A stretch of DNA of 64,000 bases from an uncultured bacterium (lineage in GTDB: Bacteria > Verrucomicrobiota > Kiritimatiellia > RFP12 > UBA1067): assembly GCA_902764415.1 (NCBI GenBank), contig CACWVU010000001.1, positions 65,133-129,132 on the forward strand, in the 5' to 3' direction. The position numbers and the translations under genes were made by a program. Every line of letters starts with the position of its first letter. The stretch's first letter is position 1. Shown in pieces: positions 1-64,000 of this stretch. The notes beneath the pieces were generated by a model, which saw only the letters and a list, made by a program, of their open reading frames with translations, made no database searches and was not told the DNA's origin.

Positions 1-2
1 GC

Positions 3-665
3 AGGAGCTGGTCGGACCTCCCGTACCTCGAGGCGGCGATGCTCGCGTCCAAGTCGATGAAGGGCGGGGTGAAGCGCGCGGTGGTGGCGTCGCGGCTTTT
101 CGCGCCGACGGTGATGACGCTCGTGCGCAAGTCGCTGAAGGGCGTCGAAACCGAGGACGACTACACCTCGCCCGCGGCGCATCCGTCGGCGCTGCCGCCG
201 GGCGGCGTCGAGACGAACCGGCTTGCCGCGCTCGCCGCCGCGCTGACGGCGCAGTCGGTGCCGCCGCTGGCGCGAGTCGGGGTGGAGTCGGTCACCGAGG
301 TCACGCCGACGGCGTGGCCGGAGCTTGCCTACGCCACGCCGTTCGCGTGGTCGTACGTGCTGCGCGCGCCGGAGGAGAAGCGGGTGTTCGTCATCAAGGC
401 CGGCGGCGGCGCGAAGGAGTTCCGGTTCGTGCGCACCCACGGCAGCGAGCGCCAGGCGCGGGTCACCCCGGTCGGCCGCGACCAGGCGACGGTGGAGGTG
501 TCGGCGAAGCTGCTCAACCCCACCAGCCGCGTCGACGTCGCCGTCTTCGCGCGCAACCCCGGCACCGGCTGGGGCGCGCCGTCCTACGTCTCCTTCGCGC
601 GCATGGACCCGGACGCGCCGTACTCCGACCCGGCGCTGACCCCACTCCACGACATAGGGAAATGA
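3..665 (+). CDS. Hypothetical protein, C-terminal part (5' end outside window)
   Basis: An open frame enters from the left edge and ends in TGA at 663-665; the internal ATG at 39 has no ribosome binding site and the frame is open upstream of it, so the gene starts outside the window. The visible 220 residues show no catalytic motif I recognise. The last about 120 residues (from VESVTEVTP to the end) alternate hydrophobic and polar residues like a beta-sandwich or Ig-like module, ending in PLHDIGK. It could be the tail of a large secreted protein, but that is a guess. It is followed immediately by repeat element E1. Confidence 0.6.
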   Translation, partial: RSWSDLPYLEAAMLASKSMKGGVKRAVVASRLFAPTVMTLVRKSLKGVETEDDYTSPAAHPSALPPGGVETNRLAALAAALTAQSVPPLARVGVESVTEVTPTAWPELAYATPFAWSYVLRAPEEKRVFVIKAGGGAKEFRFVRTHGSERQARVTPVGRDQATVEVSAKLLNPTSRVDVAVFARNPGTGWGAPSYVSFARMDPDAPYSDPALTPLHDIGK

Positions 666-683
666 AGAGGCGCAGAGGGTTTT

Positions 684-909
684 AACTCCGATGGTTTGGG
701 CTCTCGCTACCGCTCCGCAGCTTCGCATCCAACAACCACAATCCATTGCCACTTGGGAGAGTTTTATAACTGGGGGCAAACCCCCAGACCCCCTGCGGCG
801 AAGCCGCAGATATAACCTATGGCCTGTATGGCTGTGTCAAATGAATGGTATGTGCGAAGCAAAGCACATTCAGCGGAGCGTTAGCGAGAGCGCACAGATC
901 GGAGTAGTT
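684..909. repeat. Palindromic repeat E, copy 1 (E1)
   Basis: Fills most of the 350-base gap between the first gene and the GxxExxY gene. The ends are inverted: AACTCCGAT at 684 and ATCGGAGTA near 898-906. Inside them are inverted arms CTCTCGCTACCGCTCCG and, at 871-890, the near-complement CGGAGCGTTAGCGAGAG. The centre holds two adjacent hairpins, CTGGGGG/CCCCCAG with loop CAAA, then CTGCGGC-GAA-GCCGCAG, followed by ATATAA. A second right-end-like stretch, CACAGATCGGAGTTAG, occurs at 961-976. No coding capacity is evident. Confidence 0.85.
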
Positions 910-1000
910 TATACCCCCCTGCGCGACACCCTGAACAGCGAGCCACGGTGGTGTGCTTACGCACAGATCGGAGTTAGTTGCCCAGCGACGCCGAAAAGTG

Positions 1001-1016
1001 TGGTATAATATGCGCA
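1001..1016 (+). promoter_or_regulatory. Extended -10 promoter of first GxxExxY gene, leaderless
   Basis: TGGTATAAT at 1001-1009 is a perfect extended -10. Its last base is 6 bases before the ATG at 1016, exactly where transcription should begin, so the mRNA is predicted to lack a leader. No matching -35 is seen. Confidence 0.75.
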
Positions 1017-1474
1017 TGATTCTCAGCAACGATCCGAAGGCATATGCGATTATGGGGTGCGCGATGCGCGTGCATTCCACTCTGGGCTATGGCTTTCTCG
1101 AGTCCGCTTACGGCGACGCTCTGGAAATCGAGTTCAAGAAGAACGGCATTCCGTACGTACGCGAGGACACCATAAGCATCTACTATGACGGGCAGCCACT
1201 GCCGACTAACTGGCGCGCGGACTTCACCTGCTTCGACCGCAGCTACATCGTTGAGCTGAAAGCCCTGAGGTCCATTACGAAGATCGAATGGGCGCAGGTA
1301 ATCCACTACATGCGGGCGACTCGTATCCCCTACGCCATGCTCCTCAACTTTGGGCGACCGCAGCTACAGTACGACACTTTTGATCTTGACAAGCTTCCAA
1401 TGGAAGCCATCCTTGACGCTGCGGCGCAGCCGCATCAAAAACCACCTCTTTCGACTTTTCAGAGTTTCCAGTGA
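1016..1474 (+). CDS. GxxExxY family protein (nuclease-like), copy 1
   Basis: A 152-residue protein. The family signature GFLESAY is at residues 26-32, and a PD-(D/E)xK-like nuclease core is visible as D69, then E80-L-K82 in YIVELKAL, followed by LLNFG near residue 110. The biochemical function of the family is not established; the D...ExK pattern suggests a nuclease fold. The start at 1016 is chosen because the -10 box places the transcript start there; an in-frame ATG at 1010 overlaps the -10 box and is less likely. Base composition is lower in GC than the neighbours. The gene lies alone between two copies of palindromic repeat E (684-909 and 1503-1767), an arrangement echoed at the second GxxExxY locus near 37.2 kb. 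Confidence 0.88.
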   Translation: MILSNDPKAYAIMGCAMRVHSTLGYGFLESAYGDALEIEFKKNGIPYVREDTISIYYDGQPLPTNWRADFTCFDRSYIVELKALRSITKIEWAQVIHYMRATRIPYAMLLNFGRPQLQYDTFDLDKLPMEAILDAAAQPHQKPPLSTFQSFQ

Positions 1475-1502
1475 AAAATGCAGCCAGATCGTGTTGGTTT
1501 GA

Positions 1503-1767
1503 AACTCCGATGGTTGGGGCTCTCACTACCGTTCCGCAGCTTCGCATCTGCCAACCTCAATCCAGTTTCGCTTCAGATTTTGCTCACACAGAGGCGCAGA
1601 GACACAGAGTTTTTTTTAACTGGGGCTTCGCCCCAGACCCCGTGAGAGCCCCCTGCGGCGAAGCCGCAGATATAAAACAAGTTCAGCATGGCCGTGGAAG
1701 ACGAATGCCGAGTGCGAAGCCCCGACCATTCTGCGGAGCGGTAGCGAGAGCCATACGGATCGGAGTT
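1503..1767. repeat. Palindromic repeat E, copy 2 (E2)
   Basis: Occupies the 343-base gap between the GxxExxY gene and dus. Ends are AACTCCGATGG (1503) and ATCGGAGTT (1759-1767). The arms are imperfect 20-base inverted repeats around CTACCGTTCCGCAG and CTGCGGAGCGGTAG. The core hairpins are CTGGGGC-TTC-GCCCCAG, a short CCCGTGAGAGCC insertion, then CTGCGGC-GAA-GCCGCAG and ATATAAAA. An octamer repeat (CACAGAGG, CGCAGAGA, CACAGAGT at 1587-1610) and eight T residues sit in its left half. Same orientation as E1 and E4. Confidence 0.85.
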
Positions 1768-1817
1768 TCCTATGCTATGCCGACGACGCCCCCACAATCT
1801 TATTTGAAAAATCTAAA

Positions 1818-2756
1818 ATGAGATACGTTCTTGCGCCGCTGGCCGGCTTCACCGACGCCGCGTTCCGCCGCCTCTGCTTCGAGGGCGGGGCGGACTTCGC
1901 CTACACCGAGATGGTGAGCGCCGCCGGGCTCGCCCACGGCTCGTCGCCGACGCGGCAGCTGATGGAGACGATGCCCGGCGAAGGCGCGCTCGGCTGCCAG
2001 ATCTTCGGCGCTAACGAGTCGGACGTCGCGTACGCCGCTGGCGCGGTGCCGGACCGCTTCAGCGAAATCAACCTCAACGCCGGCTGCCCGGTGCGCAAGG
2101 TGGTGAAGGAGGGCGCGGGGGCGAAGCTCGCCGAGGACCCGGAGAAGGTGTACCGCCTCCTGCGCGCGATGAAGGGGAGCACGCGGCTGCCGGTCACGCT
2201 CAAGACGCGGCTCGGTCCGCGCCCTGACCGCAACCTCTCGCTCGAGCTCCTTGACGCGGCGGAGCGCGCCGGCGTCGCCGGCGTCGTCTTCCACGCGCGC
2301 TTCACCTCGCAGATGCACGGCGGCGCGACGCACCTCGACCTGCTCGCGGAGATCGCCGCGCGCGCGAAGGTGCCGGTGACCGGCAACGGCAGCGTCGTGG
2401 ACGCGAAGAGCGCCGCGGCGATGGCGGCGACCGGCGTGGACGCAATCATGGTCGGGCGCGCGGCGCTCGCGGACCCGTTCATCTTCGCCCGGCTCAAGGG
2501 GAACGAGCCGCCGGAGGAGTCGCCAGCCGCGCTCTGCGCGCGGCACCTCGGGTACCTGCTCGACTTCCGCGACCGCCTCGCCGCCGCGTATCCGCGCGAC
2601 CACGTGCCGCCGCCGGATTCGTTCGCCGCGGTCAAGATGCACACCCACCTCTTCCGCTACTTCAACGGGCGGCCGGGCGCGGCGAAACTGCGCGCGCGGC
2701 TAAATTCCGTCCGTACACTCGCGGAGATATATGATATAATTCACTCGTATGTTTGA
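1818..2756 (+). CDS. dus: tRNA-dihydrouridine synthase (Dus family)
   Basis: A 312-residue FMN enzyme that reduces uridines in the D-loop of tRNA with NAD(P)H. The N-terminal LAPLAGFTDAAFR is the flavin-barrel entry motif; INLNAGCPVRKV holds the general-acid Cys (C90); later VTGNGSV and IMVGRAALADP form the phosphate-binding barrel end. Length matches the family. Whether it is DusA, B or C type cannot be settled by eye. The start ATG at 1818 follows an AT-rich stretch with no clear Shine-Dalgarno sequence. The last codons contain the promoter of the next gene, and its TGA (2754-2756) lies inside that gene's first codons, an 8-base overlap. Confidence 0.92.
   Translation: MRYVLAPLAGFTDAAFRRLCFEGGADFAYTEMVSAAGLAHGSSPTRQLMETMPGEGALGCQIFGANESDVAYAAGAVPDRFSEINLNAGCPVRKVVKEGAGAKLAEDPEKVYRLLRAMKGSTRLPVTLKTRLGPRPDRNLSLELLDAAERAGVAGVVFHARFTSQMHGGATHLDLLAEIAARAKVPVTGNGSVVDAKSAAAMAATGVDAIMVGRAALADPFIFARLKGNEPPEESPAALCARHLGYLLDFRDRLAAAYPRDHVPPPDSFAAVKMHTHLFRYFNGRPGAAKLRARLNSVRTLAEIYDIIHSYV
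2732..2749 (+). promoter_or_regulatory. Extended -10 promoter for fkp inside dus 3' end
   Basis: TGATATAAT at 2732-2740 ends 8 bases before the ATG at 2749, predicting a leaderless or nearly leaderless transcript. It lies within the last codons of dus, so fkp may be transcribed both from here and by read-through. Confidence 0.65.
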
Positions 2757-4845
2757 CATCGTAGTCATAACCGCGGCCAACCGCGCCCAGGCGGCGGGCT
2801 ACCGCGCGCAGCTGCGCGGACGCAAAGGCTTCGTCGTGATCCCCGATCCCGGCGACCGCCGGGTCGGCTCGCTCGGCGCCACCGTGAACGCGCTTAAACT
2901 GCTCGCGCGGCGCGGCGCGGCGCGCGGGCGCGTGCTCGTCTGCCACTCCGGCGGCGACGCGAAGCGCACTCCGGCATACTCCGCGATGGGCAAGGCGTTT
3001 GTGCCGATGCCGGACGGACGCCCGATGCTCGACCACATCGTGGAGGCGATGGACGCGCTGCCGCAGGCTCCGGGAGTCGTGGTCTGCTGCGGCGACGTGG
3101 TGCCGCGGCTTGATCCGGCTCGGGTCCGCTTCGCCGCGAAGGGCGTGACGGGCGTCGCCTATCCCGACGGTCCGTGGCAGGCGCGTAGACACGGCGTCTA
3201 CGTGTCCAAGGCGGGGAGGGGGACGGCGCCGCGGCGAGTGGAGGATTTTCTGCAGAAGCCGGCGGTCTCGCGGGGCAAGTTCCTCGTCGACACCGGCATC
3301 ATGTACATCGACTGGCCGACGGCGGAGAAGATGCGCGCGCTGCCGGTCGCCGGCGACATCTACGAGGAGTTCCCGCGCCTGCTGCTCGGCGGCTTCGCGC
3401 CGTTCGCGGTGGCGGTGGCGCCGTCATGCGAGTTCTTCCACATCGGATCGTCGCGCGAGCTGCTGAAGCTGCTCGGGCGGAGGGGACGGAAGGGCGAACT
3501 CACGCTCGTCGACGGCGTGGAGGCGAAGGTGGAGAGCCTCGGCGGCGACAACATCGTCACCAACGTGCCGGCGTCGTACGGTCCGGTCAGGCTCGCGAAA
3601 GGCGAGTGCCTCACTTCGATTCCGGTCGGCAAGTCCGGCTGGCGCCATCTCCGCTACCGCATCGACGACAGCTTCAAGGAGGACGGACTCTGGGAGCGCC
3701 ACCGGCTCGGCGAGCTGATGCCGCGCGTCGACCATGCGCGACTCCTCGCGCTGCGACGCCGCGCGAACGGCGCGCCGGCGGTGCGCGTCACCGCGCCGGT
3801 GCGCATCGACCTCGCCGGCGGCTGGTCCGATACGCCGCCCATCTGCGAGATCGAGGGCGGCGCGGTTCTCGCCGCGGCGGTTCGGCTCGACGGGAAGCGT
3901 CCGATCGAGGTGACGGTCTCGCCGCGCCGCGACCGCCTGGTCAAGGTGGTCTCGCGCGACCTCGGCAAGAGCCGGGTCCTCAGGTCCGCCCGCGAAGTAG
4001 CAGATCACTCGAATCCGGGCGACTGGTGCTGCCTCGTGAAGGCGGCGCTCGCCGTGACCGGCTTCAGGTTCGGCTCGGCCGGACTCGACATCGTCATCAG
4101 CGCCGATTTGCCGAAAGGCAGCGGGATGGGCACTTCGTCCATCCTCGGCGCCGCCACAATCGCCGCGCTTCTTCAGGCGACCGAAGTCGGCTTCGTGCGC
4201 GGCGGGGAGGTCGACGTCGACCGAGTCGGCGCGCTCACGCTCGCGCTCGAGCGCGAGATGCGCACGGGCGGAGGATGGGAGGACCAGTTCGCCGGCATGA
4301 CGCCGGGGGTGAAGATGATGCGCTCGCGACCGGGCGCGGAACAGCGCGTAGCGGTCGAGCCGGTCGCGATGCCGCCGAAGGCGATGCGCGAGCTGATGCG
4401 GCGCAGCCTCCTCTTCTTCACCGGGCAGAAGCGCATGGCGCGCAACGTGCTGCGGCGTGTCCTCGGCTTCTACGCCGAGAACCCCCACGGCTTCGCGAAG
4501 ATTCTGGTGGGCGCGCTCAAGGCCAACGCCGAGAAGGCGGCCGGGGCGCTCCGTCGCGGCGACTTAGACGCGTTCGCCGCGTGCGTCAACTCCTACTGGC
4601 GCGACAAGCGCCTTTTAGACGCCGGTTCCACCAACGAGAAGGTGGACGACATCATCGACCTCATCCGCGACCGCGCCGCGGCGGTGACGCTGACCGGCGC
4701 GGGCGGCGGCGGCTTCATGTACGTGCTCGCGAAGAGCCCCGCCGGCGCGCGCGGGATCCGCGTGACGCTCGAGCGCAATCCGCCGTCGCCGGACTCGCGC
4801 GTCTACGCCTTCGCGGTGGACGACGCCGGCATGAGGTTCGAATGA
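2749..4845 (+). CDS. fkp: Bifunctional L-fucokinase / fucose-1-phosphate guanylyltransferase
   Basis: A 698-residue two-domain salvage enzyme. The N-terminal half (about 1-340) is the GDP-fucose pyrophosphorylase-like region, with SLGATVNAL near residue 45. The C-terminal half is a GHMP kinase: RIDLAGGWSDTPP at 352-364, the ATP loop PKGSGMGTSSILGAA from 455, and the third motif LTGAGGGGFMYV from 648. The family phosphorylates L-fucose and then makes GDP-L-fucose, which decorates surface glycans. It is shorter than Bacteroides Fkp (about 950 residues), so specificity for a related sugar such as a heptose remains possible. The next gene overlaps by ATGA and is a glycosyltransferase, consistent with use of the activated sugar. 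Confidence 0.85.
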   Translation: MFDIVVITAANRAQAAGYRAQLRGRKGFVVIPDPGDRRVGSLGATVNALKLLARRGAARGRVLVCHSGGDAKRTPAYSAMGKAFVPMPDGRPMLDHIVEAMDALPQAPGVVVCCGDVVPRLDPARVRFAAKGVTGVAYPDGPWQARRHGVYVSKAGRGTAPRRVEDFLQKPAVSRGKFLVDTGIMYIDWPTAEKMRALPVAGDIYEEFPRLLLGGFAPFAVAVAPSCEFFHIGSSRELLKLLGRRGRKGELTLVDGVEAKVESLGGDNIVTNVPASYGPVRLAKGECLTSIPVGKSGWRHLRYRIDDSFKEDGLWERHRLGELMPRVDHARLLALRRRANGAPAVRVTAPVRIDLAGGWSDTPPICEIEGGAVLAAAVRLDGKRPIEVTVSPRRDRLVKVVSRDLGKSRVLRSAREVADHSNPGDWCCLVKAALAVTGFRFGSAGLDIVISADLPKGSGMGTSSILGAATIAALLQATEVGFVRGGEVDVDRVGALTLALEREMRTGGGWEDQFAGMTPGVKMMRSRPGAEQRVAVEPVAMPPKAMRELMRRSLLFFTGQKRMARNVLRRVLGFYAENPHGFAKILVGALKANAEKAAGALRRGDLDAFAACVNSYWRDKRLLDAGSTNEKVDDIIDLIRDRAAAVTLTGAGGGGFMYVLAKSPAGARGIRVTLERNPPSPDSRVYAFAVDDAGMRFE

Positions 4846-5990
4846 CGGTCTGGATCGAGACGCCGTTCGACAACCTGCCGGCCGAGGGCTACCGCCGGAT
4901 GCGCTACTCGCTCATGCAGGCGGCGTTCGTTGCCGCCGGTCACCGTGCGGTCGTCTTCGCCTCGGACTTCAACCACGGCACCAAGGCGCCGCGGCGGATC
5001 GCGGAGATGCCGCCGGACGTGGTGCTGGTGCCGACGATCCCCTATTCGGCCAACGTCTCGCTGCGCCGCGCCTTCAGCCACCTCGTCTATGCGCGGCGCT
5101 TCGAGCGCTTAGCGCGGCGGATGGCCGACGCCGGCGAAGTGCCGCGTCCGGACGTCGTCGTCGCCGCCGCGCCCACGCTCTCCGCCGCAACTGCCGCGAT
5201 GCGGCTTGCGCGGCTGTACGGCGCGAAGTTCGTCCTCGACGTGCAGGACGCGTGGCCCGAGACGTTCTTCCGCCTGTTGCCGAAGTGGCTTCGCTGGGCG
5301 GCGTGGCTGCCGCTCCTGCCGATGCGACTTGCCGCGCGCCGGCTCTACCGCCGCGCCGACCTGGTGACCGGAGTGTCGGCGCGCTACCGCGAGCTGACCG
5401 GGAGGAAGGATTTCGTCCTCGCGCCGCTGGGAATCGACGCGCCGGCTTCCCTGCCGCCGCGCGCCGCGCGGGCGGACGGGACGACGCGCCTTGTCTACGC
5501 CGGCAACCTCGGCTCGGGCTACGGACTCGAGACGGTGGTCGAGGCGGTGGCGCGCGACAGGTCGCTTACGCTCGACGTCGCCGGCACGGGCGGCAAGGAG
5601 GCGGCATTGAGGTCGTTCGCCGCCGCGTGCGGCGCGGCGGACCGGGTGGTGTTCCACGGCTATCTCGGCGAGGCGGAGCTGAAGGCGCTGCTCGCGCAGT
5701 GCGACGTCGGCGTCATTCCGATGCGCGACGACAGCTGGGTGGGGCTGCCCAACAAGCTCTTCGACTATCTTGCGGCGGGGCTGCGCGTGGCGAGCTCGCT
5801 CGACGGCGAGTGCGGCGAGCTGCTGCGGCGCGAGTGGCTTGGGGCGGTGTACGACTTCGCCTCGCCCGACTCGTTCCTCGCCGCGCTCGGCTCGCTGCGG
5901 GATTCCGCCGCGGCGCTTCCCGCCCGCCTCCGCGCCGAGGCGATATATCCTGAGTATGTTGGGGAAGTAATGGCTCTTCAAAGAATTTAG
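4842..5990 (+). CDS. GT4-family glycosyltransferase
   Basis: A 382-residue GT-B glycosyltransferase. DVQDAWPETF in the N-terminal half resembles the D-W-P segment of WcaI/WbuB-like enzymes; the C-terminal half has LVYAGNLGSGYGLETVVEA, the usual start of the nucleotide-sugar domain, and VGVIPMRDDSWVGLPNKLFDY, with the P-x-K-hydrophobic-F-E/D-Y pattern of the donor site. A pair of hydrophobic or basic stretches around residues 145-170 could seat it on the membrane. ATG at 4842 overlaps the fkp stop by 4 bases (ATGA), so the two are translationally coupled; transfer of fucose from GDP-fucose is a reasonable inference but not shown. Confidence 0.85.
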   Translation: MTVWIETPFDNLPAEGYRRMRYSLMQAAFVAAGHRAVVFASDFNHGTKAPRRIAEMPPDVVLVPTIPYSANVSLRRAFSHLVYARRFERLARRMADAGEVPRPDVVVAAAPTLSAATAAMRLARLYGAKFVLDVQDAWPETFFRLLPKWLRWAAWLPLLPMRLAARRLYRRADLVTGVSARYRELTGRKDFVLAPLGIDAPASLPPRAARADGTTRLVYAGNLGSGYGLETVVEAVARDRSLTLDVAGTGGKEAALRSFAAACGAADRVVFHGYLGEAELKALLAQCDVGVIPMRDDSWVGLPNKLFDYLAAGLRVASSLDGECGELLRREWLGAVYDFASPDSFLAALGSLRDSAAALPARLRAEAIYPEYVGEVMALQRI

Positions 5991-6017
5991 TGGAAGTGCC
6001 GACAGCGTGGTGTAAGA

Positions 6018-6244
6018 AACTCCGATCTGTGGGGCTCTCGCTACCGCTCCGCAGAATGGTGTGTGCTTCGCATTTGACATTCGTCATTGCACAGCCACTT
6101 TTACCATGTTTAATATCTGCGGCTTCGCCGCAGGGGGTCTGGGGGCTCGCCCCCAGATATAAAACCAGTTAATGCAGTCAAATGGATTGTGGTTGTGGGA
6201 TGCGGAGCTACGGAGCGGTAGCGGGAGTCCCAACCATCGGAGTT
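6018..6244. repeat. Palindromic repeat E, copy 3 (E3), inverted orientation
   Basis: Lies in the 402-base gap before infA. Ends are AACTCCGATC (6018) and ATCGGAGTT (ending 6244). Arms GGGGCTCTCGCTACCGCTCC and GGAGCGGTAGCGGGAGTCCC are inverted. The core is the reverse of E1/E2/E4: CTGCGGC-TTC-GCCGCAG, then GGGGT, then CTGGGGGC-TC-GCCCCCAG and ATATAAAA. The rest of the gap holds the infA promoter; no gene is visible. Confidence 0.85.
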
Positions 6245-6325
6245 CCAAACTAACACGATCTGATAACATTTCCACCAAAAACTTCTAAGAGCCGAAGTAA
6301 TTCAGCTATCAGCAGCCAATCGCCG

Positions 6326-6361
6326 TTGACGCATTGGGCCGTTTTTGATACAATACACACA
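6326..6361 (+). promoter_or_regulatory. Sigma-70 type promoter of the infA operon
   Basis: TTGACG at 6326-6331 and TACAAT at 6349-6354 are 17 bases apart, with TG one base before the -10 (TGATACAAT). Transcription should start near 6361, giving a leader of about 32 bases with AAGGA before infA. This is one of few promoters here with a good -35. Confidence 0.85.
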
Positions 6362-6392
6362 ATTTTCGTATAAAAAGGAATAAAACAACAGC

Positions 6393-6647
6393 ATGGCGAA
6401 AGAAGAAGACCAGGCGATAGAAGTGACGGGCACCGTCACCAAGGTGTTGCCTGCCACTATGTACAAGGTGCGGCTCGAGAACGGACACGAGGTCCTTGCG
6501 CACATCTCGGGCAAGATGAGGAAGTTCTTCATCAAGATCGCGATCGGCGACACGGTCACCGTCGAGATCTCGCCCTACGACCTCGGCAAGGGCCGCATCA
6601 CCTACCGCCACAAGGTCGGTGCCGAAGCAGTTTCCAACCATCCATAA
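6393..6647 (+). CDS. infA: Translation initiation factor IF-1
   Basis: An 84-residue S1/OB-fold protein that binds the ribosomal A site during initiation. The family core is clear: [20 protein letters not shown], then [17 protein letters not shown] and [13 protein letters not shown]. It is slightly longer than the usual 72 residues, with a few extra acidic N-terminal residues and a short C-terminal tail ([11 protein letters not shown]). A leader with AAAAAGGAATAAA precedes the ATG. It heads a probable operon infA-yebC-nfo-ABC-ktrA-murA running to 11094. Confidence 0.96.
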
Positions 6648-6668
6648 CAAGTCAAGGAGAATACAAAC

Positions 6669-7433
6669 ATGTCAGGTCACAGCCACTGGGCAACAATCAA
6701 GCGCGCCAAGGGCGCCGCGGACGCCAAGAAGGGCAAGATTTTCTCGAAGCTCGGCAAGGAAATCACCATCGTCGTCAAGGCGAAGGGCGGCAACCCGGAC
6801 AACAATCCGACGCTCCGCACGCTGATCGCCAAGGCGAAGGCGGCGCAGATGCCGAACGACAACATCGAGCGCGCGATCAAGAAGGGCACCGGTGAGCTCG
6901 AGTCCGCCGAAATGGTGGACTGCCAGTACGAGGGCATCAAGAACGGCACCGCCGTGGTGGTGCGCGTGCTGACGGACAACAAGAACCGCGCGGCGGCCGA
7001 GGTCGGCAGCGTCTTCAAGAAGAACGGCATCGAGCTCGCGAAGCCGGGCAGCGCCTCGCGCCTCTTCGACAAGCTCGGCCAGGTGATGATCCCCGCGGCC
7101 GACGGCCTCACCGAGGACAAGGTGATGGAGGTCGCGCTCGACGCCGGCGCCGAGGACGTGCTGGTCGAGGACGGTGGCTTCACCGTCAAGACCCAGCCGA
7201 ACGACTTCATCGCCGTCTCCGACGCGATCAAGGCCGCCGGCATCGCGATCGACGAGGAGAACTCCAGCGTCGGGCTGGTGCCGAACATGACCAACCCCGT
7301 CTCGGACGTGGCGACCGCGAAGGCGATCAACAAGTTCGTCGAGATGCTCGAGGACCTCGAGGACACGCAGGACGTCTACACCAACATGGAGACGACCGAC
7401 GAGGTCGACGCCGCGCTCGAAGCCGAAGGCTGA
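6669..7433 (+). CDS. yebC: YebC/PmpR family DNA-binding regulatory protein
   Basis: A 254-residue protein opening with MSGHSHWATIKRAKGAADAK, the hallmark of the YebC family, and carrying GNPDNNPTLRTLIAKAKAAQ and MPNDNIERAIKKGTGE in domain 1. Members act as transcriptional regulators or, as shown for some, as translation factors that relieve stalling at proline stretches. The length is normal (240-250) with a small acidic C-terminal extension. CAAGGAGAATACAAAC gives a good ribosome binding site. It is 21 bases downstream of infA. Confidence 0.95.
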   Translation: MSGHSHWATIKRAKGAADAKKGKIFSKLGKEITIVVKAKGGNPDNNPTLRTLIAKAKAAQMPNDNIERAIKKGTGELESAEMVDCQYEGIKNGTAVVVRVLTDNKNRAAAEVGSVFKKNGIELAKPGSASRLFDKLGQVMIPAADGLTEDKVMEVALDAGAEDVLVEDGGFTVKTQPNDFIAVSDAIKAAGIAIDEENSSVGLVPNMTNPVSDVATAKAINKFVEMLEDLEDTQDVYTNMETTDEVDAALEAEG

Positions 7434-7482
7434 GCGCCGGTTCTCCCCCGCGGTCCCCGATCGGCTCGCCTCTTCTCCGGCC

Positions 7483-8355
7483 ATGCTCATCGGCTGCCAC
7501 CTAAGCTCCTCCGGCGGCTATCTGGCGATGGCCCAGACGGCCGTCTCGATCGGGGCGAACGTCTTCCAGTTCTTCACCCGCAACCCGCGCGGAGGCGCGG
7601 CGAAGCCGGTCGACCCCGCCGACGTGGAGGCGTTCATCGCCTACGCGCGCGAGCACGGGATCGGCCCCATCCTCGCCCACGCCCCCTACACGCTCAACGC
7701 GGCAGGCGCCGAGGAGCGCGTGCGCGAGTTCGCCGAGGCGACGATGGCGGACGACCTGAAGCGGCTTGAGCTCACCCCTGGCGCGATGTACAACTTCCAT
7801 CCCGGGAGCCACGTCGGCCAGGGCGCGGAGGCGGGGATCGAGCTCGTCTCCTCGATGCTCGCGCGCATTCTCCTTTCCTGGCGCGAGGCGCACGGCGGCA
7901 AGTTCCCCGCCACTTCGATCCTCTTCGAGACCATGTCCGGCAAGGGCAGCGAGCTCGGCCGGAACTTCGAGGAGATCCGCGCGCTCATCGACGCCACCGA
8001 GTCCAAGCTCGGGACCGGTGCACAAACACTTCTCGGCGTCTGCCTCGACACCTGCCATGTCTGGGACGGCGGCTACGACATCGTCGGCGACCTCGACGGC
8101 GTCGTCGCCGAGTTCGACCGCGTGGTGGGCCTTAAGCGTCTGAAGGCTGTCCACGTCAACGACTCCATGAACGTGCTCGGCGCCCACAAGGACCGCCACG
8201 AGAAGATCGGCAAGGGCCGCATCGGGCTCGAGGCGTTCCGGCGGATCGTCAACCATCCTGCGCTCTCGCGCCTGCCGCTCTACCTCGAGACGCCCTGCGA
8301 CTTGCAGGGGTACCGGGACGAGATCGCGCTCATGAAGGGGCTGCGGACGGCATGA
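7483..8355 (+). CDS. nfo: Endonuclease IV (AP endonuclease)
   Basis: A 290-residue zinc TIM-barrel enzyme that cleaves 5' of abasic sites in base-excision repair. MLIGCHLSSSGG, FTRNPRGG, LAHAPYTLN, NFHPGSHVG, ILFETMSGKG, VCLDTCHVWDGGYDI and VHVNDSMNVLGAHKDRHEKIGKG supply the conserved His, Glu and Asp zinc ligands in order. Length is normal. The ATG at 7483 is preceded by a 49-base spacer from yebC with only a weak ribosome binding site. Its stop overlaps the start of the ABC gene (ATGA at 8352-8355). Confidence 0.95.
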   Translation: MLIGCHLSSSGGYLAMAQTAVSIGANVFQFFTRNPRGGAAKPVDPADVEAFIAYAREHGIGPILAHAPYTLNAAGAEERVREFAEATMADDLKRLELTPGAMYNFHPGSHVGQGAEAGIELVSSMLARILLSWREAHGGKFPATSILFETMSGKGSELGRNFEEIRALIDATESKLGTGAQTLLGVCLDTCHVWDGGYDIVGDLDGVVAEFDRVVGLKRLKAVHVNDSMNVLGAHKDRHEKIGKGRIGLEAFRRIVNHPALSRLPLYLETPCDLQGYRDEIALMKGLRTA

Positions 8356-9155
8356 GCCGCGCGCTGCTCGAGATCGAGGACCTCACGGTCGCCTACCGCT
8401 CGGAAGACGGGCGAGTGACCACGGCGGCCGAGGGCGTGACGCTGTCGCTCGACCGCGGCGAGTCGCTCTGCGTGGTCGGCGAGTCCGGCTCCGGCAAGAG
8501 CTCGGTCGCGATGAGCGTCGCGAGACTGCTGCCGAGCCCGCCTGCGTTCTGGCCGAGGGGGCGGATCCTCTTCGACGGCGAGGACGTCCTCGCGATGGAC
8601 GTCGCGCGTCTGCGCGAGCTCCGCGGCCGCCGTATCGGCGTCATCTTCCAGGACCCGATGGGCTCGCTCTCGCCGCTCCACCGCATCGACGACCAGCTGG
8701 TCGAGACCGTCTTTCTCCACGAGCGGATGGCGAAGGAGTCCGCGCGCGAGTTCGCGGTCGAGTGGCTCGGCAAGGTGGGCGTGGACGACCCCGCGCGCGT
8801 CGCGCGCGCGTATCCACATGAGCTTTCCGGCGGGCAGCAGCAGCGGGTGATGATTGCGATGGCGATGATGCTGGGGCCGGACCTGCTGGTGGCGGACGAG
8901 CCGACGACGGCGCTGGACGTGACCGTGCAGAAGCAGATCCTCGCGCTGATGCGCGGGCTCGTCGGCGAGAAGGGCGCGCTCCTCATGATCACCCACGACC
9001 TCGGGGTGGTCTCGGAGATGGCCACGAAGCTTGCGGTAATGAAGGACGGACGCGTCATCGAGACGGCCGCGGACGTCCGGGAGTTCTTTCGCCGTCCCCA
9101 ACACCCCCATTCGCAGGCCTTAGTGGCCGAAGCGAGGAAAATGGAGCTCGAATGA
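8352..9155 (+). CDS. ABC transporter ATP-binding protein, oligopeptide/dipeptide (OppD/DppD) type
   Basis: A 267-residue ABC ATPase. Walker A is GESGSGKSS, the Q-loop is IFQDPMGSLSPLHRI, the signature LSGGQQQRV and Walker B LLVADEPTTALDV; the end (RRPQHPHSQALV) is the start of the oligopeptide-type C-terminal region, here cut short. Subunits of this class normally work with two permeases, a second ATPase and a binding protein, none of which is in the window, so its partner is unknown. Both ends overlap neighbours by ATGA, so it is translated with nfo and ktrA. Confidence 0.88.
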   Translation: MSRALLEIEDLTVAYRSEDGRVTTAAEGVTLSLDRGESLCVVGESGSGKSSVAMSVARLLPSPPAFWPRGRILFDGEDVLAMDVARLRELRGRRIGVIFQDPMGSLSPLHRIDDQLVETVFLHERMAKESAREFAVEWLGKVGVDDPARVARAYPHELSGGQQQRVMIAMAMMLGPDLLVADEPTTALDVTVQKQILALMRGLVGEKGALLMITHDLGVVSEMATKLAVMKDGRVIETAADVREFFRRPQHPHSQALVAEARKMELE

Positions 9156-9808
9156 AGAGAATAGGCATAATCGGCGCCGGCAGGTTCGGCATGTCGCTCG
9201 CGGAGTCGCTCGCCAACGCGGGCGTGGAGGTGCTGCTCATCGACCGGAACCGCCCGGCGATGCAGAACGCGACCGAGTTCGCGACCGCCCTGCAGGGCGA
9301 CGCCACGCAGCCGCGCGTGCTGGACGAGGCGGGCTTCGGCGAGTGCGACGTGGTGGTCGTCGCGATCGGCTCCAACATCGAGGCGTCGATCATGGCGACC
9401 GCGAACTGCAAGGAGCTCGGCGTCGGCAACGTGGTCGCCAAGGCGTCGAGCGAGCTGCACGGCAAGATCCTGCGGCGCATCGGCGCCGACTCGGTGATCT
9501 ACCCCGACCGCGACAGCGCCCACCGGCTCGCGCGGTCGATCGTCAACCACTCGGCCGTCGACTTCCTCGAGGTGTCGGAGGGCTTCTCCATCGCCGAGAT
9601 CGACGTCCCGGACGGCATCCGCGGGCTCACCCTCGCCGAGGCGGACCTCCGCAAGAAGCACGGCGTCACCGTGCTCTGCATCCGCCGCGCCGACGTCGAC
9701 CCCAAGAAGCCGCGCCAGGTGGTGGTGCCGCAGGCCGCCGACACGATCCAGGGGGACGACAAGCTCATCGTCTTCGGAGAGACCAAGTCGATCGACTCGC
9801 TCGGCTGA
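9152..9808 (+). CDS. ktrA: Potassium uptake regulatory subunit, KtrA/TrkA (RCK) type
   Basis: A 218-residue cytoplasmic gating subunit. RIGIIGAGRFGMSLAESLA is the Rossmann NAD/ATP-binding start, followed by LLIDRN and ALQGDATQ; the last about 80 residues (EIDVPDGIRGLTLAEADLR onwards) form the RCK_C ligand-binding domain. Single RCK modules of this length assemble as octameric rings on a KtrB-type channel. No channel gene is visible here. The start overlaps the ABC gene (ATGA), and murA follows after 2 bases. Confidence 0.9.
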   Translation: MKRIGIIGAGRFGMSLAESLANAGVEVLLIDRNRPAMQNATEFATALQGDATQPRVLDEAGFGECDVVVVAIGSNIEASIMATANCKELGVGNVVAKASSELHGKILRRIGADSVIYPDRDSAHRLARSIVNHSAVDFLEVSEGFSIAEIDVPDGIRGLTLAEADLRKKHGVTVLCIRRADVDPKKPRQVVVPQAADTIQGDDKLIVFGETKSIDSLG

Positions 9809-9810
9809 CG

Positions 9811-11094
9811 ATGGCAAGGCTCGTCATCAACGGCCGGCGGACCGTCTCCGGCGTCCACCGCGTGCAGGGCAACAAGAACGCGGCGCTGCCGATGATCGCC
9901 GCGGCGCTGCTCTCGCCGGAGCCGGTGACGCTCGAGAACGTGCCGGAGATCGAGGACGTGGCGATGATGCTCGAGGCGGCGCGCTCGTTCGGCGCGAAGA
10001 TCTCGCGCGACCTCGCCGCCGGCACGGCGACGATCTCCGCGCCGCGGATCCGCACCGCCCGCATCGCGCCGGAGCTCGCGGCGAAGATCCGCACCTCCTT
10101 CCTCTTCGCGGGCCCGCTCCTCGCGCGCCTCGGCCGCGCCTCGCTGCCGCCGCCGGGCGGCGACCCGATCGGCCACCGCCGCCTCGACACCCACTTCGCC
10201 GGCTTCCGCGCGCTCGGCGCGAAGGCGGTGGCGGGCAAGAAGTCGCTTTCGCTGCGCGGCTCGCTCCGGGGCGTGCGGATGCTCCTCGACGAGGCGTCGG
10301 TCACGGCGACAGAGAACATCATGATGGCCGCCACGCTCGCGAAGGGTACGACCACGATCGCCAACGCCGCCTGCGAGCCGCACGTCGTCGACCTCGCCAC
10401 GATGCTCAACGCGATGGGCGCGAAGGTCTCCGGCGCGGGAACCAACTTGATTCGGATCGAAGGCGTCGAGTCGCTGCACGGCTGCTCCGCGCGCGTCGGC
10501 TGCGACTACATTGAGGCCGGCAGCTACGTCGCCGCGGCGGCCGCTACCGGCGGCGAGCTGACGCTCGAGAACGTCGACCCCGAGCCGTTCGATGCGCTGG
10601 AGGGGGCGTTCGCGCGCTTCGGGGTCACCTGGAGCGTCGACGCAAAGGCGCGCACCCTCCACTACGTGCCGCGCAAGCGGCTCAAGATGAAGTACGACCT
10701 CGGCGACGCGATTCCGTCCGTCGCCGACGGCACCTGGCCGGCGTTTCCGTCCGACCTCATCTCGGTGCTGATCGTGCTCGCCACCCAGGCCCGCGGCACC
10801 TGCCTCTTCTTCGAGAAGATGTTCGAGAGCCGGCTCTACTTCGTGGACCGACTGCGCCAGATGGGCGCGAAGATCGTGCAGTGCGACCCGCACCGGGTGG
10901 TGGTGACGGGGCCGTCAACGCTCTACGGCGGGGCAGTGTCGTCCAACGACATCCGCGCCGGCATCTCGCTCGTCATCGCCGCGCTCTGCGCGAAGGGCGA
11001 GACGGTGATCGAGAACGCGGAGACGATCGACCGCGGCTACGCGGCGATCGAGCGCGGGCTCGCCGCGCTCGGCGCCGACATCCGCCGCGCTTAG
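9811..11094 (+). CDS. murA: UDP-N-acetylglucosamine 1-carboxyvinyltransferase, Cys-to-Asp variant
   Basis: A 427-residue enzyme for the first committed step of peptidoglycan synthesis, transferring enolpyruvate from PEP to UDP-GlcNAc. NKNAALPM (K22, N23) and GPLLARLG are conserved substrate-binding segments. The active-site loop reads PPGGDPIGHRRLD: Asp118 (codon 10162-10164) replaces the Cys of the usual PGGC loop. The same substitution in Mycobacterium, Chlamydia and Borrelia MurA gives intrinsic fosfomycin resistance. The length is normal. It is the last gene of the infA operon and converges on aspS. Because MurA is related to AroA, the UDP-GlcNAc-type loop and NKN motif were checked and favour MurA. 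Confidence 0.93.
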   Translation: MARLVINGRRTVSGVHRVQGNKNAALPMIAAALLSPEPVTLENVPEIEDVAMMLEAARSFGAKISRDLAAGTATISAPRIRTARIAPELAAKIRTSFLFAGPLLARLGRASLPPPGGDPIGHRRLDTHFAGFRALGAKAVAGKKSLSLRGSLRGVRMLLDEASVTATENIMMAATLAKGTTTIANAACEPHVVDLATMLNAMGAKVSGAGTNLIRIEGVESLHGCSARVGCDYIEAGSYVAAAAATGGELTLENVDPEPFDALEGAFARFGVTWSVDAKARTLHYVPRKRLKMKYDLGDAIPSVADGTWPAFPSDLISVLIVLATQARGTCLFFEKMFESRLYFVDRLRQMGAKIVQCDPHRVVVTGPSTLYGGAVSSNDIRAGISLVIAALCAKGETVIENAETIDRGYAAIERGLAALGADIRRA

Positions 11095-11110
11095 CGCGGC
11101 GGATGTGTTT

Positions 11111-11240
11111 CAGCAGCCAGCAGCCAGCAGCCAACAGCCAGTAACCAGCAGCCAACAACCAGCAGCCAGCAGCCAGTAGAGAGGAGATTGCCATCCTCTT
11201 TCCGCTGGACGCTGATCGCTGGCTGCTGGTTGCTGATACG
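11111..11240. terminator. Repeat-built imperfect hairpin between convergent murA and aspS
   Basis: From 11111 to 11176 runs a degenerate tandem repeat of CAGCAGC/CAGCCAG units. Its last 31 bases (11146-11176) are complementary at about 24 positions to 11205-11235, and an inner stem AGAGGA (11180-11185) pairs with TCCTCT (11194-11199). The structure lies exactly between two converging stop codons, so a bidirectional terminator or transcript insulator is likely. There is no strong T-run. Confidence 0.6.
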
Positions 11241-11253
11241 CTTCGGTCGGCGC

Positions 11254-13056
11254 CTATGCGCCGGCCGCTTCAGAGCCGGTGCCGCGGATCTTGATGTGGA
11301 GCTCGCGGAGCTGCTGCTCGGTCACGTAGTTTGGCGCGCCCATGAGGAGGTCCTGCGCCTTCTGGTTCATCGGGAAGGCGATCACCTCGCGGATGTTCGG
11401 CGTGTCGGTGAGGAGCATGACCATGCGGTCAACGCCGGGGGCGATTCCGCCGTGGGGCGGCGCTCCGAACTGGAACGCGCGGTGGAGGGCGCCGAACTTC
11501 TTGACGACGTCGTCCTTGGTGTAGCCCGCGATCTCGAACGCCTTGTACATCACCTCGACCTGGTGGTTGCGGATCGCGCCAGAACTGAGCTCGATGCCGT
11601 TGCAGACGACGTCGTACTGGTACGCCTCGATGGTGAGCGGGTCCTTGGTGTTCAGCGCCTCGAGCCCGCCCTGCGGCATCGAGAAGGGGTTGTGCGAGAA
11701 GATGATCTTGCCGGTCTCGGGGTCCTTCTCGAAGAACGGGAAGTCGACGATCCAGCAGAACTTGTAGCAGTTCTTCTCGCGGATGTCGTTCGTCATGTGG
11801 TCGGCGATGTCGGTGCGGACGAGGCCGGAGAGGCGGTTGCACTCGTCGACGTCGGCGGCCATGAAGAACAGCGCGTCGGTCGGCTCCATGCCGGAGATCT
11901 TCTTCATCTCCTCGAGCTGGTCGGCGGAGAGGAACTTCGCGATCGGCCCCTTGAGCTCGCCTTCCTTGGTCCAGCTGATGTAGCCGAGGCCCTTGCCGCC
12001 GTTCTCCTTGACGAACGCCTCGCGCTTGTCGAACCAGGTGCGGGTCTCGACGCCGACGATTCCCTTGACGAGCAGGCCCTTGACGAGCCCGCCGTTCTTG
12101 ACGCACGCGGCGAACGCCTTGAAGTCGGCCTTCGCGAAGAAGTCGGACATGTCGATCCACTTGAGCGGATTCCTGAGGTCCGGCTTGTCCGAGCCGTAGG
12201 TCATCATCGCGTCGCGGTACTTGATGCGCGGCCAGGGCGCCTCGTTGCACGCCCAGGTCGAGAACTTCCTGAACGTCGCGGAGACGACGTCCTCGACGAC
12301 GGCGAAGATCTCGTCTTGCGTCACGTAGGACATCTCGATGTCCATCTGGTAGAACTCGCCGGGCGAGCGGTCGGCGCGCGCGGCCTCGTCGCGGAAGCAC
12401 GGCGCGATCTGGAAGTACTTGTCGAAGCCGGACACCATCAGGAGCTGCTTGAACATCTGCGGCGCCTGCGGAAGGGCGTAGAACATGCCGCGGTGGATGC
12501 GGCTCGGCACCAGGTAGTCGCGCGCGCCCTCGGGCGAGGAGGCGGTGAGGATCGGCGTCTGGAACTCGTGGAATCCCTTCTCCCACATCTTCTCGCGGAG
12601 GAAGCGGATGACGTCGCTCCTGAGGATGATGTTCCTGTGGAGCTTCTCGCGGCGGAGGTCGAGGAAGCGGTACTGGAGGCGCACGTCCTCGCTCTCGTCG
12701 GCCTTCTCGTCCGGGATGTAGAGGGGCGTCACCTGCGAGGCGGACTCCATCACGAGCTCGTTTGCCTCGATCTCGATCTCGCCGGTCGGAAGCTCGGGGT
12801 TGATCGTGTCGGGAGTCCTCAGCTTCACCTCGCCGGTCACGGTGATGACCGACTCGAGGTGCGCCTTCTCGACGGTGCCGAAGAAGCTGCGGCTCGGGTG
12901 GACGACGATCTGCGTGAGGCCGTAGTGGTCGCGGAGGTCGACGAAGAGGATGCCGCCGTGGTCGCGGAGGCGGAACATCCAGCCGGAGAGCCGGACGGTC
13001 TTGCCCGCGTCGGAGGCGCGGAGCTCGTTGCAGGTATGGGTGCGGTACGGATGCAT
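11254..13056 (-). CDS. aspS: Aspartyl-tRNA synthetase, bacterial type
   Basis: A 600-residue class IIb synthetase. The OB-fold anticodon domain opens with [22 protein letters not shown]; motif 2 is [22 protein letters not shown]; the bacterial GAD insertion lies between about 290 and 420; motif 3 appears as [14 protein letters not shown]. Length matches bacterial AspRS (about 590). Whether it also charges tRNA-Asn cannot be read directly. The start at 13056 has AAGGGAAGGA upstream. It is the only minus-strand gene in the window. Confidence 0.96.
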
Positions 13057-13094
13057 GATTGGAATTGTCCTTCCCTTGGGGAATATGGGTGCGT

Positions 13095-13103
13095 ATTATA
13101 CCA
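13095..13103 (-). promoter_or_regulatory. Extended -10 promoter of aspS
   Basis: On the minus strand TGGTATAAT runs from 13103 to 13095. Transcription should start near 13088, giving a leader of about 32 bases with an AAGGA ribosome binding site before the ATG at 13056. No -35 match is evident. Confidence 0.75.
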
Positions 13104-13141
13104 AATTTCGCCGCGCGGCGTAACGACTGCGGGATTGTTCG

Positions 13142-13165
13142 ACAGGATTAACAGGATTTACAGGA
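13142..13165. repeat. 9-bp tandem repeat (ACAGGATTA)
   Basis: Two and two-thirds units: ACAGGATTA, ACAGGATTT, ACAGGA, in the 505-base gap between aspS and greA. Similar short-period repeats occur between other genes of this window (8-mers at 1587 and 29282, 7-mers at 52706 and 54698). Confidence 0.85.
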
Positions 13166-13196
13166 GTGTGAGTGTTTATGTGAAGAGTGAGTAAAA

Positions 13197-13451
13197 AACT
13201 CCGATGGTTGGGGCTCCCGCTACCGCTCCGCAGCTTCGCCCATGACAACCCCACGTATGATTCTGCCGAAGCCAGGTTATTTAACTGGGGCTCCGCCCCA
13301 GACCCCCTGCGGCGAAGCCGCAGATATAAAACAAGGCATGTGCGGCCGTGGAAGACGAATGTCAGGCGCGAAGCATCGAGCATTCTGCGGAGCGGGACAG
13401 CCGAGCGAAGCGAGACAGCCGAAGGCCGCGAGAGCCACACGGATCGGAGTT
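13197..13451. repeat. Palindromic repeat E, copy 4 (E4)
   Basis: Ends AACTCCGATGG (13197) and ATCGGAGTT (13443-13451). The core hairpins are CTGGGGC-TCC-GCCCCAG, then CTGCGGC-GAA-GCCGCAG and ATATAAAA, as in E2 but with a different loop in the first. The right arm is interrupted after GCGGAGCGG by about 34 bases containing two ACAGCCGA copies before GAGAGCC resumes. The rest of the 505-base aspS-greA gap holds two divergent promoters and a 9-bp tandem repeat, and no gene. Confidence 0.85.
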
Positions 13452-13518
13452 TATACCCCAGATCCCTGAGCCGCGAAATTCCGGGTGACGTGGCGCTTTG
13501 CGCGTAGAGGGGAAATTA

Positions 13519-13527
13519 TGGTATAAT
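13519..13527 (+). promoter_or_regulatory. Extended -10 promoter of the long greA operon
   Basis: TGGTATAAT at 13519-13527; transcription should start near 13534, giving a leader of about 28 bases with AAAAGAGGAGAAGGAG before the ATG at 13562. Unlike the leaderless cases, this gene has a strong ribosome binding site. Confidence 0.75.
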
Positions 13528-13561
13528 ACACGACATCAATTTTCCAAAAGAGGAGAAGGAG

Positions 13562-15679
13562 ATGGCAGAAACGGAGACTCTGGCAGAGCAGCTTAAGGGG
13601 TGCGTCGAGAAGCGGGATTTCGAGGGCGCGCTCGGTTTGGTGAGGGGAAATCTGGAGGAACTGAAGAAGAGCCCGCAGTCAGGGGCGGTCAAGGACGCGC
13701 TGAAGAAGGCGACCGACGACCGTCTGCTGCAGTCGTACGTCGACGGCGCCGGCTTCGGCGAGCTGCCGCTCGACGCCGCGCTCGTGAGGCTCGAGAAGCT
13801 CATCTCCTTCCAGGTCGGCTCGCTGGTCCTGAACCGCACCTGGGGCGTGGGCAAGGTGAAGAAGGTCGACTACTTCTACCGCCGCGTCACGGTCGACTTC
13901 CCCAGCCGCCGCGGCCACCAGTTCACCTACGCGGCGGCGGCGGACATGCTCGAGAGCGCGCCCGACGGCCACATCCTGGTGCTGCGCGAGGTCGACCCCG
14001 CGGCGTTCGAGTCGCTGCTCAAGGAGAAGCCGGGCGAGTTCGTCAAGCGCGTCATCGAGTCCAACGGCTCGTCGATGACGCTGGTGCGGCTCGAGGACTA
14101 CTGCGTCGCCAACGGCTTCGTGAAGGGCGTCAACTGGAAGAAGTTCTGGGACACCGCGCGCGCGGAGCTGCGCCGCGACAAGTGCGTCGTCATCCCGGCC
14201 CGCAAGTCCGACCCGATCCAGGTGACCGGCGCGGCCGAGGACTACGGCGACGTCTGGCTCGAGGCCTTTTCGCACGAGACCGACCCGAAGGCGATCCTCG
14301 CCGCGGTGCGCGAGTACGTGGCGCAGGGCAAGCTCAAGGCGGCGGACGATGCGGTGCGCGCGAAGATCGAGGACCGGCTGGTGTTCGCGGTGACCGCGGC
14401 GCGCAAGGTGGACGACGCGCTCTACGCGCGCCTCGCCTGCACCGTGGCCGAGCTCGGGTTCGCGCGCCCGACGGCGAAGGAGATGCGCGACTACCTCTGG
14501 GAGCGCAGGCGCTACATCAAGGCGGCGGCGGCGCTGCCCTCGCGCGAGGTCGGCGCGATGATTTCGTTCCTCGCCTGCGACGACGCGGCGAAGGCGAAGA
14601 TCTACGCCGCCATCCCGGAGTTCTGCTTCGCGGCGGTGGACGAGATCGTGAAGCGCTTCAGGGACGACAAGTCCAGGGAGGGCGAGGCCGAGGTCTGGCC
14701 TTGCCGCAAGGCCGTCGGCGACTTCATGAAGGAAACCCAGGCGCCGGCGACGCTGACCACGCTGATCGCCGGGCGGATCGAGCAGTTCGGCGAGTTCGAG
14801 TACGCCGACGTCGAGGTCGACGGCAAGAAGATCCGCACGCTCAAGGGCTACAAACTCTGGCCGGAGCTGCCGCCGATCTCCGCGATCCTCGCCCACGCGA
14901 TTGCGCTCGGCGAGGGCCGCCGCTCCGGCGAGACGCTCAGGATGCAGAACCTCGTGCGCCGGCTCTTCGGCGACAAGGCGTGGCTCGAGAAGATGTTCAG
15001 ACTGCTCGGGATGAACTCGACGGCCGACCAGGTGCTCTTCTTCGAGCGCTTCCAGGCCTCCATCGCCTGGGACCCGTCCACCCACCACACGACCGTGGTC
15101 AGGATGGCGAAGCTCGTGCCCGAGCTGGAGAAGCACATCGTCAAGGTGGAGAAGAAGCGCGAGTACGCGCGCCTTACCTCCTACCGCAGCTTCGGCCTCC
15201 GGAAGCAGGAGTACCTCAAGCTCATCAACGAGGACATGCCCGAGAACGTCCGCAAGATCGAGTTCGCCAAGGGCTTCGGCGACCTCTCGGAGAACGCAGA
15301 GTACCAGTACGCGAAGGACGAGCAGCGCCAGCTGATGCAGAAGCAGACGCTGATGCAGGCCGACCTCGAGGCGGTGAAGCCGTCCGACTTCGCCGACGCC
15401 ACGACCGACGAGGTGATGCCTGGCGTCACTGTCGTCGCCGACACCAAGGACGGCGAGAAGGTCTGGCACATCCTCGGCGAGTGGGACAACGACCCCGAGC
15501 TCGGCATCCTCTCCTCGAAGACGCGCGTCGCCCAGGGCCTGCTCGGCAAGAAGCCCGGCGACGGGTTCGAGCTGCCGGACGCGGACGGCGGCGTCGCCTT
15601 CGCGACGATCCGCGAGATCCGCCCGCTGCCGGACTCGGTCCGCGAGTGGATGAAGCTCCCCGCCGGAGTGCAGATTTAA
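13562..15679 (+). CDS. greA: Long GreA-type transcript cleavage/elongation factor with N-terminal extension
   Basis: A 705-residue protein whose last about 170 residues are GreA/GreB: a coiled-coil hairpin with the tip GDLSENAEYQYAKDEQ (about residues 573-588), carrying the acidic residues that enter the RNA polymerase secondary channel, then the FKBP-like C-terminal domain (ILGEWDNDPELGILSS, GLLGKKPGD). Ordinary GreA is about 160 residues. Such long versions with a helical N-terminal region are known from Chlamydia and relatives. Residues 83-122 (FQVGSLVLNRTWGVGKVKKV and following) resemble the opening of CarD/TRCF RNA-polymerase-interacting domains; this is my reading by pattern only. It is followed after 36 bases by a DksA-like gene, another secondary-channel factor. 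Confidence 0.88.
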   Translation: MAETETLAEQLKGCVEKRDFEGALGLVRGNLEELKKSPQSGAVKDALKKATDDRLLQSYVDGAGFGELPLDAALVRLEKLISFQVGSLVLNRTWGVGKVKKVDYFYRRVTVDFPSRRGHQFTYAAAADMLESAPDGHILVLREVDPAAFESLLKEKPGEFVKRVIESNGSSMTLVRLEDYCVANGFVKGVNWKKFWDTARAELRRDKCVVIPARKSDPIQVTGAAEDYGDVWLEAFSHETDPKAILAAVREYVAQGKLKAADDAVRAKIEDRLVFAVTAARKVDDALYARLACTVAELGFARPTAKEMRDYLWERRRYIKAAAALPSREVGAMISFLACDDAAKAKIYAAIPEFCFAAVDEIVKRFRDDKSREGEAEVWPCRKAVGDFMKETQAPATLTTLIAGRIEQFGEFEYADVEVDGKKIRTLKGYKLWPELPPISAILAHAIALGEGRRSGETLRMQNLVRRLFGDKAWLEKMFRLLGMNSTADQVLFFERFQASIAWDPSTHHTTVVRMAKLVPELEKHIVKVEKKREYARLTSYRSFGLRKQEYLKLINEDMPENVRKIEFAKGFGDLSENAEYQYAKDEQRQLMQKQTLMQADLEAVKPSDFADATTDEVMPGVTVVADTKDGEKVWHILGEWDNDPELGILSSKTRVAQGLLGKKPGDGFELPDADGGVAFATIREIRPLPDSVREWMKLPAGVQI

Positions 15680-15715
15680 CCGCAAACCAGGAAATTTCAA
15701 AAGGAGGCAGCAGCC

Positions 15716-16414
15716 ATGTCCAGCAAGAAGCCAGCAGCCAAGAAGCCGGTCGCCAAGAAGGCGGCAGCGAAGAAGCCTGCCGCGAAGAAACCGGCGGCCA
15801 AGAAGCCGGAGGACAAGGGCAAGGTCCCGCACCGCGTGCCCCCGCGCATCATCCGGCGCCCGTCACCGAACGCGCGCGCGCCGGAGGGCGACTACGTGCC
15901 GGTAGACACCGCCAAGGCGGTGGCGTTCGGCATGTCGATCGTGCAGCAGATGAAGGCCGAGCGCAAGGCGGCCGAGATCAAGCGCGAGAAGAAGCTCGAG
16001 AAGGAGGCGGTGAAGCTGGCGCGGCGCCCGACCACGCGCGCGCAGGGCAAGTCGACGGCCAAGTTCCCCGCCGCCGACCTGAAGAGCTTCCGCAAGCAGC
16101 TCGTCGAGGCGCGTGAGCGCGCGCTCAACGGCGTCGACGCGATGAAGGCCACCGGCTTCAACGAGGCCGAGGACCACGAGGCGGACGGCGGCGACGGCAC
16201 CAACCAGACCCTGCGCCTGCAGGCGCTCGGCCAGATGGGCTCGATCAAGCGCACCATCCAGCAGATCGACGAGGCGCTGCACCGCATCGACGAGGGCACA
16301 TACGGCGTCTGCACCGTGTGCGGCCAGCTCATCCGCAAGCCCCGTCTCCAGAACCAGCCCTTCGTGCTCACCTGCATGGAGTGCCAGAGCGAGATGGAGC
16401 GCGCCGACAAGTGA
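15716..16414 (+). CDS. TraR/DksA family zinc-finger protein with lysine-rich histone-like tail
   Basis: A 232-residue protein. Residues 5-31 are repeats of (A)AKKPA, a lysine/alanine/proline tail like histone H1-type extensions that bind nucleic acid. The C-terminal part is DksA-like: a coiled-coil (about 118-190) and a four-cysteine zinc finger C199-x2-C202 and C220-x2-C223 (CTVCGQLIRKPR, LTCMEC). The DxxDA tip of E. coli DksA is not seen, so ppGpp-linked activity is uncertain. AAAAGGAGG precedes the ATG. Its stop overlaps the GTG start of lspA; a DksA-like gene next to lspA is a known arrangement in several bacterial groups. Confidence 0.88.
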   Translation: MSSKKPAAKKPVAKKAAAKKPAAKKPAAKKPEDKGKVPHRVPPRIIRRPSPNARAPEGDYVPVDTAKAVAFGMSIVQQMKAERKAAEIKREKKLEKEAVKLARRPTTRAQGKSTAKFPAADLKSFRKQLVEARERALNGVDAMKATGFNEAEDHEADGGDGTNQTLRLQALGQMGSIKRTIQQIDEALHRIDEGTYGVCTVCGQLIRKPRLQNQPFVLTCMECQSEMERADK

Positions 16415-16923
16415 GGCGATTCCTGATCGTCTTCGCCGCCGTCGCCAACCTCGTGCTGGTGGACGCGGTTTCCAAGGAGATCGCCGCCGCCCTGCTCAAG
16501 GGACGCGCGGCGGTTTCGGTCATACCGGGCCTCTTCAGCCTCGCCTACGTCGAGAACCGCGGCTGCGCCTGGGGGATGCTCCAGGGCCAGGTCTGGCCGC
16601 TCGCCGTCTTCGGCATCGCCGCGCTGGCGCTCCTGGTATGGCGTCGCCGCGACGTCTTCGCCGCGCCGGAGGGGAGCCCGCGAATGGCGTCGGTCCTCGG
16701 CGCCGTCGCCGAGCCGCTCGTCTACGCGGGCATAATCGGCAATGTCATCGACCGCGTCTTCCGCGGCTATGTGGTCGACATGCTCGACTTCCACTGGGGC
16801 ACGAGCCACTTTCCGTGCTTCAACTTCGCCGACACCTGCATCTGCGTCGGCGCGGGGATGATCGTTCTCGCCTCGCTGCTGACGCCGCGGCGGCGCAAGG
16901 AGGAAAAGGAGGCCGCGCCATGA
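16411..16923 (+). CDS. lspA: Lipoprotein signal peptidase (signal peptidase II)
   Basis: A 170-residue inner-membrane aspartyl protease that removes lipoprotein signal peptides after diacylglyceryl transfer. Four hydrophobic segments are visible (about 3-18, 60-78, 100-118, 143-160). YVENRGCAWGML replaces the usual N-x-G-A-A/F-G block; GNVIDRVFRGYVVDMLDFHW and FPCFNFADTCI hold the two catalytic Asp residues. The GTG start at 16411 is chosen because GTGA overlaps the preceding stop and the protein then begins directly with its first membrane segment. Lipoproteins at 25355 and 36344 would be substrates. Confidence 0.92.
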   Translation: MRRFLIVFAAVANLVLVDAVSKEIAAALLKGRAAVSVIPGLFSLAYVENRGCAWGMLQGQVWPLAVFGIAALALLVWRRRDVFAAPEGSPRMASVLGAVAEPLVYAGIIGNVIDRVFRGYVVDMLDFHWGTSHFPCFNFADTCICVGAGMIVLASLLTPRRRKEEKEAAP

Positions 16924-17507
16924 TCGCGTACATCAGGGGGATCCTCGCCGAGAAGGAGCCGACGCGCGCCGTCGTCGAGGCGGGCGGAGTCGGCTACGAG
17001 CTCTTCATCCCTCTCTCCACCTATGACCGGCTGCCGCGCCAGGGCGAGGAGGCGAAGCTGCTCGCCGCGCACGTGGTGAGGGACGACGCGGAGGCGCTCT
17101 TCGGCTTCTCGACGGCGGAGGAGCGCGAGATGTTCACGATGCTCGTCTCGGTGAGCGGGGTGGGGCCGAAGATTGCGCTCTCGATGCTCTCCGGGTCGTC
17201 GCTCGGCGACCTCGCGCAGGCGATCGCGGGCGGGGACGTGAAACGGATCTCATCCATCAAGGGCGTTGGCCGCAAGACTGCCGGCAAGATCTGCGTGGAG
17301 CTGAAGGACAAGGTCGGCCAGTTCGCGTTCGCGGCAGGCGGCGCGTCCGGCGGCGCGGCGCCGATGGCGAACGACGCGGTGATGGCCCTGAGGGCGCTCG
17401 GCTTCGCCGAGGACGCGTCGGCGAAGATGGTCGCGGACGTCCTCGCGGCGAATCCGTCCGTCGACTCCGTCGGCCAGGTGGTGAAGCTCGCGCTCGCAGG
17501 CAGGTAG
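16920..17507 (+). CDS. ruvA: Holliday junction branch migration protein RuvA
   Basis: A 195-residue protein that binds four-way junctions as a tetramer and loads the RuvB motor. MIAYIRGIL and GVGYELFIPLSTY start the OB domain; two helix-hairpin-helix motifs follow, VSVSGVGPKIALSMLS and ISSIKGVGRKTAGKICVELK; the C-terminal domain (DAVMALRALGF) contacts RuvB. Length is normal. It overlaps lspA by 4 bases. No ruvB or ruvC is nearby. Confidence 0.95.
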   Translation: MIAYIRGILAEKEPTRAVVEAGGVGYELFIPLSTYDRLPRQGEEAKLLAAHVVRDDAEALFGFSTAEEREMFTMLVSVSGVGPKIALSMLSGSSLGDLAQAIAGGDVKRISSIKGVGRKTAGKICVELKDKVGQFAFAAGGASGGAAPMANDAVMALRALGFAEDASAKMVADVLAANPSVDSVGQVVKLALAGR

Positions 17508-17544
17508 GAAGAAGATTTACAACCAAACGAAAGGAACAAATACC

Positions 17545-19287
17545 ATGAAGAGAACCATGTTTGCGCTGGCGCTCGGGCTCTGCCTCGGCGCCGTCGCAGG
17601 CGAGCGGATGAAGATCTGGCCCGAGGGCAAGATGCCCCATCCCCAGCCTCACCAGATTGCGGCGATGACCGACGAGCAGGAGAAGGGGAAGGAGCCCTAC
17701 CTCGAATGGTTCGACCCGCCGGCCAAGCCCGCCGGCGTCAGCATGATCCTCATCTCCGGCGGCGCCTACGAGAACTGCTGCGACGTCGACCTCATCCGCC
17801 GCTGGAACGAGCTCTTCACCGCGGCCGGCTGTCAGTGCGTCAACTTCGTCTACCGCACCCCGCGGCCGAAAGGGGCGGAGATCTGGCGCAGCGCCTGGGA
17901 GGACGGCCAGCGCGCCGTCAGGGTGGTGCGCAGCGAGGCCGAGAAGCGCGGCTTCAAGGCGGACCGCATCGGCACGATTTCGATGTCCGCCGGCTCCCAC
18001 CTCGCGACGCTGCTCGCGACGAGCTCCCTCACCCCGGCCTACGACCCGGTGGACGAGCTGGACGAGCTGCCATGCAATATTAACTGGGCGATCACCGGGG
18101 CGATCGCCTACGGCGTCACCGACGGGCTCACCGGCCCCAACGAGCGCAACGGCCAGGCGATCGACGCGAAGATCGCCCCCTGCTTCAAGTTCGACGCGAA
18201 GACCGCGCCGATGTGCATGTTCCACGGCGGCATCGACCTCTACTCGCCGATGGCCTCGACCTTCGTCTACCGCGAGCTCAGGAAGCGCGGCGTGCCCGCC
18301 GAGCTGCACCTCTACGCCGACCGCGACCACGCCTTCTGGGGCTGGAACCCCGGGAAAGACGTGTCGACCGGCTACGACAACTGGTTCGGCCGCGCGAAGG
18401 AGTTCATGGTCCAGATGGGCTTCCTCGGCCCCGTCGCCAAGCCCGAGGCGCTGATGGAGCGCTACGCCAAGAACTTCCACGACCCGGCGAAGTACGAGAA
18501 GACCGAGCTTTGGCCGAAGGGCAGGACGCCGTACTTCCAGGAAGACCAGTGCGTTCCCTACCTCGAGTGGTACATTCCCTCCAACCTAACCACCAAGGCG
18601 ATCCAGATCGTCTACTCCGGCGGCGCATACTGGGGCAACGACCCCGACGGCTTCGAGGTCGCGCCGTTCCGCCGCTACCTGAACGAGAAGGGCATGGCGG
18701 TGGTGACGATGAAGTACCGCACTCCGCGTCCGAAGGGGCTCGCCAAGCACACCACCGCGTGGGCCGACCTGCAGCGCTGCATCAGGCTCGTGCGCGCCGG
18801 CGCGTCGTCGCGCGGGCTCGACCCCAACCGCATCGGCATCATGGGCTCGTCGGCCGGCGGCCACCTGACGCTGATGGGCGCGACCAGCTCGCGGAGCCGC
18901 GCCTACTGGTACGTGGACGAGGTCGACAAGCTCCCCTGCAACGTCCAGTGGGCGGTCGGCATCTATCCGGCCTATGGCCTCACCGACGGCACCGACACCA
19001 ACAACGACACCGGCGGCAACGACGACTCCGCGCGGCTCGTCCCCGAGTTCGCCTTCGACCCCGACACCTGCCCGATGGTGTTCATCCACGGCGACTCGGA
19101 CGGCTGGGCGGCGATGAACTCGGTCAAGGCGTGGGAGCAGATGCGCCGCATGGGCGTGCAGAGCGACCTGCATACGCTCGCGCAGCGCTGGCACTGCTTC
19201 CAGCGCGAGGCCTCGCCCGGCACCGGCAGCTGGAGCTGGATGGACCGCATCTGGGAATTCATGAACCACAAGCAGATCAACAAGTGA
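17545..19287 (+). CDS. Secreted tandem alpha/beta-hydrolase (two esterase domains)
   Basis: A 580-residue protein with a signal peptide (MKRTMFALALGLCLGAVAG) and two homologous alpha/beta-hydrolase domains (about 55-295 and 315-575); both contain a SGGAY oxyanion-region loop and YRTPRPKG. The first has nucleophile elbow SMSAG (S148), acid D in HGGID and His in DRDHAFWGW; the second has a canonical GSSAG (S436), HGDSD and a candidate His in QRWHCF. Both look catalytically competent, although the first Gly of elbow one is Ser. The fold and export suggest removal of acyl groups from polysaccharides, like carbohydrate esterases; the substrate is not known. AAACGAAAGGAACAAA precedes the ATG. Confidence 0.82.
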   Translation: MKRTMFALALGLCLGAVAGERMKIWPEGKMPHPQPHQIAAMTDEQEKGKEPYLEWFDPPAKPAGVSMILISGGAYENCCDVDLIRRWNELFTAAGCQCVNFVYRTPRPKGAEIWRSAWEDGQRAVRVVRSEAEKRGFKADRIGTISMSAGSHLATLLATSSLTPAYDPVDELDELPCNINWAITGAIAYGVTDGLTGPNERNGQAIDAKIAPCFKFDAKTAPMCMFHGGIDLYSPMASTFVYRELRKRGVPAELHLYADRDHAFWGWNPGKDVSTGYDNWFGRAKEFMVQMGFLGPVAKPEALMERYAKNFHDPAKYEKTELWPKGRTPYFQEDQCVPYLEWYIPSNLTTKAIQIVYSGGAYWGNDPDGFEVAPFRRYLNEKGMAVVTMKYRTPRPKGLAKHTTAWADLQRCIRLVRAGASSRGLDPNRIGIMGSSAGGHLTLMGATSSRSRAYWYVDEVDKLPCNVQWAVGIYPAYGLTDGTDTNNDTGGNDDSARLVPEFAFDPDTCPMVFIHGDSDGWAAMNSVKAWEQMRRMGVQSDLHTLAQRWHCFQREASPGTGSWSWMDRIWEFMNHKQINK

Positions 19288-19291
19288 CGAT

Positions 19292-21115
19292 ATGAAGAAC
19301 ATCACCGCAGACGAACTGAGGGACCTCTACCTCGGATTCTTCAAGTCCAAGGGCCACGCCGTCATCCCCGGCGCGTCGGTCATCCCCGAGAACGACCCGA
19401 CCGTCCTCTTCACCACCGCCGGCATGCACCCGCTCGTCCCCTACCTGATGGGCGCGATGGAGCATCCGGCCGGGAAGCGCCTCACCGACGTCCAGAAGTG
19501 CATCCGCACCGGCGACATCGACGAGGTGGGCGACGCCGCGCATCTCACCTTCTTCGAGATGCTCGGCAACTGGTCGCTGAACGACTACTTCAAGAAGGAG
19601 GCGATCTCCTGGAGCTTCGAGTTCCTCACCGAACACCTCGGATTCAAGCCGGAGCAGCTCAACGTCACCGTCTTCCGCGGCGAAGGCAGGGAGGGCGAGG
19701 AGGGCTACATCCCGGCGGACGAGGAGGCGGTCGCGATCTGGAAGTCGCTCGGCATCCCCGAGGAGCGCATCTTCCGCCTGCCGCGCGAGGACAACTGGTG
19801 GGGTCCGGCCGGGACGACCGGCCCCTGCGGACCCGACACCGAGATGTTCATCGACACCGGCAAGGAGAAGTGCGGCCCCGACTGCCGCCCCGGCTGCCAC
19901 TGCGGGAAGTACATCGAGATCTGGAACGACGTCTTCATGCAGTACAACAAGAACGAGAAGGGCGAGTTCGTCCCGCTCGGCCGCCACAACGTCGACACCG
20001 GCATGGGCGTCGAGCGCACCGTCTGCATGATGAGCGGCGCGCCGACCGTCTACGACACCGAGATCTTCGCGCCGATCATGGCGAAGATCGACGAGCTCGC
20101 GAACGTGCCGGCGGACATGGACCCGGCCGACGTCCTCAAGGCGCGCCGCGTCATCGCCGACCACATGCGCACCGCGACGTTCATCCTCTGCGACCCCAAG
20201 GGCGGCGTGAAGCCGGGCAACATCGGCGCGAACTACGTCCTTAGGCGCCTCATCCGCCGCGCGGTCCGCTTCGCCCGCATGATCGGCATCGCCGAGGGCT
20301 TCACGGTGAAGCTCGCGGAGACGATCTGCAACAAGTACAGCCACGTCTACCCCGAGCTCAAGGCCAACCTGGAGCAGTGCCGCCTCGACCTCGAGGCCGA
20401 GGAGAAGCGCTTCAACGCGACGCTGGACAAGGGCGAGGCGATGTACAAGAAGGTCGCCGAGCAGCTGAAGGCGCACGGCCAGTCGCAGATCAGCGGCAAG
20501 ACCGCCTTCAAGCTCTACGACACCTTCGGCTTCCCGCTCGAGATGACCGTCGAGATGGCGACGAAGGACGGGCTTACCGTCGACAAGGAAGGCTTCGAGG
20601 AGGCGAACCGCAAGCACCAGGAGCTCTCCAGGACCACGTCCGCCGGCTCGTTCAAGGCGGGCCTCCAGGACAACTCCGAGGTGGTGACGCGCATGCACAC
20701 GGCGACGCACCTCCTCCACGCCGCGCTCCACAAGGTGCTGGGGCCGACCGCGAACCAGAAGGGATCCAACATCACCGCCGAGCGCCTCCGCTTCGACTTC
20801 ACCTGGCCCGAGCCGATGACGGCCGAGCAGAAGGCCGAGGTCGAGCGGCTCGTCAACGAGTGGATCGCCGCGGGCATCGACGTCTCGAAGAAGACCACGA
20901 CCGTCGAGGAGGCCAAGGCCGAGGGCGCGATGGCGCTCTTCGGCTCGAAGTACGGCGACCAGGTGACGCTCTACACGATCGGCGACGTCTCGAAGGAGAT
21001 CTGCTGCGGGCCGCATGTGGCGAACACGAAGGAGCTCGGCGGCTTCAAGATCCTCAAGGAGCAGTCGAGCTCGGCCGGCGTCAGGCGCATCAAGGCCGTG
21101 GTCTCCAACATGTAG
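19292..21115 (+). CDS. alaS: Alanyl-tRNA synthetase, short form without C-Ala domain
   Basis: A 607-residue class II synthetase. The catalytic domain has FTTAGMHPLVPYL, TFFEMLGNWS (motif 2 region) and VDTGMGVERT (motif 3). A cysteine-rich loop, CGPDCRPGCHCGKYIEIW, follows a pattern common in bacterial AlaRS. The editing domain keeps its zinc-site motifs HTATH (H469, H473) and C571-x3-H575. Normal bacterial AlaRS is about 870 residues; this one ends just after the editing core, lacking the C-terminal oligomerisation domain. The stop is followed at once by dnaE on intact sequence, and the reading frame shows no sign of a frameshift, so the short form appears genuine. Confidence 0.9.
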   Translation: MKNITADELRDLYLGFFKSKGHAVIPGASVIPENDPTVLFTTAGMHPLVPYLMGAMEHPAGKRLTDVQKCIRTGDIDEVGDAAHLTFFEMLGNWSLNDYFKKEAISWSFEFLTEHLGFKPEQLNVTVFRGEGREGEEGYIPADEEAVAIWKSLGIPEERIFRLPREDNWWGPAGTTGPCGPDTEMFIDTGKEKCGPDCRPGCHCGKYIEIWNDVFMQYNKNEKGEFVPLGRHNVDTGMGVERTVCMMSGAPTVYDTEIFAPIMAKIDELANVPADMDPADVLKARRVIADHMRTATFILCDPKGGVKPGNIGANYVLRRLIRRAVRFARMIGIAEGFTVKLAETICNKYSHVYPELKANLEQCRLDLEAEEKRFNATLDKGEAMYKKVAEQLKAHGQSQISGKTAFKLYDTFGFPLEMTVEMATKDGLTVDKEGFEEANRKHQELSRTTSAGSFKAGLQDNSEVVTRMHTATHLLHAALHKVLGPTANQKGSNITAERLRFDFTWPEPMTAEQKAEVERLVNEWIAAGIDVSKKTTTVEEAKAEGAMALFGSKYGDQVTLYTIGDVSKEICCGPHVANTKELGGFKILKEQSSSAGVRRIKAVVSNM

Positions 21116-21131
21116 CCGCGGCGGAGTGCAA

Positions 21132-24100
21132 GTGGCCGAGTTTGTACATCTCCACCTGCATACCACCTATTCGCTGCTCGACGGGCAGTGCCAGATCGTG
21201 CCGCTCGTGAAGAAGGCGCGGCGGCTGGGCATGAAGGCGCTTGCCGTCACCGACCACGGCAACCTGTTCGCGCTCAAGAGCTTCTACGACGAGTGCCGGT
21301 CGAAGAAGGACAAGGTCTACGGCGAGTTCGCCGGCGCCACGGTCAAGCCCATCCTCGGCTGCGAGGCCTACGTCACCTCCACCGGCGACTACCTCAGCCG
21401 CGACAAGGGCGAGTTCCGCCACCACCTCTGCCTGCACGCGAAGAACCTGACCGGCTACCACAACCTCGTCAAGCTGATCTCCGAGGCCAGCGTCAACGGC
21501 TTCTACAACCGCCCGCGCATCGACAAGAGGCTCCTCGAGCGCTACCACGAGGGGCTGATGTGCTCCTCGGCCTGCATCGCCGGAGAGGTGGCGCAGGCGC
21601 TCGCCGCGGACGACATGGCCGCCGCGGAAAGTGCCGCGGCCTGGTACCGCGACCTCTTCGGCGACGACTACTCGCTTGAGGTGATGCTCCATAAGGCGGC
21701 GAAGTCCGGCCCGGACGTGCCCGCCTCGGCGCAGCTCGAGTTCACTGACCTCTACGCGCGCCAGCTCAAGGTGGTCAAGGGCGCGCTGGAGCTGGGGAAG
21801 AGGCTCGGGATCCGCGTTATCGCCACCAACGACGTCCACTTCCTCGACGCGGAGGACGACGACTCCCACGACATCCTTCTGGCGCTCTCTACCGGCAAGA
21901 AGCTATCGGACGAGAAGCGCCTCGTGTACACCGGCCAGGAGTACCTCAAGACGGCGGACGAGATGGCGGCGCTGTTCGCCGAGTGTCCGGAGGTGGTGGC
22001 GAACACGCTCGAGGTCGCCGAGCGGGTCGAGGAGTACAGGCTCGATGGTCCGCCGATCGTGCCGAAGTTCGCGATTCCGCCGTCCTTCGGCAGCGAGGCC
22101 GACTACGCGAAGCGGTTCGGCGCGGACGCGCTGAAGGCCGAGTTCGACGAGGACAAGGCGGGCAACTTCGAGCGGCTCGGCGGCTACGACAAGGTGCTGC
22201 GGGTGAAGTTCGAGGCGGACTACCTCGCCTCGCTCGTCTGGGCCGGCGCGGCGAAGCGCTGGGGCGACCCGCTGCCGGACGACATCCGCGCGCGGCTCGA
22301 GTTCGAGCTCAGGACGATCAAGCTGATGGGCTTTCCCGGCTACTTCCTCATCGTCTGCGACTACATCCGCGCCGCGCGCGAGGAGTGCGGGGTGTGGGTG
22401 GGCCCGGGGCGCGGCTCGGCGGCCGGCTCGGCAGTCGCCTACGCGCTCTGGATCACCAATGTCGACCCGCTCAAGTACGACCTCCTCTTCGAGCGGTTCC
22501 TCAACCCCGACCGCATCTCCATGCCCGACATCGACGTCGACTTCGACGACGCCGGGCGCGAGCGCGTGCTCGACTACGTGACGCGCCGCTACGGAGCCGA
22601 CCACGTCGCCCACATCGTCACTTTCGGGCAGATGGCGGCGAAGAGCGCGATCAAGGACGTCGGGCGGGTGATGGGCTACGACCTCGCCGCCACCAACAAG
22701 CTCGCATCCTACGTCCCCGACACCCCCAAGATCACCTTCAAGGCGGCGACGAGCCCTACCGACAAGCACGGCGAGGCCAACAAGGACTACTCGCCCGACC
22801 TGGTGGACGCCTTCAACAGCGCCGACCCGACGGTGCACTCGCTCATGGAGCGCGCCGCCCGGCTCGAGGGCTGCATCCGCCAGCCCGGCGTGCACGCCTG
22901 CGGCGTCATCATCTCGCGCGACCCGATCGTCGAGACCCTGCCGGTGATGCAGACGCCGGAGAAGGGCGGGAAGAAGAAGCCCGACGGAGAATCTGCCGCG
23001 GGCGGCGACAAGCTGCTCACCACCCAGTACGACGGCCATTTCGTGGAGCCGGTGGGGCTCCTCAAGATGGACTTCCTCGGGCTCAAGACGCTCACGGTAG
23101 AGAAGGAGTGCGTCGCGCTGCTGGGCAAGGACAGCCCGCGCGTCCCGAAGGCGATCCGCGGCGCCGACGGTTTCCTCGACCCGGACAGGATTCCGGACGA
23201 CGACCGCGCGACCTACGAGCTCTTCGGCCGCGGCGAGACGACCGGCCTTTTCCAGTTCGAGTCGCCGGGCATGAAGAAGTGGCTCCGGGCGCTCCAGCCC
23301 GAGCGGCTCTCCGACCTCGTGGCCATGAACGCGCTCTACCGCCCCGGCCCGATGGAGTACATCCCCGACTTCGTCGACCGCAAGCAGGGGCGCAAGGAGG
23401 TGGCATACGACCATCCGCTGATGGAGCAGCGGCTCAAGGACACCTACGGCATCACCGTCTACCAGGAGCAGGTGATGCTGCTCTCGCGCGACCTCGCCGG
23501 ATTCTCCCGCGGCGACTCCGACATGCTGCGCAAGGCGATGGGCAAGAAGCTCATCGACGTGATGAGCGAGCTGAAGGCGAAGTTCGTCAAGGGTTGCATG
23601 GCGAACAAGGCGTTCCGCGTCGGCGAGTGGGAGGACGAGGCGGCGGCGATGCGCCTCGTGGAGAAGATCTGGAGCGACTGGGAGGCGTTCGCGTCCTACG
23701 CGTTCAACAAGTCCCACTCCGTCTGCTACGCGTGGATCGCCTACCAGACCGGCTACCTCAAGGCGCACTACCCGGCCGAGTTCATGTGCGCGCAGATCTC
23801 GTCCGAAATCGGCAACTTCGACAAGCTCCCCGGCTTCGTCGCCGAGGCGCAGGAGATCGGGCTCGCGCTGAAGCTCCCGGACGTCAACGAGTCCGGCGCG
23901 CGGTTCACCCCGACCCGCGACGCGCGCGGCATCCGCTACGGCCTCGGCGGCATCAAGGGCGTCGGCGCGGCGGCGGCCGAGGCGATCGTCGCCGAGCGCG
24001 AGGCGAACGGCCCCTACACTGGGTTCATGGACTTCTGCATGCGCCTCGCGGGGCTCAACCTCGTCAACCGCCGCGTGCTCGAGAACCTGGTGCGCACGGG

Positions 24101-25346
24101 CGCGTTCTCCACCCTCGAACCAAACCGCGCGAAGCTCTTCGGCAACATCGAGTTCGCGCTCAAGAAGTCCCAGCTCCACGCCAAGGAGAGCGCGAGCGCG
24201 CAGACGAACTTCTTCGACCTCATGGCCGACGGCGGCAAGGAGGTGGCGGACGACTCATGCCTCGCCGACTTTCCGCCCTGGGCGCCGGCCGAGGACCTCA
24301 AGAACGAGCGCGACTTCCTCGGCGTCTACATCTCCGGCAACCCGCTCGCGTGCTGCGCCGAGCTGCTCCGGGAGGCGTCGGCGATGCGGGTCGACCGCAA
24401 GGACGCCGAGACGGTGCCGTTCGACTTCTCGATGATCGAGCGCAGGAAGGAGCCTGCGGAGGAGGCGGACGAGGCCGAGGGCGCGGACGACGAGACCGTC
24501 GGCGATGGCGAGGCGGACGGCGAGGACGCGGCGGAGGCGGAGGCGCGCGAGGAGCGGCAGGACGTCGAGTCGCTCCTCCGCACCGGCGAGGAGAAGGACT
24601 GGATCCTCAAGGGCCTCGCGCGCGCCGCGCTCCGGGCGAAGGGCGGAGTGAACTGGTCCAACCGGGACGCCGTCAACAAGGCGGTGGCGAAGCTCAAGCC
24701 CGTGATCAAGGCGGCCGCCGACAAGACGCTCCTCAAGAAGATCGACGTCCGGGCGGTGGGGATCCTCGAGCAGTGCTTCGTGAAGACGCCGAAGCCGCGT
24801 CCCGACGGCAGCGTTGGCGCGAAGTGGGCGGTGCTCGCGCTTGACGACGGCCGCGGCCGCGCGGAGGGCGCGGCGTTCGCCAAGGTGTGGACGCAGTGCG
24901 CCGGCCTCGAGCAGAAGAAGGACCAGCTGGTGATGGTGACGGGCGAGATCGCCCACAAGGCGGTCTACGCGAAGGACGACGTCCGCCGCGAGCATCCCCA
25001 GATTGGCGACCTTTCCTTCACCATCAAGGAGGCGATGCCGCTCGAGGACGCGATGCCGATGGTGTCGAAGGGGCTGACGGTGCGGCTCGACAGCGCCGAC
25101 CCCGACACGCCGCGCCGCGCCGCGGCGCTGAACGAGGCCGTCGCGAAGAGCCCCGGCCTGCTGCCGGTCCGCATCGAGCTCGAGCACGAAGGGCGCACGG
25201 TTGAGGTAGAGCTCCGCGGCCGCGCGGCGGTCACGCTCTCCTTCCTCTCCGAGCTCGACAAGGCCGTCGGCCAGGGCTGCATCTCCTTCGGGCTCTCGGA
25301 CGAGCTCGTGATCGTGCCGCGCGCGCCGATGCCCTGGGAGGTGTAG
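21132..25346 (+). CDS. dnaE: DNA polymerase III alpha subunit
   Basis: A 1404-residue replicative polymerase. The PHP domain opens with FVHLHLHTTYSLLDG and keeps its metal-binding histidines; the polymerase core has GPGRGSAAGS and PDIDVDFDD (D466, D468), and later TTGLFQFES, YRPGPM and YQEQVM. Helix-hairpin-helix GIKGVGAAAAEAI follows, then an OB fold near VRAVGILEQC. A strongly acidic insertion of about 35 residues lies around 1109-1145, which partly explains why it is longer than E. coli DnaE (1160). The GTG at 21132 is chosen because CGGAG lies 5 bases upstream; GTG at 21126 is an alternative. Confidence 0.93.
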   Translation: MAEFVHLHLHTTYSLLDGQCQIVPLVKKARRLGMKALAVTDHGNLFALKSFYDECRSKKDKVYGEFAGATVKPILGCEAYVTSTGDYLSRDKGEFRHHLCLHAKNLTGYHNLVKLISEASVNGFYNRPRIDKRLLERYHEGLMCSSACIAGEVAQALAADDMAAAESAAAWYRDLFGDDYSLEVMLHKAAKSGPDVPASAQLEFTDLYARQLKVVKGALELGKRLGIRVIATNDVHFLDAEDDDSHDILLALSTGKKLSDEKRLVYTGQEYLKTADEMAALFAECPEVVANTLEVAERVEEYRLDGPPIVPKFAIPPSFGSEADYAKRFGADALKAEFDEDKAGNFERLGGYDKVLRVKFEADYLASLVWAGAAKRWGDPLPDDIRARLEFELRTIKLMGFPGYFLIVCDYIRAAREECGVWVGPGRGSAAGSAVAYALWITNVDPLKYDLLFERFLNPDRISMPDIDVDFDDAGRERVLDYVTRRYGADHVAHIVTFGQMAAKSAIKDVGRVMGYDLAATNKLASYVPDTPKITFKAATSPTDKHGEANKDYSPDLVDAFNSADPTVHSLMERAARLEGCIRQPGVHACGVIISRDPIVETLPVMQTPEKGGKKKPDGESAAGGDKLLTTQYDGHFVEPVGLLKMDFLGLKTLTVEKECVALLGKDSPRVPKAIRGADGFLDPDRIPDDDRATYELFGRGETTGLFQFESPGMKKWLRALQPERLSDLVAMNALYRPGPMEYIPDFVDRKQGRKEVAYDHPLMEQRLKDTYGITVYQEQVMLLSRDLAGFSRGDSDMLRKAMGKKLIDVMSELKAKFVKGCMANKAFRVGEWEDEAAAMRLVEKIWSDWEAFASYAFNKSHSVCYAWIAYQTGYLKAHYPAEFMCAQISSEIGNFDKLPGFVAEAQEIGLALKLPDVNESGARFTPTRDARGIRYGLGGIKGVGAAAAEAIVAEREANGPYTGFMDFCMRLAGLNLVNRRVLENLVRTGAFSTLEPNRAKLFGNIEFALKKSQLHAKESASAQTNFFDLMADGGKEVADDSCLADFPPWAPAEDLKNERDFLGVYISGNPLACCAELLREASAMRVDRKDAETVPFDFSMIERRKEPAEEADEAEGADDETVGDGEADGEDAAEAEAREERQDVESLLRTGEEKDWILKGLARAALRAKGGVNWSNRDAVNKAVAKLKPVIKAAADKTLLKKIDVRAVGILEQCFVKTPKPRPDGSVGAKWAVLALDDGRGRAEGAAFAKVWTQCAGLEQKKDQLVMVTGEIAHKAVYAKDDVRREHPQIGDLSFTIKEAMPLEDAMPMVSKGLTVRLDSADPDTPRRAAALNEAVAKSPGLLPVRIELEHEGRTVEVELRGRAAVTLSFLSELDKAVGQGCISFGLSDELVIVPRAPMPWEV

Positions 25347-25354
25347 GACAGAAA

Positions 25355-27472
25355 GTGAACATGACCATGAGCTACAGGACGATGGCGGCGGTGCTGGCCG
25401 CGCTTGCCGCCGCAGGCGGATGCACTACGGCGGTGGAGGAGCCGCAGCCCGCGCCGGCGAAGATCACCCTCCACCTGAACGCGAATCCGATCCGCGACGT
25501 GTCGAAGTCGTCGTGCGCGCCGGTGCTCGGCTACGCCGGCGGCGGCGTCGGCGGCGGAGAGGACGCGAAGTGGCTCTTCGAGACCCATCGCCAGGAGGCG
25601 GCGAGGCTCTTCCGCCGGTGCGGCGCGAGGTTCGTGCGCCACTGGGACGCCAACCGCCAGTGGCAGATCGGCGCGGGCGCGCTGCTGGTCAAGGACAAGC
25701 AGACCGGCAAGATGAAGAACCGTTTTGCGGAGCGGACGACCGACATGAAGAACGCCTTCTCCTTCTACAAGGAGTACGGCGTCAAGGTGATGCTGACGCT
25801 CGAGAACTACGGGGCGCTCACCAACCTGGAGACCGGCGCCACTTCCTCCGACATCGGCATCGTCAAGCAGCACATCTGCGACTACGTGCAGTGGATCGTC
25901 GACAACGGCTTCAAGGAGGTGGTCGCCGGTTTCGAGCTCGGCAACGAGCCGTACTGGGCCGGCGGCTCGATGTTCACGAACCAGTTCAACACACCGGAGA
26001 ACTTCGCCGCCAGGTGGTGCGAGATCGTCCCCGAGATCAAGCGGATCTTTCCGGAGTGCGAGATTGGCATGCCGCTCGCCGAGTACTTCAGCGCCGACCC
26101 AGACATAGCCGCGGTGCGCGCCCGCACCGAGCAGGCCGAGAAGATCGAGGCCAAGGGATATTTCGATGCCAGCTGCATGAACCAGTGGTCTGCGCGCTTC
26201 ATCAAGGCGATGGCCCCGCAGCTCCACAACGTCAGCCACGTCATCTACCACTCCTACGGCGCGGACGCTCCGTTCTCCGCCACCTACTGGGGGCTGCGGC
26301 GCTACCGCCGCTTCACCGAGGCGTTCCCCGAGCTCAAGGGCAAGAAGTTCTGGATCACCGAGTGGCGCGACCGGTCCGACGAGGAGGTGCCGTCGCACCA
26401 GCGCTTCCGCGAGACGCTGAACAAGTCCGCCTTCATGCTGATGATGGCGGCGCATCCCGACGTCGACGGCATGAACCTCCACGAGTTCCGCTGCCAGACC
26501 GGCTCGCTGATGTGGTCCAACTGGGACCCGAAGACCAAGACCGGCAGCTGGCAGGTGCAGTGGATGAACGGCGGACCGGACCGCCCCGACTTCGAGTCCG
26601 CCGGCGAGAGCCGCGCCGTCGTCGGCAGCATGGGCCCGGCGATGCAGCTGATGGTGGAGTCGCTCCTGCGCTATCCGGTGGTGATGGACTTCGGCAGCGC
26701 CAACTACGGCGCGTTCTCGGCGGGCGCGTCGAACGCGGTCTGGGCATGCTCCGACTATTACGCGAGCGTCCTCGACCGCCGCCTCGGCATCCGCAAGGGC
26801 CTCGCCACCGCCGACCTCCCGAAGGTCAAGGGCGACTGCGAGTACCTCGTGACCCGTTCCAAAGACAAGGGCATCTGGGCGGTCCTCTGCGTGAACATGA
26901 ACCCGCACGACGTCGAGTTCGACTTCGAATTCGACGGCTGGTGCACCCCGGGCGCGCCGGACATCCGCTCCACCTTCTGCGACGAGGCGTATGCCGACGC
27001 GCACGAGATCGCCGGCTTCGGCCGTCTCTCGCGCGAGTTCGCCTACCAGCCTTTCGCGATGGGCGTCGGCAAGTACCGGGTGCGCATCCCGGGCAACTCG
27101 GTGACCACCGTCACCATCCCCGTGCGCCCGACCTGGAAGGGCAACGCGGCCGCGGCGATCCTGCGCGCGGCGGTTCTCCTCGACGCGCCGTTCCCGCCGC
27201 GGCCCGCCTGCGGCGCGGACCAGTCGCCGGACGACTACCACTACTTCGGCGAGCTCGACCGCTACGGCAAGCTCACCGTGACCGAGAAGGGACGGAAGGT
27301 CTGCGACGCGAAGGTCGGCAAGCTGCACGACGCCGCGGCGCTCAGGACCATGAAGGCGTCCGACCATGAGCGCAAGCTCGAGCTGGTGCTGGAGACCGAC
27401 ATCCAGGACCCGGAGATCTTCGCCAAGCTCAAGGCAGACATCGCAAAATTCTATGAAGTCGAACTCAAATAG
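25355..27472 (+). CDS. Lipoprotein glycoside hydrolase, clan GH-A type
   Basis: A 705-residue exported protein with a hydrophobic leader and lipobox-like AAAGGC before CTTAVEE. The central TIM-barrel carries the clan GH-A pair: acid/base Glu in FELGNEPYW (E198) and nucleophile Glu in FWITEWRDR (E336). The C-terminal about 200 residues look like a beta-sandwich. It resembles alpha-L-arabinofuranosidase/beta-xylosidase or glucuronidase-type families (GH39, GH51, GH79), but the family cannot be fixed by eye. The GTG at 25355 has AGGA six bases upstream; ATG at 25361 is possible. It sits oddly between dnaE and thiD, with no sugar transporter nearby. Confidence 0.75.
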   Translation: MNMTMSYRTMAAVLAALAAAGGCTTAVEEPQPAPAKITLHLNANPIRDVSKSSCAPVLGYAGGGVGGGEDAKWLFETHRQEAARLFRRCGARFVRHWDANRQWQIGAGALLVKDKQTGKMKNRFAERTTDMKNAFSFYKEYGVKVMLTLENYGALTNLETGATSSDIGIVKQHICDYVQWIVDNGFKEVVAGFELGNEPYWAGGSMFTNQFNTPENFAARWCEIVPEIKRIFPECEIGMPLAEYFSADPDIAAVRARTEQAEKIEAKGYFDASCMNQWSARFIKAMAPQLHNVSHVIYHSYGADAPFSATYWGLRRYRRFTEAFPELKGKKFWITEWRDRSDEEVPSHQRFRETLNKSAFMLMMAAHPDVDGMNLHEFRCQTGSLMWSNWDPKTKTGSWQVQWMNGGPDRPDFESAGESRAVVGSMGPAMQLMVESLLRYPVVMDFGSANYGAFSAGASNAVWACSDYYASVLDRRLGIRKGLATADLPKVKGDCEYLVTRSKDKGIWAVLCVNMNPHDVEFDFEFDGWCTPGAPDIRSTFCDEAYADAHEIAGFGRLSREFAYQPFAMGVGKYRVRIPGNSVTTVTIPVRPTWKGNAAAAILRAAVLLDAPFPPRPACGADQSPDDYHYFGELDRYGKLTVTEKGRKVCDAKVGKLHDAAALRTMKASDHERKLELVLETDIQDPEIFAKLKADIAKFYEVELK

Positions 27473-28304
27473 TCCCGCGTCCGTCGCGCCGTGCTGCCTG
27501 ACCATCGCCGGCAGCGACTCCGGCGGCAACGCCGGCGTCCAGGCCGACCTGCGCGCGTTCCACGCCTACGGCCTCCACGGCTGCACCGTGTTCGCCGCGC
27601 TGACCGCGCAGAATCCGTCCGGCGTAAGCGGCGTGATGGCGGTGCCGGCCGACTTCGTCGCCTCGCAGCTCGACGCGGTGCTGGGCATCTACTCAATCCG
27701 CGCGTTGAAGACCGGCATGCTCGCCGACGTCGCCGCGATCGAGGCGATCGCCGCGCGGATCTGGGCGCATCCCGAGATCGCCAAGGTGGTCGACCCGGTG
27801 ATGATCGCCACCAGCGGTGTGCGGCTCGTCTCCGAGGACGCGGTGGAGGCGGTCAAGCGGCGGCTCCTGCCGCTCGCGACGATTGCCACCCCCAACCTGC
27901 CCGAGGCGGAGGCGCTGTGCGGGCTTGACCCCGCCGATGGCGCCCGCGGCGCCGATGCCGCCCATGCGGCTGAACTGGCGCGGGAGATCTGCGGCCGCTA
28001 CGGCTGCGCGACGCTGGTGAAGGGCGGCCACGGTTCCGGCCAGGCGGCGGTGGACGTTCTCTGCACGCGCGCGCCCGACGGCTCGTTCGTTGTCCGCGAG
28101 TTCCCGCTTCCGTGGATAGAGAATCCCGTCTCGACCCACGGCACCGGATGCACGCTGGCCGCGGCACTCGCGGCGGAACTGGCGCTCGGACACGGAATCG
28201 AGGCTGCGGTCGCAGGCGCGAAGGAGCACGTCCACCGCGCCATCGCGGGCTCGTACCTGGTCGGACCCGACTGTGGCGTGTTGGGCTTCGCACCAATGGT
28301 CTGA
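27453..28304 (+). CDS. thiD: Hydroxymethylpyrimidine/phosphomethylpyrimidine kinase
   Basis: A 283-residue ribokinase-family enzyme that phosphorylates HMP and HMP-P in thiamine synthesis or salvage. CCLTIAGSDSGGNAGVQADL is the N-terminal substrate motif; GMLAD, VDPVMIATSG and TPNLPEAE follow; the anion hole and catalytic Asp region is HGTGCTLAAALAAE, where the expected D is supplied by the preceding loop or is shifted. Start ATG 27453 overlaps the previous gene by 20 bases. No other thiamine gene is in the window. Confidence 0.9.
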   Translation: MKSNSNSPASVAPCCLTIAGSDSGGNAGVQADLRAFHAYGLHGCTVFAALTAQNPSGVSGVMAVPADFVASQLDAVLGIYSIRALKTGMLADVAAIEAIAARIWAHPEIAKVVDPVMIATSGVRLVSEDAVEAVKRRLLPLATIATPNLPEAEALCGLDPADGARGADAAHAAELAREICGRYGCATLVKGGHGSGQAAVDVLCTRAPDGSFVVREFPLPWIENPVSTHGTGCTLAAALAAELALGHGIEAAVAGAKEHVHRAIAGSYLVGPDCGVLGFAPMV

Positions 28305-28318
28305 AGAGGAGTGTACGG

Positions 28319-28621
28319 ATGGCTTATTACAGCGAGACGGCGGAAGGGGTGGTGCTGAACGTGCGGGCGCAGCCGCGCTCGTCGCGTAGCGGCGTCGACG
28401 GCGTTATCGGCGACGCGCTCAAGGTACGGATCCGCTCGGCGCCGGTCGACGGCAAGGCGAACAAGGAACTGGTGGAGACGCTGGCTGACTTCTTCTCGCT
28501 GCCGAAGAGCCGGGTGAGCTTTGTCGGCGGCGAGACCTCGAAGAGCAAGCGCATCCTGCTCGCAGGGCTCGGCGCGGCGGAACTGCGCGTGGTGGAGGAG
28601 GGCGGATGGAAGGGGAAATGA
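28319..28621 (+). CDS. DUF167/YggU family protein
   Basis: A 100-residue protein with the family pattern LNVRAQPRSSRSGVDGVIGD, then LKVRIRSAPVDGKANKELV and LPKSRVSFVGGETSKSKRIL. The family has a conserved alpha/beta fold and no established function. GAAGAGGAG precedes the ATG. The next gene begins 16 bases before its end. Confidence 0.88.
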   Translation: MAYYSETAEGVVLNVRAQPRSSRSGVDGVIGDALKVRIRSAPVDGKANKELVETLADFFSLPKSRVSFVGGETSKSKRILLAGLGAAELRVVEEGGWKGK

Positions 28622-29286
28622 CCGTCGGCGAGTTCGCCGCAGAGCTTCGCCGCGGCGCGCGCGCGGTGCTGCAGGTGCGTCACGCGGAGCGTCCGAAGAT
28701 CGACCACGACGACCCCACCTTCGGCGACAGGTTGCCGATTACCGAGGCGGGCATGGCCACCGCGCTGAAATTCGGCGCCATGCTCGCGGAGTTTCGGGAC
28801 GACGTCACCTTCGTCTCCAGTCCGCTTCGGCGCACTCGGATGACCGCCGCGACGATTGCGGAGGGGATGGGGGTTAGGTCGCCGGTGATCCCGGTCGACG
28901 AGCTCTTGGGCAACGGGTCGTTCTACTACGACGATCCGCTCATTGTGCTGAAGGTGTTCAAGGAGCGGGACTTCTTCGAGGCGTGCTGCGAATACTACGC
29001 GACCGGGAACCTCCCCGGCTTTCGTCCGCTCGCCGCCTCGGCGGACAGATGCGAGCGCTGGCTGCTGGAGCGGCTGGAGCGGCGGCTTTTGATCGCCTCC
29101 ACCCACGACTGCTACATCGCGGCGCTGCTCGCCGCGCGCGGCGCGATTCCGCAGTTCTCCCGCGCGAACTGGCCGCGTTTCCTCGATTCCGCCGCGATCC
29201 TCGTCTATCCCGACGGCTCGCGCCGCTACGCGCTCGTACGCGCCGGCCTCTCCGACGGCATCTGCGGCGTTGCCGTTGAAGGTTGA
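28606..29286 (+). CDS. Histidine phosphatase superfamily protein
   Basis: A 226-residue protein with the phosphoglycerate-mutase-like active site: QVRHAERP (the RHG-like motif, here RHAER), SSPLRRTRMTA (second Arg) and STHDCYIAALL (second His with acid). It is likely a cytoplasmic phosphatase of unknown substrate. ATG at 28606 gives an overlap with the YggU-family gene; ATG at 28618 is an alternative. Its stop codon TGA (29284-29286) lies within the first unit of an 8-bp tandem repeat, GTTGAAAA, so the repeat supplies the end of the gene. Confidence 0.8.
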   Translation: MEGEMTVGEFAAELRRGARAVLQVRHAERPKIDHDDPTFGDRLPITEAGMATALKFGAMLAEFRDDVTFVSSPLRRTRMTAATIAEGMGVRSPVIPVDELLGNGSFYYDDPLIVLKVFKERDFFEACCEYYATGNLPGFRPLAASADRCERWLLERLERRLLIASTHDCYIAALLAARGAIPQFSRANWPRFLDSAAILVYPDGSRRYALVRAGLSDGICGVAVEG

Positions 29287-29305
29287 AAAGTTGAAAAGTT
29301 GAAGG
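29282..29305. repeat. 8-bp tandem repeat (GTTGAAAA)
   Basis: Three units, GTTGAAAA, GTTGAAAA and GTTGAAGG, starting inside the stop codon region of the histidine phosphatase gene and running into the cysS upstream region. Confidence 0.9.
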
Positions 29306-29355
29306 GTTGGAAGGCCACGAACCACCCGCCTGCGCCAGATGTTGCTGCCTATGTC

Positions 29356-29392
29356 AAGGCTACGGCGGGCAGGCGAATATGGTATAATACAC
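29356..29392 (+). repeat. 37-bp promoter-bearing repeat, copy 1
   Basis: From AAGGCTACGG at 29356 through GGCAGGCGAA to the -10 and ACAC at 29392. An almost identical block, with one mismatch, lies at 40927-40963 before the DUF2723 gene. It ends with the extended -10 box, so the promoter is part of the repeat. Upstream, CGCCTGC (29328-29334) is complementary to GCAGGCG at its 3' side. Confidence 0.85.
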
Positions 29393-29398
29393 GCCAAA
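29380..29398 (+). promoter_or_regulatory. Extended -10 promoter of cysS, near-leaderless
   Basis: TGGTATAAT at 29380-29388, nine bases before the ATG at 29398. The expected start of transcription leaves a leader of 0-3 bases. No -35 match and no ribosome binding site. Confidence 0.75.
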
Positions 29399-30804
29399 TG
29401 AACGTCTACAACAGCCTCTCCAGGAGAGTCGAGGAGCTCAAGCCCCTCGAGGGTAACGTCGTCCGCCTCTACACCTGCGGGCCGACCGTCTACAACTTCG
29501 CCCACATCGGCAACTTCCGCGCCTACACGTTCGAGGACGTCCTTAGGCGCGTCATCCAGTTTTGCGGCATGGGCGTGAAGCAGGTGATGAACCTCACCGA
29601 CGTGGACGACAAGACCATCCGCAACGCCAACGCGAACGGGGTCGCCCTCGGCGACTACACCCAGACCTACAAGGACGCGTTCTTCGCGGACCTGAAGACG
29701 CTCAACATCCAGCCGGCCGAGGTCTACCCGGCGGCGACGGACCACATCCCGGAGATGATCGCGCTCGTCGCGAAGCTGGTCGAGAAGGGCATCGCCTACC
29801 AGAGCGACGACGGTTCGGTCTACTTCAGCGTCCGCAAGTTCCCCGGCTACGGCAAGCTCGCGCACATCGACTTCGACCACCAGCAGACCGGCCTCAGGTG
29901 CGCGGCCGACGAGTACGACAAGGAGAACGTAGGCGACTTCGCGCTCTGGAAGGCGTGGGAGGAGTCGGACGGCCCCGTCGGCTGGGACTCGCCGTGGGGA
30001 CGCGGCCGCCCGGGCTGGCACATCGAGTGCTCGGCGATGTCGATGAAGTACCTCGGCGAGTCGTTCGACCTCCACACCGGCGGCATCGACAACCTCTTCC
30101 CGCACCACGAGAACGAGATCGCCCAGGCCGAGGCGGCGACCGGCAAGCCGTTCGTGCGCACCTGGATGCACTGCGCCCACCTCAAGGTGAACGGCGAGAA
30201 GATGTCCAAGTCGGCCGGCAACTTCTTCACGCTGCGCGACCTCGTCGAGAAGGGGTATACCGGACGCGAGATCCGCTATGTGCTGGTGAACGCCCACTAC
30301 CGCACGGGGCTCAACTTCGCCTTCAGCGCGCTCGAGGACGCGCGGCGCTCGCTTGCCCGCGTCGACGAGTGCGTCGACAAGCTCGAGGCGGCCGCGGCCG
30401 GTGCCGCGGGCGACCTCGCCGCCGCGCCGGCGTTTGCGGCGAAGTGCCTTGAGGACTTCACCGCCGCCGTCTCCGACGACCTCAACCTGCCGCGCGGATT
30501 CGCCGCGCTCTTCGAGCTCGTGCGCGGTGCCAACGCCGCGATGCAGTCCGGTGGGCTCAAGCCGGCCGAGGCGGCCGCGGTGCTTGCGGTGTTCCGCCGC
30601 ATGGACGAGGTGCTGGGCGTGGTGTTCTTCGGCCGGGCGAAGGCCGCCGAGATACCGGCGGAGGTCCAGGCGCTCGTTGACCGCCGTGCCGCCGCGCGAG
30701 CGGCGAAGGACTGGGCGGAGTCGGACAAGATCCGCGACGAGCTCGCCGCCGCCGGCTGGGCGGTGAAGGACTCCAAGTCCGGCCAGCAGCTCAGCCGGAT
30801 TTAG
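29398..30804 (+). CDS. cysS: Cysteinyl-tRNA synthetase
   Basis: A 468-residue class I synthetase. YTCGPTVYNFAHIGNFR carries the zinc Cys and the HIGH-like HIGN; WHIECSAMS and GGIDNLFPHHENEIAQ complete the zinc and substrate site; KMSKSAGNF is the KMSKS loop. The DALR anticodon-binding region and C-terminal helices follow, and length is normal. The ATG at 29398 matches the family start and sits right after the -10 box, so upstream in-frame codons are not used. Confidence 0.96.
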   Translation: MNVYNSLSRRVEELKPLEGNVVRLYTCGPTVYNFAHIGNFRAYTFEDVLRRVIQFCGMGVKQVMNLTDVDDKTIRNANANGVALGDYTQTYKDAFFADLKTLNIQPAEVYPAATDHIPEMIALVAKLVEKGIAYQSDDGSVYFSVRKFPGYGKLAHIDFDHQQTGLRCAADEYDKENVGDFALWKAWEESDGPVGWDSPWGRGRPGWHIECSAMSMKYLGESFDLHTGGIDNLFPHHENEIAQAEAATGKPFVRTWMHCAHLKVNGEKMSKSAGNFFTLRDLVEKGYTGREIRYVLVNAHYRTGLNFAFSALEDARRSLARVDECVDKLEAAAAGAAGDLAAAPAFAAKCLEDFTAAVSDDLNLPRGFAALFELVRGANAAMQSGGLKPAEAAAVLAVFRRMDEVLGVVFFGRAKAAEIPAEVQALVDRRAAARAAKDWAESDKIRDELAAAGWAVKDSKSGQQLSRI

Positions 30805-30856
30805 CGCTCTTTAACAGGGGGAGCAGCCCAAGTCTCCCGGCTCCCGGACAACGAGC

Positions 30857-30870
30857 CACGAATCACGAAT
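30857..30870. repeat. Heptamer repeat CACGAAT, two units
   Basis: Two tandem CACGAAT units in the 99-base gap after cysS, 16 bases upstream of the TGGTATAAT of the GspL-like gene. Longer arrays of the same heptamer precede hydF (52706) and the transketolase gene (54698). Confidence 0.85.
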
Positions 30871-30886
30871 TACGCAACGCGATTTT

Positions 30887-30904
30887 TGGTATAATACACC
30901 TAAA
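30887..30904 (+). promoter_or_regulatory. Extended -10 promoter of the secretion gene set, leaderless
   Basis: TGGTATAAT at 30887-30895, eight bases before the ATG at 30904; a leader of 0-2 bases is expected. No Shine-Dalgarno sequence precedes this ATG. Confidence 0.75.
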
Positions 30905-32199
30905 TGGACAAGGTATACCAGACTGCCGTCTTCGAGGGCGGGGTGCTGCGCGTCATGGCTTCCGGCGTGAAGAGCCGGGAGGCCGCGCTGGCGCTGCCGC
31001 TCGGGCGGTTGCTCGTCAGGCTGTTGCGCGTCGCCGAAGGCGAGGACCCAGTCGAGGTCGCGCGCGGCGTGCTGTCCGCGGCAAGTCCGTTTCCGGACGA
31101 GTCGCTCGCGGTCGGCCTCGAGAAGGTCTGCGACGAGGCCGGCGGCCGCGCGGTGTACCTTGCCGCGGCACTGCCCGAGAGCTCGACCGATGACATCGCC
31201 GACGCGCTCGACGCGGCGAAGCTGAACGTCGTCAGGGTCGACGCACTGGTGCTCGGCGAGCTGCGCGGCGTCTGGAAGTCAATCGGCGGCGAGGGTCGCC
31301 GACTCGTGGTCTTCGAGGGTCCGGACGGCGTGTCGCTCGTCGTCCTCGACGCCGACCTCCCCGTCTCCATCCGCGCCGCGTCCACGGGATCGGACTTGAA
31401 GCGCGAGGCGATGCTTTCCCTTTTGGAGGCCGAGGACTTCGGAGGGCCGAAGCCGCTCGGCGAAGTGGTGCGCGTCCGGCGCGAGGCCGAGGATTCCGCG
31501 GCGGAACCCGCGGCGGAACCCGCGGCAGAGTCTGCGGCAGAGCCTGCGCCCAATCCGCTCGCCTCGTTCGGCGCGCCGGTGCGCTCGATCGAGATTGGTG
31601 CCGACGCGGGGCTCGCGGGCATAGCCGAGCGCACGGCTGAGGAGGGCTCGCTCAACGCGATGCCCGACAGTTGGCGCGCGGTGCTCGCCGAGACACGTTT
31701 CAAAGCGAAGCTCGTTCGCAACATGATTGCGGCGGTCGCGGTGTGGCTGGTGGCGATGGCGGTCATCTTCGGGGTGCCGGTCGCCTATGGCTACATGACC
31801 GACTATCAGAAGAATCTCTGCAAGCGCCACGCCAAGCAGTACAAGGCGGTGGCGGACAAGAAGGCGAAGGTGAAGCTGGTAAGGAAGTACTCCGACCACT
31901 CGCGCGGCGCGTTGGAGATAATGAAGGCGGTGTCGGACCGCCTGCCCGATGGGGTGACGCTCTCTTCCTGGGACTTCACGCGCGACGACGGCGTGCGCCT
32001 GCGCGCGGAGTCGGACGACTCCAGCTCCGCCTACCAGCTCAAGGACGCGCTCGCGGAGATGTGCGCCGAAGGCGAGGACGCCGAGGATGGCGAGGGCGAG
32101 AAGATCTTCGAGGTGGTGCGCCTCGGCGCGCTCAGCAAGCAGAAGGACGGCAAGCAGAAGTTCGAGATCGAGTGCAGCCACAGGACGGAGGAGGAGTAG
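30904..32199 (+). CDS. GspL/PilM-PilN-like inner-membrane component of a type II secretion or type IV pilus system
   Basis: A 431-residue protein. The N-terminal about 185 residues read like the degenerate actin-like domain of PilM/GspL (YLAAALPESSTDDIADALDAA and VDALVLGELR). A linker of acidic AEP repeats (about 200-215) follows, then a membrane anchor at about 275-297 (NMIAAVAVWLVAMAVIFGVP) and a periplasmic domain with an initial helix and ferredoxin-like end (about 330-431). GspL links the cytoplasmic ATPase to the periplasmic parts. The assignment rests on architecture and on the neighbours, a GspM/PilO-like protein and a secretin; no sequence motif is decisive. Confidence 0.65.
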   Translation: MDKVYQTAVFEGGVLRVMASGVKSREAALALPLGRLLVRLLRVAEGEDPVEVARGVLSAASPFPDESLAVGLEKVCDEAGGRAVYLAAALPESSTDDIADALDAAKLNVVRVDALVLGELRGVWKSIGGEGRRLVVFEGPDGVSLVVLDADLPVSIRAASTGSDLKREAMLSLLEAEDFGGPKPLGEVVRVRREAEDSAAEPAAEPAAESAAEPAPNPLASFGAPVRSIEIGADAGLAGIAERTAEEGSLNAMPDSWRAVLAETRFKAKLVRNMIAAVAVWLVAMAVIFGVPVAYGYMTDYQKNLCKRHAKQYKAVADKKAKVKLVRKYSDHSRGALEIMKAVSDRLPDGVTLSSWDFTRDDGVRLRAESDDSSSAYQLKDALAEMCAEGEDAEDGEGEKIFEVVRLGALSKQKDGKQKFEIECSHRTEEE

Positions 32200-32204
32200 C
32201 CGAC

Positions 32205-32738
32205 ATGGACGACGCGAAGCTCAGGGAGAAGGCGATGATGGCCGTGGTGGCCGTCGTCGTGCTCTACGCCGTCGCGGTCGGGGTCTGGTTCTTCAGCGCC
32301 GAAAGCGCGTGGAAGCGCGCGGCGAAGGCGTACGGCAGGGAGCGCGACCGGTACGAGCAGGAGGAGAAGCTCATCTCCGAGAAGCGCAAGTGGAACGAGC
32401 TCTACGACCTCGAGAAGGCGGCGATGCCGACCTTCGAGGCGGGCAAGGCGACGGACACGGTGTGGCTCCGGAAAGTGGAGGACCTCGCTCGCACGAACCT
32501 GGTGCTGATCACCTCGATCGACTCCGGCAAGGAGGTGGAGGCGGGGGACGTGCTGGAGCTGCCGATCGAGGTGAAGAGCTGGGAGGGTTCTCTGGAGGCG
32601 CTCGTCAAGTTCATGCACGCGCTCGAGAACACTTCCGAGGGGATGTTCGACGTCAAGGAGATCAGCCTCAAGCCCAGCCAGAAGAAGGGGTACCTCAAGG
32701 GGTCGCTTTCGATAACCTGCGCGTACATGCGTGAATAA
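32205..32738 (+). CDS. GspM/PilO-like periplasmic-membrane protein
   Basis: A 177-residue protein with a short cytoplasmic start, one membrane helix at about 11-31 (AMMAVVAVVVLYAVAVGVWF), a coiled-coil (about 34-65) and a ferredoxin-like C-terminal domain whose LPIEVKSWEGSLEALVKFMH segment matches the PilO pattern. It should pair with the preceding GspL-like protein in the inner-membrane platform. The start is ATG 32205, five bases after the preceding stop, with GGAGGAGTAG upstream. Confidence 0.65.
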   Translation: MDDAKLREKAMMAVVAVVVLYAVAVGVWFFSAESAWKRAAKAYGRERDRYEQEEKLISEKRKWNELYDLEKAAMPTFEAGKATDTVWLRKVEDLARTNLVLITSIDSGKEVEAGDVLELPIEVKSWEGSLEALVKFMHALENTSEGMFDVKEISLKPSQKKGYLKGSLSITCAYMRE

Positions 32739-32771
32739 CCAGCGGATTTAAAACGAAACGGAGCGGTGAAT

Positions 32772-35693
32772 ATGAAATCAAAGTTCAAGACTCTACTTAT
32801 GCTGGCGGTCGTGGTCATCCTGTCTGCAGCGACAGCCGTGGCTCAGGAGCAGGGATCGGAGAATTCCAGATTGCGGCGCCCCGGCGGACTGTTGTCGCCC
32901 CGACGTTCCCTTTTGCGCAACAATCCGTCCGCCAACACTCCCTCGACGACTTCTCTCCAGACCTCGTCTTCGCCGTCTGGGACTGCTGACAAGAAGGTGG
33001 AGCCGGGCGGCAGGTCGATCGAGTTCAACCAGGCGCCGGTGGAGATGGTATTCAAGGTCTACGGCGAACTCAAGGGCATTACCGTCCTCAAGGACCCGCA
33101 GACTCCGTCCGCCACCATAACCCTCCAGCCGCTGCAGGGACAGGAGCTGACCGACGAGGACAAGATCGAGGCGATCGAGACGGTGCTGGAGATGAACGGC
33201 ATCCACCTCGAGCCATACGGCGAGAAGTTCTGCCGCGCGATTCCGCGCAAGGACGTGCGCAAGGACGGCATCCCGCTCATCATGGACCCGGACGCGGAGC
33301 TCAGGGAGTCGACCCGCGTAGTCTCGCTGGTGGTGCCGTTCCACAACATTTCGGTCGAGGAGGCGCAGAAGGCGCTGGAAGGCTTCAAGTCCGCCAACGG
33401 CGTGCTGCTCGTCTTCGAGCGCACTAACTCGATCATCATCACCGACACCGAGGCAAACATCAACCGGATGCGCGAGATCGCCCGGATGATCGACATCACC
33501 ACCCCCGTCACCGAGAACGTGTACGTGCGACAGATCCACAACGCGGCGGCGGCGGACATCAAGACGGCGCTTGAGGCGATCGTGCAGAAGAGCAAGGAGG
33601 AGCTGGAGAAGGACGGCAAGCAGCCGAAAACCGCGGCGCAGTCGTCGGCTCCTCACTCCCCGTTTGCTTCGCGGCTCATGAACCGCAACAACCCGCAGCC
33701 GACGGCGCCGGTGAACCAGCCGTCGATCGTCACCTCGGTCTCCGACGCCGACCGCGGCATGATCCGCGGCAAGGTGCTGATCCTCTCCGATGAGCGTTCG
33801 AACAAGCTCATCATCGTCACCTCCAAGTCGAACATGGACTTCTTCGACAAGGTGATCGAGCAGCTCGACATCGAGACCACGCCGCCGACGGTGGTCAAGG
33901 TCTATCGCCTCAAGTACGCTGACGCCGAAGATGTCTCGGACATGATCAACGACCTCATCGGTAACGCTCCATCGGGTAAGTCGACCACGAAGTCCAGCCA
34001 AAACGCCGCGGCGAAGACCTCGACCGGCGGCGGCGCGAACATGACGACCGGTTCCGCGTCTCGACCGTCCACCAACAAGCGCACCGGCGAGCCGCAGGCT
34101 GGCGAGCTTTCCAAGGAGAACACGACTGTCCTCGCCGACAAGCGCATCAATGGCCTGGTGGTGATGACCCAGAAGGAGCTCGTCCCCACGGTCGAGGCCA
34201 TCATCGAGGCGATGGACATCAAGCTCGCGCAGGTGCTGATCGAGACGGTCATCATCGAGGTGTCGCTTGACAACGGAATCGAGAGCGGCATCGACTGGGT
34301 GCAGAAGGGCAGAAAGCACGGGGTACACACCAGCGAGCCGCTTACTGATGCACTTGGTCGTCAGTTGTTTTATCCTTATGCCAAGGATTCGGAGGGGGCT
34401 TATACAAAGTATGTGGACTATGCCGGAACGCCGGTTTTGAAGGGTGTGGAGGGAGCCAGCGAAACTCCGGCTTTGAAAAGTCTCTCCGTCGTTGCTCGCG
34501 ACGGGTTCCTAAATTATGTTTCCGGTGGCGCATATGGAATGGGCGGTGGCGCAAGTGGCGGCGCCGAGGCGTTCAAGGTTGTGGATTTCGCAAGAAACGC
34601 CGCCACCAACCTGCTCAGCAAGTCTTTTAGCTTTGTGTTTGATTCCGACGAACTTGGGATTTCGGCCATCCTCCATATGACGGAGAACGACAACCGTGCC
34701 AAGTATATTGCGTCTCCAGTGATAATGACCGTTGACAACAAGGAAGCATCGATTGACGCAACCGAGAACCGTCAGTTCCTCACAGGCTGGACTGCGCAGT
34801 CGGGCTCATACGGGAACAGCGGCCAGCCCACGCCAAACTACAGCGCGAAGGACATTGGCATCAAGCTCAAGATCACGCCGAAGATCAACCCGAACGGGAC
34901 TGTCATGCTCAATGTGGAAGAGGAGTATTCGCGGTTCGTCGAAAACGGGCAGTCGATGCTGATCCCGCAGGGTGGGATGTACATCCCTGGATTCGTAGAC
35001 CTTGCGGTCGAGCGCAAGATGTCGGCCGACGTCCTGCTTGAAGACAAGCAGACGGTGGTCTTTAGCGGACTAACCGAGACCGCAAAGGCCGCAAGCGAAT
35101 CAGGAATCCCGATTCTCAAGGACATTCCCTGGATCGGCAAGTGGCTCTTCAGCGAGGTCAAGGAGAGCGAGGGTCGCAAGGAGCTGTTGGTGTTCCTTAC
35201 GCCATATGTCCTTGACGACGCCGAGGCGGCGCAGGTCGAGGCACTTCGCCGGAAGAAGACGCTTTCCGACCCCAATCCGTGGGACGACCACGGCTGGTCG
35301 CTTAGCGAGCTTGCCGATCCGGTCGAGAAGAAAGAGCAGCTCCGTCGACTGAAGGACGAGTGGAAGAAGCAGGACGAGGAGCGCAAGACCAAGATCGCAA
35401 TCGAAAAGGCCAAGGTCGAGCGCGTCAAGGCACTGGAGAAGATGTCCAAGGACGAGCGCGAGCTCTGGCTTAAGATGCACAAGGAAGAACTCGACGAGGA
35501 AAAGCGCGAGGAGCTGGAGGAGAAGATGCTCGACGACAAGAGTCAGGAGGAGCTCAAGAAGATCGCCGCGGAAGTGCGCGAACGCAAGCTCAGGGAGGCC
35601 GAGAAGGAAATCGGCGCTGCAGAGGAGGCGTACAGGGGCGAGAACGCCCGCGCGGTGAAGGATCGCGAAGACGCCGAGAAGGCCGAGAAATAA
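32772..35693 (+). CDS. Type II/III secretion system secretin (GspD-like) with charged C-terminal tail
   Basis: A 973-residue outer-membrane channel protein with signal peptide (residues about 1-26, ending TAVAQ). N-domains: IEFNQAPVEMVFKVYGELKG (N0), VVPFHNISVEEAQKALEGF (N1), VYRLKYADAEDVSDMINDLI (N2/N3). The secretin core runs from about 485 to 820, with IIEVSLDNGIESGIDW and the closing block FSGLTETAKAASESGIPIL, DIPWIGKWLF and KELLVFLTPYVL. An unusual extension of about 150 highly charged, helical residues follows. ATG 32772 is chosen over GTG 32766 because CGGAG lies 8 bases before it. Codon use is AT-richer from about 34330 to 34760 than in the rest. Confidence 0.9.
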   Translation: MKSKFKTLLMLAVVVILSAATAVAQEQGSENSRLRRPGGLLSPRRSLLRNNPSANTPSTTSLQTSSSPSGTADKKVEPGGRSIEFNQAPVEMVFKVYGELKGITVLKDPQTPSATITLQPLQGQELTDEDKIEAIETVLEMNGIHLEPYGEKFCRAIPRKDVRKDGIPLIMDPDAELRESTRVVSLVVPFHNISVEEAQKALEGFKSANGVLLVFERTNSIIITDTEANINRMREIARMIDITTPVTENVYVRQIHNAAAADIKTALEAIVQKSKEELEKDGKQPKTAAQSSAPHSPFASRLMNRNNPQPTAPVNQPSIVTSVSDADRGMIRGKVLILSDERSNKLIIVTSKSNMDFFDKVIEQLDIETTPPTVVKVYRLKYADAEDVSDMINDLIGNAPSGKSTTKSSQNAAAKTSTGGGANMTTGSASRPSTNKRTGEPQAGELSKENTTVLADKRINGLVVMTQKELVPTVEAIIEAMDIKLAQVLIETVIIEVSLDNGIESGIDWVQKGRKHGVHTSEPLTDALGRQLFYPYAKDSEGAYTKYVDYAGTPVLKGVEGASETPALKSLSVVARDGFLNYVSGGAYGMGGGASGGAEAFKVVDFARNAATNLLSKSFSFVFDSDELGISAILHMTENDNRAKYIASPVIMTVDNKEASIDATENRQFLTGWTAQSGSYGNSGQPTPNYSAKDIGIKLKITPKINPNGTVMLNVEEEYSRFVENGQSMLIPQGGMYIPGFVDLAVERKMSADVLLEDKQTVVFSGLTETAKAASESGIPILKDIPWIGKWLFSEVKESEGRKELLVFLTPYVLDDAEAAQVEALRRKKTLSDPNPWDDHGWSLSELADPVEKKEQLRRLKDEWKKQDEERKTKIAIEKAKVERVKALEKMSKDERELWLKMHKEELDEEKREELEEKMLDDKSQEELKKIAAEVRERKLREAEKEIGAAEEAYRGENARAVKDREDAEKAEK

Positions 35694-35719
35694 GTGAAGC
35701 TTAGGAAAGGAGACAAGCC

Positions 35720-36325
35720 ATGAAGTCCATAGCCGCAGTTCTGTGTGTCGTTTCGCTGTCGACCGCCTCGTTCGCCGGGACGCAGCGCGAGAGCGAGTTC
35801 GCCTCCAGCGGAAGCTGGACGCCGTTCGCCATCGGCCTGTTGCCGCCGGTCCAGGTTCCCTGCTCGGACTGGGACGTCACCGGGCTGAGAGTCGGCATCC
35901 TCGCCGCCCGTCACCACAACGTGCTCTTCCTGAGCGCGAGCGGACTCGTAGACCTCGCCACCGGCGACGTGAACGGCATCGAGGTGGCGGGGCTCTGCAA
36001 CCATGTTGGCAAGAGTTCTGGCGCGTTCCAGGTTGCTGGCGTCCTCAACAGCGTCGACGGCGATTTTGTCGGAATGCAGGTGGCTGGCGTCTACAATGCG
36101 GTCAATGCCGAGGCTGCGGGCATGTCGGTGGCCGCGTTCAACCGCGCCGAGACGATGGAAGGTATGCAGGTCGGAGTCTTCAACCGTGCCCGGGCGCTCA
36201 GTGGAGTGCAGGTCGGCGTGGTCAACCTGGTCGAAGACGGGTCCGAGTGCATCCAGCTCGGCCTCGTCAACGTGATGCGCGACGGGATTTATCCGGTGAT
36301 GCCGGTGCTGAACATCGGCTTCTGA
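35720..36325 (+). CDS. Secreted protein with about 20-residue surface repeats
   Basis: A 201-residue protein with a signal peptide (MKSIAAVLCVVSLSTASFAG). From about residue 70 it has about six degenerate repeats of 19-20 residues with the pattern G-hydrophobic-x-V-A/G-G/V-x-N, for example GIEVAGLCN, AFQVAGVLN, GMQVAGVYN, GMQVGVFN, GVQVGVVN and CIQLGLVN. Such repeats are found in LA_2272-type surface-repeat proteins and suggest a beta-solenoid or beta-barrel-like shape. Function unknown. GGAAAGGAG precedes the ATG; it follows the secretin by 26 bases and may be a substrate or envelope partner. Confidence 0.7.
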   Translation: MKSIAAVLCVVSLSTASFAGTQRESEFASSGSWTPFAIGLLPPVQVPCSDWDVTGLRVGILAARHHNVLFLSASGLVDLATGDVNGIEVAGLCNHVGKSSGAFQVAGVLNSVDGDFVGMQVAGVYNAVNAEAAGMSVAAFNRAETMEGMQVGVFNRARALSGVQVGVVNLVEDGSECIQLGLVNVMRDGIYPVMPVLNIGF

Positions 36326-36343
36326 GCCGAGGAGGGGATTGTC

Positions 36344-37027
36344 TTGATCGGAAGAGTGATGGTGCCGCTGGCGGTGGTGGCGGCGGCGATGTCCGGGTGC
36401 TGGACGTTCAACGAGTCCGAGTATCCGGTGGAGGCGACGACCGCGGCGGCGACCAACCTCTCCGTGGCGGTGGTCGGCTACAAGGCGACGTTCACCGACT
36501 ACGAGCCGGTGACCGGATACTCCTCGGTGTATGTCCCCGGCTGGTACGGCTACCGCTACTATCACCCAGGCCACTTCGAGACCGTCGCCTCCACTGCCTA
36601 CGTGCCGCTCCGGCGCGAGTCCGACGCCTACCTGGTGCGGGCGAAGGAGCGGTTCGAGGGCGCCGGCTTCACCGTCGGCGCGGCGGTGCCGAAGGTGTCG
36701 GTGGAGGTGCAGTTCGCAGGGCCGTTCGACTCGGACGGCGACCTGGGCCGGGCGCTGCTGTGGTCAGTCGGGACGATCTTCTTCTGCGACTACTCCTCGC
36801 AGCGATGGACGGCGAAGCTGACGATCCGCGACAACACCGACGGCAGGCTGCTGCTGCGGCGCGAGTTCGAGCAGAAGTACGAGGCGAACGTGTTCTCGCC
36901 AATTCCGATCTTCGGGCCGGCGTCGTGCGACAAGACCAGCTCGGCGGCCATGCAGTGCTGGTGCCTCTCGGCGCTCACCGACCGCACCGTCGCCGCCGCC
37001 ACCGCCTTCCTTGCCGGAGGCAAGTGA
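36344..37027 (+). CDS. Putative lipoprotein
   Basis: A 227-residue protein with a lipoprotein signal ending in the lipobox AAMSGC (residues about 14-19). The mature part has a Tyr/Gly-rich stretch (YVPGWYGYRYYHPGHF) and a domain with YLVRAKERFEGAGF, IRDNTDGRLLLRREFEQ and a closing ALTDRTVAAATAF. It may be a DUF4136- or LptE-like outer-membrane lipoprotein, but I cannot assign a family. The TTG at 36344 is chosen because GGAGGGG lies seven bases upstream; ATG 36359 would also keep the signal. Confidence 0.65.
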   Translation: MIGRVMVPLAVVAAAMSGCWTFNESEYPVEATTAAATNLSVAVVGYKATFTDYEPVTGYSSVYVPGWYGYRYYHPGHFETVASTAYVPLRRESDAYLVRAKERFEGAGFTVGAAVPKVSVEVQFAGPFDSDGDLGRALLWSVGTIFFCDYSSQRWTAKLTIRDNTDGRLLLRREFEQKYEANVFSPIPIFGPASCDKTSSAAMQCWCLSALTDRTVAAATAFLAGGK

Positions 37028-37034
37028 AGTTATG

Positions 37035-37742
37035 TTTTCGTCGCAAAAGACGCAAATATGCGATCGAGACGCGATTGTCGTCGCCTCCCGCTTCGCGGGC
37101 GACAATCGGTCTCGCTCGCGGTAATGGGCTGGGTTTGCCGTATCGATGCTGGCGCAGTGTAAGATCAGCAATTATTGGGAATGAGGACATATGCATCCGC
37201 TGTATGAGCAGGCCAATAATCTGACCAAAGAGGTGATAGACGCTGCGATTGCAGTGCATAAGCATTTTGGCCCAGGGGTGTTGGAATCCATCTATGTTAA
37301 AAGCCTTGAGCAGGCGTTGAAGGTTGCAGGCCACAAGGTTGAGCGGGAGAAGACAGTGGAAATCTCCTATATGGGCGCCACATTCGAAGAAAAGCTTCGG
37401 TGCGATCTTCTTGTCGACGATTGCCTGGTTATCGAAGCCAAGTCGGTCGAAGCTTGTGATCTTCAGCGATTCCGAATGCAGTTGCTTTCGTACTTGAAGT
37501 TGCTCGATAAACCATTGGGATTGGTTATGAACTTCGGCGACGAGCATTTTGGAAGTCATGGGATTCGCCGCGTCATACTGAAAGGCGCTGACAAAGGCAA
37601 CGATTAAAAATGAAATCTAAACAGACTTTCAAATCATCAAAATGTCTCATAGGCCGCGGACGATTTCGATTGTCTCCCGCGTCAGCGGGAGACGACGACA
37701 ATCGGAAATCGGACGCAATATCTGCGTACTTTGCGACTAAAA
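37035..37742 (+). mobile_element. 708-bp element: GxxExxY gene between inverted terminal arms
   Basis: The left arm (37035-37121) and the reverse complement of the right arm (37655-37742) align end to end over about 87 bases at roughly 75-80% identity by eye: both begin TTTT-N-GTCGCAAA, continue ACGCA-N-ATAT, share CGATTGTCGTCG and CTCCCGC, and end CGCGG. Each arm also folds on itself, with CGATTGTC/GACAATCG outside CCCGC/GCGGG. The outer ends touch the neighbouring genes: the left end is 8 bases after a stop codon and the right end is 2 bases before the tex start. The only gene inside is GxxExxY copy 2. No transposase is present and no convincing target duplication was found. Confidence 0.75.
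37191..37607 (+). CDS. GxxExxY family protein (nuclease-like), copy 2
   Basis: A 138-residue protein with the signature GVLESIY at residues 29-35 and a nuclease-like core D71...E81-A-K83 (RCDLLVDDCLVIEAKSV), then LLSYLKLLDKPLGLVMNFG. The spacing D-(9 or 10)-E-x-K is shared with copy 1 at 1016 although the proteins differ widely elsewhere, so they are diverged paralogs rather than a recent duplication. AATGAGGACAT gives a modest ribosome binding site. Base composition is clearly poorer in GC than the neighbours, suggesting later arrival. It is the sole gene between the 87-bp inverted arms described for 37035-37742. Confidence 0.88.
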   Translation: MHPLYEQANNLTKEVIDAAIAVHKHFGPGVLESIYVKSLEQALKVAGHKVEREKTVEISYMGATFEEKLRCDLLVDDCLVIEAKSVEACDLQRFRMQLLSYLKLLDKPLGLVMNFGDEHFGSHGIRRVILKGADKGND

Positions 37743-37743
37743 C

Positions 37744-39977
<2,234 letters not shown>

Positions 39978-39978
<1 letters not shown>

Positions 39979-40907
39979 TGGAGAACCTCATTGCAGTGGC
40001 GCGCCAGGTGGCGGTGCTCTTCGCGCTGATCGGCGTGGGGGCGGCGGCGCGCTGGACGGGGATCCTCAAGGACGCCGCGGCGGAAGGGCTCGTGGACCTG
40101 CTGGTGATCGTGGTCACGCCGTGCGTGATCGCTAACTCGTTCGTCCGTCCCTTCGAGCCGTCGATGGCCGGCGGGCTTGCCGCGGCGTTCGCGATCGCCT
40201 TCGCCGCCCACGTGGCGGCGATATTCCTCGCCAAGGCGCTGGTCCGGAAGGGCGCGGCGGACACGCGCTGCGTGCTGCGGATGACGGTGGTCTTCTCCAA
40301 CGCCGGCTTCATGGGCATTCCGCTCGAGCAGGCGATCATCGGCGCGGACGGGGTGTTCTACGGCTCGGCGTATATCGTGGCGTTCAACCTCTTCATGTGG
40401 ACGTGGGGGCTTAGGGAAATGCAGGGTGACCGCGGCGGCGTGGGGATGCGGCGCATCCTCGTGAACCCGGGCACGGTGGGGCTGGCGGCGGGGCTGCCGG
40501 TGTTCCTCCTCTCGATACCGCTGCCGGCGGTGGTGTCCGCGCCGCTCGGGCACATGGCGGACCTCAACACGCCGCTGGCGATGATCGTGATCGGCCATTC
40601 GCTCGCCCGTGCCAACCTCGGCAAGGTGCTGAGGTGCGGCGCGGCGCATTTCGCGGCGTTTCTGCGGCTGGTGGCGTTTCCGCTCCTCGTGGTCGCCGCG
40701 CTCGTGCCGCTCCGCGGGCGGGTGCCGCGCGACATGCTGCTCGCGGTGGTGGTCGCCGCCTCGGCGCCGGTGGCGGCGATGGTGTCGATGTTCGCTACGC
40801 GCTTCCGCCGCGACGTGGACACGGCCGCGGCGCTGGTGAGCGGCACCACCCTCGCGAGCGTCGCCACCATGCCTCCGGTCATCGCCCTGGCGATGAAGCT
40901 GCTGTAG
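39978..40907 (+). CDS. AEC (auxin efflux carrier) family transporter
   Basis: A 309-residue membrane protein with about ten hydrophobic segments. VVTPCVIANSF, VFSNAGFMGIPL, NPGTVGLAAGLPV and ASAPVAAMVSMFATRF match conserved AEC blocks. Bacterial members move small organic acids such as malate or malonate; the substrate here is unknown. TGATG overlaps tex by one base. Confidence 0.88.
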
Positions 40908-40926
40908 CGAGCCGCCAGCCTGCGCT

Positions 40927-40963
40927 AAGGCTACGGAGGGCAGGCGAATATGGTATAATACAC
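40927..40963 (+). repeat. 37-bp promoter-bearing repeat, copy 2
   Basis: Matches 29356-29392 with one mismatch (CGGA for CGGC), including the -10 box. Preceded by GCCTGC, complementary to GCAGGC inside the block, so a hairpin of 6 bp is possible. Confidence 0.85.
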
Positions 40964-40968
40964 AACTA
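40951..40968 (+). promoter_or_regulatory. Extended -10 promoter of the DUF2723 gene, leaderless
   Basis: TGGTATAAT at 40951-40959, eight bases before the ATG at 40968; no ribosome binding site. Confidence 0.75.
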
Positions 40969-43900
40969 TGAAGGACAGGTTTTTCTCAAAGCTGGACTGG
41001 GCTGCGTTCTGGACGGCCACGGTCGCCACTTTCGCGGTGTATTTCTATACCCTTGGGCCCTCCGTGGGGCTGGAGGACTCGGGCGAGCTCGCCACTGCCG
41101 CCGCCAACCTCGGCGTGCCGCATCCGCCGGGGTATCCGTTCTGGACCTTCTGCTCGTGGCTCTTCTGCAAGGCGTTCTCCTTCGTCACCTACATGGGCCA
41201 TCCGACGCCGGCGTGGTGCGTCTCGCTCTGCTCGGCCGTCTTCGGCGCCTTCGCCGCCGGCTGCACGGCGATGCTGATCTGCCGCTCGGGGCGTGACTTC
41301 GTCGACGGCGAGGAGGGGCCAGGCGCGTGGCTCTGCTTCGGCGGCGGCGTCGCCGGCGCGCTGACCTTCGCGCTTTCGCCGGTCGAGTGGTCGCAGTCGA
41401 CGATCGTCGAGATCTACTCGCTCAACGCGCTCTTCCTGATGTGGGTGTTCCTGCTGTCCTACCGCTGGATGCGCCGGCCGTCCGACAAGATCCTCTGGAC
41501 GACGGCCTTCGTCTTCGGCCTCGGCCTCACCAACTACCAGGTGCTGCTCTTCGCCATCGTGCCGCTCGCGCTCGTCATCGCGATGAAGAACCTGGGGCTG
41601 TTCCGGGACGTGTTCATCTACCTCACCCCGGTCGCGCTCACCTACCAGGTGCTGCAGATCGGCCAGCTCGTGCGCGCCGACCGCGCGATGAGCGCGGACG
41701 CGATCAACAAGCACCTGCCGCTGAAGGGGGCGACGGTGCCGTCCACCACGGTGCTGGTCCTCGGCCTTGCGGCTATCGTAGTGTCCATCGCCGCCGCGGC
41801 GTTCCTGAGCCGCCGCGGCAGCCGCGAGCGTGCGCGCAAGGTGGCGCTCTTTGGCGGCGTGGGAGGCGTCGTGCTGATGCTCGCGTCGATGTATATCTTT
41901 TCGTCGATTTCGGTGTGGGGCGGGGCGGACCTCGAGCTTGCGCCGCTCGTCGAGCCGTGGCGCTACCTGCTCGTGGCCGCGTGCGCGGCAGGCTCGGTCG
42001 TCGCCGCGGCGCTGGCGGCGCTTCGTCCGGCGGAGGATCCCGAGCCGGACGGGTTCGCCGCGCGCGTCAAGGCGCAGTTCTGCCGCGAGCTCTGGATCGC
42101 GGTCGCGCTCGCGGCGCTGGCGGTGGTGTTCGCGACGATGGTGCCGCAGGCCGGCGACGGCGGCTACCTGGGGCCGAAGTATCCCTGGGGCAAGTCGACG
42201 CTCGTCTTCGTCCTGGTGCTGGCGGCGCTGTTCGCGATGTGCTCCTCGACGCCGCGCGGGCTCTCCTTCGCGGTGCCGGTGGCCGGCCTCCACATCGCGG
42301 CGTTCGTGCTCCTCTCGCGCGGCGCGCTCAACGGGCTTACGCATCCGACCACCTGGTACTTCTGCTGGCCGGTCGTCTGGAACTTCGCGCTGCTGGCGCT
42401 TTCGGTGCTGACGCTGCCGAACGGCCTCAGCGTCGCCGGCGCGGCGTTCTTCGCGCAGCTCGGGGTGAGTTTCTACGCCTATATGCCGATCGTCTCCGAC
42501 CTCAGGAACCCGCCGATGAACTGGGGCTACCCGCGCACCTGGGAGGGCTTCAAGCACGCGATCATGCGCGGCCAGTACGAGGCGATCGGCTTCCAGCTGC
42601 CGAAGTGGGGGGCGATCCTCGAGTACTTCAAGGACGTGCGGGTGCAGTTCACCGACGTGATGATCCCGTTCGCGCTGGTGCCGTTCGTCGCCGGGCGTTG
42701 GATCGTGAGGAAGGAGAACCGAAAGGCGTTCTGGCAGTGGATGGTGCCGGTGCTCGTGTGCTTCCTCCTGATGAGCGTGCTGCTCGTCGGCCTCGCGAAC
42801 GTGAAGGGCGACCTGCAGGACGGCTTCATCCAGAAGGTGAAGTTCATCTCGTCGCACGCGATGATCGCGCTCTGGATCGGCTACGGCCTCGTCTTCGCCT
42901 GCGCGTTCGCGCTTCGGAAGGCGGGCGAGCGCGGGCTGCTCGCCGGCGGCAGGGTGCGCCTCGCCGCCTTCGCCGCCGCCGCGCTGATGATCGCCGTCTC
43001 GTTCTTTGCGCCGCTCGTCGACAACTACTGCGGCGACTACCGGCTCGGCGTGAACGAGGTCGCGTTCAAGCTCGGCGGTTCGGAGCAGAACGGCCACACC
43101 TTCGGCTGGCAGTTCGGCGCCTACCAGCTCGAGGGCGCCAAGGCGATCAACGAGCAGATCGAGGCCGACGAGGAGCCGCTCCCCGACCCGACCTGGCCGC
43201 CGCCGATGGAGAAGTACTCCATCTTCTTCGGCGGCACCGACCCGGGCCGGTTCGTGCCCACCTACATGATCTACTCGGCGCTCTTCCGCCCCGACGTCTA
43301 CCTCATCACCCAGAACGCCCTCGCCGACGACACCTACATGTCGGTCGAGCGCGACCTCTACGGCGACGAGATCTGGATTCCGTCCAAGGAGGACTCCGCC
43401 GAGGCGTTCAACGTCTACGTCGACGAGGTGCAGCGCGGCGTGAGGCAGGCGAACGGCGACGTGAAGATCGAGAACGGCCGCGTGCAGGTGACGGGCGCGC
43501 TCGGGGTGATGGAGATCAACGGCATCCTCACCAAGATGATGCACGACCACGACCGCCTGCGCCACGCGTTCTACGTCGAGGAGTCGTACGTCATCCCGTG
43601 GATGTACCCGTACCTGAGCCCGCACGGCCTCATCATGAAGATCAACGCGGACCGCACCCCCTACGACGCGAAGACCGCGGCGAAGGACCGCGACTTCTGG
43701 GACTGGTACGTGCGGCGGCTCCTGAACGACCCCGCCTACCGGCGCGACTTCGCCGGCCAGAAGAGCTTCTCCAAGCTCCGCGCCGCCATCGCCGGGCTCT
43801 ACATCAAGCAGGGCCGCTACCGCGAGGGATCCCAGGCCTTCCGCGAGGCGTGCCTCCTCTACCCCGCCTCGCCCGAGGCGACGTTCCGCTACGCCCAGGA

Positions 43901-44489
43901 GTGCCTGATGCCGTTCCGGAAGTGGAACGAGACGCTGGAGCTGATGGACTACACCGACCTCATCGACCCCAACAACCGCCGCACCCGCCAGCTGCGCGAC
44001 TACGTGACCAGGATCCGCGCGCTCACCGAGGAGACCGAGCGGCTCGAGGGCAAGCGCCGCTCCGGCAACCTCACCGACGCGGAGTCGCTCGCGCTTGCGC
44101 GCTGCTACTACGAAATGGGCAGGACGGTCGAGGCGGCCTCGCTCGTGCAGCCAATCGCCGACTCGCTCCAGAGCCCGGCCGACCTGCGCCTGGCGGCGAC
44201 GGTCCTCCGCGAGGCGCGGCGCGCCGCCGAGGCGGAGAAGGTGCTCGACCGCTACCTCCGCGCGGTGCCGTCCGACGCCGACGCCTGGCTGGAGCTCGCC
44301 ATTTTCCAGCACCGCTCCAACCGCCGGTCCAAGGCGATGGCCAGCTTCGACCAGGCGGTGCGCGCCAACGCCGGCGTGGTCGAGGCGCGGCTCCAGAAGC
44401 GCGAGCCGGACCTGATGGAGATCTACACCGGCTGGGCCCGCCACCAGCCAGCCGCGCAGCGTCGCCAGCCGTCCTCGGTGTGGCAGTAG
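40968..44489 (+). CDS. DUF2723 multi-pass membrane protein with TPR-like C-terminus
   Basis: A 1173-residue protein. The N-terminal membrane domain opens with YTLGPSVGLEDSGELATAAA and LGVPHPPGYPFW, the signature of DUF2723, which is related to protein O-mannosyltransferase-like GT-C enzymes with acidic residues in the first periplasmic loop. About a dozen hydrophobic segments extend to about residue 690, followed by a soluble domain and TPR-like helices (about 930-1160: GLYIKQGRYREGSQAFREAC, LALARCYYEMGRTVEAASLV). Transfer of a polyprenyl-phosphate-linked sugar to exported protein is plausible but unproven; a polyprenol-phosphate mannose synthase is encoded at 56718. Confidence 0.85.
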   Translation: MKDRFFSKLDWAAFWTATVATFAVYFYTLGPSVGLEDSGELATAAANLGVPHPPGYPFWTFCSWLFCKAFSFVTYMGHPTPAWCVSLCSAVFGAFAAGCTAMLICRSGRDFVDGEEGPGAWLCFGGGVAGALTFALSPVEWSQSTIVEIYSLNALFLMWVFLLSYRWMRRPSDKILWTTAFVFGLGLTNYQVLLFAIVPLALVIAMKNLGLFRDVFIYLTPVALTYQVLQIGQLVRADRAMSADAINKHLPLKGATVPSTTVLVLGLAAIVVSIAAAAFLSRRGSRERARKVALFGGVGGVVLMLASMYIFSSISVWGGADLELAPLVEPWRYLLVAACAAGSVVAAALAALRPAEDPEPDGFAARVKAQFCRELWIAVALAALAVVFATMVPQAGDGGYLGPKYPWGKSTLVFVLVLAALFAMCSSTPRGLSFAVPVAGLHIAAFVLLSRGALNGLTHPTTWYFCWPVVWNFALLALSVLTLPNGLSVAGAAFFAQLGVSFYAYMPIVSDLRNPPMNWGYPRTWEGFKHAIMRGQYEAIGFQLPKWGAILEYFKDVRVQFTDVMIPFALVPFVAGRWIVRKENRKAFWQWMVPVLVCFLLMSVLLVGLANVKGDLQDGFIQKVKFISSHAMIALWIGYGLVFACAFALRKAGERGLLAGGRVRLAAFAAAALMIAVSFFAPLVDNYCGDYRLGVNEVAFKLGGSEQNGHTFGWQFGAYQLEGAKAINEQIEADEEPLPDPTWPPPMEKYSIFFGGTDPGRFVPTYMIYSALFRPDVYLITQNALADDTYMSVERDLYGDEIWIPSKEDSAEAFNVYVDEVQRGVRQANGDVKIENGRVQVTGALGVMEINGILTKMMHDHDRLRHAFYVEESYVIPWMYPYLSPHGLIMKINADRTPYDAKTAAKDRDFWDWYVRRLLNDPAYRRDFAGQKSFSKLRAAIAGLYIKQGRYREGSQAFREACLLYPASPEATFRYAQECLMPFRKWNETLELMDYTDLIDPNNRRTRQLRDYVTRIRALTEETERLEGKRRSGNLTDAESLALARCYYEMGRTVEAASLVQPIADSLQSPADLRLAATVLREARRAAEAEKVLDRYLRAVPSDADAWLELAIFQHRSNRRSKAMASFDQAVRANAGVVEARLQKREPDLMEIYTGWARHQPAAQRRQPSSVWQ

Positions 44490-44525
44490 CGCCGCGGAAG
44501 AAATTTCACGAAAGGAGAAAGACAG

Positions 44526-45554
44526 ATGAAAGCGCCAAAGAAGGGAATCAAGTGGGAGAAGCTCGGTTTCGGCTTCTCCGATGTCAACTGCCACCTCAGG
44601 ATGACCTGGAAGGACGGCAAGTGGTCGAAGCCGAAGTTCGTCAAGGATCCGTGGATCAAGATGCACATCGGCGCGGCCTGCCTCCACTACGGCCAGGAGT
44701 GCTTCGAGGGGATCAAGGCGTTCCGGCAGAAGGACGGCAAGATCGCGATTTTCCGTCCCGACGAGAACGCCAAGCGCATGTACAGGACGGCCGAGCGCAC
44801 CTGCATGCCGCCGATTCCGGTGAAGACCTTCATCGAGTGCTGCCGCGCAGTGGTGAAGAAGAACGCCGAGTACGTGCCGCCGTTCGGCACCGGCGGGTCG
44901 ATGTACCTCCGTCCGCTTTTGATCGGCACCGGTCCGCAGATCGGCGTCGCGCCGGCGAAGGAATACACTTTCATGATCATGGTCATGCCGGTCGGCGCGT
45001 ACTACAAGGGCGGCATCAAGCCGGTGCGGGCGGTCATCTTCGACCAGTGGGACCGCGCCGCGCCCCACGGCATGGGCGACGTCAAGGTCGGCGGCAACTA
45101 CGCCGCGGGCATCTTCGCGCACGAGAAGGCGAAGAAGGAAGGCTGGCCGGTCGAGCTCTACCTCGACGCCAAGACCCACAAGTACATCGAGGAGTTCGCG
45201 ACATCGAACTTCGCGGGCATCACGAAGGACGGTGCGTATGTCACGCCCGACTCCTGCTCGGTGCTGCCGTCGGTCACCAACATGTCGCTCCGCCAGTGCG
45301 CGAAGGACCTCGGCATCAAGGTCGAGGTGCGCCCGGTGCCCTACACCGAGGTGAAGAAGCTCAAGGCCGTCGCCGCGCTCGGCACGGCGGTCGTCATCAC
45401 GCCCGTCTGGGAGATCACCCGTGGCAAGGACGTGATCAAGGTGTCCGACCCCGAGGTCGTCCATCCGACCCTGCAGAAGCTCTACGACCGCGTCCAGGGC
45501 ATCCAGTACGGACTCGTCCCCGACCGCCACCACTGGTGCTTCGAGGTCAAGTAG
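44526..45554 (+). CDS. ilvE: Branched-chain amino acid aminotransferase
   Basis: A 342-residue class IV PLP enzyme catalysing the last step of Ile, Leu and Val synthesis. LHYGQECFEGIKAF, YLRPLLIGTG, GMGDVKVGGNYAAG with the Schiff-base lysine K187, and EEFATSNFAGI (the usual E-x-G/A-T-S/A-N block) are diagnostic of the larger BCAT subgroup. Length is normal. AAAGGAGAAAG precedes the ATG. Confidence 0.93.
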   Translation: MKAPKKGIKWEKLGFGFSDVNCHLRMTWKDGKWSKPKFVKDPWIKMHIGAACLHYGQECFEGIKAFRQKDGKIAIFRPDENAKRMYRTAERTCMPPIPVKTFIECCRAVVKKNAEYVPPFGTGGSMYLRPLLIGTGPQIGVAPAKEYTFMIMVMPVGAYYKGGIKPVRAVIFDQWDRAAPHGMGDVKVGGNYAAGIFAHEKAKKEGWPVELYLDAKTHKYIEEFATSNFAGITKDGAYVTPDSCSVLPSVTNMSLRQCAKDLGIKVEVRPVPYTEVKKLKAVAALGTAVVITPVWEITRGKDVIKVSDPEVVHPTLQKLYDRVQGIQYGLVPDRHHWCFEVK

Positions 45555-45558
45555 CCAC

Positions 45559-47217
45559 GTGTCGGCCGGCGAGATAGTCGCGAAGATCCTCCGGGCCCGC
45601 GGCATCAGCGAAGCCGAGCTCGGGGACTTCCTCAATCCGTCCCTCGACCAGCTCGCGCGCCCAGAGGACCTGCCCGGCGTCGAGGCGGCGGCCGACGCCG
45701 TCCTCGCCGCGATGGCGGCGGGGCGCGGAATCGTCGTCTTCGGCGACTACGACTGTGACGGCGTGTGCGCCACCGCGATCCTGGTGAAGGCGCTCGGTGC
45801 GCTCGGGGCGGACGTGGAGCCGTTCCTGCCCAACCGGTTGACCGAAGGCTACGGCATGAGCGACGCCTCGGTCGCGCGGCTCCTCGCCGAGCATCCCGGC
45901 GTCGGGCTCGTCATCACCGTCGACAACGGCATCAACTCCCTCGACCAGATTGCCGCGCTCAGGTCCCGCGGCGTCGAGGTGGTGGTGACCGACCACCACC
46001 TGCCGACCAGGCTCCCGGGGTCGGACGGCGCACCTGGCGAAATCGCGCTGCCGGACGCGACCGCTCTCGTCAACCCGAAGGTGGCGGCGCCGCGGCACCT
46101 CGTCGACCTCTGCGGCGCCGGCGTCGCCTTTTTGCTCGCGAACCGGCTGATCGCCGAGGCAGGGCGCCGCGGCATCTACTCGGGCGCCAAGGTCGGCGGT
46201 CCGCTGCTGGTGCTCGCCGGCATCGCTACGGTGACGGACCTCATGCCGCTTCTCGGACAGAACCGCATCCTCGTCGCCGAGGCGCTGAAGCGCTTCGCCG
46301 CGTGGGCGCCGATGGGCGTGCGCGAGCTCTACGCGCGCGCCGCCCGCGTCGGCGCCGAGCGCCTGACCTCGCGCGACTTCGGCTTCCTGATCGGCCCGCG
46401 CATCAACGCCTCGGGACGGCTCGGCTCCGGCGAGCAGGCGCTGGAGCTGGTGCTTTCCGACGACCGCGAGATCTCGCGCGAGCTGGCGCGGATCGTGGAC
46501 ATGCGCAACATGGAGCGCCGCTCGATCGAGCAGAAGATGTCCGAGGACGCGCTCGCGCGCGTGGTCGAGGGCGCGAGCGCCCAGGTGATCGACCTGCCCG
46601 AGGGGCATCCCGGCGTCGTCGGCATCGTCGCCGCGAGGCTCCTGGAGCGCATAGGCCGTGGCCCGGTGTGCGTCATCGCGGGCGGGCACGGGTCAGGGCG
46701 CGCGCCCGACGGCTTCAACCTGCGCGACGCCTTTGACGCGTGCGCGTCCGTGCTCGAGCGCTACGGCGGGCACGCCGCCGCGGGAGGGTTCTCGGTGAAG
46801 GAGGGGATGACGGACGAGTTCCGCCGTCTCCTCTGCGAGTACTGCGATCGCGTGGATCGGGAGCGACCGCCCTCCGCGGCAGGCGGAGTCGAGCCCGACA
46901 TCTGGATCGAGCCTAAGGACGTCACGCTCGAGCTCGCTGACGAAGTCGCGCGGCTCGAGCCGTTCGGCGAGGGCAACCCCGAGCCGACCTTCGGGCTCCG
47001 CGGCGTCACCTTGGCCGACGTCCGTCCGCTCGGCTCCGACGGCCGCCACCTCACGCTTTCGCTCCGCGAGTCGCGCCTGAGGGGGGTGTTCTGGAACCAC
47101 GGCGACATGGTCGAGGACCTGCGCGCCAGCCCCGTCCGGCGCGACCTCGTGTTCGCGCTCGCCGTCTCCGACTACGGCGAGCGACACGTCGAGCTCAGGC
47201 TCGTCGCGGTGTCCTGA
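45559..47217 (+). CDS. recJ: Single-stranded-DNA-specific exonuclease RecJ
   Basis: A 552-residue DHH-family 5'-3' exonuclease. The metal motifs are GDYDCDGVCA (D63, D65, D67), DNGIN, and TDHH (D145-H147); the DHHA1 region has ERYGGHAAAGGFSV; the OB fold is at the C-terminus. Length is normal. GTG start at 45559, four bases after ilvE, in a context that keeps the family N-terminus. A hairpin with a T-run follows the gene. Confidence 0.94.
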   Translation: MSAGEIVAKILRARGISEAELGDFLNPSLDQLARPEDLPGVEAAADAVLAAMAAGRGIVVFGDYDCDGVCATAILVKALGALGADVEPFLPNRLTEGYGMSDASVARLLAEHPGVGLVITVDNGINSLDQIAALRSRGVEVVVTDHHLPTRLPGSDGAPGEIALPDATALVNPKVAAPRHLVDLCGAGVAFLLANRLIAEAGRRGIYSGAKVGGPLLVLAGIATVTDLMPLLGQNRILVAEALKRFAAWAPMGVRELYARAARVGAERLTSRDFGFLIGPRINASGRLGSGEQALELVLSDDREISRELARIVDMRNMERRSIEQKMSEDALARVVEGASAQVIDLPEGHPGVVGIVAARLLERIGRGPVCVIAGGHGSGRAPDGFNLRDAFDACASVLERYGGHAAAGGFSVKEGMTDEFRRLLCEYCDRVDRERPPSAAGGVEPDIWIEPKDVTLELADEVARLEPFGEGNPEPTFGLRGVTLADVRPLGSDGRHLTLSLRESRLRGVFWNHGDMVEDLRASPVRRDLVFALAVSDYGERHVELRLVAVS

Positions 47218-47223
47218 AGCCGT

Positions 47224-47254
47224 CCCCGGCCCCTCCGGGGGGTAAAAATTTTTT
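47224..47254 (+). terminator. Probable intrinsic terminator after recJ
   Basis: CCCCGG (47224-47229) pairs with CCGGGG (47235-47240), followed by GGTAAAAA and TTTTTT (47249-47254). The T-run lies 8 bases after the stem, so efficiency is uncertain. Confidence 0.6.
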
Positions 47255-47265
47255 AATTTGCCCCC

Positions 47266-47295
47266 TTGACGCAGACACAAGATTTAGTGTATTAT
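47266..47295 (+). promoter_or_regulatory. Promoter of the anaerobic ribonucleotide reductase operon
   Basis: TTGACG at 47266-47271 and TATTAT at 47290-47295 with an 18-base spacer; TATACT at 47293-47298 is an alternative -10. The spacer contains the NrdR box at 47275-47290. A leader of about 70 bases with GGAAAAGGAGCGGGGGAAAG precedes nrdD. Confidence 0.75.
47275..47290. promoter_or_regulatory. NrdR box (operator)
   Basis: ACACAAGATTTAGTGT is a 16-base near-palindrome matching the NrdR consensus ACACwATATATwGTGT at nearly all informative positions. NrdR is a zinc-finger/ATP-cone repressor of ribonucleotide reductase genes. It lies between -35 and -10 of the nrdD promoter, ideal for repression. 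A weaker half-conserved copy ending in GGGTGT lies at 47305-47320, 30 bases downstream, the spacing expected of paired boxes. Confidence 0.75.
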
Positions 47296-47372
47296 ACTCA
47301 ACCTAACCACAATAGGGTGTTGTTGGTTGGAAAATCGAGAAAATCCCAAAGGAAAAGGAGCGGGGGAAAGAG

Positions 47373-49610
47373 ATGAGGCAGTTCAAGATCATCAAGCGCA
47401 GCGGCGAGGAGAAGGACTTCGACATCACGAAGATCGAAAACGCGATTCGCGCGGCTTCGAACACGGTCGATCCGGTCAATGCGCTTTCCGAGGACCGAAT
47501 CCGCCTCATCGCCAAGGAGGTCGCCGGCGTCTGCGAGGCGCGCGACCGAGCGATGACGGTCGAGGAGATCCAGGACGTGGTCGAGAACAAGATCATGGAG
47601 ATGGGGTCTCACGAGATCGCCAAGAAGTACATCGTCTACCGCTACAAGCGCGAGCTCGTGCGCAAGGCGAACACCACCGACTCGGCGATCATCTCGCTCA
47701 TCGAGTGCAACAACGAGGACGTCAAGCAGGAGAACTCGAACAAGAACCCGCGGATCAACGCGGTGCAGCGCGACTACATGGCGGGCGAGGTGTCGAAGGA
47801 CGTCGCCGCGCGCCTGCTGCTGCCCGAGGACGTGGTGCAGGCGCACAAGGACGGCATCATCCACTTCCACGACATGGACTACTACGCGCAGCACATGCAC
47901 AACTGCGACCTCGTCAACCTCGAGGACATGCTGCAGAACGGCACGGTCATCTCCGGGACGATGATCGAGAAGCCGAAGTCCTTCTCCACCGCCTGCAACA
48001 TCGCCACCCAGATCATCGCCCAGGTCGCCTCCAACCAGTACGGCGGGCAGTCGATCTCGCTCACCCACCTCGCTCCGTTCGTGGACGTCTCGCGCCAGGT
48101 GATCCGCGCCGAGCTGAAGAGCGAGTGCGAGATCGCCGGGGTGAAGATGGAGCCGGAGAAGTTCGACGCGATCGTCGAGAAGCGCGTCCGCAAGGAGATC
48201 CAGAAGGGCGTGCAGACCATCCAGTACCAGGTCGTCACCCTCATGACCACCAACGGCCAGGCGCCGTTCGTGACCGTCTTCATGTACCTCGGCGAGGCCA
48301 GGAGCGAGCAGGAGCGCCGGGACCTGGCGATGATCATCGAGGAGGTCCTGAACGAGCGCATCCGCGGCGTCAAGAACGAGGAGGGCGTCTACATCACCCC
48401 GGCGTTCCCGAAGCTCATCTACGTGCTCGAGCCGCAGAACGTGGAGGAGAACTCGCCCTACTGGTACCTCACCGAGCTCGCGGCGAAGTGCACGGCCAAG
48501 CGCATGGTGCCGGACTACATCAGCGAGAAGAAGATGCGCGAGTACAAGCTCTCCAAGGGCGAGAGCGTCGGCAACGGCGACACCTACACCTGCATGGGCT
48601 GCCGCTCGTTCCTCACCCCCGACCGCTCCGGCAACGGCTACGGCAACATCGCCAACGCCGGCAACTACGAGCCGGGCAAGCCGAAGTACTACGGCCGCTT
48701 CAACCAGGGCGTCGTCACCATCAACCTCGTCGACGTCGCGCTTTCCGCCGGCGGCAGCATGGACGAGTTCTGGCGCATCTTCGGCGACCGCTGCGAGCTC
48801 TGCCACCGCGCGCTCCGCTGCCGCCACGAGCGTCTCAAGGGCACTTCCTCCGACGCCGCGCCGATCCTTTGGCAGTACGGCGCGCTCGCGCGCCTCGAGA
48901 AGGGCGAGAAGATCGACAAGCTCCTCTACGGCGGCTACTCCACGATCTCGCTCGGCTACGCGGGGCTCTGGGAGTGCGTGTTCGCGATGACCGGCAAGAA
49001 GCTCACCGAGCCCGAGGGCGAGGCGTTCGGCCTCGAGGTGATGCAGAAGCTCAACGAGTACACCGCGAAGTGGAAGGCGGCCGAGGACATCGACTACTCC
49101 CTCTACGGGACGCCGCTCGAGTCGACCACCTACAAGTTCGCCAAGTGCCTGCAGAAGCGCTTCGGCATCGTCAAGGGCGTGACCGACCGCAACTACATCA
49201 CCAACTCCTACCACATCCACGTCACCGAGCCGATCGACGCGTTCCGCAAGCTTGAGACCGAGGCGAAGTTCCAGAAGCTCTCGCCCGGCGGGGCGATCAG
49301 CTACGTCGAGGTTCCGAACATGCAGAACAACCTCAAGGCGGTGCTCGCGATCATGAAGTTCATCTACGACCACATCATGTACGCCGAGCTCAACACCAAG
49401 TCGGACTACTGCCAGGTGTGCGGCTTCGACGGCGAGATCGAGATCGTGAAGGACATGAGCGGCAAGCTGATCTGGAGGTGCCCGAAGTGCGGCAACACCG
49501 ACGAGTCGAAGCTGAACGTCGCCCGCCGCACCTGCGGCTACATCGGCTCCCAGTTCTGGAACCAGGGCCGCACCCAGGAGATCAAGGAGCGCGTCCTGCA
49601 CGTGAGCTGA
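47373..49610 (+). CDS. nrdD: Anaerobic (class III) ribonucleoside-triphosphate reductase
   Basis: A 745-residue glycyl-radical enzyme that makes dNTPs without oxygen. The N-terminal ATP-cone (KIIKRSGEEKDFDITKIENA) is the allosteric domain; HFHDMDYY and NCDLVNLEDML are in the catalytic barrel; the zinc site is C680-x2-C683 and C703-x2-C706; the radical loop is RRTCGYIG, with Gly722 near the end. Length is normal. The activase gene nrdG lies 2.2 kb downstream, with two genes in between. Confidence 0.96.
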   Translation: MRQFKIIKRSGEEKDFDITKIENAIRAASNTVDPVNALSEDRIRLIAKEVAGVCEARDRAMTVEEIQDVVENKIMEMGSHEIAKKYIVYRYKRELVRKANTTDSAIISLIECNNEDVKQENSNKNPRINAVQRDYMAGEVSKDVAARLLLPEDVVQAHKDGIIHFHDMDYYAQHMHNCDLVNLEDMLQNGTVISGTMIEKPKSFSTACNIATQIIAQVASNQYGGQSISLTHLAPFVDVSRQVIRAELKSECEIAGVKMEPEKFDAIVEKRVRKEIQKGVQTIQYQVVTLMTTNGQAPFVTVFMYLGEARSEQERRDLAMIIEEVLNERIRGVKNEEGVYITPAFPKLIYVLEPQNVEENSPYWYLTELAAKCTAKRMVPDYISEKKMREYKLSKGESVGNGDTYTCMGCRSFLTPDRSGNGYGNIANAGNYEPGKPKYYGRFNQGVVTINLVDVALSAGGSMDEFWRIFGDRCELCHRALRCRHERLKGTSSDAAPILWQYGALARLEKGEKIDKLLYGGYSTISLGYAGLWECVFAMTGKKLTEPEGEAFGLEVMQKLNEYTAKWKAAEDIDYSLYGTPLESTTYKFAKCLQKRFGIVKGVTDRNYITNSYHIHVTEPIDAFRKLETEAKFQKLSPGGAISYVEVPNMQNNLKAVLAIMKFIYDHIMYAELNTKSDYCQVCGFDGEIEIVKDMSGKLIWRCPKCGNTDESKLNVARRTCGYIGSQFWNQGRTQEIKERVLHVS

Positions 49611-50368
49611 TGAAGGCGCTTGCGGACGCAGTCGCCGGCGCGAAGTGCGTCGCGGCGATGACCGGGGCCGGTGTGTCGACGCTCTGCGGCATACCGGACT
49701 TCCGCGGTCCCAAGGGGCTCTACCGGAACCCCGACGCCGAGCGCATCTTCGACATCGGCTGGTTCGATCGCGACCCCTCGGTGTACTACCGCGGGTGCCG
49801 CGACCTCATCTACGGGCTGGACGCGTTCTCGCCCGGGCCGGTGCACGTCGCGCTCAAGCGGCTCGAGGACGCGGGCCGGCTCGCCGGCATCGCCACCCAG
49901 AACATCGACATGCTCCACCAGAAGGCCGGCTCGTCGAACGTGTACGAGGTCCACGGCTCGCCGATAATGCACCACTGCCGCCGGTGCGGTGACGCGAAGG
50001 GCTTCGGCGAGATCCGCGCGATGATCGAGGCGAACGGCGGGCTCGGCGCGCTCGACTCCGGCTACGTGCCGCGGTGCGCGTGCGGCGGCGCGTACAAGCC
50101 GGACATCACCTTCTTCGGCGAGGCGCTCCCCGAGGAGGCGTTTCTGCGCTCGCAGGAGCTGGCGATGCGCGCGGACGTGATGCTCGTCCTCGGCACCTCG
50201 CTCACGGTGTTCCCGGCGGCCGGGCTCCCGCGGCTCACGCTCCAGAAGGGCGGCAAGGTGTTCATCGTGAACGCCCAGCCGACTCCGCTCGACGCCTACG
50301 CCGCCGCCCGCTACCCCGACTTGCGCGAGTTCGCGGAAATGGTCCTCTCCACCTGGCCGGAATGCTGA
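49610..50368 (+). CDS. Sirtuin family NAD-dependent protein deacylase
   Basis: A 252-residue Sir2 protein. GAGVSTLCGIPDFRG binds NAD; TQNIDMLHQKAG and VYEVHGS carry the catalytic His; zinc ligands are C-x2-C in HCRRCG and CAC in PRCACGG; ITFFGEALP and LGTSLTVFP complete the pocket. The first element is GAGVST rather than GAGIS, within family variation. ATG at 49610 overlaps the nrdD stop by one base, so it is coupled to nrdD, an unusual neighbour for a sirtuin. Confidence 0.92.
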   Translation: MKALADAVAGAKCVAAMTGAGVSTLCGIPDFRGPKGLYRNPDAERIFDIGWFDRDPSVYYRGCRDLIYGLDAFSPGPVHVALKRLEDAGRLAGIATQNIDMLHQKAGSSNVYEVHGSPIMHHCRRCGDAKGFGEIRAMIEANGGLGALDSGYVPRCACGGAYKPDITFFGEALPEEAFLRSQELAMRADVMLVLGTSLTVFPAAGLPRLTLQKGGKVFIVNAQPTPLDAYAAARYPDLREFAEMVLSTWPEC

Positions 50369-50492
50369 GGGAAGATGAGACTTGGGTGATGTATTCCAGC
50401 TTCCTGCAAACGGCGTGAGCCTTGCCGAGGCGCGGACTGCCATCGAGCGACTCCGTTCAAGGGGGTGTTCGGGGTTTTCATAGGAGAACGGC

Positions 50493-51827
50493 ATGGGTAG
50501 GGGCAAGAATCCGTTTGATAGAATCGTGGGGCCGGACGGCGAGTGGCGGGTGCCGGTGCCGGGAGTCGAGGTTGGCCCGCGCGAGGAATTCATGCTGCGG
50601 TGTCTGAACGCGGCTGTGAACTTGCGAGGAGTCCTGACCTACGGCGAGTTCTGCGACGTCTACAACCGCTATGCGCCCGATCACGACGAGCCGGTGTCAA
50701 ATTCGCTGGATGAAGACGAGCTGTCTGATTTTCTGATCCGCGTCGCTGGTTGCAGAGAGGGCGATGGCTCGGCAATGGACGCGCTGATCGACGAGTTCGG
50801 TATGTATTTCGTCTGCTGGCGCGACCACCGCACTGGTGAGAAGGTCGTTGCCGCCGCTGAGATGTTCTGCCACCGGGACGCGGATGGCTGCTATCAGGAG
50901 CCGGAAGGCGATGCCGCCGACCTGAAGTCGTTTTTTGACAAGCGCGTGGCGGCAGCGCGCGATGTGCAGCGCGGCATCACTTACCCTGATCTAGACGAGG
51001 ATCTTTTTCTGTCCTTCGAATTCCCAGACGACGATGACGACGAGTATCCTGACGGCGCCGGCGACGACGGGGAGACCGGCGAAGAGGTCCGAGTCGAGGA
51101 CCTGCCGCCGGCGAAGTTCACTGGGCCGTTCGACTTCAAGTCCGTGAAGGACCCATCAGTGCGCGACAAGTTGCTCTGGGACTACGAGGGCGTCCGGCTC
51201 GTTACGCGCGACTTCGTTCGCCGCGAGGTCATGCGCGAGCTGACGGGCGACGAGCGCCGCGCCGCGGCGAAGCGGCTCGGCTTCAAGATCGACGGGCAAA
51301 CCGGCTTTGTCGCAGATCCCAACCTCGACATGGTCGTCGGGGACTTCGCGGCAATGATGGACGACCAGCACGGCGAACCAGCGATCAAGCGCATCATGAA
51401 GCGCAAGGACAAGCTCGAGGACGACCTCGGCCGCGCCGCCTCAGAATACTACGAGAACTATCGCTACACGTGGCTTGAGGTGCTGGCGTCAAAGGCGGGA
51501 GTCGGTCTCAAGTGCCGCGACCTGATGACCTGCGAGGACATCTTCCTCATGGAGACGAGCCTCAGCCGGGACAATGTGAAGGGGATGACGATCTGCGCAG
51601 GCATCGCGCCGATGGGCGAGGTTTACCTCTCGCTCGGCGTCATCCATCCCGCGAACTTCGAGAATCCAGCGACGATCCTCAAGATCGTCTTGACTTATCT
51701 GGGGCTGCCGACAGAGCTGCCGGTTCGCCTTTCGTTTGCCGACCAGGCGCGATTCGCCGCGGAGACGATCCGCCGCGTACACGCTAATGGCAAGTTCGAC
51801 ACCATCACCTACGGAACCATGGAATGA
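50493..51827 (+). CDS. Uncharacterised protein encoded between sirtuin and nrdG
   Basis: A 444-residue protein I do not recognise with certainty. The N-terminal 160 residues look globular and alpha-rich (YGEFCDVYNRYAPD), a highly acidic stretch follows (about 172-198, DDDDDEYPD), and the last 130 residues hold WLEVLASKAGVGLKCRDLMT and IFLMETSLSRD, which recalls a segment found in some SEC-C-motif proteins; no SEC-C zinc motif is present. Codon use is less GC-biased than in nrdD. ATAGGAGAACGGC precedes the ATG, and its last four bases (ATGA) overlap nrdG, so it is translated with the activase. Confidence 0.75.
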   Translation: MGRGKNPFDRIVGPDGEWRVPVPGVEVGPREEFMLRCLNAAVNLRGVLTYGEFCDVYNRYAPDHDEPVSNSLDEDELSDFLIRVAGCREGDGSAMDALIDEFGMYFVCWRDHRTGEKVVAAAEMFCHRDADGCYQEPEGDAADLKSFFDKRVAAARDVQRGITYPDLDEDLFLSFEFPDDDDDEYPDGAGDDGETGEEVRVEDLPPAKFTGPFDFKSVKDPSVRDKLLWDYEGVRLVTRDFVRREVMRELTGDERRAAAKRLGFKIDGQTGFVADPNLDMVVGDFAAMMDDQHGEPAIKRIMKRKDKLEDDLGRAASEYYENYRYTWLEVLASKAGVGLKCRDLMTCEDIFLMETSLSRDNVKGMTICAGIAPMGEVYLSLGVIHPANFENPATILKIVLTYLGLPTELPVRLSFADQARFAAETIRRVHANGKFDTITYGTME

Positions 51828-52327
51828 ACTACGCGTCAATCAGGACCTGCGACGTCGCTAACGGGGAGGGGGTGAGGGTCTCGCTCTTCGTCTCCGGCTG
51901 CACCCACCGCTGCAAGGGGTGCTTCAACGAGGAGGCGTGGGACTTCGCCTACGGCAAGCCCTTTACCCGCGAGGTGGAGGACGAGCTCCTCGCCGCGCTC
52001 GCGCCGCCGCACATCGCCGGGCTCTCGCTCCTCGGCGGCGAGCCGATGGAGCCGGAGAACCAGCGCGCGCTCGTGCCGTTCCTCCGGCGCTTCCGGGAGC
52101 GCTTCGGCGCCACTCGCACGCTCTGGGTGTACACGGGCTGCGTCCTCGAGACCGAGCTTAAGTCGCCGTCGCGCTGGCGCACGGAGCTCACCGACGAGTT
52201 CCTCTCGATGGTCGACGTGCTCGTGGACGGCCCGTTCGTCGAGCCGCTGAAGGACATCTCGCTCGCCTTCCGCGGCAGCTCCAACCAGCGCGTCCTGCGC
52301 CTCGCCGACGGCCGCCGCTCGGCCTGA
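51824..52327 (+). CDS. nrdG: Anaerobic ribonucleotide reductase activating protein
   Basis: A 167-residue radical SAM enzyme that installs the glycyl radical on NrdD. VSGCTHRCKGCFNEEAW has the CxxxCxxC cluster motif, LSLLGGEPM binds SAM, and WVYTGC and VLVDGPFVEPLKD are typical of NrdG. Length is normal. Start overlaps the preceding gene by ATGA. A hairpin with a T-run follows. Confidence 0.95.
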   Translation: MNYASIRTCDVANGEGVRVSLFVSGCTHRCKGCFNEEAWDFAYGKPFTREVEDELLAALAPPHIAGLSLLGGEPMEPENQRALVPFLRRFRERFGATRTLWVYTGCVLETELKSPSRWRTELTDEFLSMVDVLVDGPFVEPLKDISLAFRGSSNQRVLRLADGRRSA

Positions 52328-52348
52328 GGCTCAGGCGGCGCAGTTTTT
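52322..52348 (+). terminator. Probable intrinsic terminator after nrdG
   Basis: GCCTGA (52322-52327, including the stop codon) pairs with TCAGGC (52331-52336), loop GGC, followed by GGCGCAG and TTTTT at 52344-52348. Short stem; moderate support. Confidence 0.5.
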
Positions 52349-52360
52349 GAAATACCCCCC

Positions 52361-52390
52361 TTGCGCTCCAACGCCTGAATATGATATACT
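52361..52390 (+). promoter_or_regulatory. Promoter of the tRNA cluster
   Basis: TTGCGC at 52361-52366, an 18-base spacer, and TGATATACT at 52382-52390 (extended -10). Transcription would start about 11 bases before the first tRNA. Confidence 0.7.
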
Positions 52391-52407
52391 ACGCAATGTT
52401 TTCCGAT

Positions 52408-52483
52408 GCGAGGATAACTCAGTTGGTAGAGTGCCACCTTGCCAAGGTGGTTGTCGCGGGTTCGAGTCCCGTTCCTCGCTCCA
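52408..52483 (+). tRNA. tRNA-Gly (anticodon GCC)
   Basis: A 76-base cloverleaf: acceptor GCGAGGA/TCCTCGC, D-arm ACTCAGTTGGTAGAGT, anticodon stem CCACC/GGTGG with loop TTGCCAA, T-arm GCGGGTTCGAGTCCCGT, discriminator T and encoded CCA. Confidence 0.97.
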
Positions 52484-52500
52484 GAAAGCCAAGGTGAAAT

Positions 52501-52576
52501 GGGGGCGTAGCTCAGCTGGTAGAGCAAGTGACTCTTAATCACTGGGTCCAGGGTTCGAATCCCTGCGCCCCTACCA
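52501..52576 (+). tRNA. tRNA-Lys (anticodon CTT)
   Basis: A 76-base cloverleaf: acceptor GGGGGCG/CGCCCCT with a G-U first pair, D-arm GCTCAGCTGGTAGAGC, anticodon stem AGTGA/TCACT with loop CTCTTAA, T-arm CAGGGTTCGAATCCCTG, encoded CCA. Confidence 0.96.
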
Positions 52577-52594
52577 TTTCGACCAGACGATGAT

Positions 52595-52670
<76 letters not shown>

Positions 52671-52705
52671 GATATCTTGTCGTCTTCGCGGCAGATTCTG
52701 CGGGC

Positions 52706-52733
52706 CGCGAATCACGAACCACGAATCACGAAT
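52706..52733. repeat. Heptamer array CACGAAT, four units, upstream of hydF
   Basis: CGCGAAT, CACGAAC, CACGAAT and CACGAAT in exact 7-base register, ending 2 bases before the TGGTATAAT of hydF. It occupies the region where a -35 element would lie. Confidence 0.9.
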
Positions 52734-52735
52734 TT

Positions 52736-52753
52736 TGGTATAATACGCAGCAA
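52736..52753 (+). promoter_or_regulatory. Extended -10 promoter of hydF, leaderless
   Basis: TGGTATAAT at 52736-52744, eight bases before the ATG at 52753; no ribosome binding site. Confidence 0.75.
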
Positions 52754-53898
52754 TGGCGGAAATGCACGAGACGCCTTCGGCGAACAGGCTGCGCATCGCG
52801 TTCTTCGGTCCGAGGAACGCGGGCAAGTCCACGCTCGTGAACGCCTTCACCGGCCAGGACGTCGCGATCGTGAGCGACGTCCCCGGCACCACCACCGACC
52901 CGGTCTCGAAGGCGATGGAGATCCCGCCGCTCGGCCCCTGCCTGGTCACCGACACCGCCGGGCTCGACGACGAGGGCGAGCTCGGGGCGATGCGGGTCAG
53001 GCGCACGCTGGAGGTGCTGGCGGTCGCCGACGTCGCGGTATGGGTGGAGGGCGAGGATCCTGACGCCTGCGCCGCCCTGCGCGAACGGTTTTTCGCGGAG
53101 TGCCGCCGCAACGGCACCGCGGCGCTCGTCCACCGCCGCGGCGACGGCGTCGACGAGCTGATGCGCAAGGTCGCCGCGGCGAAGGTCACGGAGCACGAGC
53201 GCGGGCTGCTCGACGGAATCGTCCGCGACGGCGAGCGGCTGGTGCTCGTCTGCCCGATCGACTCCTCGGCGCCGAAGGGGAGGCTCATCCTGCCGCAGGT
53301 GCAGCTGGTCCGCGAATGCCTCGACCGCCACCTCGCCTGCGTCGTCTGCCAGCCGGAGGAGCTCCCCGCCGAGCTCGCCCGGGCCGGCGGCGCGGCGCTC
53401 GTCGTCACCGACTCGCAGGCCTTCGCCGCGGTCGCCGCCGCGGTGCGCGCCCACGGCGGCGCTTCGACGCGGCTCACTTCGTTCTCGATCCTCTACGCGC
53501 GGCAGAAGGGCGACCTCGCCGCCTACGCCGGCGGAATCGCCGCGGCGCGCCGGCTCCGCGCCGGCGACCGGGTGCTGGTGGCCGAGGGCTGCACCCACCA
53601 CCGCCAGTGCGACGACATCGGCGCGGTGAAGATACCGAAGGCGATCGAGCGGCTCTCTGGCGCGCGGCCGGAGTTCTCCTTCGCGAGCGGCGGCACCTTC
53701 GACCTCGGCGCGGACGGCGGCGGCTTCGCGCTCGCGGTGCAGTGCGGCGGCTGCATGCTCACGCGCCGCGAGGTGCTGCGGCGGATCCGGCTCTGCCGCG
53801 AGGCCGGGGTGCCGGTGGTCAACTACGGCATGCTGCTCGCCGCGGCCGGCGGCCTCGGCGAAGTGCGGGCGGACGGAACGGTGGAGACGGGGGAATGA
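52753..53898 (+). CDS. hydF: [FeFe]-hydrogenase maturation GTPase HydF
   Basis: A 381-residue scaffold protein that builds the 2Fe subcluster of [FeFe] hydrogenase together with HydE and HydG. The Era-like GTPase has FFGPRNAGKSTLVNAF (P-loop) and SDVPGTTTDPV (switch), DTAGLDD; the dimerisation domain follows; the cluster domain has EGCTHHRQCDDIGAVKIPK and QCGGCMLTRREV with the Cys/His ligands. Length is normal. No hydrogenase, hydE or hydG is in the window, but the gene implies hydrogen metabolism and an anaerobic life. Confidence 0.93.
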   Translation: MAEMHETPSANRLRIAFFGPRNAGKSTLVNAFTGQDVAIVSDVPGTTTDPVSKAMEIPPLGPCLVTDTAGLDDEGELGAMRVRRTLEVLAVADVAVWVEGEDPDACAALRERFFAECRRNGTAALVHRRGDGVDELMRKVAAAKVTEHERGLLDGIVRDGERLVLVCPIDSSAPKGRLILPQVQLVRECLDRHLACVVCQPEELPAELARAGGAALVVTDSQAFAAVAAAVRAHGGASTRLTSFSILYARQKGDLAAYAGGIAAARRLRAGDRVLVAEGCTHHRQCDDIGAVKIPKAIERLSGARPEFSFASGGTFDLGADGGGFALAVQCGGCMLTRREVLRRIRLCREAGVPVVNYGMLLAAAGGLGEVRADGTVETGE

Positions 53899-54734
53899 AG
53901 ACCAACTACCATACCCACACCAACTGGTGCGACGGACGCGACTCGATGGAGAGGATGGCGCTCGCGGCGGTGGACAAGGGGTTCTCCGAGCTCGGGTTCT
54001 CCTCGCACGCGATGCTGCCGGCGGGTCCGCTCGACTGGACGCTCACCGCCGGACGCATGAGCGACTACGTCACCGAGGCGCGAGAGCTCGCCGACGGCTA
54101 TGACGGGCGGCTCAGGATCCTCTGCGGAATCGAGGCGGACTATCTGCAGGGCGCGTCCAGCCCCGACCGCCGGGTCTACGCCGCCTACGACCTCGACTAC
54201 ATCATCGGCTCGGTCCACTTCGTCCGCGCGCCGGACGGCGCGGCAGTTGCGGTGGATGCGTCGCCGCGCGAGCTCGCGGACGGAATCGCCGCGCATTTCG
54301 GCGGCAGCGCCGATGCGCTGGTGCGGGCGTACTTTGCCGCCGTCAGGGAGTCGCTTGCATTCGACTTCGACGTCGTTGGCCATCCCGACCTGGTGCGCAA
54401 GTTCAACCTGAAGCACCCGTACTTCGACGAGCGAGCCGCCTGGTGCCGCGAGGAGCTGGAGCGCACTGCGGACGCGATCGCCTCGAGCGGCAAGGTCGTC
54501 GAGGTCAACACCGGCGCGATCTCGCGCGGCTGGCTCGACGACGCCTATCCCTCGGCGGAGTTCCGCGCGCTCCTGCGCAGCCGCGGCGTCAGGTTCATCC
54601 TCAGCTCCGACGCCCATTCCGCCGACGCGCTCGACTGCGCCTTCGACCGCTTCGCCGCAGAGGAGGAGTACGTCGACTCCTCGGCCTTCGCGACAGCCAC
54701 GAACCACGAATCACGAACCACGAATATGGTATAA
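53895..54734 (+). CDS. PHP-domain histidinol-phosphatase (HisK type)
   Basis: A 279-residue polymerase-and-histidinol-phosphatase-fold protein. The metal motifs are NYHTHTNWCDGRD, LGFSSHA, GIEADY, IIGSVHFV, VVGHPDLVRK, VEVNTG and LSSDAHS. It probably hydrolyses histidinol phosphate in histidine synthesis, but related phosphoesterase activity is possible. ATGA overlaps hydF. The final residues ATNHESRTTNMV are encoded by the CACGAAT heptamer array and the -10 region of the next gene; the stop TAA (54732-54734) is part of that TATAAT, so the native C-terminus seems to have been replaced by the repeat. Confidence 0.85.
   Translation: MKTNYHTHTNWCDGRDSMERMALAAVDKGFSELGFSSHAMLPAGPLDWTLTAGRMSDYVTEARELADGYDGRLRILCGIEADYLQGASSPDRRVYAAYDLDYIIGSVHFVRAPDGAAVAVDASPRELADGIAAHFGGSADALVRAYFAAVRESLAFDFDVVGHPDLVRKFNLKHPYFDERAAWCREELERTADAIASSGKVVEVNTGAISRGWLDDAYPSAEFRALLRSRGVRFILSSDAHSADALDCAFDRFAAEEEYVDSSAFATATNHESRTTNMV
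54698..54725. repeat. Heptamer array CACGAAT, four units, inside the PHP gene and upstream of transketolase
   Basis: CACGAAC, CACGAAT, CACGAAC and CACGAAT in exact 7-base register, ending one base before the TGGTATAAT at 54727. The same arrangement is seen before hydF. Confidence 0.9.
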
Positions 54735-54746
54735 TACACCTATCTA
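54727..54746 (+). promoter_or_regulatory. Extended -10 promoter of transketolase, near-leaderless
   Basis: TGGTATAAT at 54727-54735, ten bases before the ATG at 54746; a leader of at most about 4 bases. The -10 box contains the stop codon of the preceding gene. Confidence 0.75.
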
Positions 54747-56689
54747 TGAAACCAACCAACGACCAGCTTGATCTCGCTTCGAGAACCATCCGCTGCCTCT
54801 GCGCGGACATGATCGACAAGGCCAACTCCGGCCACCCCGGCGCCGCGATGGGCATGGCGGACCTCGCGCTCGTCCTGTGGCTCGAGTTCCTCAACGTCGA
54901 CCCCAAGGACCCGCTCTGGGCCGGGCGCGACCGCCTCGTCTTCTCCGGCGGGCACGCGAGCGCGCTCGTCTACGCGCTTTTCCACCTTTCCGGCATGGGC
55001 GGCCTCACGATGGACGAGCTCAAGACCTTCCGCCAGTGGGGCTCTCGCTGCGCGGGGCATCCCGAGCGCAGCCTCCTGCCCGGCGTGGAGGTGACCACCG
55101 GCCCGCTCGGCCAGGGCATCGCGATGGGCGTCGGCCTCGCGCTCGCCGCGAAGAAGTCGAAGATCGCCAACAAGACTTGGGTCTTCTGCGGCGACGGCGA
55201 CCTCGAGGAGGGCATCAGCCACGAGGCGTGCAGCTGGGCCGGGGCGATGAAGCTCGACGACCTGGTGCTCGTCTACGACTCCAACCGCATCACCATCGAG
55301 GGTCCCACCTCGCTCGCCCTCGCCGACGACGTCAAGAAGCGCTTCGCGAGCTACGGCTGGAAGGTGCTCGAGGCCGACGGCCACGACTACGACGCCATCC
55401 GCTCCGCCTACCGCCGCGCGGCGAAGGTGAAGGGCCAGCCGGTGATCGTCGTCGCCAACACCGTGATCGGCCGCGGCGCCCCGACCAAGCAGGACACCGC
55501 CGACTGCCACGGCGCGCCGCTCGGCGCGGAGGAGACCGCGGCGCTCAAGCGCGCCCTCGGCTTCGACCCGGAGCAGTCCTTCGTCGTGCCGGACGAGGTG
55601 TACAAGATCTTCAAGTCGCGCACCGACTCGCTCCACCGCTTCGCGCTCAAGTGGAAGAAGGGCGGATGGAAGCGCCCGGTCGGCGACATGGCGGACCGCG
55701 CCGCGCTCGTAGCCGCGCTGCCGAAGTTCGACCCCGCGAAGCCGGTCGCCACCCGCGCGGCCTGCGGCGCGGTGATGAACGCGCTCGCGCCTCTCGTCCC
55801 CGGCCTCGTCGGCGGCAGCGCAGACCTCGGGCCGTCGAACAAGACGGTCCTCAAGGGGCTCGGCGACGTCGGGCCCGGCGCGTTCGACGGGCGCAACATC
55901 CACTTCGGCGTGCGCGAGCTCGGCATGTCAGCGATCGTCAACGGCTTCACCGCCTTCGACCCGGCCCTCCGCGGCTACGCGGCCACGTTCTTCGTCTTCT
56001 CCGACTACTGCCGCCCGGCGATCCGCCTCGCGGCGCTGATGGAGGTGCCGTCCATCTACGTCTTCTCGCACGACAGCTACTGCGTGGGCGAGGACGGCCC
56101 CACCCACGAGCCGGTCGAGCACCTCGCCGCGCTCCGCGCGATGCCGAACGTGATGACGTGGCGGCCGGCGGACGCGAACGAGACCGCCTTCGCCTGGGTG
56201 GAGATCCTCCAGCACACGACGGGCCCGAGCTGCCTCCTGACGACGCGGCAGAACGTGCCGGTGCTGGACGGTGTGACCGCCGAGGGCGTCGCCAAGGGCG
56301 GCTACGACATCTACATCGCCGGCCCCCAGAACGCCGACACCATCCTCTTCCTCGCTACCGGCTCCGAGGTGGCGCTCGCGGTCGAGGCGGCCAAGCGGCT
56401 CGCGGCCGAGGGCGTGGGCGTGCGCGTCGCGTCCTTCCCCTGCGTCGAGCGCTTCCATCGCGGGACGACTCCGGAGTACCGCTGCGAGGTGCTGCCGCAG
56501 GAGATGCACAAGCGCGTGATCGTCGAGGCGGGGACGCGCTTCGGGCTGGACCGCTTCCGCATCGACTTCAGGACCACGGCCTACGTGACCATCGACCGCT
56601 ACGGCGCCTCCGCGCCCTACAAGGAGCTGAGCGAGAAGTTCGGCTTCACGGTCGACAACGTCTACAAGGTCGCGAAGGAGCTGGTGTAG
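54746..56689 (+). CDS. tkt: Transketolase
   Basis: A 647-residue thiamine-diphosphate enzyme of the non-oxidative pentose phosphate pathway. SGHPGAAMGMADLALVLW opens the protein; GHPERS and TTGPLGQGIAMGVGLAL follow; the cofactor-binding motif is GDGDLEEGISHEACSWAG through YDSN; the pyrimidine domain has FGVRELGMSAIVNG and HDSYCVGEDGPTHEPVEHLA. Length is normal. The start agrees with the family N-terminus and with the promoter position. Confidence 0.96.
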   Translation: MKPTNDQLDLASRTIRCLCADMIDKANSGHPGAAMGMADLALVLWLEFLNVDPKDPLWAGRDRLVFSGGHASALVYALFHLSGMGGLTMDELKTFRQWGSRCAGHPERSLLPGVEVTTGPLGQGIAMGVGLALAAKKSKIANKTWVFCGDGDLEEGISHEACSWAGAMKLDDLVLVYDSNRITIEGPTSLALADDVKKRFASYGWKVLEADGHDYDAIRSAYRRAAKVKGQPVIVVANTVIGRGAPTKQDTADCHGAPLGAEETAALKRALGFDPEQSFVVPDEVYKIFKSRTDSLHRFALKWKKGGWKRPVGDMADRAALVAALPKFDPAKPVATRAACGAVMNALAPLVPGLVGGSADLGPSNKTVLKGLGDVGPGAFDGRNIHFGVRELGMSAIVNGFTAFDPALRGYAATFFVFSDYCRPAIRLAALMEVPSIYVFSHDSYCVGEDGPTHEPVEHLAALRAMPNVMTWRPADANETAFAWVEILQHTTGPSCLLTTRQNVPVLDGVTAEGVAKGGYDIYIAGPQNADTILFLATGSEVALAVEAAKRLAAEGVGVRVASFPCVERFHRGTTPEYRCEVLPQEMHKRVIVEAGTRFGLDRFRIDFRTTAYVTIDRYGASAPYKELSEKFGFTVDNVYKVAKELV

Positions 56690-56717
56690 GGCGGTCCACG
56701 GCAAGGCGGCGGGAGCG

Positions 56718-57434
56718 ATGGCTGGGTCAGAGAGCGAGAAGACGGTCGTGGTGATCCCCACCTACGACGAGCTTGAGAACGTGGAGCGGATGGCCGCGGC
56801 GGTTCTCGCGACGCCGGGCGTGGAGCTGCTCTTCGTGGACGACAACTCGCCCGACGGCACCGGCGCGAAGATCGACGAGATGGCGAAGTCCGAGCCGCGC
56901 GTCTCCTGCCTCCACCGCGAGCGCAAGGAGGGCCTCGGCCGCGCCTACGTGGCCGGCTTCGCGAAGGCGCTCTCGATGGGCGCGGGGAAGGTGGTGCAGA
57001 TGGACTGTGACTTCTCCCACGACCCCAAGGATCTTGTCCGCCTCATCGCCGAGGACGCGGACCTCGTGATCGGCTCGCGCTACGTGCCAGGCGGTTCCAC
57101 GCCGGGCTGGCCGTTCAAGCGGCGGCTCATCTCGCGCTGCGGCGGCATCTTCATCCGTGCCGTCACCGGCATGCCGCTCCGCGACCCGACCGGCGGCTAC
57201 AAGTGCTGGCGCGCGGAGACGCTGCGAAGGATCGACTTCGAGTCCGTCGCCTCGGCCGGCTACTCCTTCCAGCTGGAGATGAACCACCGCGCCTGGAAGG
57301 CGGGCTGCTCCATCCGCGAGATCCCGATCCAGTTCTCCGACCGCGCGGCCGGATATTCCAAGATCACCGCCGGCATCGCCGTCGAATCGCTGAAGATCGC
57401 CCTGCGCCTCCGCTTCGGCGGCGGGCGCGGATGA
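56718..57434 (+). CDS. Polyprenol monophosphomannose synthase (GT2)
   Basis: A 238-residue cytoplasmic GT2 enzyme lacking membrane segments. VVVIPTYDELENVERM, FVDDNSPDGTG, the DxD-type MDCDFSHDP, VIGSRYVPGG and DPTGGYKCWR match dolichol/polyprenol-phosphate mannosyltransferases. It would make polyprenyl-phosphate-mannose, a donor for membrane GT-C enzymes such as the DUF2723 protein at 40968. A G-rich GGCGGGAGCG precedes the ATG. Confidence 0.88.
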   Translation: MAGSESEKTVVVIPTYDELENVERMAAAVLATPGVELLFVDDNSPDGTGAKIDEMAKSEPRVSCLHRERKEGLGRAYVAGFAKALSMGAGKVVQMDCDFSHDPKDLVRLIAEDADLVIGSRYVPGGSTPGWPFKRRLISRCGGIFIRAVTGMPLRDPTGGYKCWRAETLRRIDFESVASAGYSFQLEMNHRAWKAGCSIREIPIQFSDRAAGYSKITAGIAVESLKIALRLRFGGGRG

Positions 57435-57455
57435 ACCCGGGAGGCGCTGGCGAAG

Positions 57456-57974
57456 ATGGAAGAGCCCAATCCCTCCCGAAGCTACGACGCCGCCTTCATG
57501 CGCATGGCGCTGGACGAGGCGCGGCGAGCGGCGGAGGAGGGCGAGGTGCCAACCGGGTGCGTGGTCGTGGAGGAGCCGGCCGATCCCGCCGCGGACGCGT
57601 CGGAGGTCCGCATCCTCGGCCGCGCGCACAACCGGGTCGAGGGACTTGGCGACGCCACCGCCCACGCCGAGATGCTCGCGCTCGCGCAGGCCTTCGCCGC
57701 GCGCGGCGGCTGGCGGCTCAACGGCACGCGGCTCTACGTCACCAAGGAGCCTTGCCCGATGTGCGCCGGCGCGATCGTGCTTGCGCGCGTCGGCACCGTG
57801 GTATGGGGCGTCTCCGACCCCAAGCGCGGCGGCTCCACCGAGTTCGGTATCTTCGCCCATCCGGGCATCAACCACCATCCGGCGGTCGTCGCCGGCGTCG
57901 AGGAGGAGGCGTCGCGCGCGGTGCTCGTCGACTTCTTCCGCCGCCGGCGCGAGGAGGGGGAAAGGGAGGAATGA
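57456..57974 (+). CDS. tadA: tRNA-specific adenosine deaminase / nucleoside deaminase (TadA-like)
   Basis: A 172-residue zinc deaminase with GEVPTGCVVV, the zinc/acid motif HAEML and PCPMCAGAIVLARV. TadA converts A34 to inosine in tRNA-Arg; the overall pattern fits, but a relative such as guanine deaminase (also ending in a His/Phe-rich segment) cannot be ruled out, especially given the unusual NHHPAVVAGV end. ATG 57456 lies 21 bases after the previous stop, with GCGAAG upstream only. Confidence 0.78.
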   Translation: MEEPNPSRSYDAAFMRMALDEARRAAEEGEVPTGCVVVEEPADPAADASEVRILGRAHNRVEGLGDATAHAEMLALAQAFAARGGWRLNGTRLYVTKEPCPMCAGAIVLARVGTVVWGVSDPKRGGSTEFGIFAHPGINHHPAVVAGVEEEASRAVLVDFFRRRREEGEREE

Positions 57975-58570
57975 AGACCAAGCCGCTTTTCATCGTGATC
58001 TCGGCGCCGTCCGGCTGCGGCAAGACGACGCTCATCGACATGCTGCTGCAGGAATACAGCGACATCGTCTACTCGGTATCCTGCACCACCCGCGCGCCGC
58101 GCGGCGAGGAGGAGGACGGGGTGGACTACCACTTCAAGACTGTGGAGCGCTTCGAGGAGCTGATCGCCGAGGACGCGTTCATCGAGCACGCGCGCGTGCA
58201 CGGCAACTACTACGGCACGCTCCGCGAGCCGATCGAAAGTGCGCTCAGGGAAGGGAGCTCGGTGATCCTCGACATCGACGTGCAGGGCGCGGCGAAGGTG
58301 CGCGAGTTCGTGCGCGCGCTGCCCGACTCAGACCCGATGAAGGCCGGATACGTGGACATCTTCATCCTGCCGCCGTCGATGGAGGAGCTCCGGTCGCGGC
58401 TCGTCGGCCGCGGCACCGACTCGCCGGAGGCGGTGGAGAAGCGGCTCGAGAACGCGGAGGGGGAGATCGCCCGCGCGGGCGAGTACATGTTCAGGGTGAC
58501 CAACGACGACCTCGGCATGGCCTACCGCCGGCTCTGCGACCTCATCGACGCACTTTCGGGAAGGATGTGA
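57971..58570 (+). CDS. gmk: Guanylate kinase
   Basis: A 199-residue enzyme converting GMP to GDP. FIVISAPSGCGKTTLIDML is the P-loop, VSCTTRAPRGEEEDGVDYHF the GMP-binding loop, and LDIDVQGAAKV the Walker B region. RAPRxxE and DYHF are diagnostic. Start overlaps tadA by ATGA. A glycine-serine lid segment (RLVGRGTDSPEAVEKRL) is typical. Confidence 0.95.
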   Translation: MKTKPLFIVISAPSGCGKTTLIDMLLQEYSDIVYSVSCTTRAPRGEEEDGVDYHFKTVERFEELIAEDAFIEHARVHGNYYGTLREPIESALREGSSVILDIDVQGAAKVREFVRALPDSDPMKAGYVDIFILPPSMEELRSRLVGRGTDSPEAVEKRLENAEGEIARAGEYMFRVTNDDLGMAYRRLCDLIDALSGRM

Positions 58571-58577
58571 AAAGGAT

Positions 58578-59729
58578 ATGAAAACCAAGAGACTGAAATA
58601 CGCAATGATCGGCGGCGCGAGGGGCGCCTTCATCGGCCCCATCCACCGCATGGCAATCAGGATGGACGACCTTGCCGACCTCGCGGCCGGCTGCTTCTCG
58701 CGCGACGAGCGCTCCAACGCCGCGACTGGCGCGAAGCTGCGCCTCGATCCGAAGCGGGTCTACCCCAGCTGGCGCGAGCTGATCGCGGCCGAGCGCGGCA
58801 AGGTGGACTTCGTGGTCGTCTGCACCACCAACGAGACCCACTACGAGATCGCGCGCGCCGCGCTCGAGGCCGGGTTCGACGTCTTCTGCGAGAAGCCGCT
58901 CTCGCTGACCGTCCCCGAGGCCGAGGAGCTCGGCCGCGTCGCCAGGCGCCGGCGGCGCGTCCTGGGGATTCCCTTCACCTACACCGGCTACCCGATGGTG
59001 AAGCTCGCGCGCGACCTCGTGCGCAGGGGCGAGCTGGGCAAAGTCGACAAGGTGGTGCTCGAGTACGTGCAGGGGTCGTTCCGCAAGGTGGACTTCTCCA
59101 AGCCGCTCGACCGCCACAATGCCTGGAAGATGAACCCGAAGATCTCCGGCCCGAGCTGCGTGGTGGCGGACATCGGCGTCCACGCCTTCACCATGGTCGA
59201 GTACGTGACCGGCCTCGAGGCGAAGACGCTCCTCGCCGACCTCTCGTCCTTCGCGCCCGGCAACAAGCTGGACGACGACGCGTCCATCCTCATGCGCCTC
59301 GGCTCCGCGAAGGGCGGCGCGCGCGGCGCGTCGGCCAAGGCGTCGCTCGTCGTCTCCAAGATCGCGACCGGCGAGGAGAACGGCGTCAGGCTGCGCGTCT
59401 ACGGCGACAAGGCGTCGCTCCACTGGGACCAGGAGGCGCCGAACTACCTGACGCTCAAGTACCCGTTTCAGCCCGACCGCGTCTTCCGCCGCAAGGCGCC
59501 GTACGTGGCCGACCTCTCGCCGGCGTCGGTGAAGGCGTCGCGCTTCCCGGCCGGACACCACGAGGGGTTCGTCGAGGCGCTCGCCACGATCTACGACGAG
59601 TTCGTCGCCGCGGTCCTAACGCGCCGCGCCTGCGACTACCCCGGCCCGCGCGAGGGCGTCCGCTCGATGCGCTTCGTCGAGGCGGCGCTCGCGTCCAACG
59701 CCAAGGGCAGCGCCTGGGTGAGGGTGTAG
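58578..59729 (+). CDS. Gfo/Idh/MocA family oxidoreductase
   Basis: A 383-residue NAD(P)-dependent oxidoreductase. YAMIGGARGAFIGPIHR is the nucleotide-binding start, CTTNETHYEIARAALEAGFD and FCEKPLSLTVPEAEEL (EKP motif) are typical; IGVHAFTMVEYVTG provides the catalytic His. Substrate is a sugar or cyclitol, not identifiable. It precedes rhaA but is separated from it by a promoter. Confidence 0.88.
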   Translation: MKTKRLKYAMIGGARGAFIGPIHRMAIRMDDLADLAAGCFSRDERSNAATGAKLRLDPKRVYPSWRELIAAERGKVDFVVVCTTNETHYEIARAALEAGFDVFCEKPLSLTVPEAEELGRVARRRRRVLGIPFTYTGYPMVKLARDLVRRGELGKVDKVVLEYVQGSFRKVDFSKPLDRHNAWKMNPKISGPSCVVADIGVHAFTMVEYVTGLEAKTLLADLSSFAPGNKLDDDASILMRLGSAKGGARGASAKASLVVSKIATGEENGVRLRVYGDKASLHWDQEAPNYLTLKYPFQPDRVFRRKAPYVADLSPASVKASRFPAGHHEGFVEALATIYDEFVAAVLTRRACDYPGPREGVRSMRFVEAALASNAKGSAWVRV

Positions 59730-59755
59730 TATGGGCGCACGCGCACGGGGATTTT

Positions 59756-59764
59756 TGGTATAAT
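59756..59764 (+). promoter_or_regulatory. Extended -10 promoter of the rhaA operon
   Basis: TGGTATAAT at 59756-59764; transcription should start near 59771, giving a leader of about 34 bases with CAAAGGAGAAAA before rhaA. No catabolite or RhaS-type site recognised. Confidence 0.7.
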
Positions 59765-59804
59765 TCAACAAAACCGGACCTAGTCCACCAAAGGAGAAAA
59801 CACC

Positions 59805-61043
59805 ATGAGCTACAAGGAAGCCAAGTCAAAGTACGCGAAGATCGGCATCGACACCGAGAAGGTGATCGCCGACCTCGGCAAGATCTCCATCTCCCTCCAC
59901 TGCTGGCAGGGCGACGACGTCGGCGGGTTCGAGACGACCGGCGGCGCCTCCGGCGGCATCCAGACGACCGGCAACTACCCCGGCAAGGCACGTACGCCCG
60001 CGGAGCTGATGCAGGACCTCGAGTTCGCGCTCGGGCTCATCCCCGGCCGGCACCGCGTCAACCTCCACGCCTGCTACGGCATCCACGAGGGCAAGGTGGT
60101 CGACCGCGACAAGATCGGCCCCAAGCAGTTCGAGCCGTGGGTGAAGTGGGCGAAGAAGACCGGCGTGAAGCTCGACTTCAACCCAACCTTCTTCTCGCAT
60201 CCGCTCGCCGCCGACTCGCTCACCCTCTCCAACCCCGACCCGAAGGTCCGCAAGTTCTGGATCAACCACGGCATCCAGTGCCTCAAGATCGCGGAGTACT
60301 TCGCGAAGGAGCTCAAGAGCCCGTGCGGCATCAACTTCTGGTGCCCCGACGGCTACAAGGACGAGCCCTCGGACCGCCTCGGCCCGCGGCTCAGGATGGC
60401 CGACTCGCTCGACAAGATCTTCAGGTACAAGTACAACAAGAAATCGGTCATTCCGTTCCTCGAGTCGAAGCTCTTCGGCATCGGCCTCGAGAGCTACACC
60501 GTCAACTCCCACGAGTTCGTGATGGGCTACGCGATGAAGGCGAAGATCCTCGCGCTCCTCGACATGGGCCACTTCCACATCTCGGAGTCGGTGGCGGACA
60601 AGATCAGCTCCTTCCTCTACACCTTCGGCAAGGTCGCGTTCCACATCTCGCGCCCGGTCCGGTGGGACTCCGACCACGTGATCCGCCAGAACGACGACCT
60701 CAGGGCCGCCGCGCAGGAGATCGTGAAGATGGACCCGAAGAACTTCATCATCGCGCTCGACTACTTCGACGCCTCGATCAACCGCGTCGCCGCCTGGGTG
60801 CTCGGCATGCGCAACATGCAGAAGGAGCTCCTCAAGGCGATGCTGACGCCGTGGAAGGAGCTGAAGGCGATGCAGGACGCGCAGGAGTTCACCTCGCAGC
60901 TCGTCCTGCAGGAGGAGTACAAGAACTACCCGGCCGAGGAGGTGTGGGCGGAGTTCTGCCGCCGCGCCGGCGTGCCGGCCGGCGAGGCCTGGCTCGACGG
61001 CGTGAAGAAGTACGAGCGCGACGTGCTCGCGAAGCGCGCCTGA
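59805..61043 (+). CDS. rhaA: L-rhamnose isomerase
   Basis: A 412-residue metal-dependent isomerase converting L-rhamnose to L-rhamnulose. SLHCWQGDDVGGFE, GGIQTTGNYPGKAR, LDFNPTFFSHPLAADSLTLS, ESKLFGIGLESYTV, DMGHFH, ISRPVRWDSDHV and LDYFDASINRVAAWV match E. coli RhaA along the whole length. Rhamnose kinase and aldolase are not in the window. The next gene is uxuA. Confidence 0.96.
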   Translation: MSYKEAKSKYAKIGIDTEKVIADLGKISISLHCWQGDDVGGFETTGGASGGIQTTGNYPGKARTPAELMQDLEFALGLIPGRHRVNLHACYGIHEGKVVDRDKIGPKQFEPWVKWAKKTGVKLDFNPTFFSHPLAADSLTLSNPDPKVRKFWINHGIQCLKIAEYFAKELKSPCGINFWCPDGYKDEPSDRLGPRLRMADSLDKIFRYKYNKKSVIPFLESKLFGIGLESYTVNSHEFVMGYAMKAKILALLDMGHFHISESVADKISSFLYTFGKVAFHISRPVRWDSDHVIRQNDDLRAAAQEIVKMDPKNFIIALDYFDASINRVAAWVLGMRNMQKELLKAMLTPWKELKAMQDAQEFTSQLVLQEEYKNYPAEEVWAEFCRRAGVPAGEAWLDGVKKYERDVLAKRA

Positions 61044-61059
61044 GGCGGGGAGGCACGGC

Positions 61060-62247
61060 ATGAAGCAGGGCTGGAGATGGTACGGTGACGCTGACGCGAT
61101 CACCCTGAAGGAGATCCGGCAGGCCGGGGTCACGGACATCGTCGCGGCGCTCTACGAGCGCAGGCCCGGCGAGGTCTGGCCGGTCGCCGAGATCAGGGCG
61201 CGTGCGAAGAAGGTGAAGGACGCCGGGATGACCTGGAGCGTCGTCGAGTCGGTGCCGGTCCACGAGGACATCAAGAAGCGCACCGGCGACTACCTCAAGT
61301 ACGTCGCGAACTACAAGCAGACATTGCGGAACCTCGCCAAGTGCGGCATCAAGACCGTCTGCTACAACTTCATGCCGGTCCTCGACTGGACGCGCTCCAA
61401 CCTCACCTACGCGCTCGCGGACGGCTCCACCTGCCTCGAGTACAACGAGTACGAGCTCGCCGGCTTCGACCTCTTCTACCTCAAGCGCCCCGGCGCGGAG
61501 AAGGAGTACGACGCGAAGACCAGGGCGCGGGCGAAGAAGACGTGGGCGAAGCTCGACAAGAAGGGCAGGAAGCGCGTCGCGGACTCCGTCCTCTGCGGCC
61601 TCCCTGGCACGGTGGACGACCTCACGCCCGCCGAGTTCCTTGCCCAGCTCAAGACCTACGACGGCATCGACGACCGGAAGCTCCGCGAGAACATGTACTG
61701 GTTCCTCAACGAGATCTCTCCGGTCCTCGAGGAGACCGGCGTCGACATGTGCATCCACCCCGACGACCCGCCGCACCCGATCTTCGGGCTGCCGCGGATC
61801 CTCTCGAACGCGAAGGACATCGCCGAGATGTACCGCCGCTGCCCGTCGAGGCACGTCGGCCTCACGCTCTGCACCGGCTCCCTCGGCGGCGACCCGCGTA
61901 ACGACGCGGTGGAGATCATGAAGAAGTTCGGCAAGCGCGTCTTCTTCTGCCACTTCCGCAACCTCGAGTACACCGACGACAAGGTGTTCCACGAGTCGCA
62001 GTGCCACCTCTGCGGGCAGACGAACATCCCTAAGCTCTTCGAGGAGTTCCTCAAGGAGGAGAAGCGCCGCGGTGAGGGGATCGTCGTGCGGCCCGACCAC
62101 GGCCGCTACCTCGAGATCGACCGCGAGCTCGCGAAGCTCAAGGGCAAGGACTGCTACTGCGGCTACAGCTACGGCGGGCGGCTCATCGGCCTCGCGGAGC
62201 TGCGCGGGCTGGAGATCGGTCTTAAATACGCAAGGAAGGGGAAGTAG
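61060..62247 (+). CDS. uxuA: Mannonate dehydratase
   Basis: A 395-residue enzyme that dehydrates D-mannonate to 2-keto-3-deoxygluconate in glucuronate breakdown. GWRWYGDADAITLKEIRQAG, CYNFMPVLDWTRSNL, IHPDDPPHPIFGLPRI, FCHFRNLE and VRPDHGR are family hallmarks including the metal ligands. Length is normal. GGGGAGGCACGGC precedes the ATG, 16 bases after rhaA. Confidence 0.96.
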   Translation: MKQGWRWYGDADAITLKEIRQAGVTDIVAALYERRPGEVWPVAEIRARAKKVKDAGMTWSVVESVPVHEDIKKRTGDYLKYVANYKQTLRNLAKCGIKTVCYNFMPVLDWTRSNLTYALADGSTCLEYNEYELAGFDLFYLKRPGAEKEYDAKTRARAKKTWAKLDKKGRKRVADSVLCGLPGTVDDLTPAEFLAQLKTYDGIDDRKLRENMYWFLNEISPVLEETGVDMCIHPDDPPHPIFGLPRILSNAKDIAEMYRRCPSRHVGLTLCTGSLGGDPRNDAVEIMKKFGKRVFFCHFRNLEYTDDKVFHESQCHLCGQTNIPKLFEEFLKEEKRRGEGIVVRPDHGRYLEIDRELAKLKGKDCYCGYSYGGRLIGLAELRGLEIGLKYARKGK

Positions 62248-63618
62248 ATGAAGCAGACCAGGAGATCGTTCCTCAAGGGTGCGGCGGCGATCGGCGCGTT
62301 CAACCTCGTGCCGGCGAAGGTGCTGTGGGGGGCGGACGCGCCGTCCAACCAGCTCACCCGCGCGCTCATCGGCTTCGGCAGCATCGCGCACAGCGAGAAC
62401 CACCTGCCGTTCAAGGGCTCGCGCCTCGTGGGCCTCTGCGACCCCGACCAGCTGCGCGTCGCGGAGGGCCTCGAGGCCGCTGAGAAGAACGGCTGGGGCA
62501 AGGTCAAGGCGTACAAGGACTTCCTCGAGCTCCTCGCCGACCCGGGCGTGGACATCGTCCACATCTGCACCCCGCCGCACTGGCACGGCGTGCAGTCGCT
62601 GATGGCCGCGCGCGCCGGCAAGGACATCTGGTGCGAAAAGCCGATGACCCGCACCGTCGGCGAGGGCAAGCGGGTGATGGACTACGTGAAGGCCAAGGGG
62701 CGGATGTTCCGCCTCAACACCTGGTTCCGCTTCCAGGGCGGCTTCTACGGCTTCGGCACCACGGTGAAGCCGATCCGCCAGGTGGTCGAGGGCGGCGTCC
62801 TCGGCAAGGGCCCGCTCAGGTGCGTCTTCGGCGCGGGGCAGGGCTTCAGCTGGAAGTTCTACTGGTCCGGCAAGGTCAACCTCGACCCGGAGCCGTGCCC
62901 CAAGACCTTCGACTGGGACATGTGGCTCGGCCCGGCGCCGTGGAAGCCCTACAACAAGCACCGCACCCACGGCACCTTCCGCGGCTACTGGGACTACGAC
63001 TCCGGCGGGCTCGGCGACATGGCCCAGCACTACCTCGACCCACTCCAGTACCTGCTGTGCAAGGACGAGACGAGCCCGGTGAAGGTCGACTACGTCGGCC
63101 CGAAGCAGCATCCGGACGTGGTCGGCCGTTTCGACCGCATCACCCTCACCTACGCCGACGGCACCGAGGTGATCCTCGACGGCGACGAGTCGCTCAAGGA
63201 CGAGCCGCTCTTGCGCGGCGCGAACGGGGTGACGGTGTGGCCGGTCGGCAAGCTCGACGGCAAGGTGATCAACGGCGGCTGGACGAACGAGGACGTGGCG
63301 AAGACGCAGTTCTTCGGCATGCTCGACGCGAACGGCGTGAAGATCGACGTCCCCTCGCTCCTCAAGTCGCTGCCCGAGCCCGCGGCGCAGCAGACCGACT
63401 TCATCGACAGCGTGCGCACGCGCCGGAAGTTCTGCCTCAACGAGGAGACCGGCTTCCGCAGCTGCACCATGTTCAACCTCGCGATCGCCGCCGAGCGCCT
63501 CGGCCGCGGCTTCGAGTTCGACCCGGTGAAGCTGGTGGCGAAGGGCGACGAGGCGGCCAACCGCTTCCTCTACCAGGAGATGCGCGAGCCATGGGCGAGC
63601 GAGTTCGCCCGCGACTAA
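62248..63618 (+). CDS. Tat-exported Gfo/Idh/MocA family oxidoreductase
   Basis: A 456-residue protein. TRRSFLKGAAAIGAF is a twin-arginine signal, so the enzyme is folded with its cofactor before export. LIGFGSIAHSENHLP is the nucleotide-binding start, CTPPHWHGVQSLMAARAGKD and WCEKPMTRTVGEG the EKP region, and GGLGDMAQHYLDPLQY the catalytic segment. Such secreted oxidoreductases are numerous in PVC bacteria and related glycan degraders; some act as glycosidases by a redox mechanism. It begins right at the uxuA stop. Confidence 0.88.
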   Translation: MKQTRRSFLKGAAAIGAFNLVPAKVLWGADAPSNQLTRALIGFGSIAHSENHLPFKGSRLVGLCDPDQLRVAEGLEAAEKNGWGKVKAYKDFLELLADPGVDIVHICTPPHWHGVQSLMAARAGKDIWCEKPMTRTVGEGKRVMDYVKAKGRMFRLNTWFRFQGGFYGFGTTVKPIRQVVEGGVLGKGPLRCVFGAGQGFSWKFYWSGKVNLDPEPCPKTFDWDMWLGPAPWKPYNKHRTHGTFRGYWDYDSGGLGDMAQHYLDPLQYLLCKDETSPVKVDYVGPKQHPDVVGRFDRITLTYADGTEVILDGDESLKDEPLLRGANGVTVWPVGKLDGKVINGGWTNEDVAKTQFFGMLDANGVKIDVPSLLKSLPEPAAQQTDFIDSVRTRRKFCLNEETGFRSCTMFNLAIAAERLGRGFEFDPVKLVAKGDEAANRFLYQEMREPWASEFARD

Positions 63619-63637
63619 GGGAAAGGAGTAGCAGACG

Positions 63638-64000
63638 ATGAATCTGAAGACAGCATTTGCGGTCCTCGCCGCGGCCTTCGCCGCGGCCGCGCTCGAGGCC
63701 AAGGACCAGTACGACATCCGCCCCGGCGAGAGCTCGTCCGCGGCGCTTACCGCCGTCGAATGGCAGGCGACGAACGCAACCCGGCTCGCCGCGGCGACCA
63801 CCACCGAGGCGCTCGCCGCGCACGTCGCGACCGCCGAGGCCGCCGCCGCGCTGCTCGAGAAGGTGAAGGGCGCCTACCACACCGATCCGCTCGACGCCCA
63901 CGTGATTGGCGCCGTCAGCCAGTACGTGATGACCCTCAAGGGCGGCTTCAGCCTCGCCTTCTGGAAGACGTCCGTCGCGCCGGAGCGCGAGCTCTGGTCC
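63638..64000 (+). CDS. Secreted protein, N-terminal part (3' end outside window)
   Basis: ATG at 63638 after GGGAAAGGAGTAGCAG opens a frame that runs off the window edge. The visible 121 residues have an Ala-rich signal peptide (about 1-21: LKTAFAVLAAAFAAAALEA), then KDQYDIRPGE and a helical, alanine-rich region with two-residue-offset repeats (LAAATTTEALAAHVATAEAA). Function not recognisable; as the following gene of the rhaA-uxuA operon it may work outside the cell. Confidence 0.75.
   Translation, partial: MNLKTAFAVLAAAFAAAALEAKDQYDIRPGESSSAALTAVEWQATNATRLAAATTTEALAAHVATAEAAAALLEKVKGAYHTDPLDAHVIGAVSQYVMTLKGGFSLAFWKTSVAPERELWS

Follow-up and report, generated by a model that had tools for sequence, protein, structure and literature searches.

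The window analysed here, a stretch of 64,000 nucleotides, contains a compact unit in which a single GxxExxY gene lies between long inverted arms, and this unit on balance probably represents a family of miniature mobile elements whose sole gene encodes a minimal Cas4/RecB-like PD-(D/E)XK nuclease acting on its own arms and on gene-less copies. Mobility of the units is well supported by sequence comparison between species, which revealed a fixed architecture, multi-copy arms, an excess of gene-less copies, an empty orthologous site, an in-place inversion, co-variation of arms and nuclease and conserved catalytic residues. We further infer that the nuclease drives this movement and that GxxExxY binds and cuts its arms. 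The unit and its borders are arranged in the window as follows.

37032..37745, no strand: whole unit, inverted arms and one gene, seen as an inverted match and absent at the orthologous junction in relatives
37032..37121, plus strand: left arm, comprising the outer repeat GTCGCAAAAGACGCA (37040-37054) and then a hairpin
37060..37119, plus strand: left-arm hairpin, with compensatory changes in the stem relative to arms of relatives
37191..37607, plus strand: GxxExxY gene, 138 aa, PF13366/TIGR04256, PD-(D/E)XK nuclease family
37654..37745, minus strand: right arm, comprising a hairpin and the outer repeat GTCGCAAAGTACGCA (37723-37737, minus strand)
37656..37716, minus strand: right-arm hairpin, position read from the sequence
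36344..37027, plus strand: lipoprotein-like gene bordering the insertion site on the left
37744..39978, plus strand: tex gene, right border, its ATG overlapping the end of the right arm

The arms match in three collinear inverted blocks, 37032-37059 with 37718-37745 (28 nt, 86% complementarity), 37059-37092 with 37684-37717 (34 nt, 79%) and 37094-37121 with 37654-37681 (28 nt, 79%), and the local alignment of the flanks scores 80, the best of 5000 shuffles reaching 28. When the whole window was scanned in 160-bp stretches at 80-bp steps, 480-640 bp apart, three placements scored at least 44, all at the 37032-37745 locus. Each arm also folds alone, with z values of -4.2 and -4.3 under RNA parameters and none of 200 shuffles as good. 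The only ORF of at least 80 aa wholly within the unit, 37191-37607, matches PF13366 (PDDEXK_3) at 104 bits (cut-off 22) and TIGR04256 at 110 bits (cut-off 35), and its GC content of 48.9% compares with 61.7% and 68.7% in the 5 kb on each side. On the left the unit abuts the stop codon of the lipoprotein-like gene (37027), whose product gave no match in a Pfam search and owes the label 'lipoprotein' to the first-pass annotation, and on the right the arm runs into the start codon of tex (37744). The unit as first described, namely inverted arms with a hairpin in each, a single nuclease-like gene of GC below its surroundings and a snug fit between two genes, is thus confirmed, the arms being about 90 bp each and reaching 3 bp beyond each end originally given.

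Comparison of relatives, with one genome per species, revealed the same junction without the unit. Thirty tex loci of the genus were examined among 37 places found, and five of them, the window's own included, have the lipoprotein gene upstream of tex. Three of the other four carry no insertion (L141 from G032, L143 and L145) and the fourth (L140 from G058) carries a different hairpin element, so that the unit is far from being present at this junction in all relatives, the situation that had been named as speaking against mobility. Differences from G032/G058 extend into the first ~80 bp of tex in this genome, which blurs the exact insertion sequence there. Right beside the insertion, the first ~25 codons of tex (window 37744-37830) are strongly unlike those of the nearest sisters, L140 and L141; the N-terminal 149 aa are 93% identical to the sisters, with nearly all differences, by eye, in these ~25 codons. 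Contig C17 carries an extra tandem hairpin copy that is lacking in G032, and G032 has another that is missing here; between C17 (L041 2460-3150) and G032 (L093) the gained or lost tandem element is a hairpin plus a ~15-bp spacer.

The window arms recur elsewhere in the 2.6 Mb assembly and in 4 of 57 relatives searched, rather than being found only here. Contig C31 contains three inverted pairs (286, 229 and 224 bp), each made of a left and a right arm without a GxxExxY gene, and contig C3 one further window-type arm. The sister G032 carries the first mnmG copy; G004 bears gene-less copies at a number of sites, of which three were read, together with a truncated unit on contig C58 (G004:C58); and G008 harbours a gene-less pair, a lone right arm and a complete unit with its gene. 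The gene in G008 shares 75.6% nucleotide and 90% protein identity with that of the window (dN 0.06; dS not computable, which we take as saturation), values that indicate purifying selection. The recurrence of gene-less arms and the empty junctions support the first-pass proposal of a minimal mobile unit, consisting of a gene and inverted arms and lacking any known transposase.

Two of the three pairs on C31 sit in frame inside mnmG, in a 787-aa frame, and across 14 aligned species two variable positions either carry the extra peptides, lack them or have other hairpin elements in their place; such elements therefore add peptide to a conserved housekeeping protein. In mnmG of sister genomes (L170 and L171), iteron hairpins TTTTAGCCGCAAAG...CTTTGCGGCTAAAA are translated in frame as the peptide AAKNAENAK..FASFAAK. 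Also inside mnmG are two TGTTCCACGTGGAACA palindromes (L009 3754-3769 and 4120-4135), which we take to resemble the parS site; dnaA- and dnaN-like frames, named by eye, lie downstream of them on L009, and contig C31 looks like an origin region.

Pairing within the arms was evaluated in 21 of 22 arms, after one mispaired match had been removed and one 3' half set by hand. In these, 93.2% of cells pair, against 20-48% when the partner is slid, and both sides have changed in 37 cells against 14.5 in shuffled data (sd 2.6; none of 500 reaches 37). Two of five covariation measures were no better than shuffles, namely double-change pairs (6 against 5.1) and further pair types (10 against 11.7), and pair 29-64 fails in 12 of the 21 arms. 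As the arm sequences are related, these counts are supportive and carry no probability; they are consistent with hairpin arms maintained as structure. The hairpin loops appear to accept further repeats: some have grown from 17 to ~170 nt (L009 11110-11333, L010 1369-1511 and the left arms of L046 and L050) and share a nested module, ..CTCGGCTATCCCCTCGCT..TTCGGCGGCTA.., which is also found in another species.

The general pattern emerged from the other GxxExxY genes of the window and its genome. A third gene, on contig C17, lies among AACACAAAG-type hairpins, and the window itself contains a second unit with a different arm family, represented by the following features.

684..1771, plus strand: second unit, in which large hairpin repeats of another arm family (684-908 and 1501-1771) flank a second GxxExxY gene
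1016..1474, plus strand: second GxxExxY gene, 152 aa
6014..6246, no strand: inverted pair of the second arm family, 233 bp, too short for the GxxExxY gene
13194..13229, plus strand: lone arm of the second family

Across genus and phylum, 77 distinct GxxExxY genes were retained from 90 HMM matches by keeping scores >60, dropping identical cores and requiring 300 bp or more of flank. Their flanks gave a median inverted-match score of 46 against 22 for flanks paired between loci, with 67 of 77 above the 95th percentile (33) and 33 of 77 above the 99th (47) of the between-locus pairs. A scan of a genome collection yielded at least 580 confirmed stretches, of which the best 80 were kept; these are titled Hydrogenedentota, Acidobacteria, Cyanobacteria, Planctomycetes, Chloroflexi, Proteobacteria, Bacteroidetes, Spirochaetes, Verrucomicrobia, methanogenic archaea and others, some phylum names being deduced from the genus or class in the record title. 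After exclusion of five for short flanks or N, the remaining 75 of these best 80 loci, mostly from other phyla, showed a median of 38 against 20 for 558 same-contig control ORFs, 58 exceeding the 95th and 48 the 99th percentile of the controls. Under a stricter control, flanks re-paired between loci, which share iteron words, 42 of the 75 still exceeded the 95th percentile (36). No significant inverted pair was detected in 10 of the 77 loci from genus and phylum and in 17 of the 75, and loci of Methanothrix (L249, score 17) and Stenomitos (L228, score 18) gave no inverted-arm signal.

The matching arm words are short direct repeats such as TTTAACCACAGAG-NN-CACAGAG-NN-CACAGAG, with CACGAAA, GACAGGATT, CGTGTAGAA or CGCGGAGA in other clades. 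The consensus of 131 arms consists of a T-tract, AACC and three 9-bp units NNCRCRRAG, ~35 bp in all; conservation ends ~8 bp outside and 27 bp inside the arm and there is no fourth unit, the three units having been demanded by the search pattern and the T-tract not. These counts, like those below of pairs, genomes and duplications, concern only the CRCRRAG-type iteron. In 752 kb around the 80 genes, 207 iteron arms were found against 0 after mononucleotide shuffling, and neighbouring arms within 1.3 kb on the 80 contigs formed 71 inward, 18 outward and 25 same-strand pairs. The inward pairs enclose GxxExxY in 35 cases, less than 150 bp in 31 and other contents in 5, which is the pattern of an autonomous element accompanied by gene-less miniatures. 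Among 119 inward pairs, direct repeats of at least 6 occurred in 12.6% against 4.9% of re-paired flanks and had no fixed length, as target-site duplications would.

The four-helix 23S_rRNA_IVP genes (PF05635) of the same phylum (L193-L222) also lie between inverted iterons, of different words (AGTGGC, GGGAGTC, TCAGC and GACTATG types), with a median of 36 against 21 for re-paired flanks at 29 of 30 loci, L198 having been left out after failing the open-frame check. These genes seemingly form a second family with the same arm architecture. Their sharing of that architecture with other words is one of several points favouring a selfish element that acts as RNA, like a 23S rRNA intervening sequence, whose arms would pair in the transcript, be cut by RNase III or the nuclease and be reinserted as RNA or cDNA. 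The strong folding of the arms as RNA with compensatory changes and the tolerance of in-frame copies inside mnmG agree with such a course, and PMC4990558 describes the Coxiella intervening sequence as an ORF between terminal inverted repeats. We consider it quite improbable, since the unit lies outside rRNA, the conserved iteron arm is just ~35 bp and there is no reverse transcriptase, the single gene being PF13366. Rfam gave no match in 36500-38300, rRNA families included, and one sub-threshold miRNA match.

Iteron arms follow the GxxExxY gene across genomes. The gene is present in 69 of 145 genomes of the phylum, and the pattern ACCRCRRAGNNCRCRRAGNNCRCRRAG, with one mismatch allowed, occurs 862 times in the 145, 855 of these in the 69 genomes with the gene, whereas the reversed control pattern occurs 4 times. 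Iterons are found in 50 of 69 genomes with GxxExxY against 3 of 76 without (p 4e-19), and within the 11 families showing both states none of 20000 permutations reached the observed association. Some of this co-occurrence is to be expected, since most of the genes bring two arms of their own; when two arms are deducted for each gene, an excess persists in 21 of 69 genomes, compared with any match at all in 3 of 76 (p 2e-5). Arms beyond two per gene number 615 in all, with 260 arms for 5 genes in G065 and 62 arms for 1 gene in G046. Nineteen of the 69 genomes lack the CRCRRAG pattern as searched, of which at least G141, G124, G091 and G136 have arms of other spacing or words (L109, L112, L114 and L135), and three genomes without the gene hold 7 iteron matches. 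That iteron-like words are merely common background and GxxExxY genes lie in repeat-rich intergenic DNA is highly improbable: the words are indeed abundant in some genomes, but the same-contig controls (median 20 against 38), the reversed pattern (4 against 862 matches), the inward orientation bias and the near absence of iterons from genomes without GxxExxY all argue otherwise.

The same genomes bear on the source of the movement. The double-hairpin arms resemble REPINs as described in PMC3116915, and the arms could be REP/REPIN-like hairpins moved in trans by a RAYT or other HUH (Y1) transposase, with GxxExxY as a captured passenger. Such enzymes are available, with four PF01797 matches in the genome of the window and Y1 genes in 102 of the 145 genomes. 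Among genomes with GxxExxY, however, Y1 makes no difference to whether iterons are present (45 of 62 with it against 5 of 7 without, p 1.0). GxxExxY itself remains a predictor in genomes that have Y1 (45 of 62 against 2 of 40) and in those that lack it (5 of 7 against 1 of 36), and on these stratified counts the Y1 transposase was rejected as mover. No arm or iteron of the kinds searched occurs in stretches of 2.2-5.0 kb around the four Y1 matches of the genome, three of which lie within 300 bp of a contig end, and capture of a passenger leaves the co-variation of arms and nuclease across phyla unexplained. As a whole, we regard this origin as unlikely. Two Y1-transposase genes cut by contig ends (at the end of L053 on C18 and the start of L054 on C5) share an upstream hairpin, GAACCTTAATGGA..TCCATTAAGGTTC. 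The four-helix IVP gene was likewise rejected as the origin of the CRCRRAG iterons, having no further effect when GxxExxY is accounted for (45 of 61 against 5 of 8, p 0.68). With L109 as query, GxxExxY was found in 8 of 72,556 plasmid records and 0 of 50,697 phages; horizontal vectors are therefore not evident, and this near absence suggests a mostly vertical, intragenomic spread.

Arm similarity climbs with nuclease identity. In 111 units, restricted to arm scores of 34-110, the Spearman coefficient is 0.36; it is 0.38 in the 71 units outside the genus and 0.24 in the 47 from the genome collection, with 0 of 999 permutations reaching the value in each case. Similar units in unrelated flanks are alike up to the arm ends (L062/L067, L072/L074 and L257/L258). 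Between L060 and L061, from two species, the flanks are collinear on one strand at 88-92% but enclose a 567-bp unit in opposite orientations, 94.5% identical, which may reflect recombination between the arms or reinsertion. Other pairs look vertical, with flanks shared on both sides (L115/L138) or downstream only (L087/L088).

Arms co-varying with the protein, as operators would, are also compatible with self-regulation by GxxExxY or with a restriction- or toxin-like module, whose gene-less pairs would be decayed forms and whose complete unit would spread by ordinary recombination and horizontal transfer; the truncated unit on G004:C58 fits such decay. We likewise hold this account improbable, because arms outnumber genes many-fold (260 to 5 in G065, 62 to 1 in G046), 31 of 36 gene-less inward pairs on the 80 contigs enclose less than 150 bp instead of graded gene remnants, and copies occur inside coding sequence.

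The GxxExxY protein, ~15 kDa, is strictly conserved at its putative active site. An alignment of 40 sequences, the window protein included, shows no variation at the E and Y of the motif or at residues D, E, K, Q, Y, N and F, with E32, D72 and K84 of the alignment among the invariant positions, and the catalytic E, D, E-x-K and Q-xxx-Y are intact in all 40, as in the PD-(D/E)XK superfamily. That a catalytic site is conserved in an element of this small size suggests that the element depends on nuclease activity. An AF2 model of the relative L109 (pLDDT 95.5) retrieved 4ic1 (SSO0001) as the best Foldseek match (E 7.6e-4) and the only one at <=0.001, with a VIA Z of 9.8 over 98 aligned residues at 3.2 Å; we take SSO0001 to be a Cas4. 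The next structural matches, SwaI (Z 8.3) and others at ~7.5-7.8 including Hjc, may reflect the common core only. Cas4 proteins have Fe-S cluster cysteines, and the 40-sequence alignment contains no invariant cysteine; GxxExxY is therefore no Cas4 proper, and membership was also rejected for want of a second gene in the unit, a CRISPR context being absent. Searches of PHROGs gave only two weak matches of unknown function (E 0.0089 and 0.35), and a sequence search of the PDB none below E 0.35.

Under the preferred reading of a nuclease acting on its own arms, the enzyme would recognise the inverted arms bounding its unit. These usually comprise a T-tract, AACC and three 9-bp iterons, and in the window family an outer repeat, GTCGCAAA..ACGCA, with a hairpin. 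It would cut or nick at the arms, and host repair or replication would then place the copied or moved unit at a new site, with the far commoner gene-less copies that bear the same arms mobilised in trans. The substrate could be the double-stranded iterons or an extruded, cruciform or single-stranded hairpin, and window-type hairpin arms might serve in single-stranded or cruciform form, as PMC3116915 proposes for REPINs.

A broader claim, to which we give about equal weight for and against, is that GxxExxY constitutes a new superfamily of transposition enzymes, a stand-alone PD-(D/E)XK nuclease without DDE, HUH, serine, tyrosine or Cas1 chemistry that propagates iteron-armed units and large numbers of gene-less hairpins in the chromosomes of many bacterial phyla and some archaea; if so, the four-helix 23S_rRNA_IVP genes would represent a parallel, second family with arms of the same design. 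A widespread family without an assigned role gains a testable function and a cognate DNA substrate, in the form of a very small nuclease whose specificity seemingly shifts from clade to clade, as the arm words differ. If true, the proposal would account for the tri-iteron repeats of CACAGAG/CGCAAAG type in these genomes and add an enzyme class to prokaryotic mobile elements. The first-pass annotation was right about the unit itself; the architecture across phyla, the gene-less copies tracking the nuclease and the co-variation of arms and nuclease lay beyond its view. It also knew of no described mobile element built on GxxExxY, and a search of the open-access literature likewise found neither mobility of GxxExxY nor these iterons described.

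Among known systems, RAYT and REPINs are comparable in that gene-less inverted pairs of palindromes or repeats form hairpins, occur in many copies and are thought to be spread in trans by one small chromosomal nuclease. The GxxExxY enzyme, however, is a PD-(D/E)XK protein and not a Y1/HUH transposase, its gene lies between its own arms, and in the typical arm a T-tract precedes three 9-bp iterons, which track GxxExxY and not Y1. Insertion sequences and MITEs share the combination of a gene-bearing unit with terminal inverted repeats and gene-less miniatures with the same ends, whereas GxxExxY units, ~450-700 bp long, have no DDE, serine or tyrosine recombinase (only PF13366 lies inside the window unit) and gave no consistent target duplication among the 119 inward pairs. 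Casposons and other self-synthesising transposons carry Cas4-like nucleases, and a Cas4-like PD-(D/E)XK nuclease between terminal inverted repeats is the likeness here, but the GxxExxY unit has no Cas1 integrase or polymerase, the nuclease being its only gene. The 23S rRNA intervening sequences (S23/IVP) likewise place a small ORF between inverted arms, and PF05635 genes are also iteron-armed; they differ in protein family and arm words, and the window unit sits between two protein genes with no rRNA match in 36500-38300. Rickettsia palindromic elements are palindromic and inserted in frame in genes, like the copies in mnmG, and we know of no nuclease-encoding version of them. A homing endonuclease element was rejected, as the arms occur at many unrelated sites and not at one conserved allelic target. 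For RAYT-REPIN, IS-MITE, casposon, intervening sequence and homing element alike, one or more of the defining features tested were lacking, and GxxExxY units therefore appear to be a previously undescribed kind of mobile element, built on the familiar logic of an autonomous element and its miniatures.
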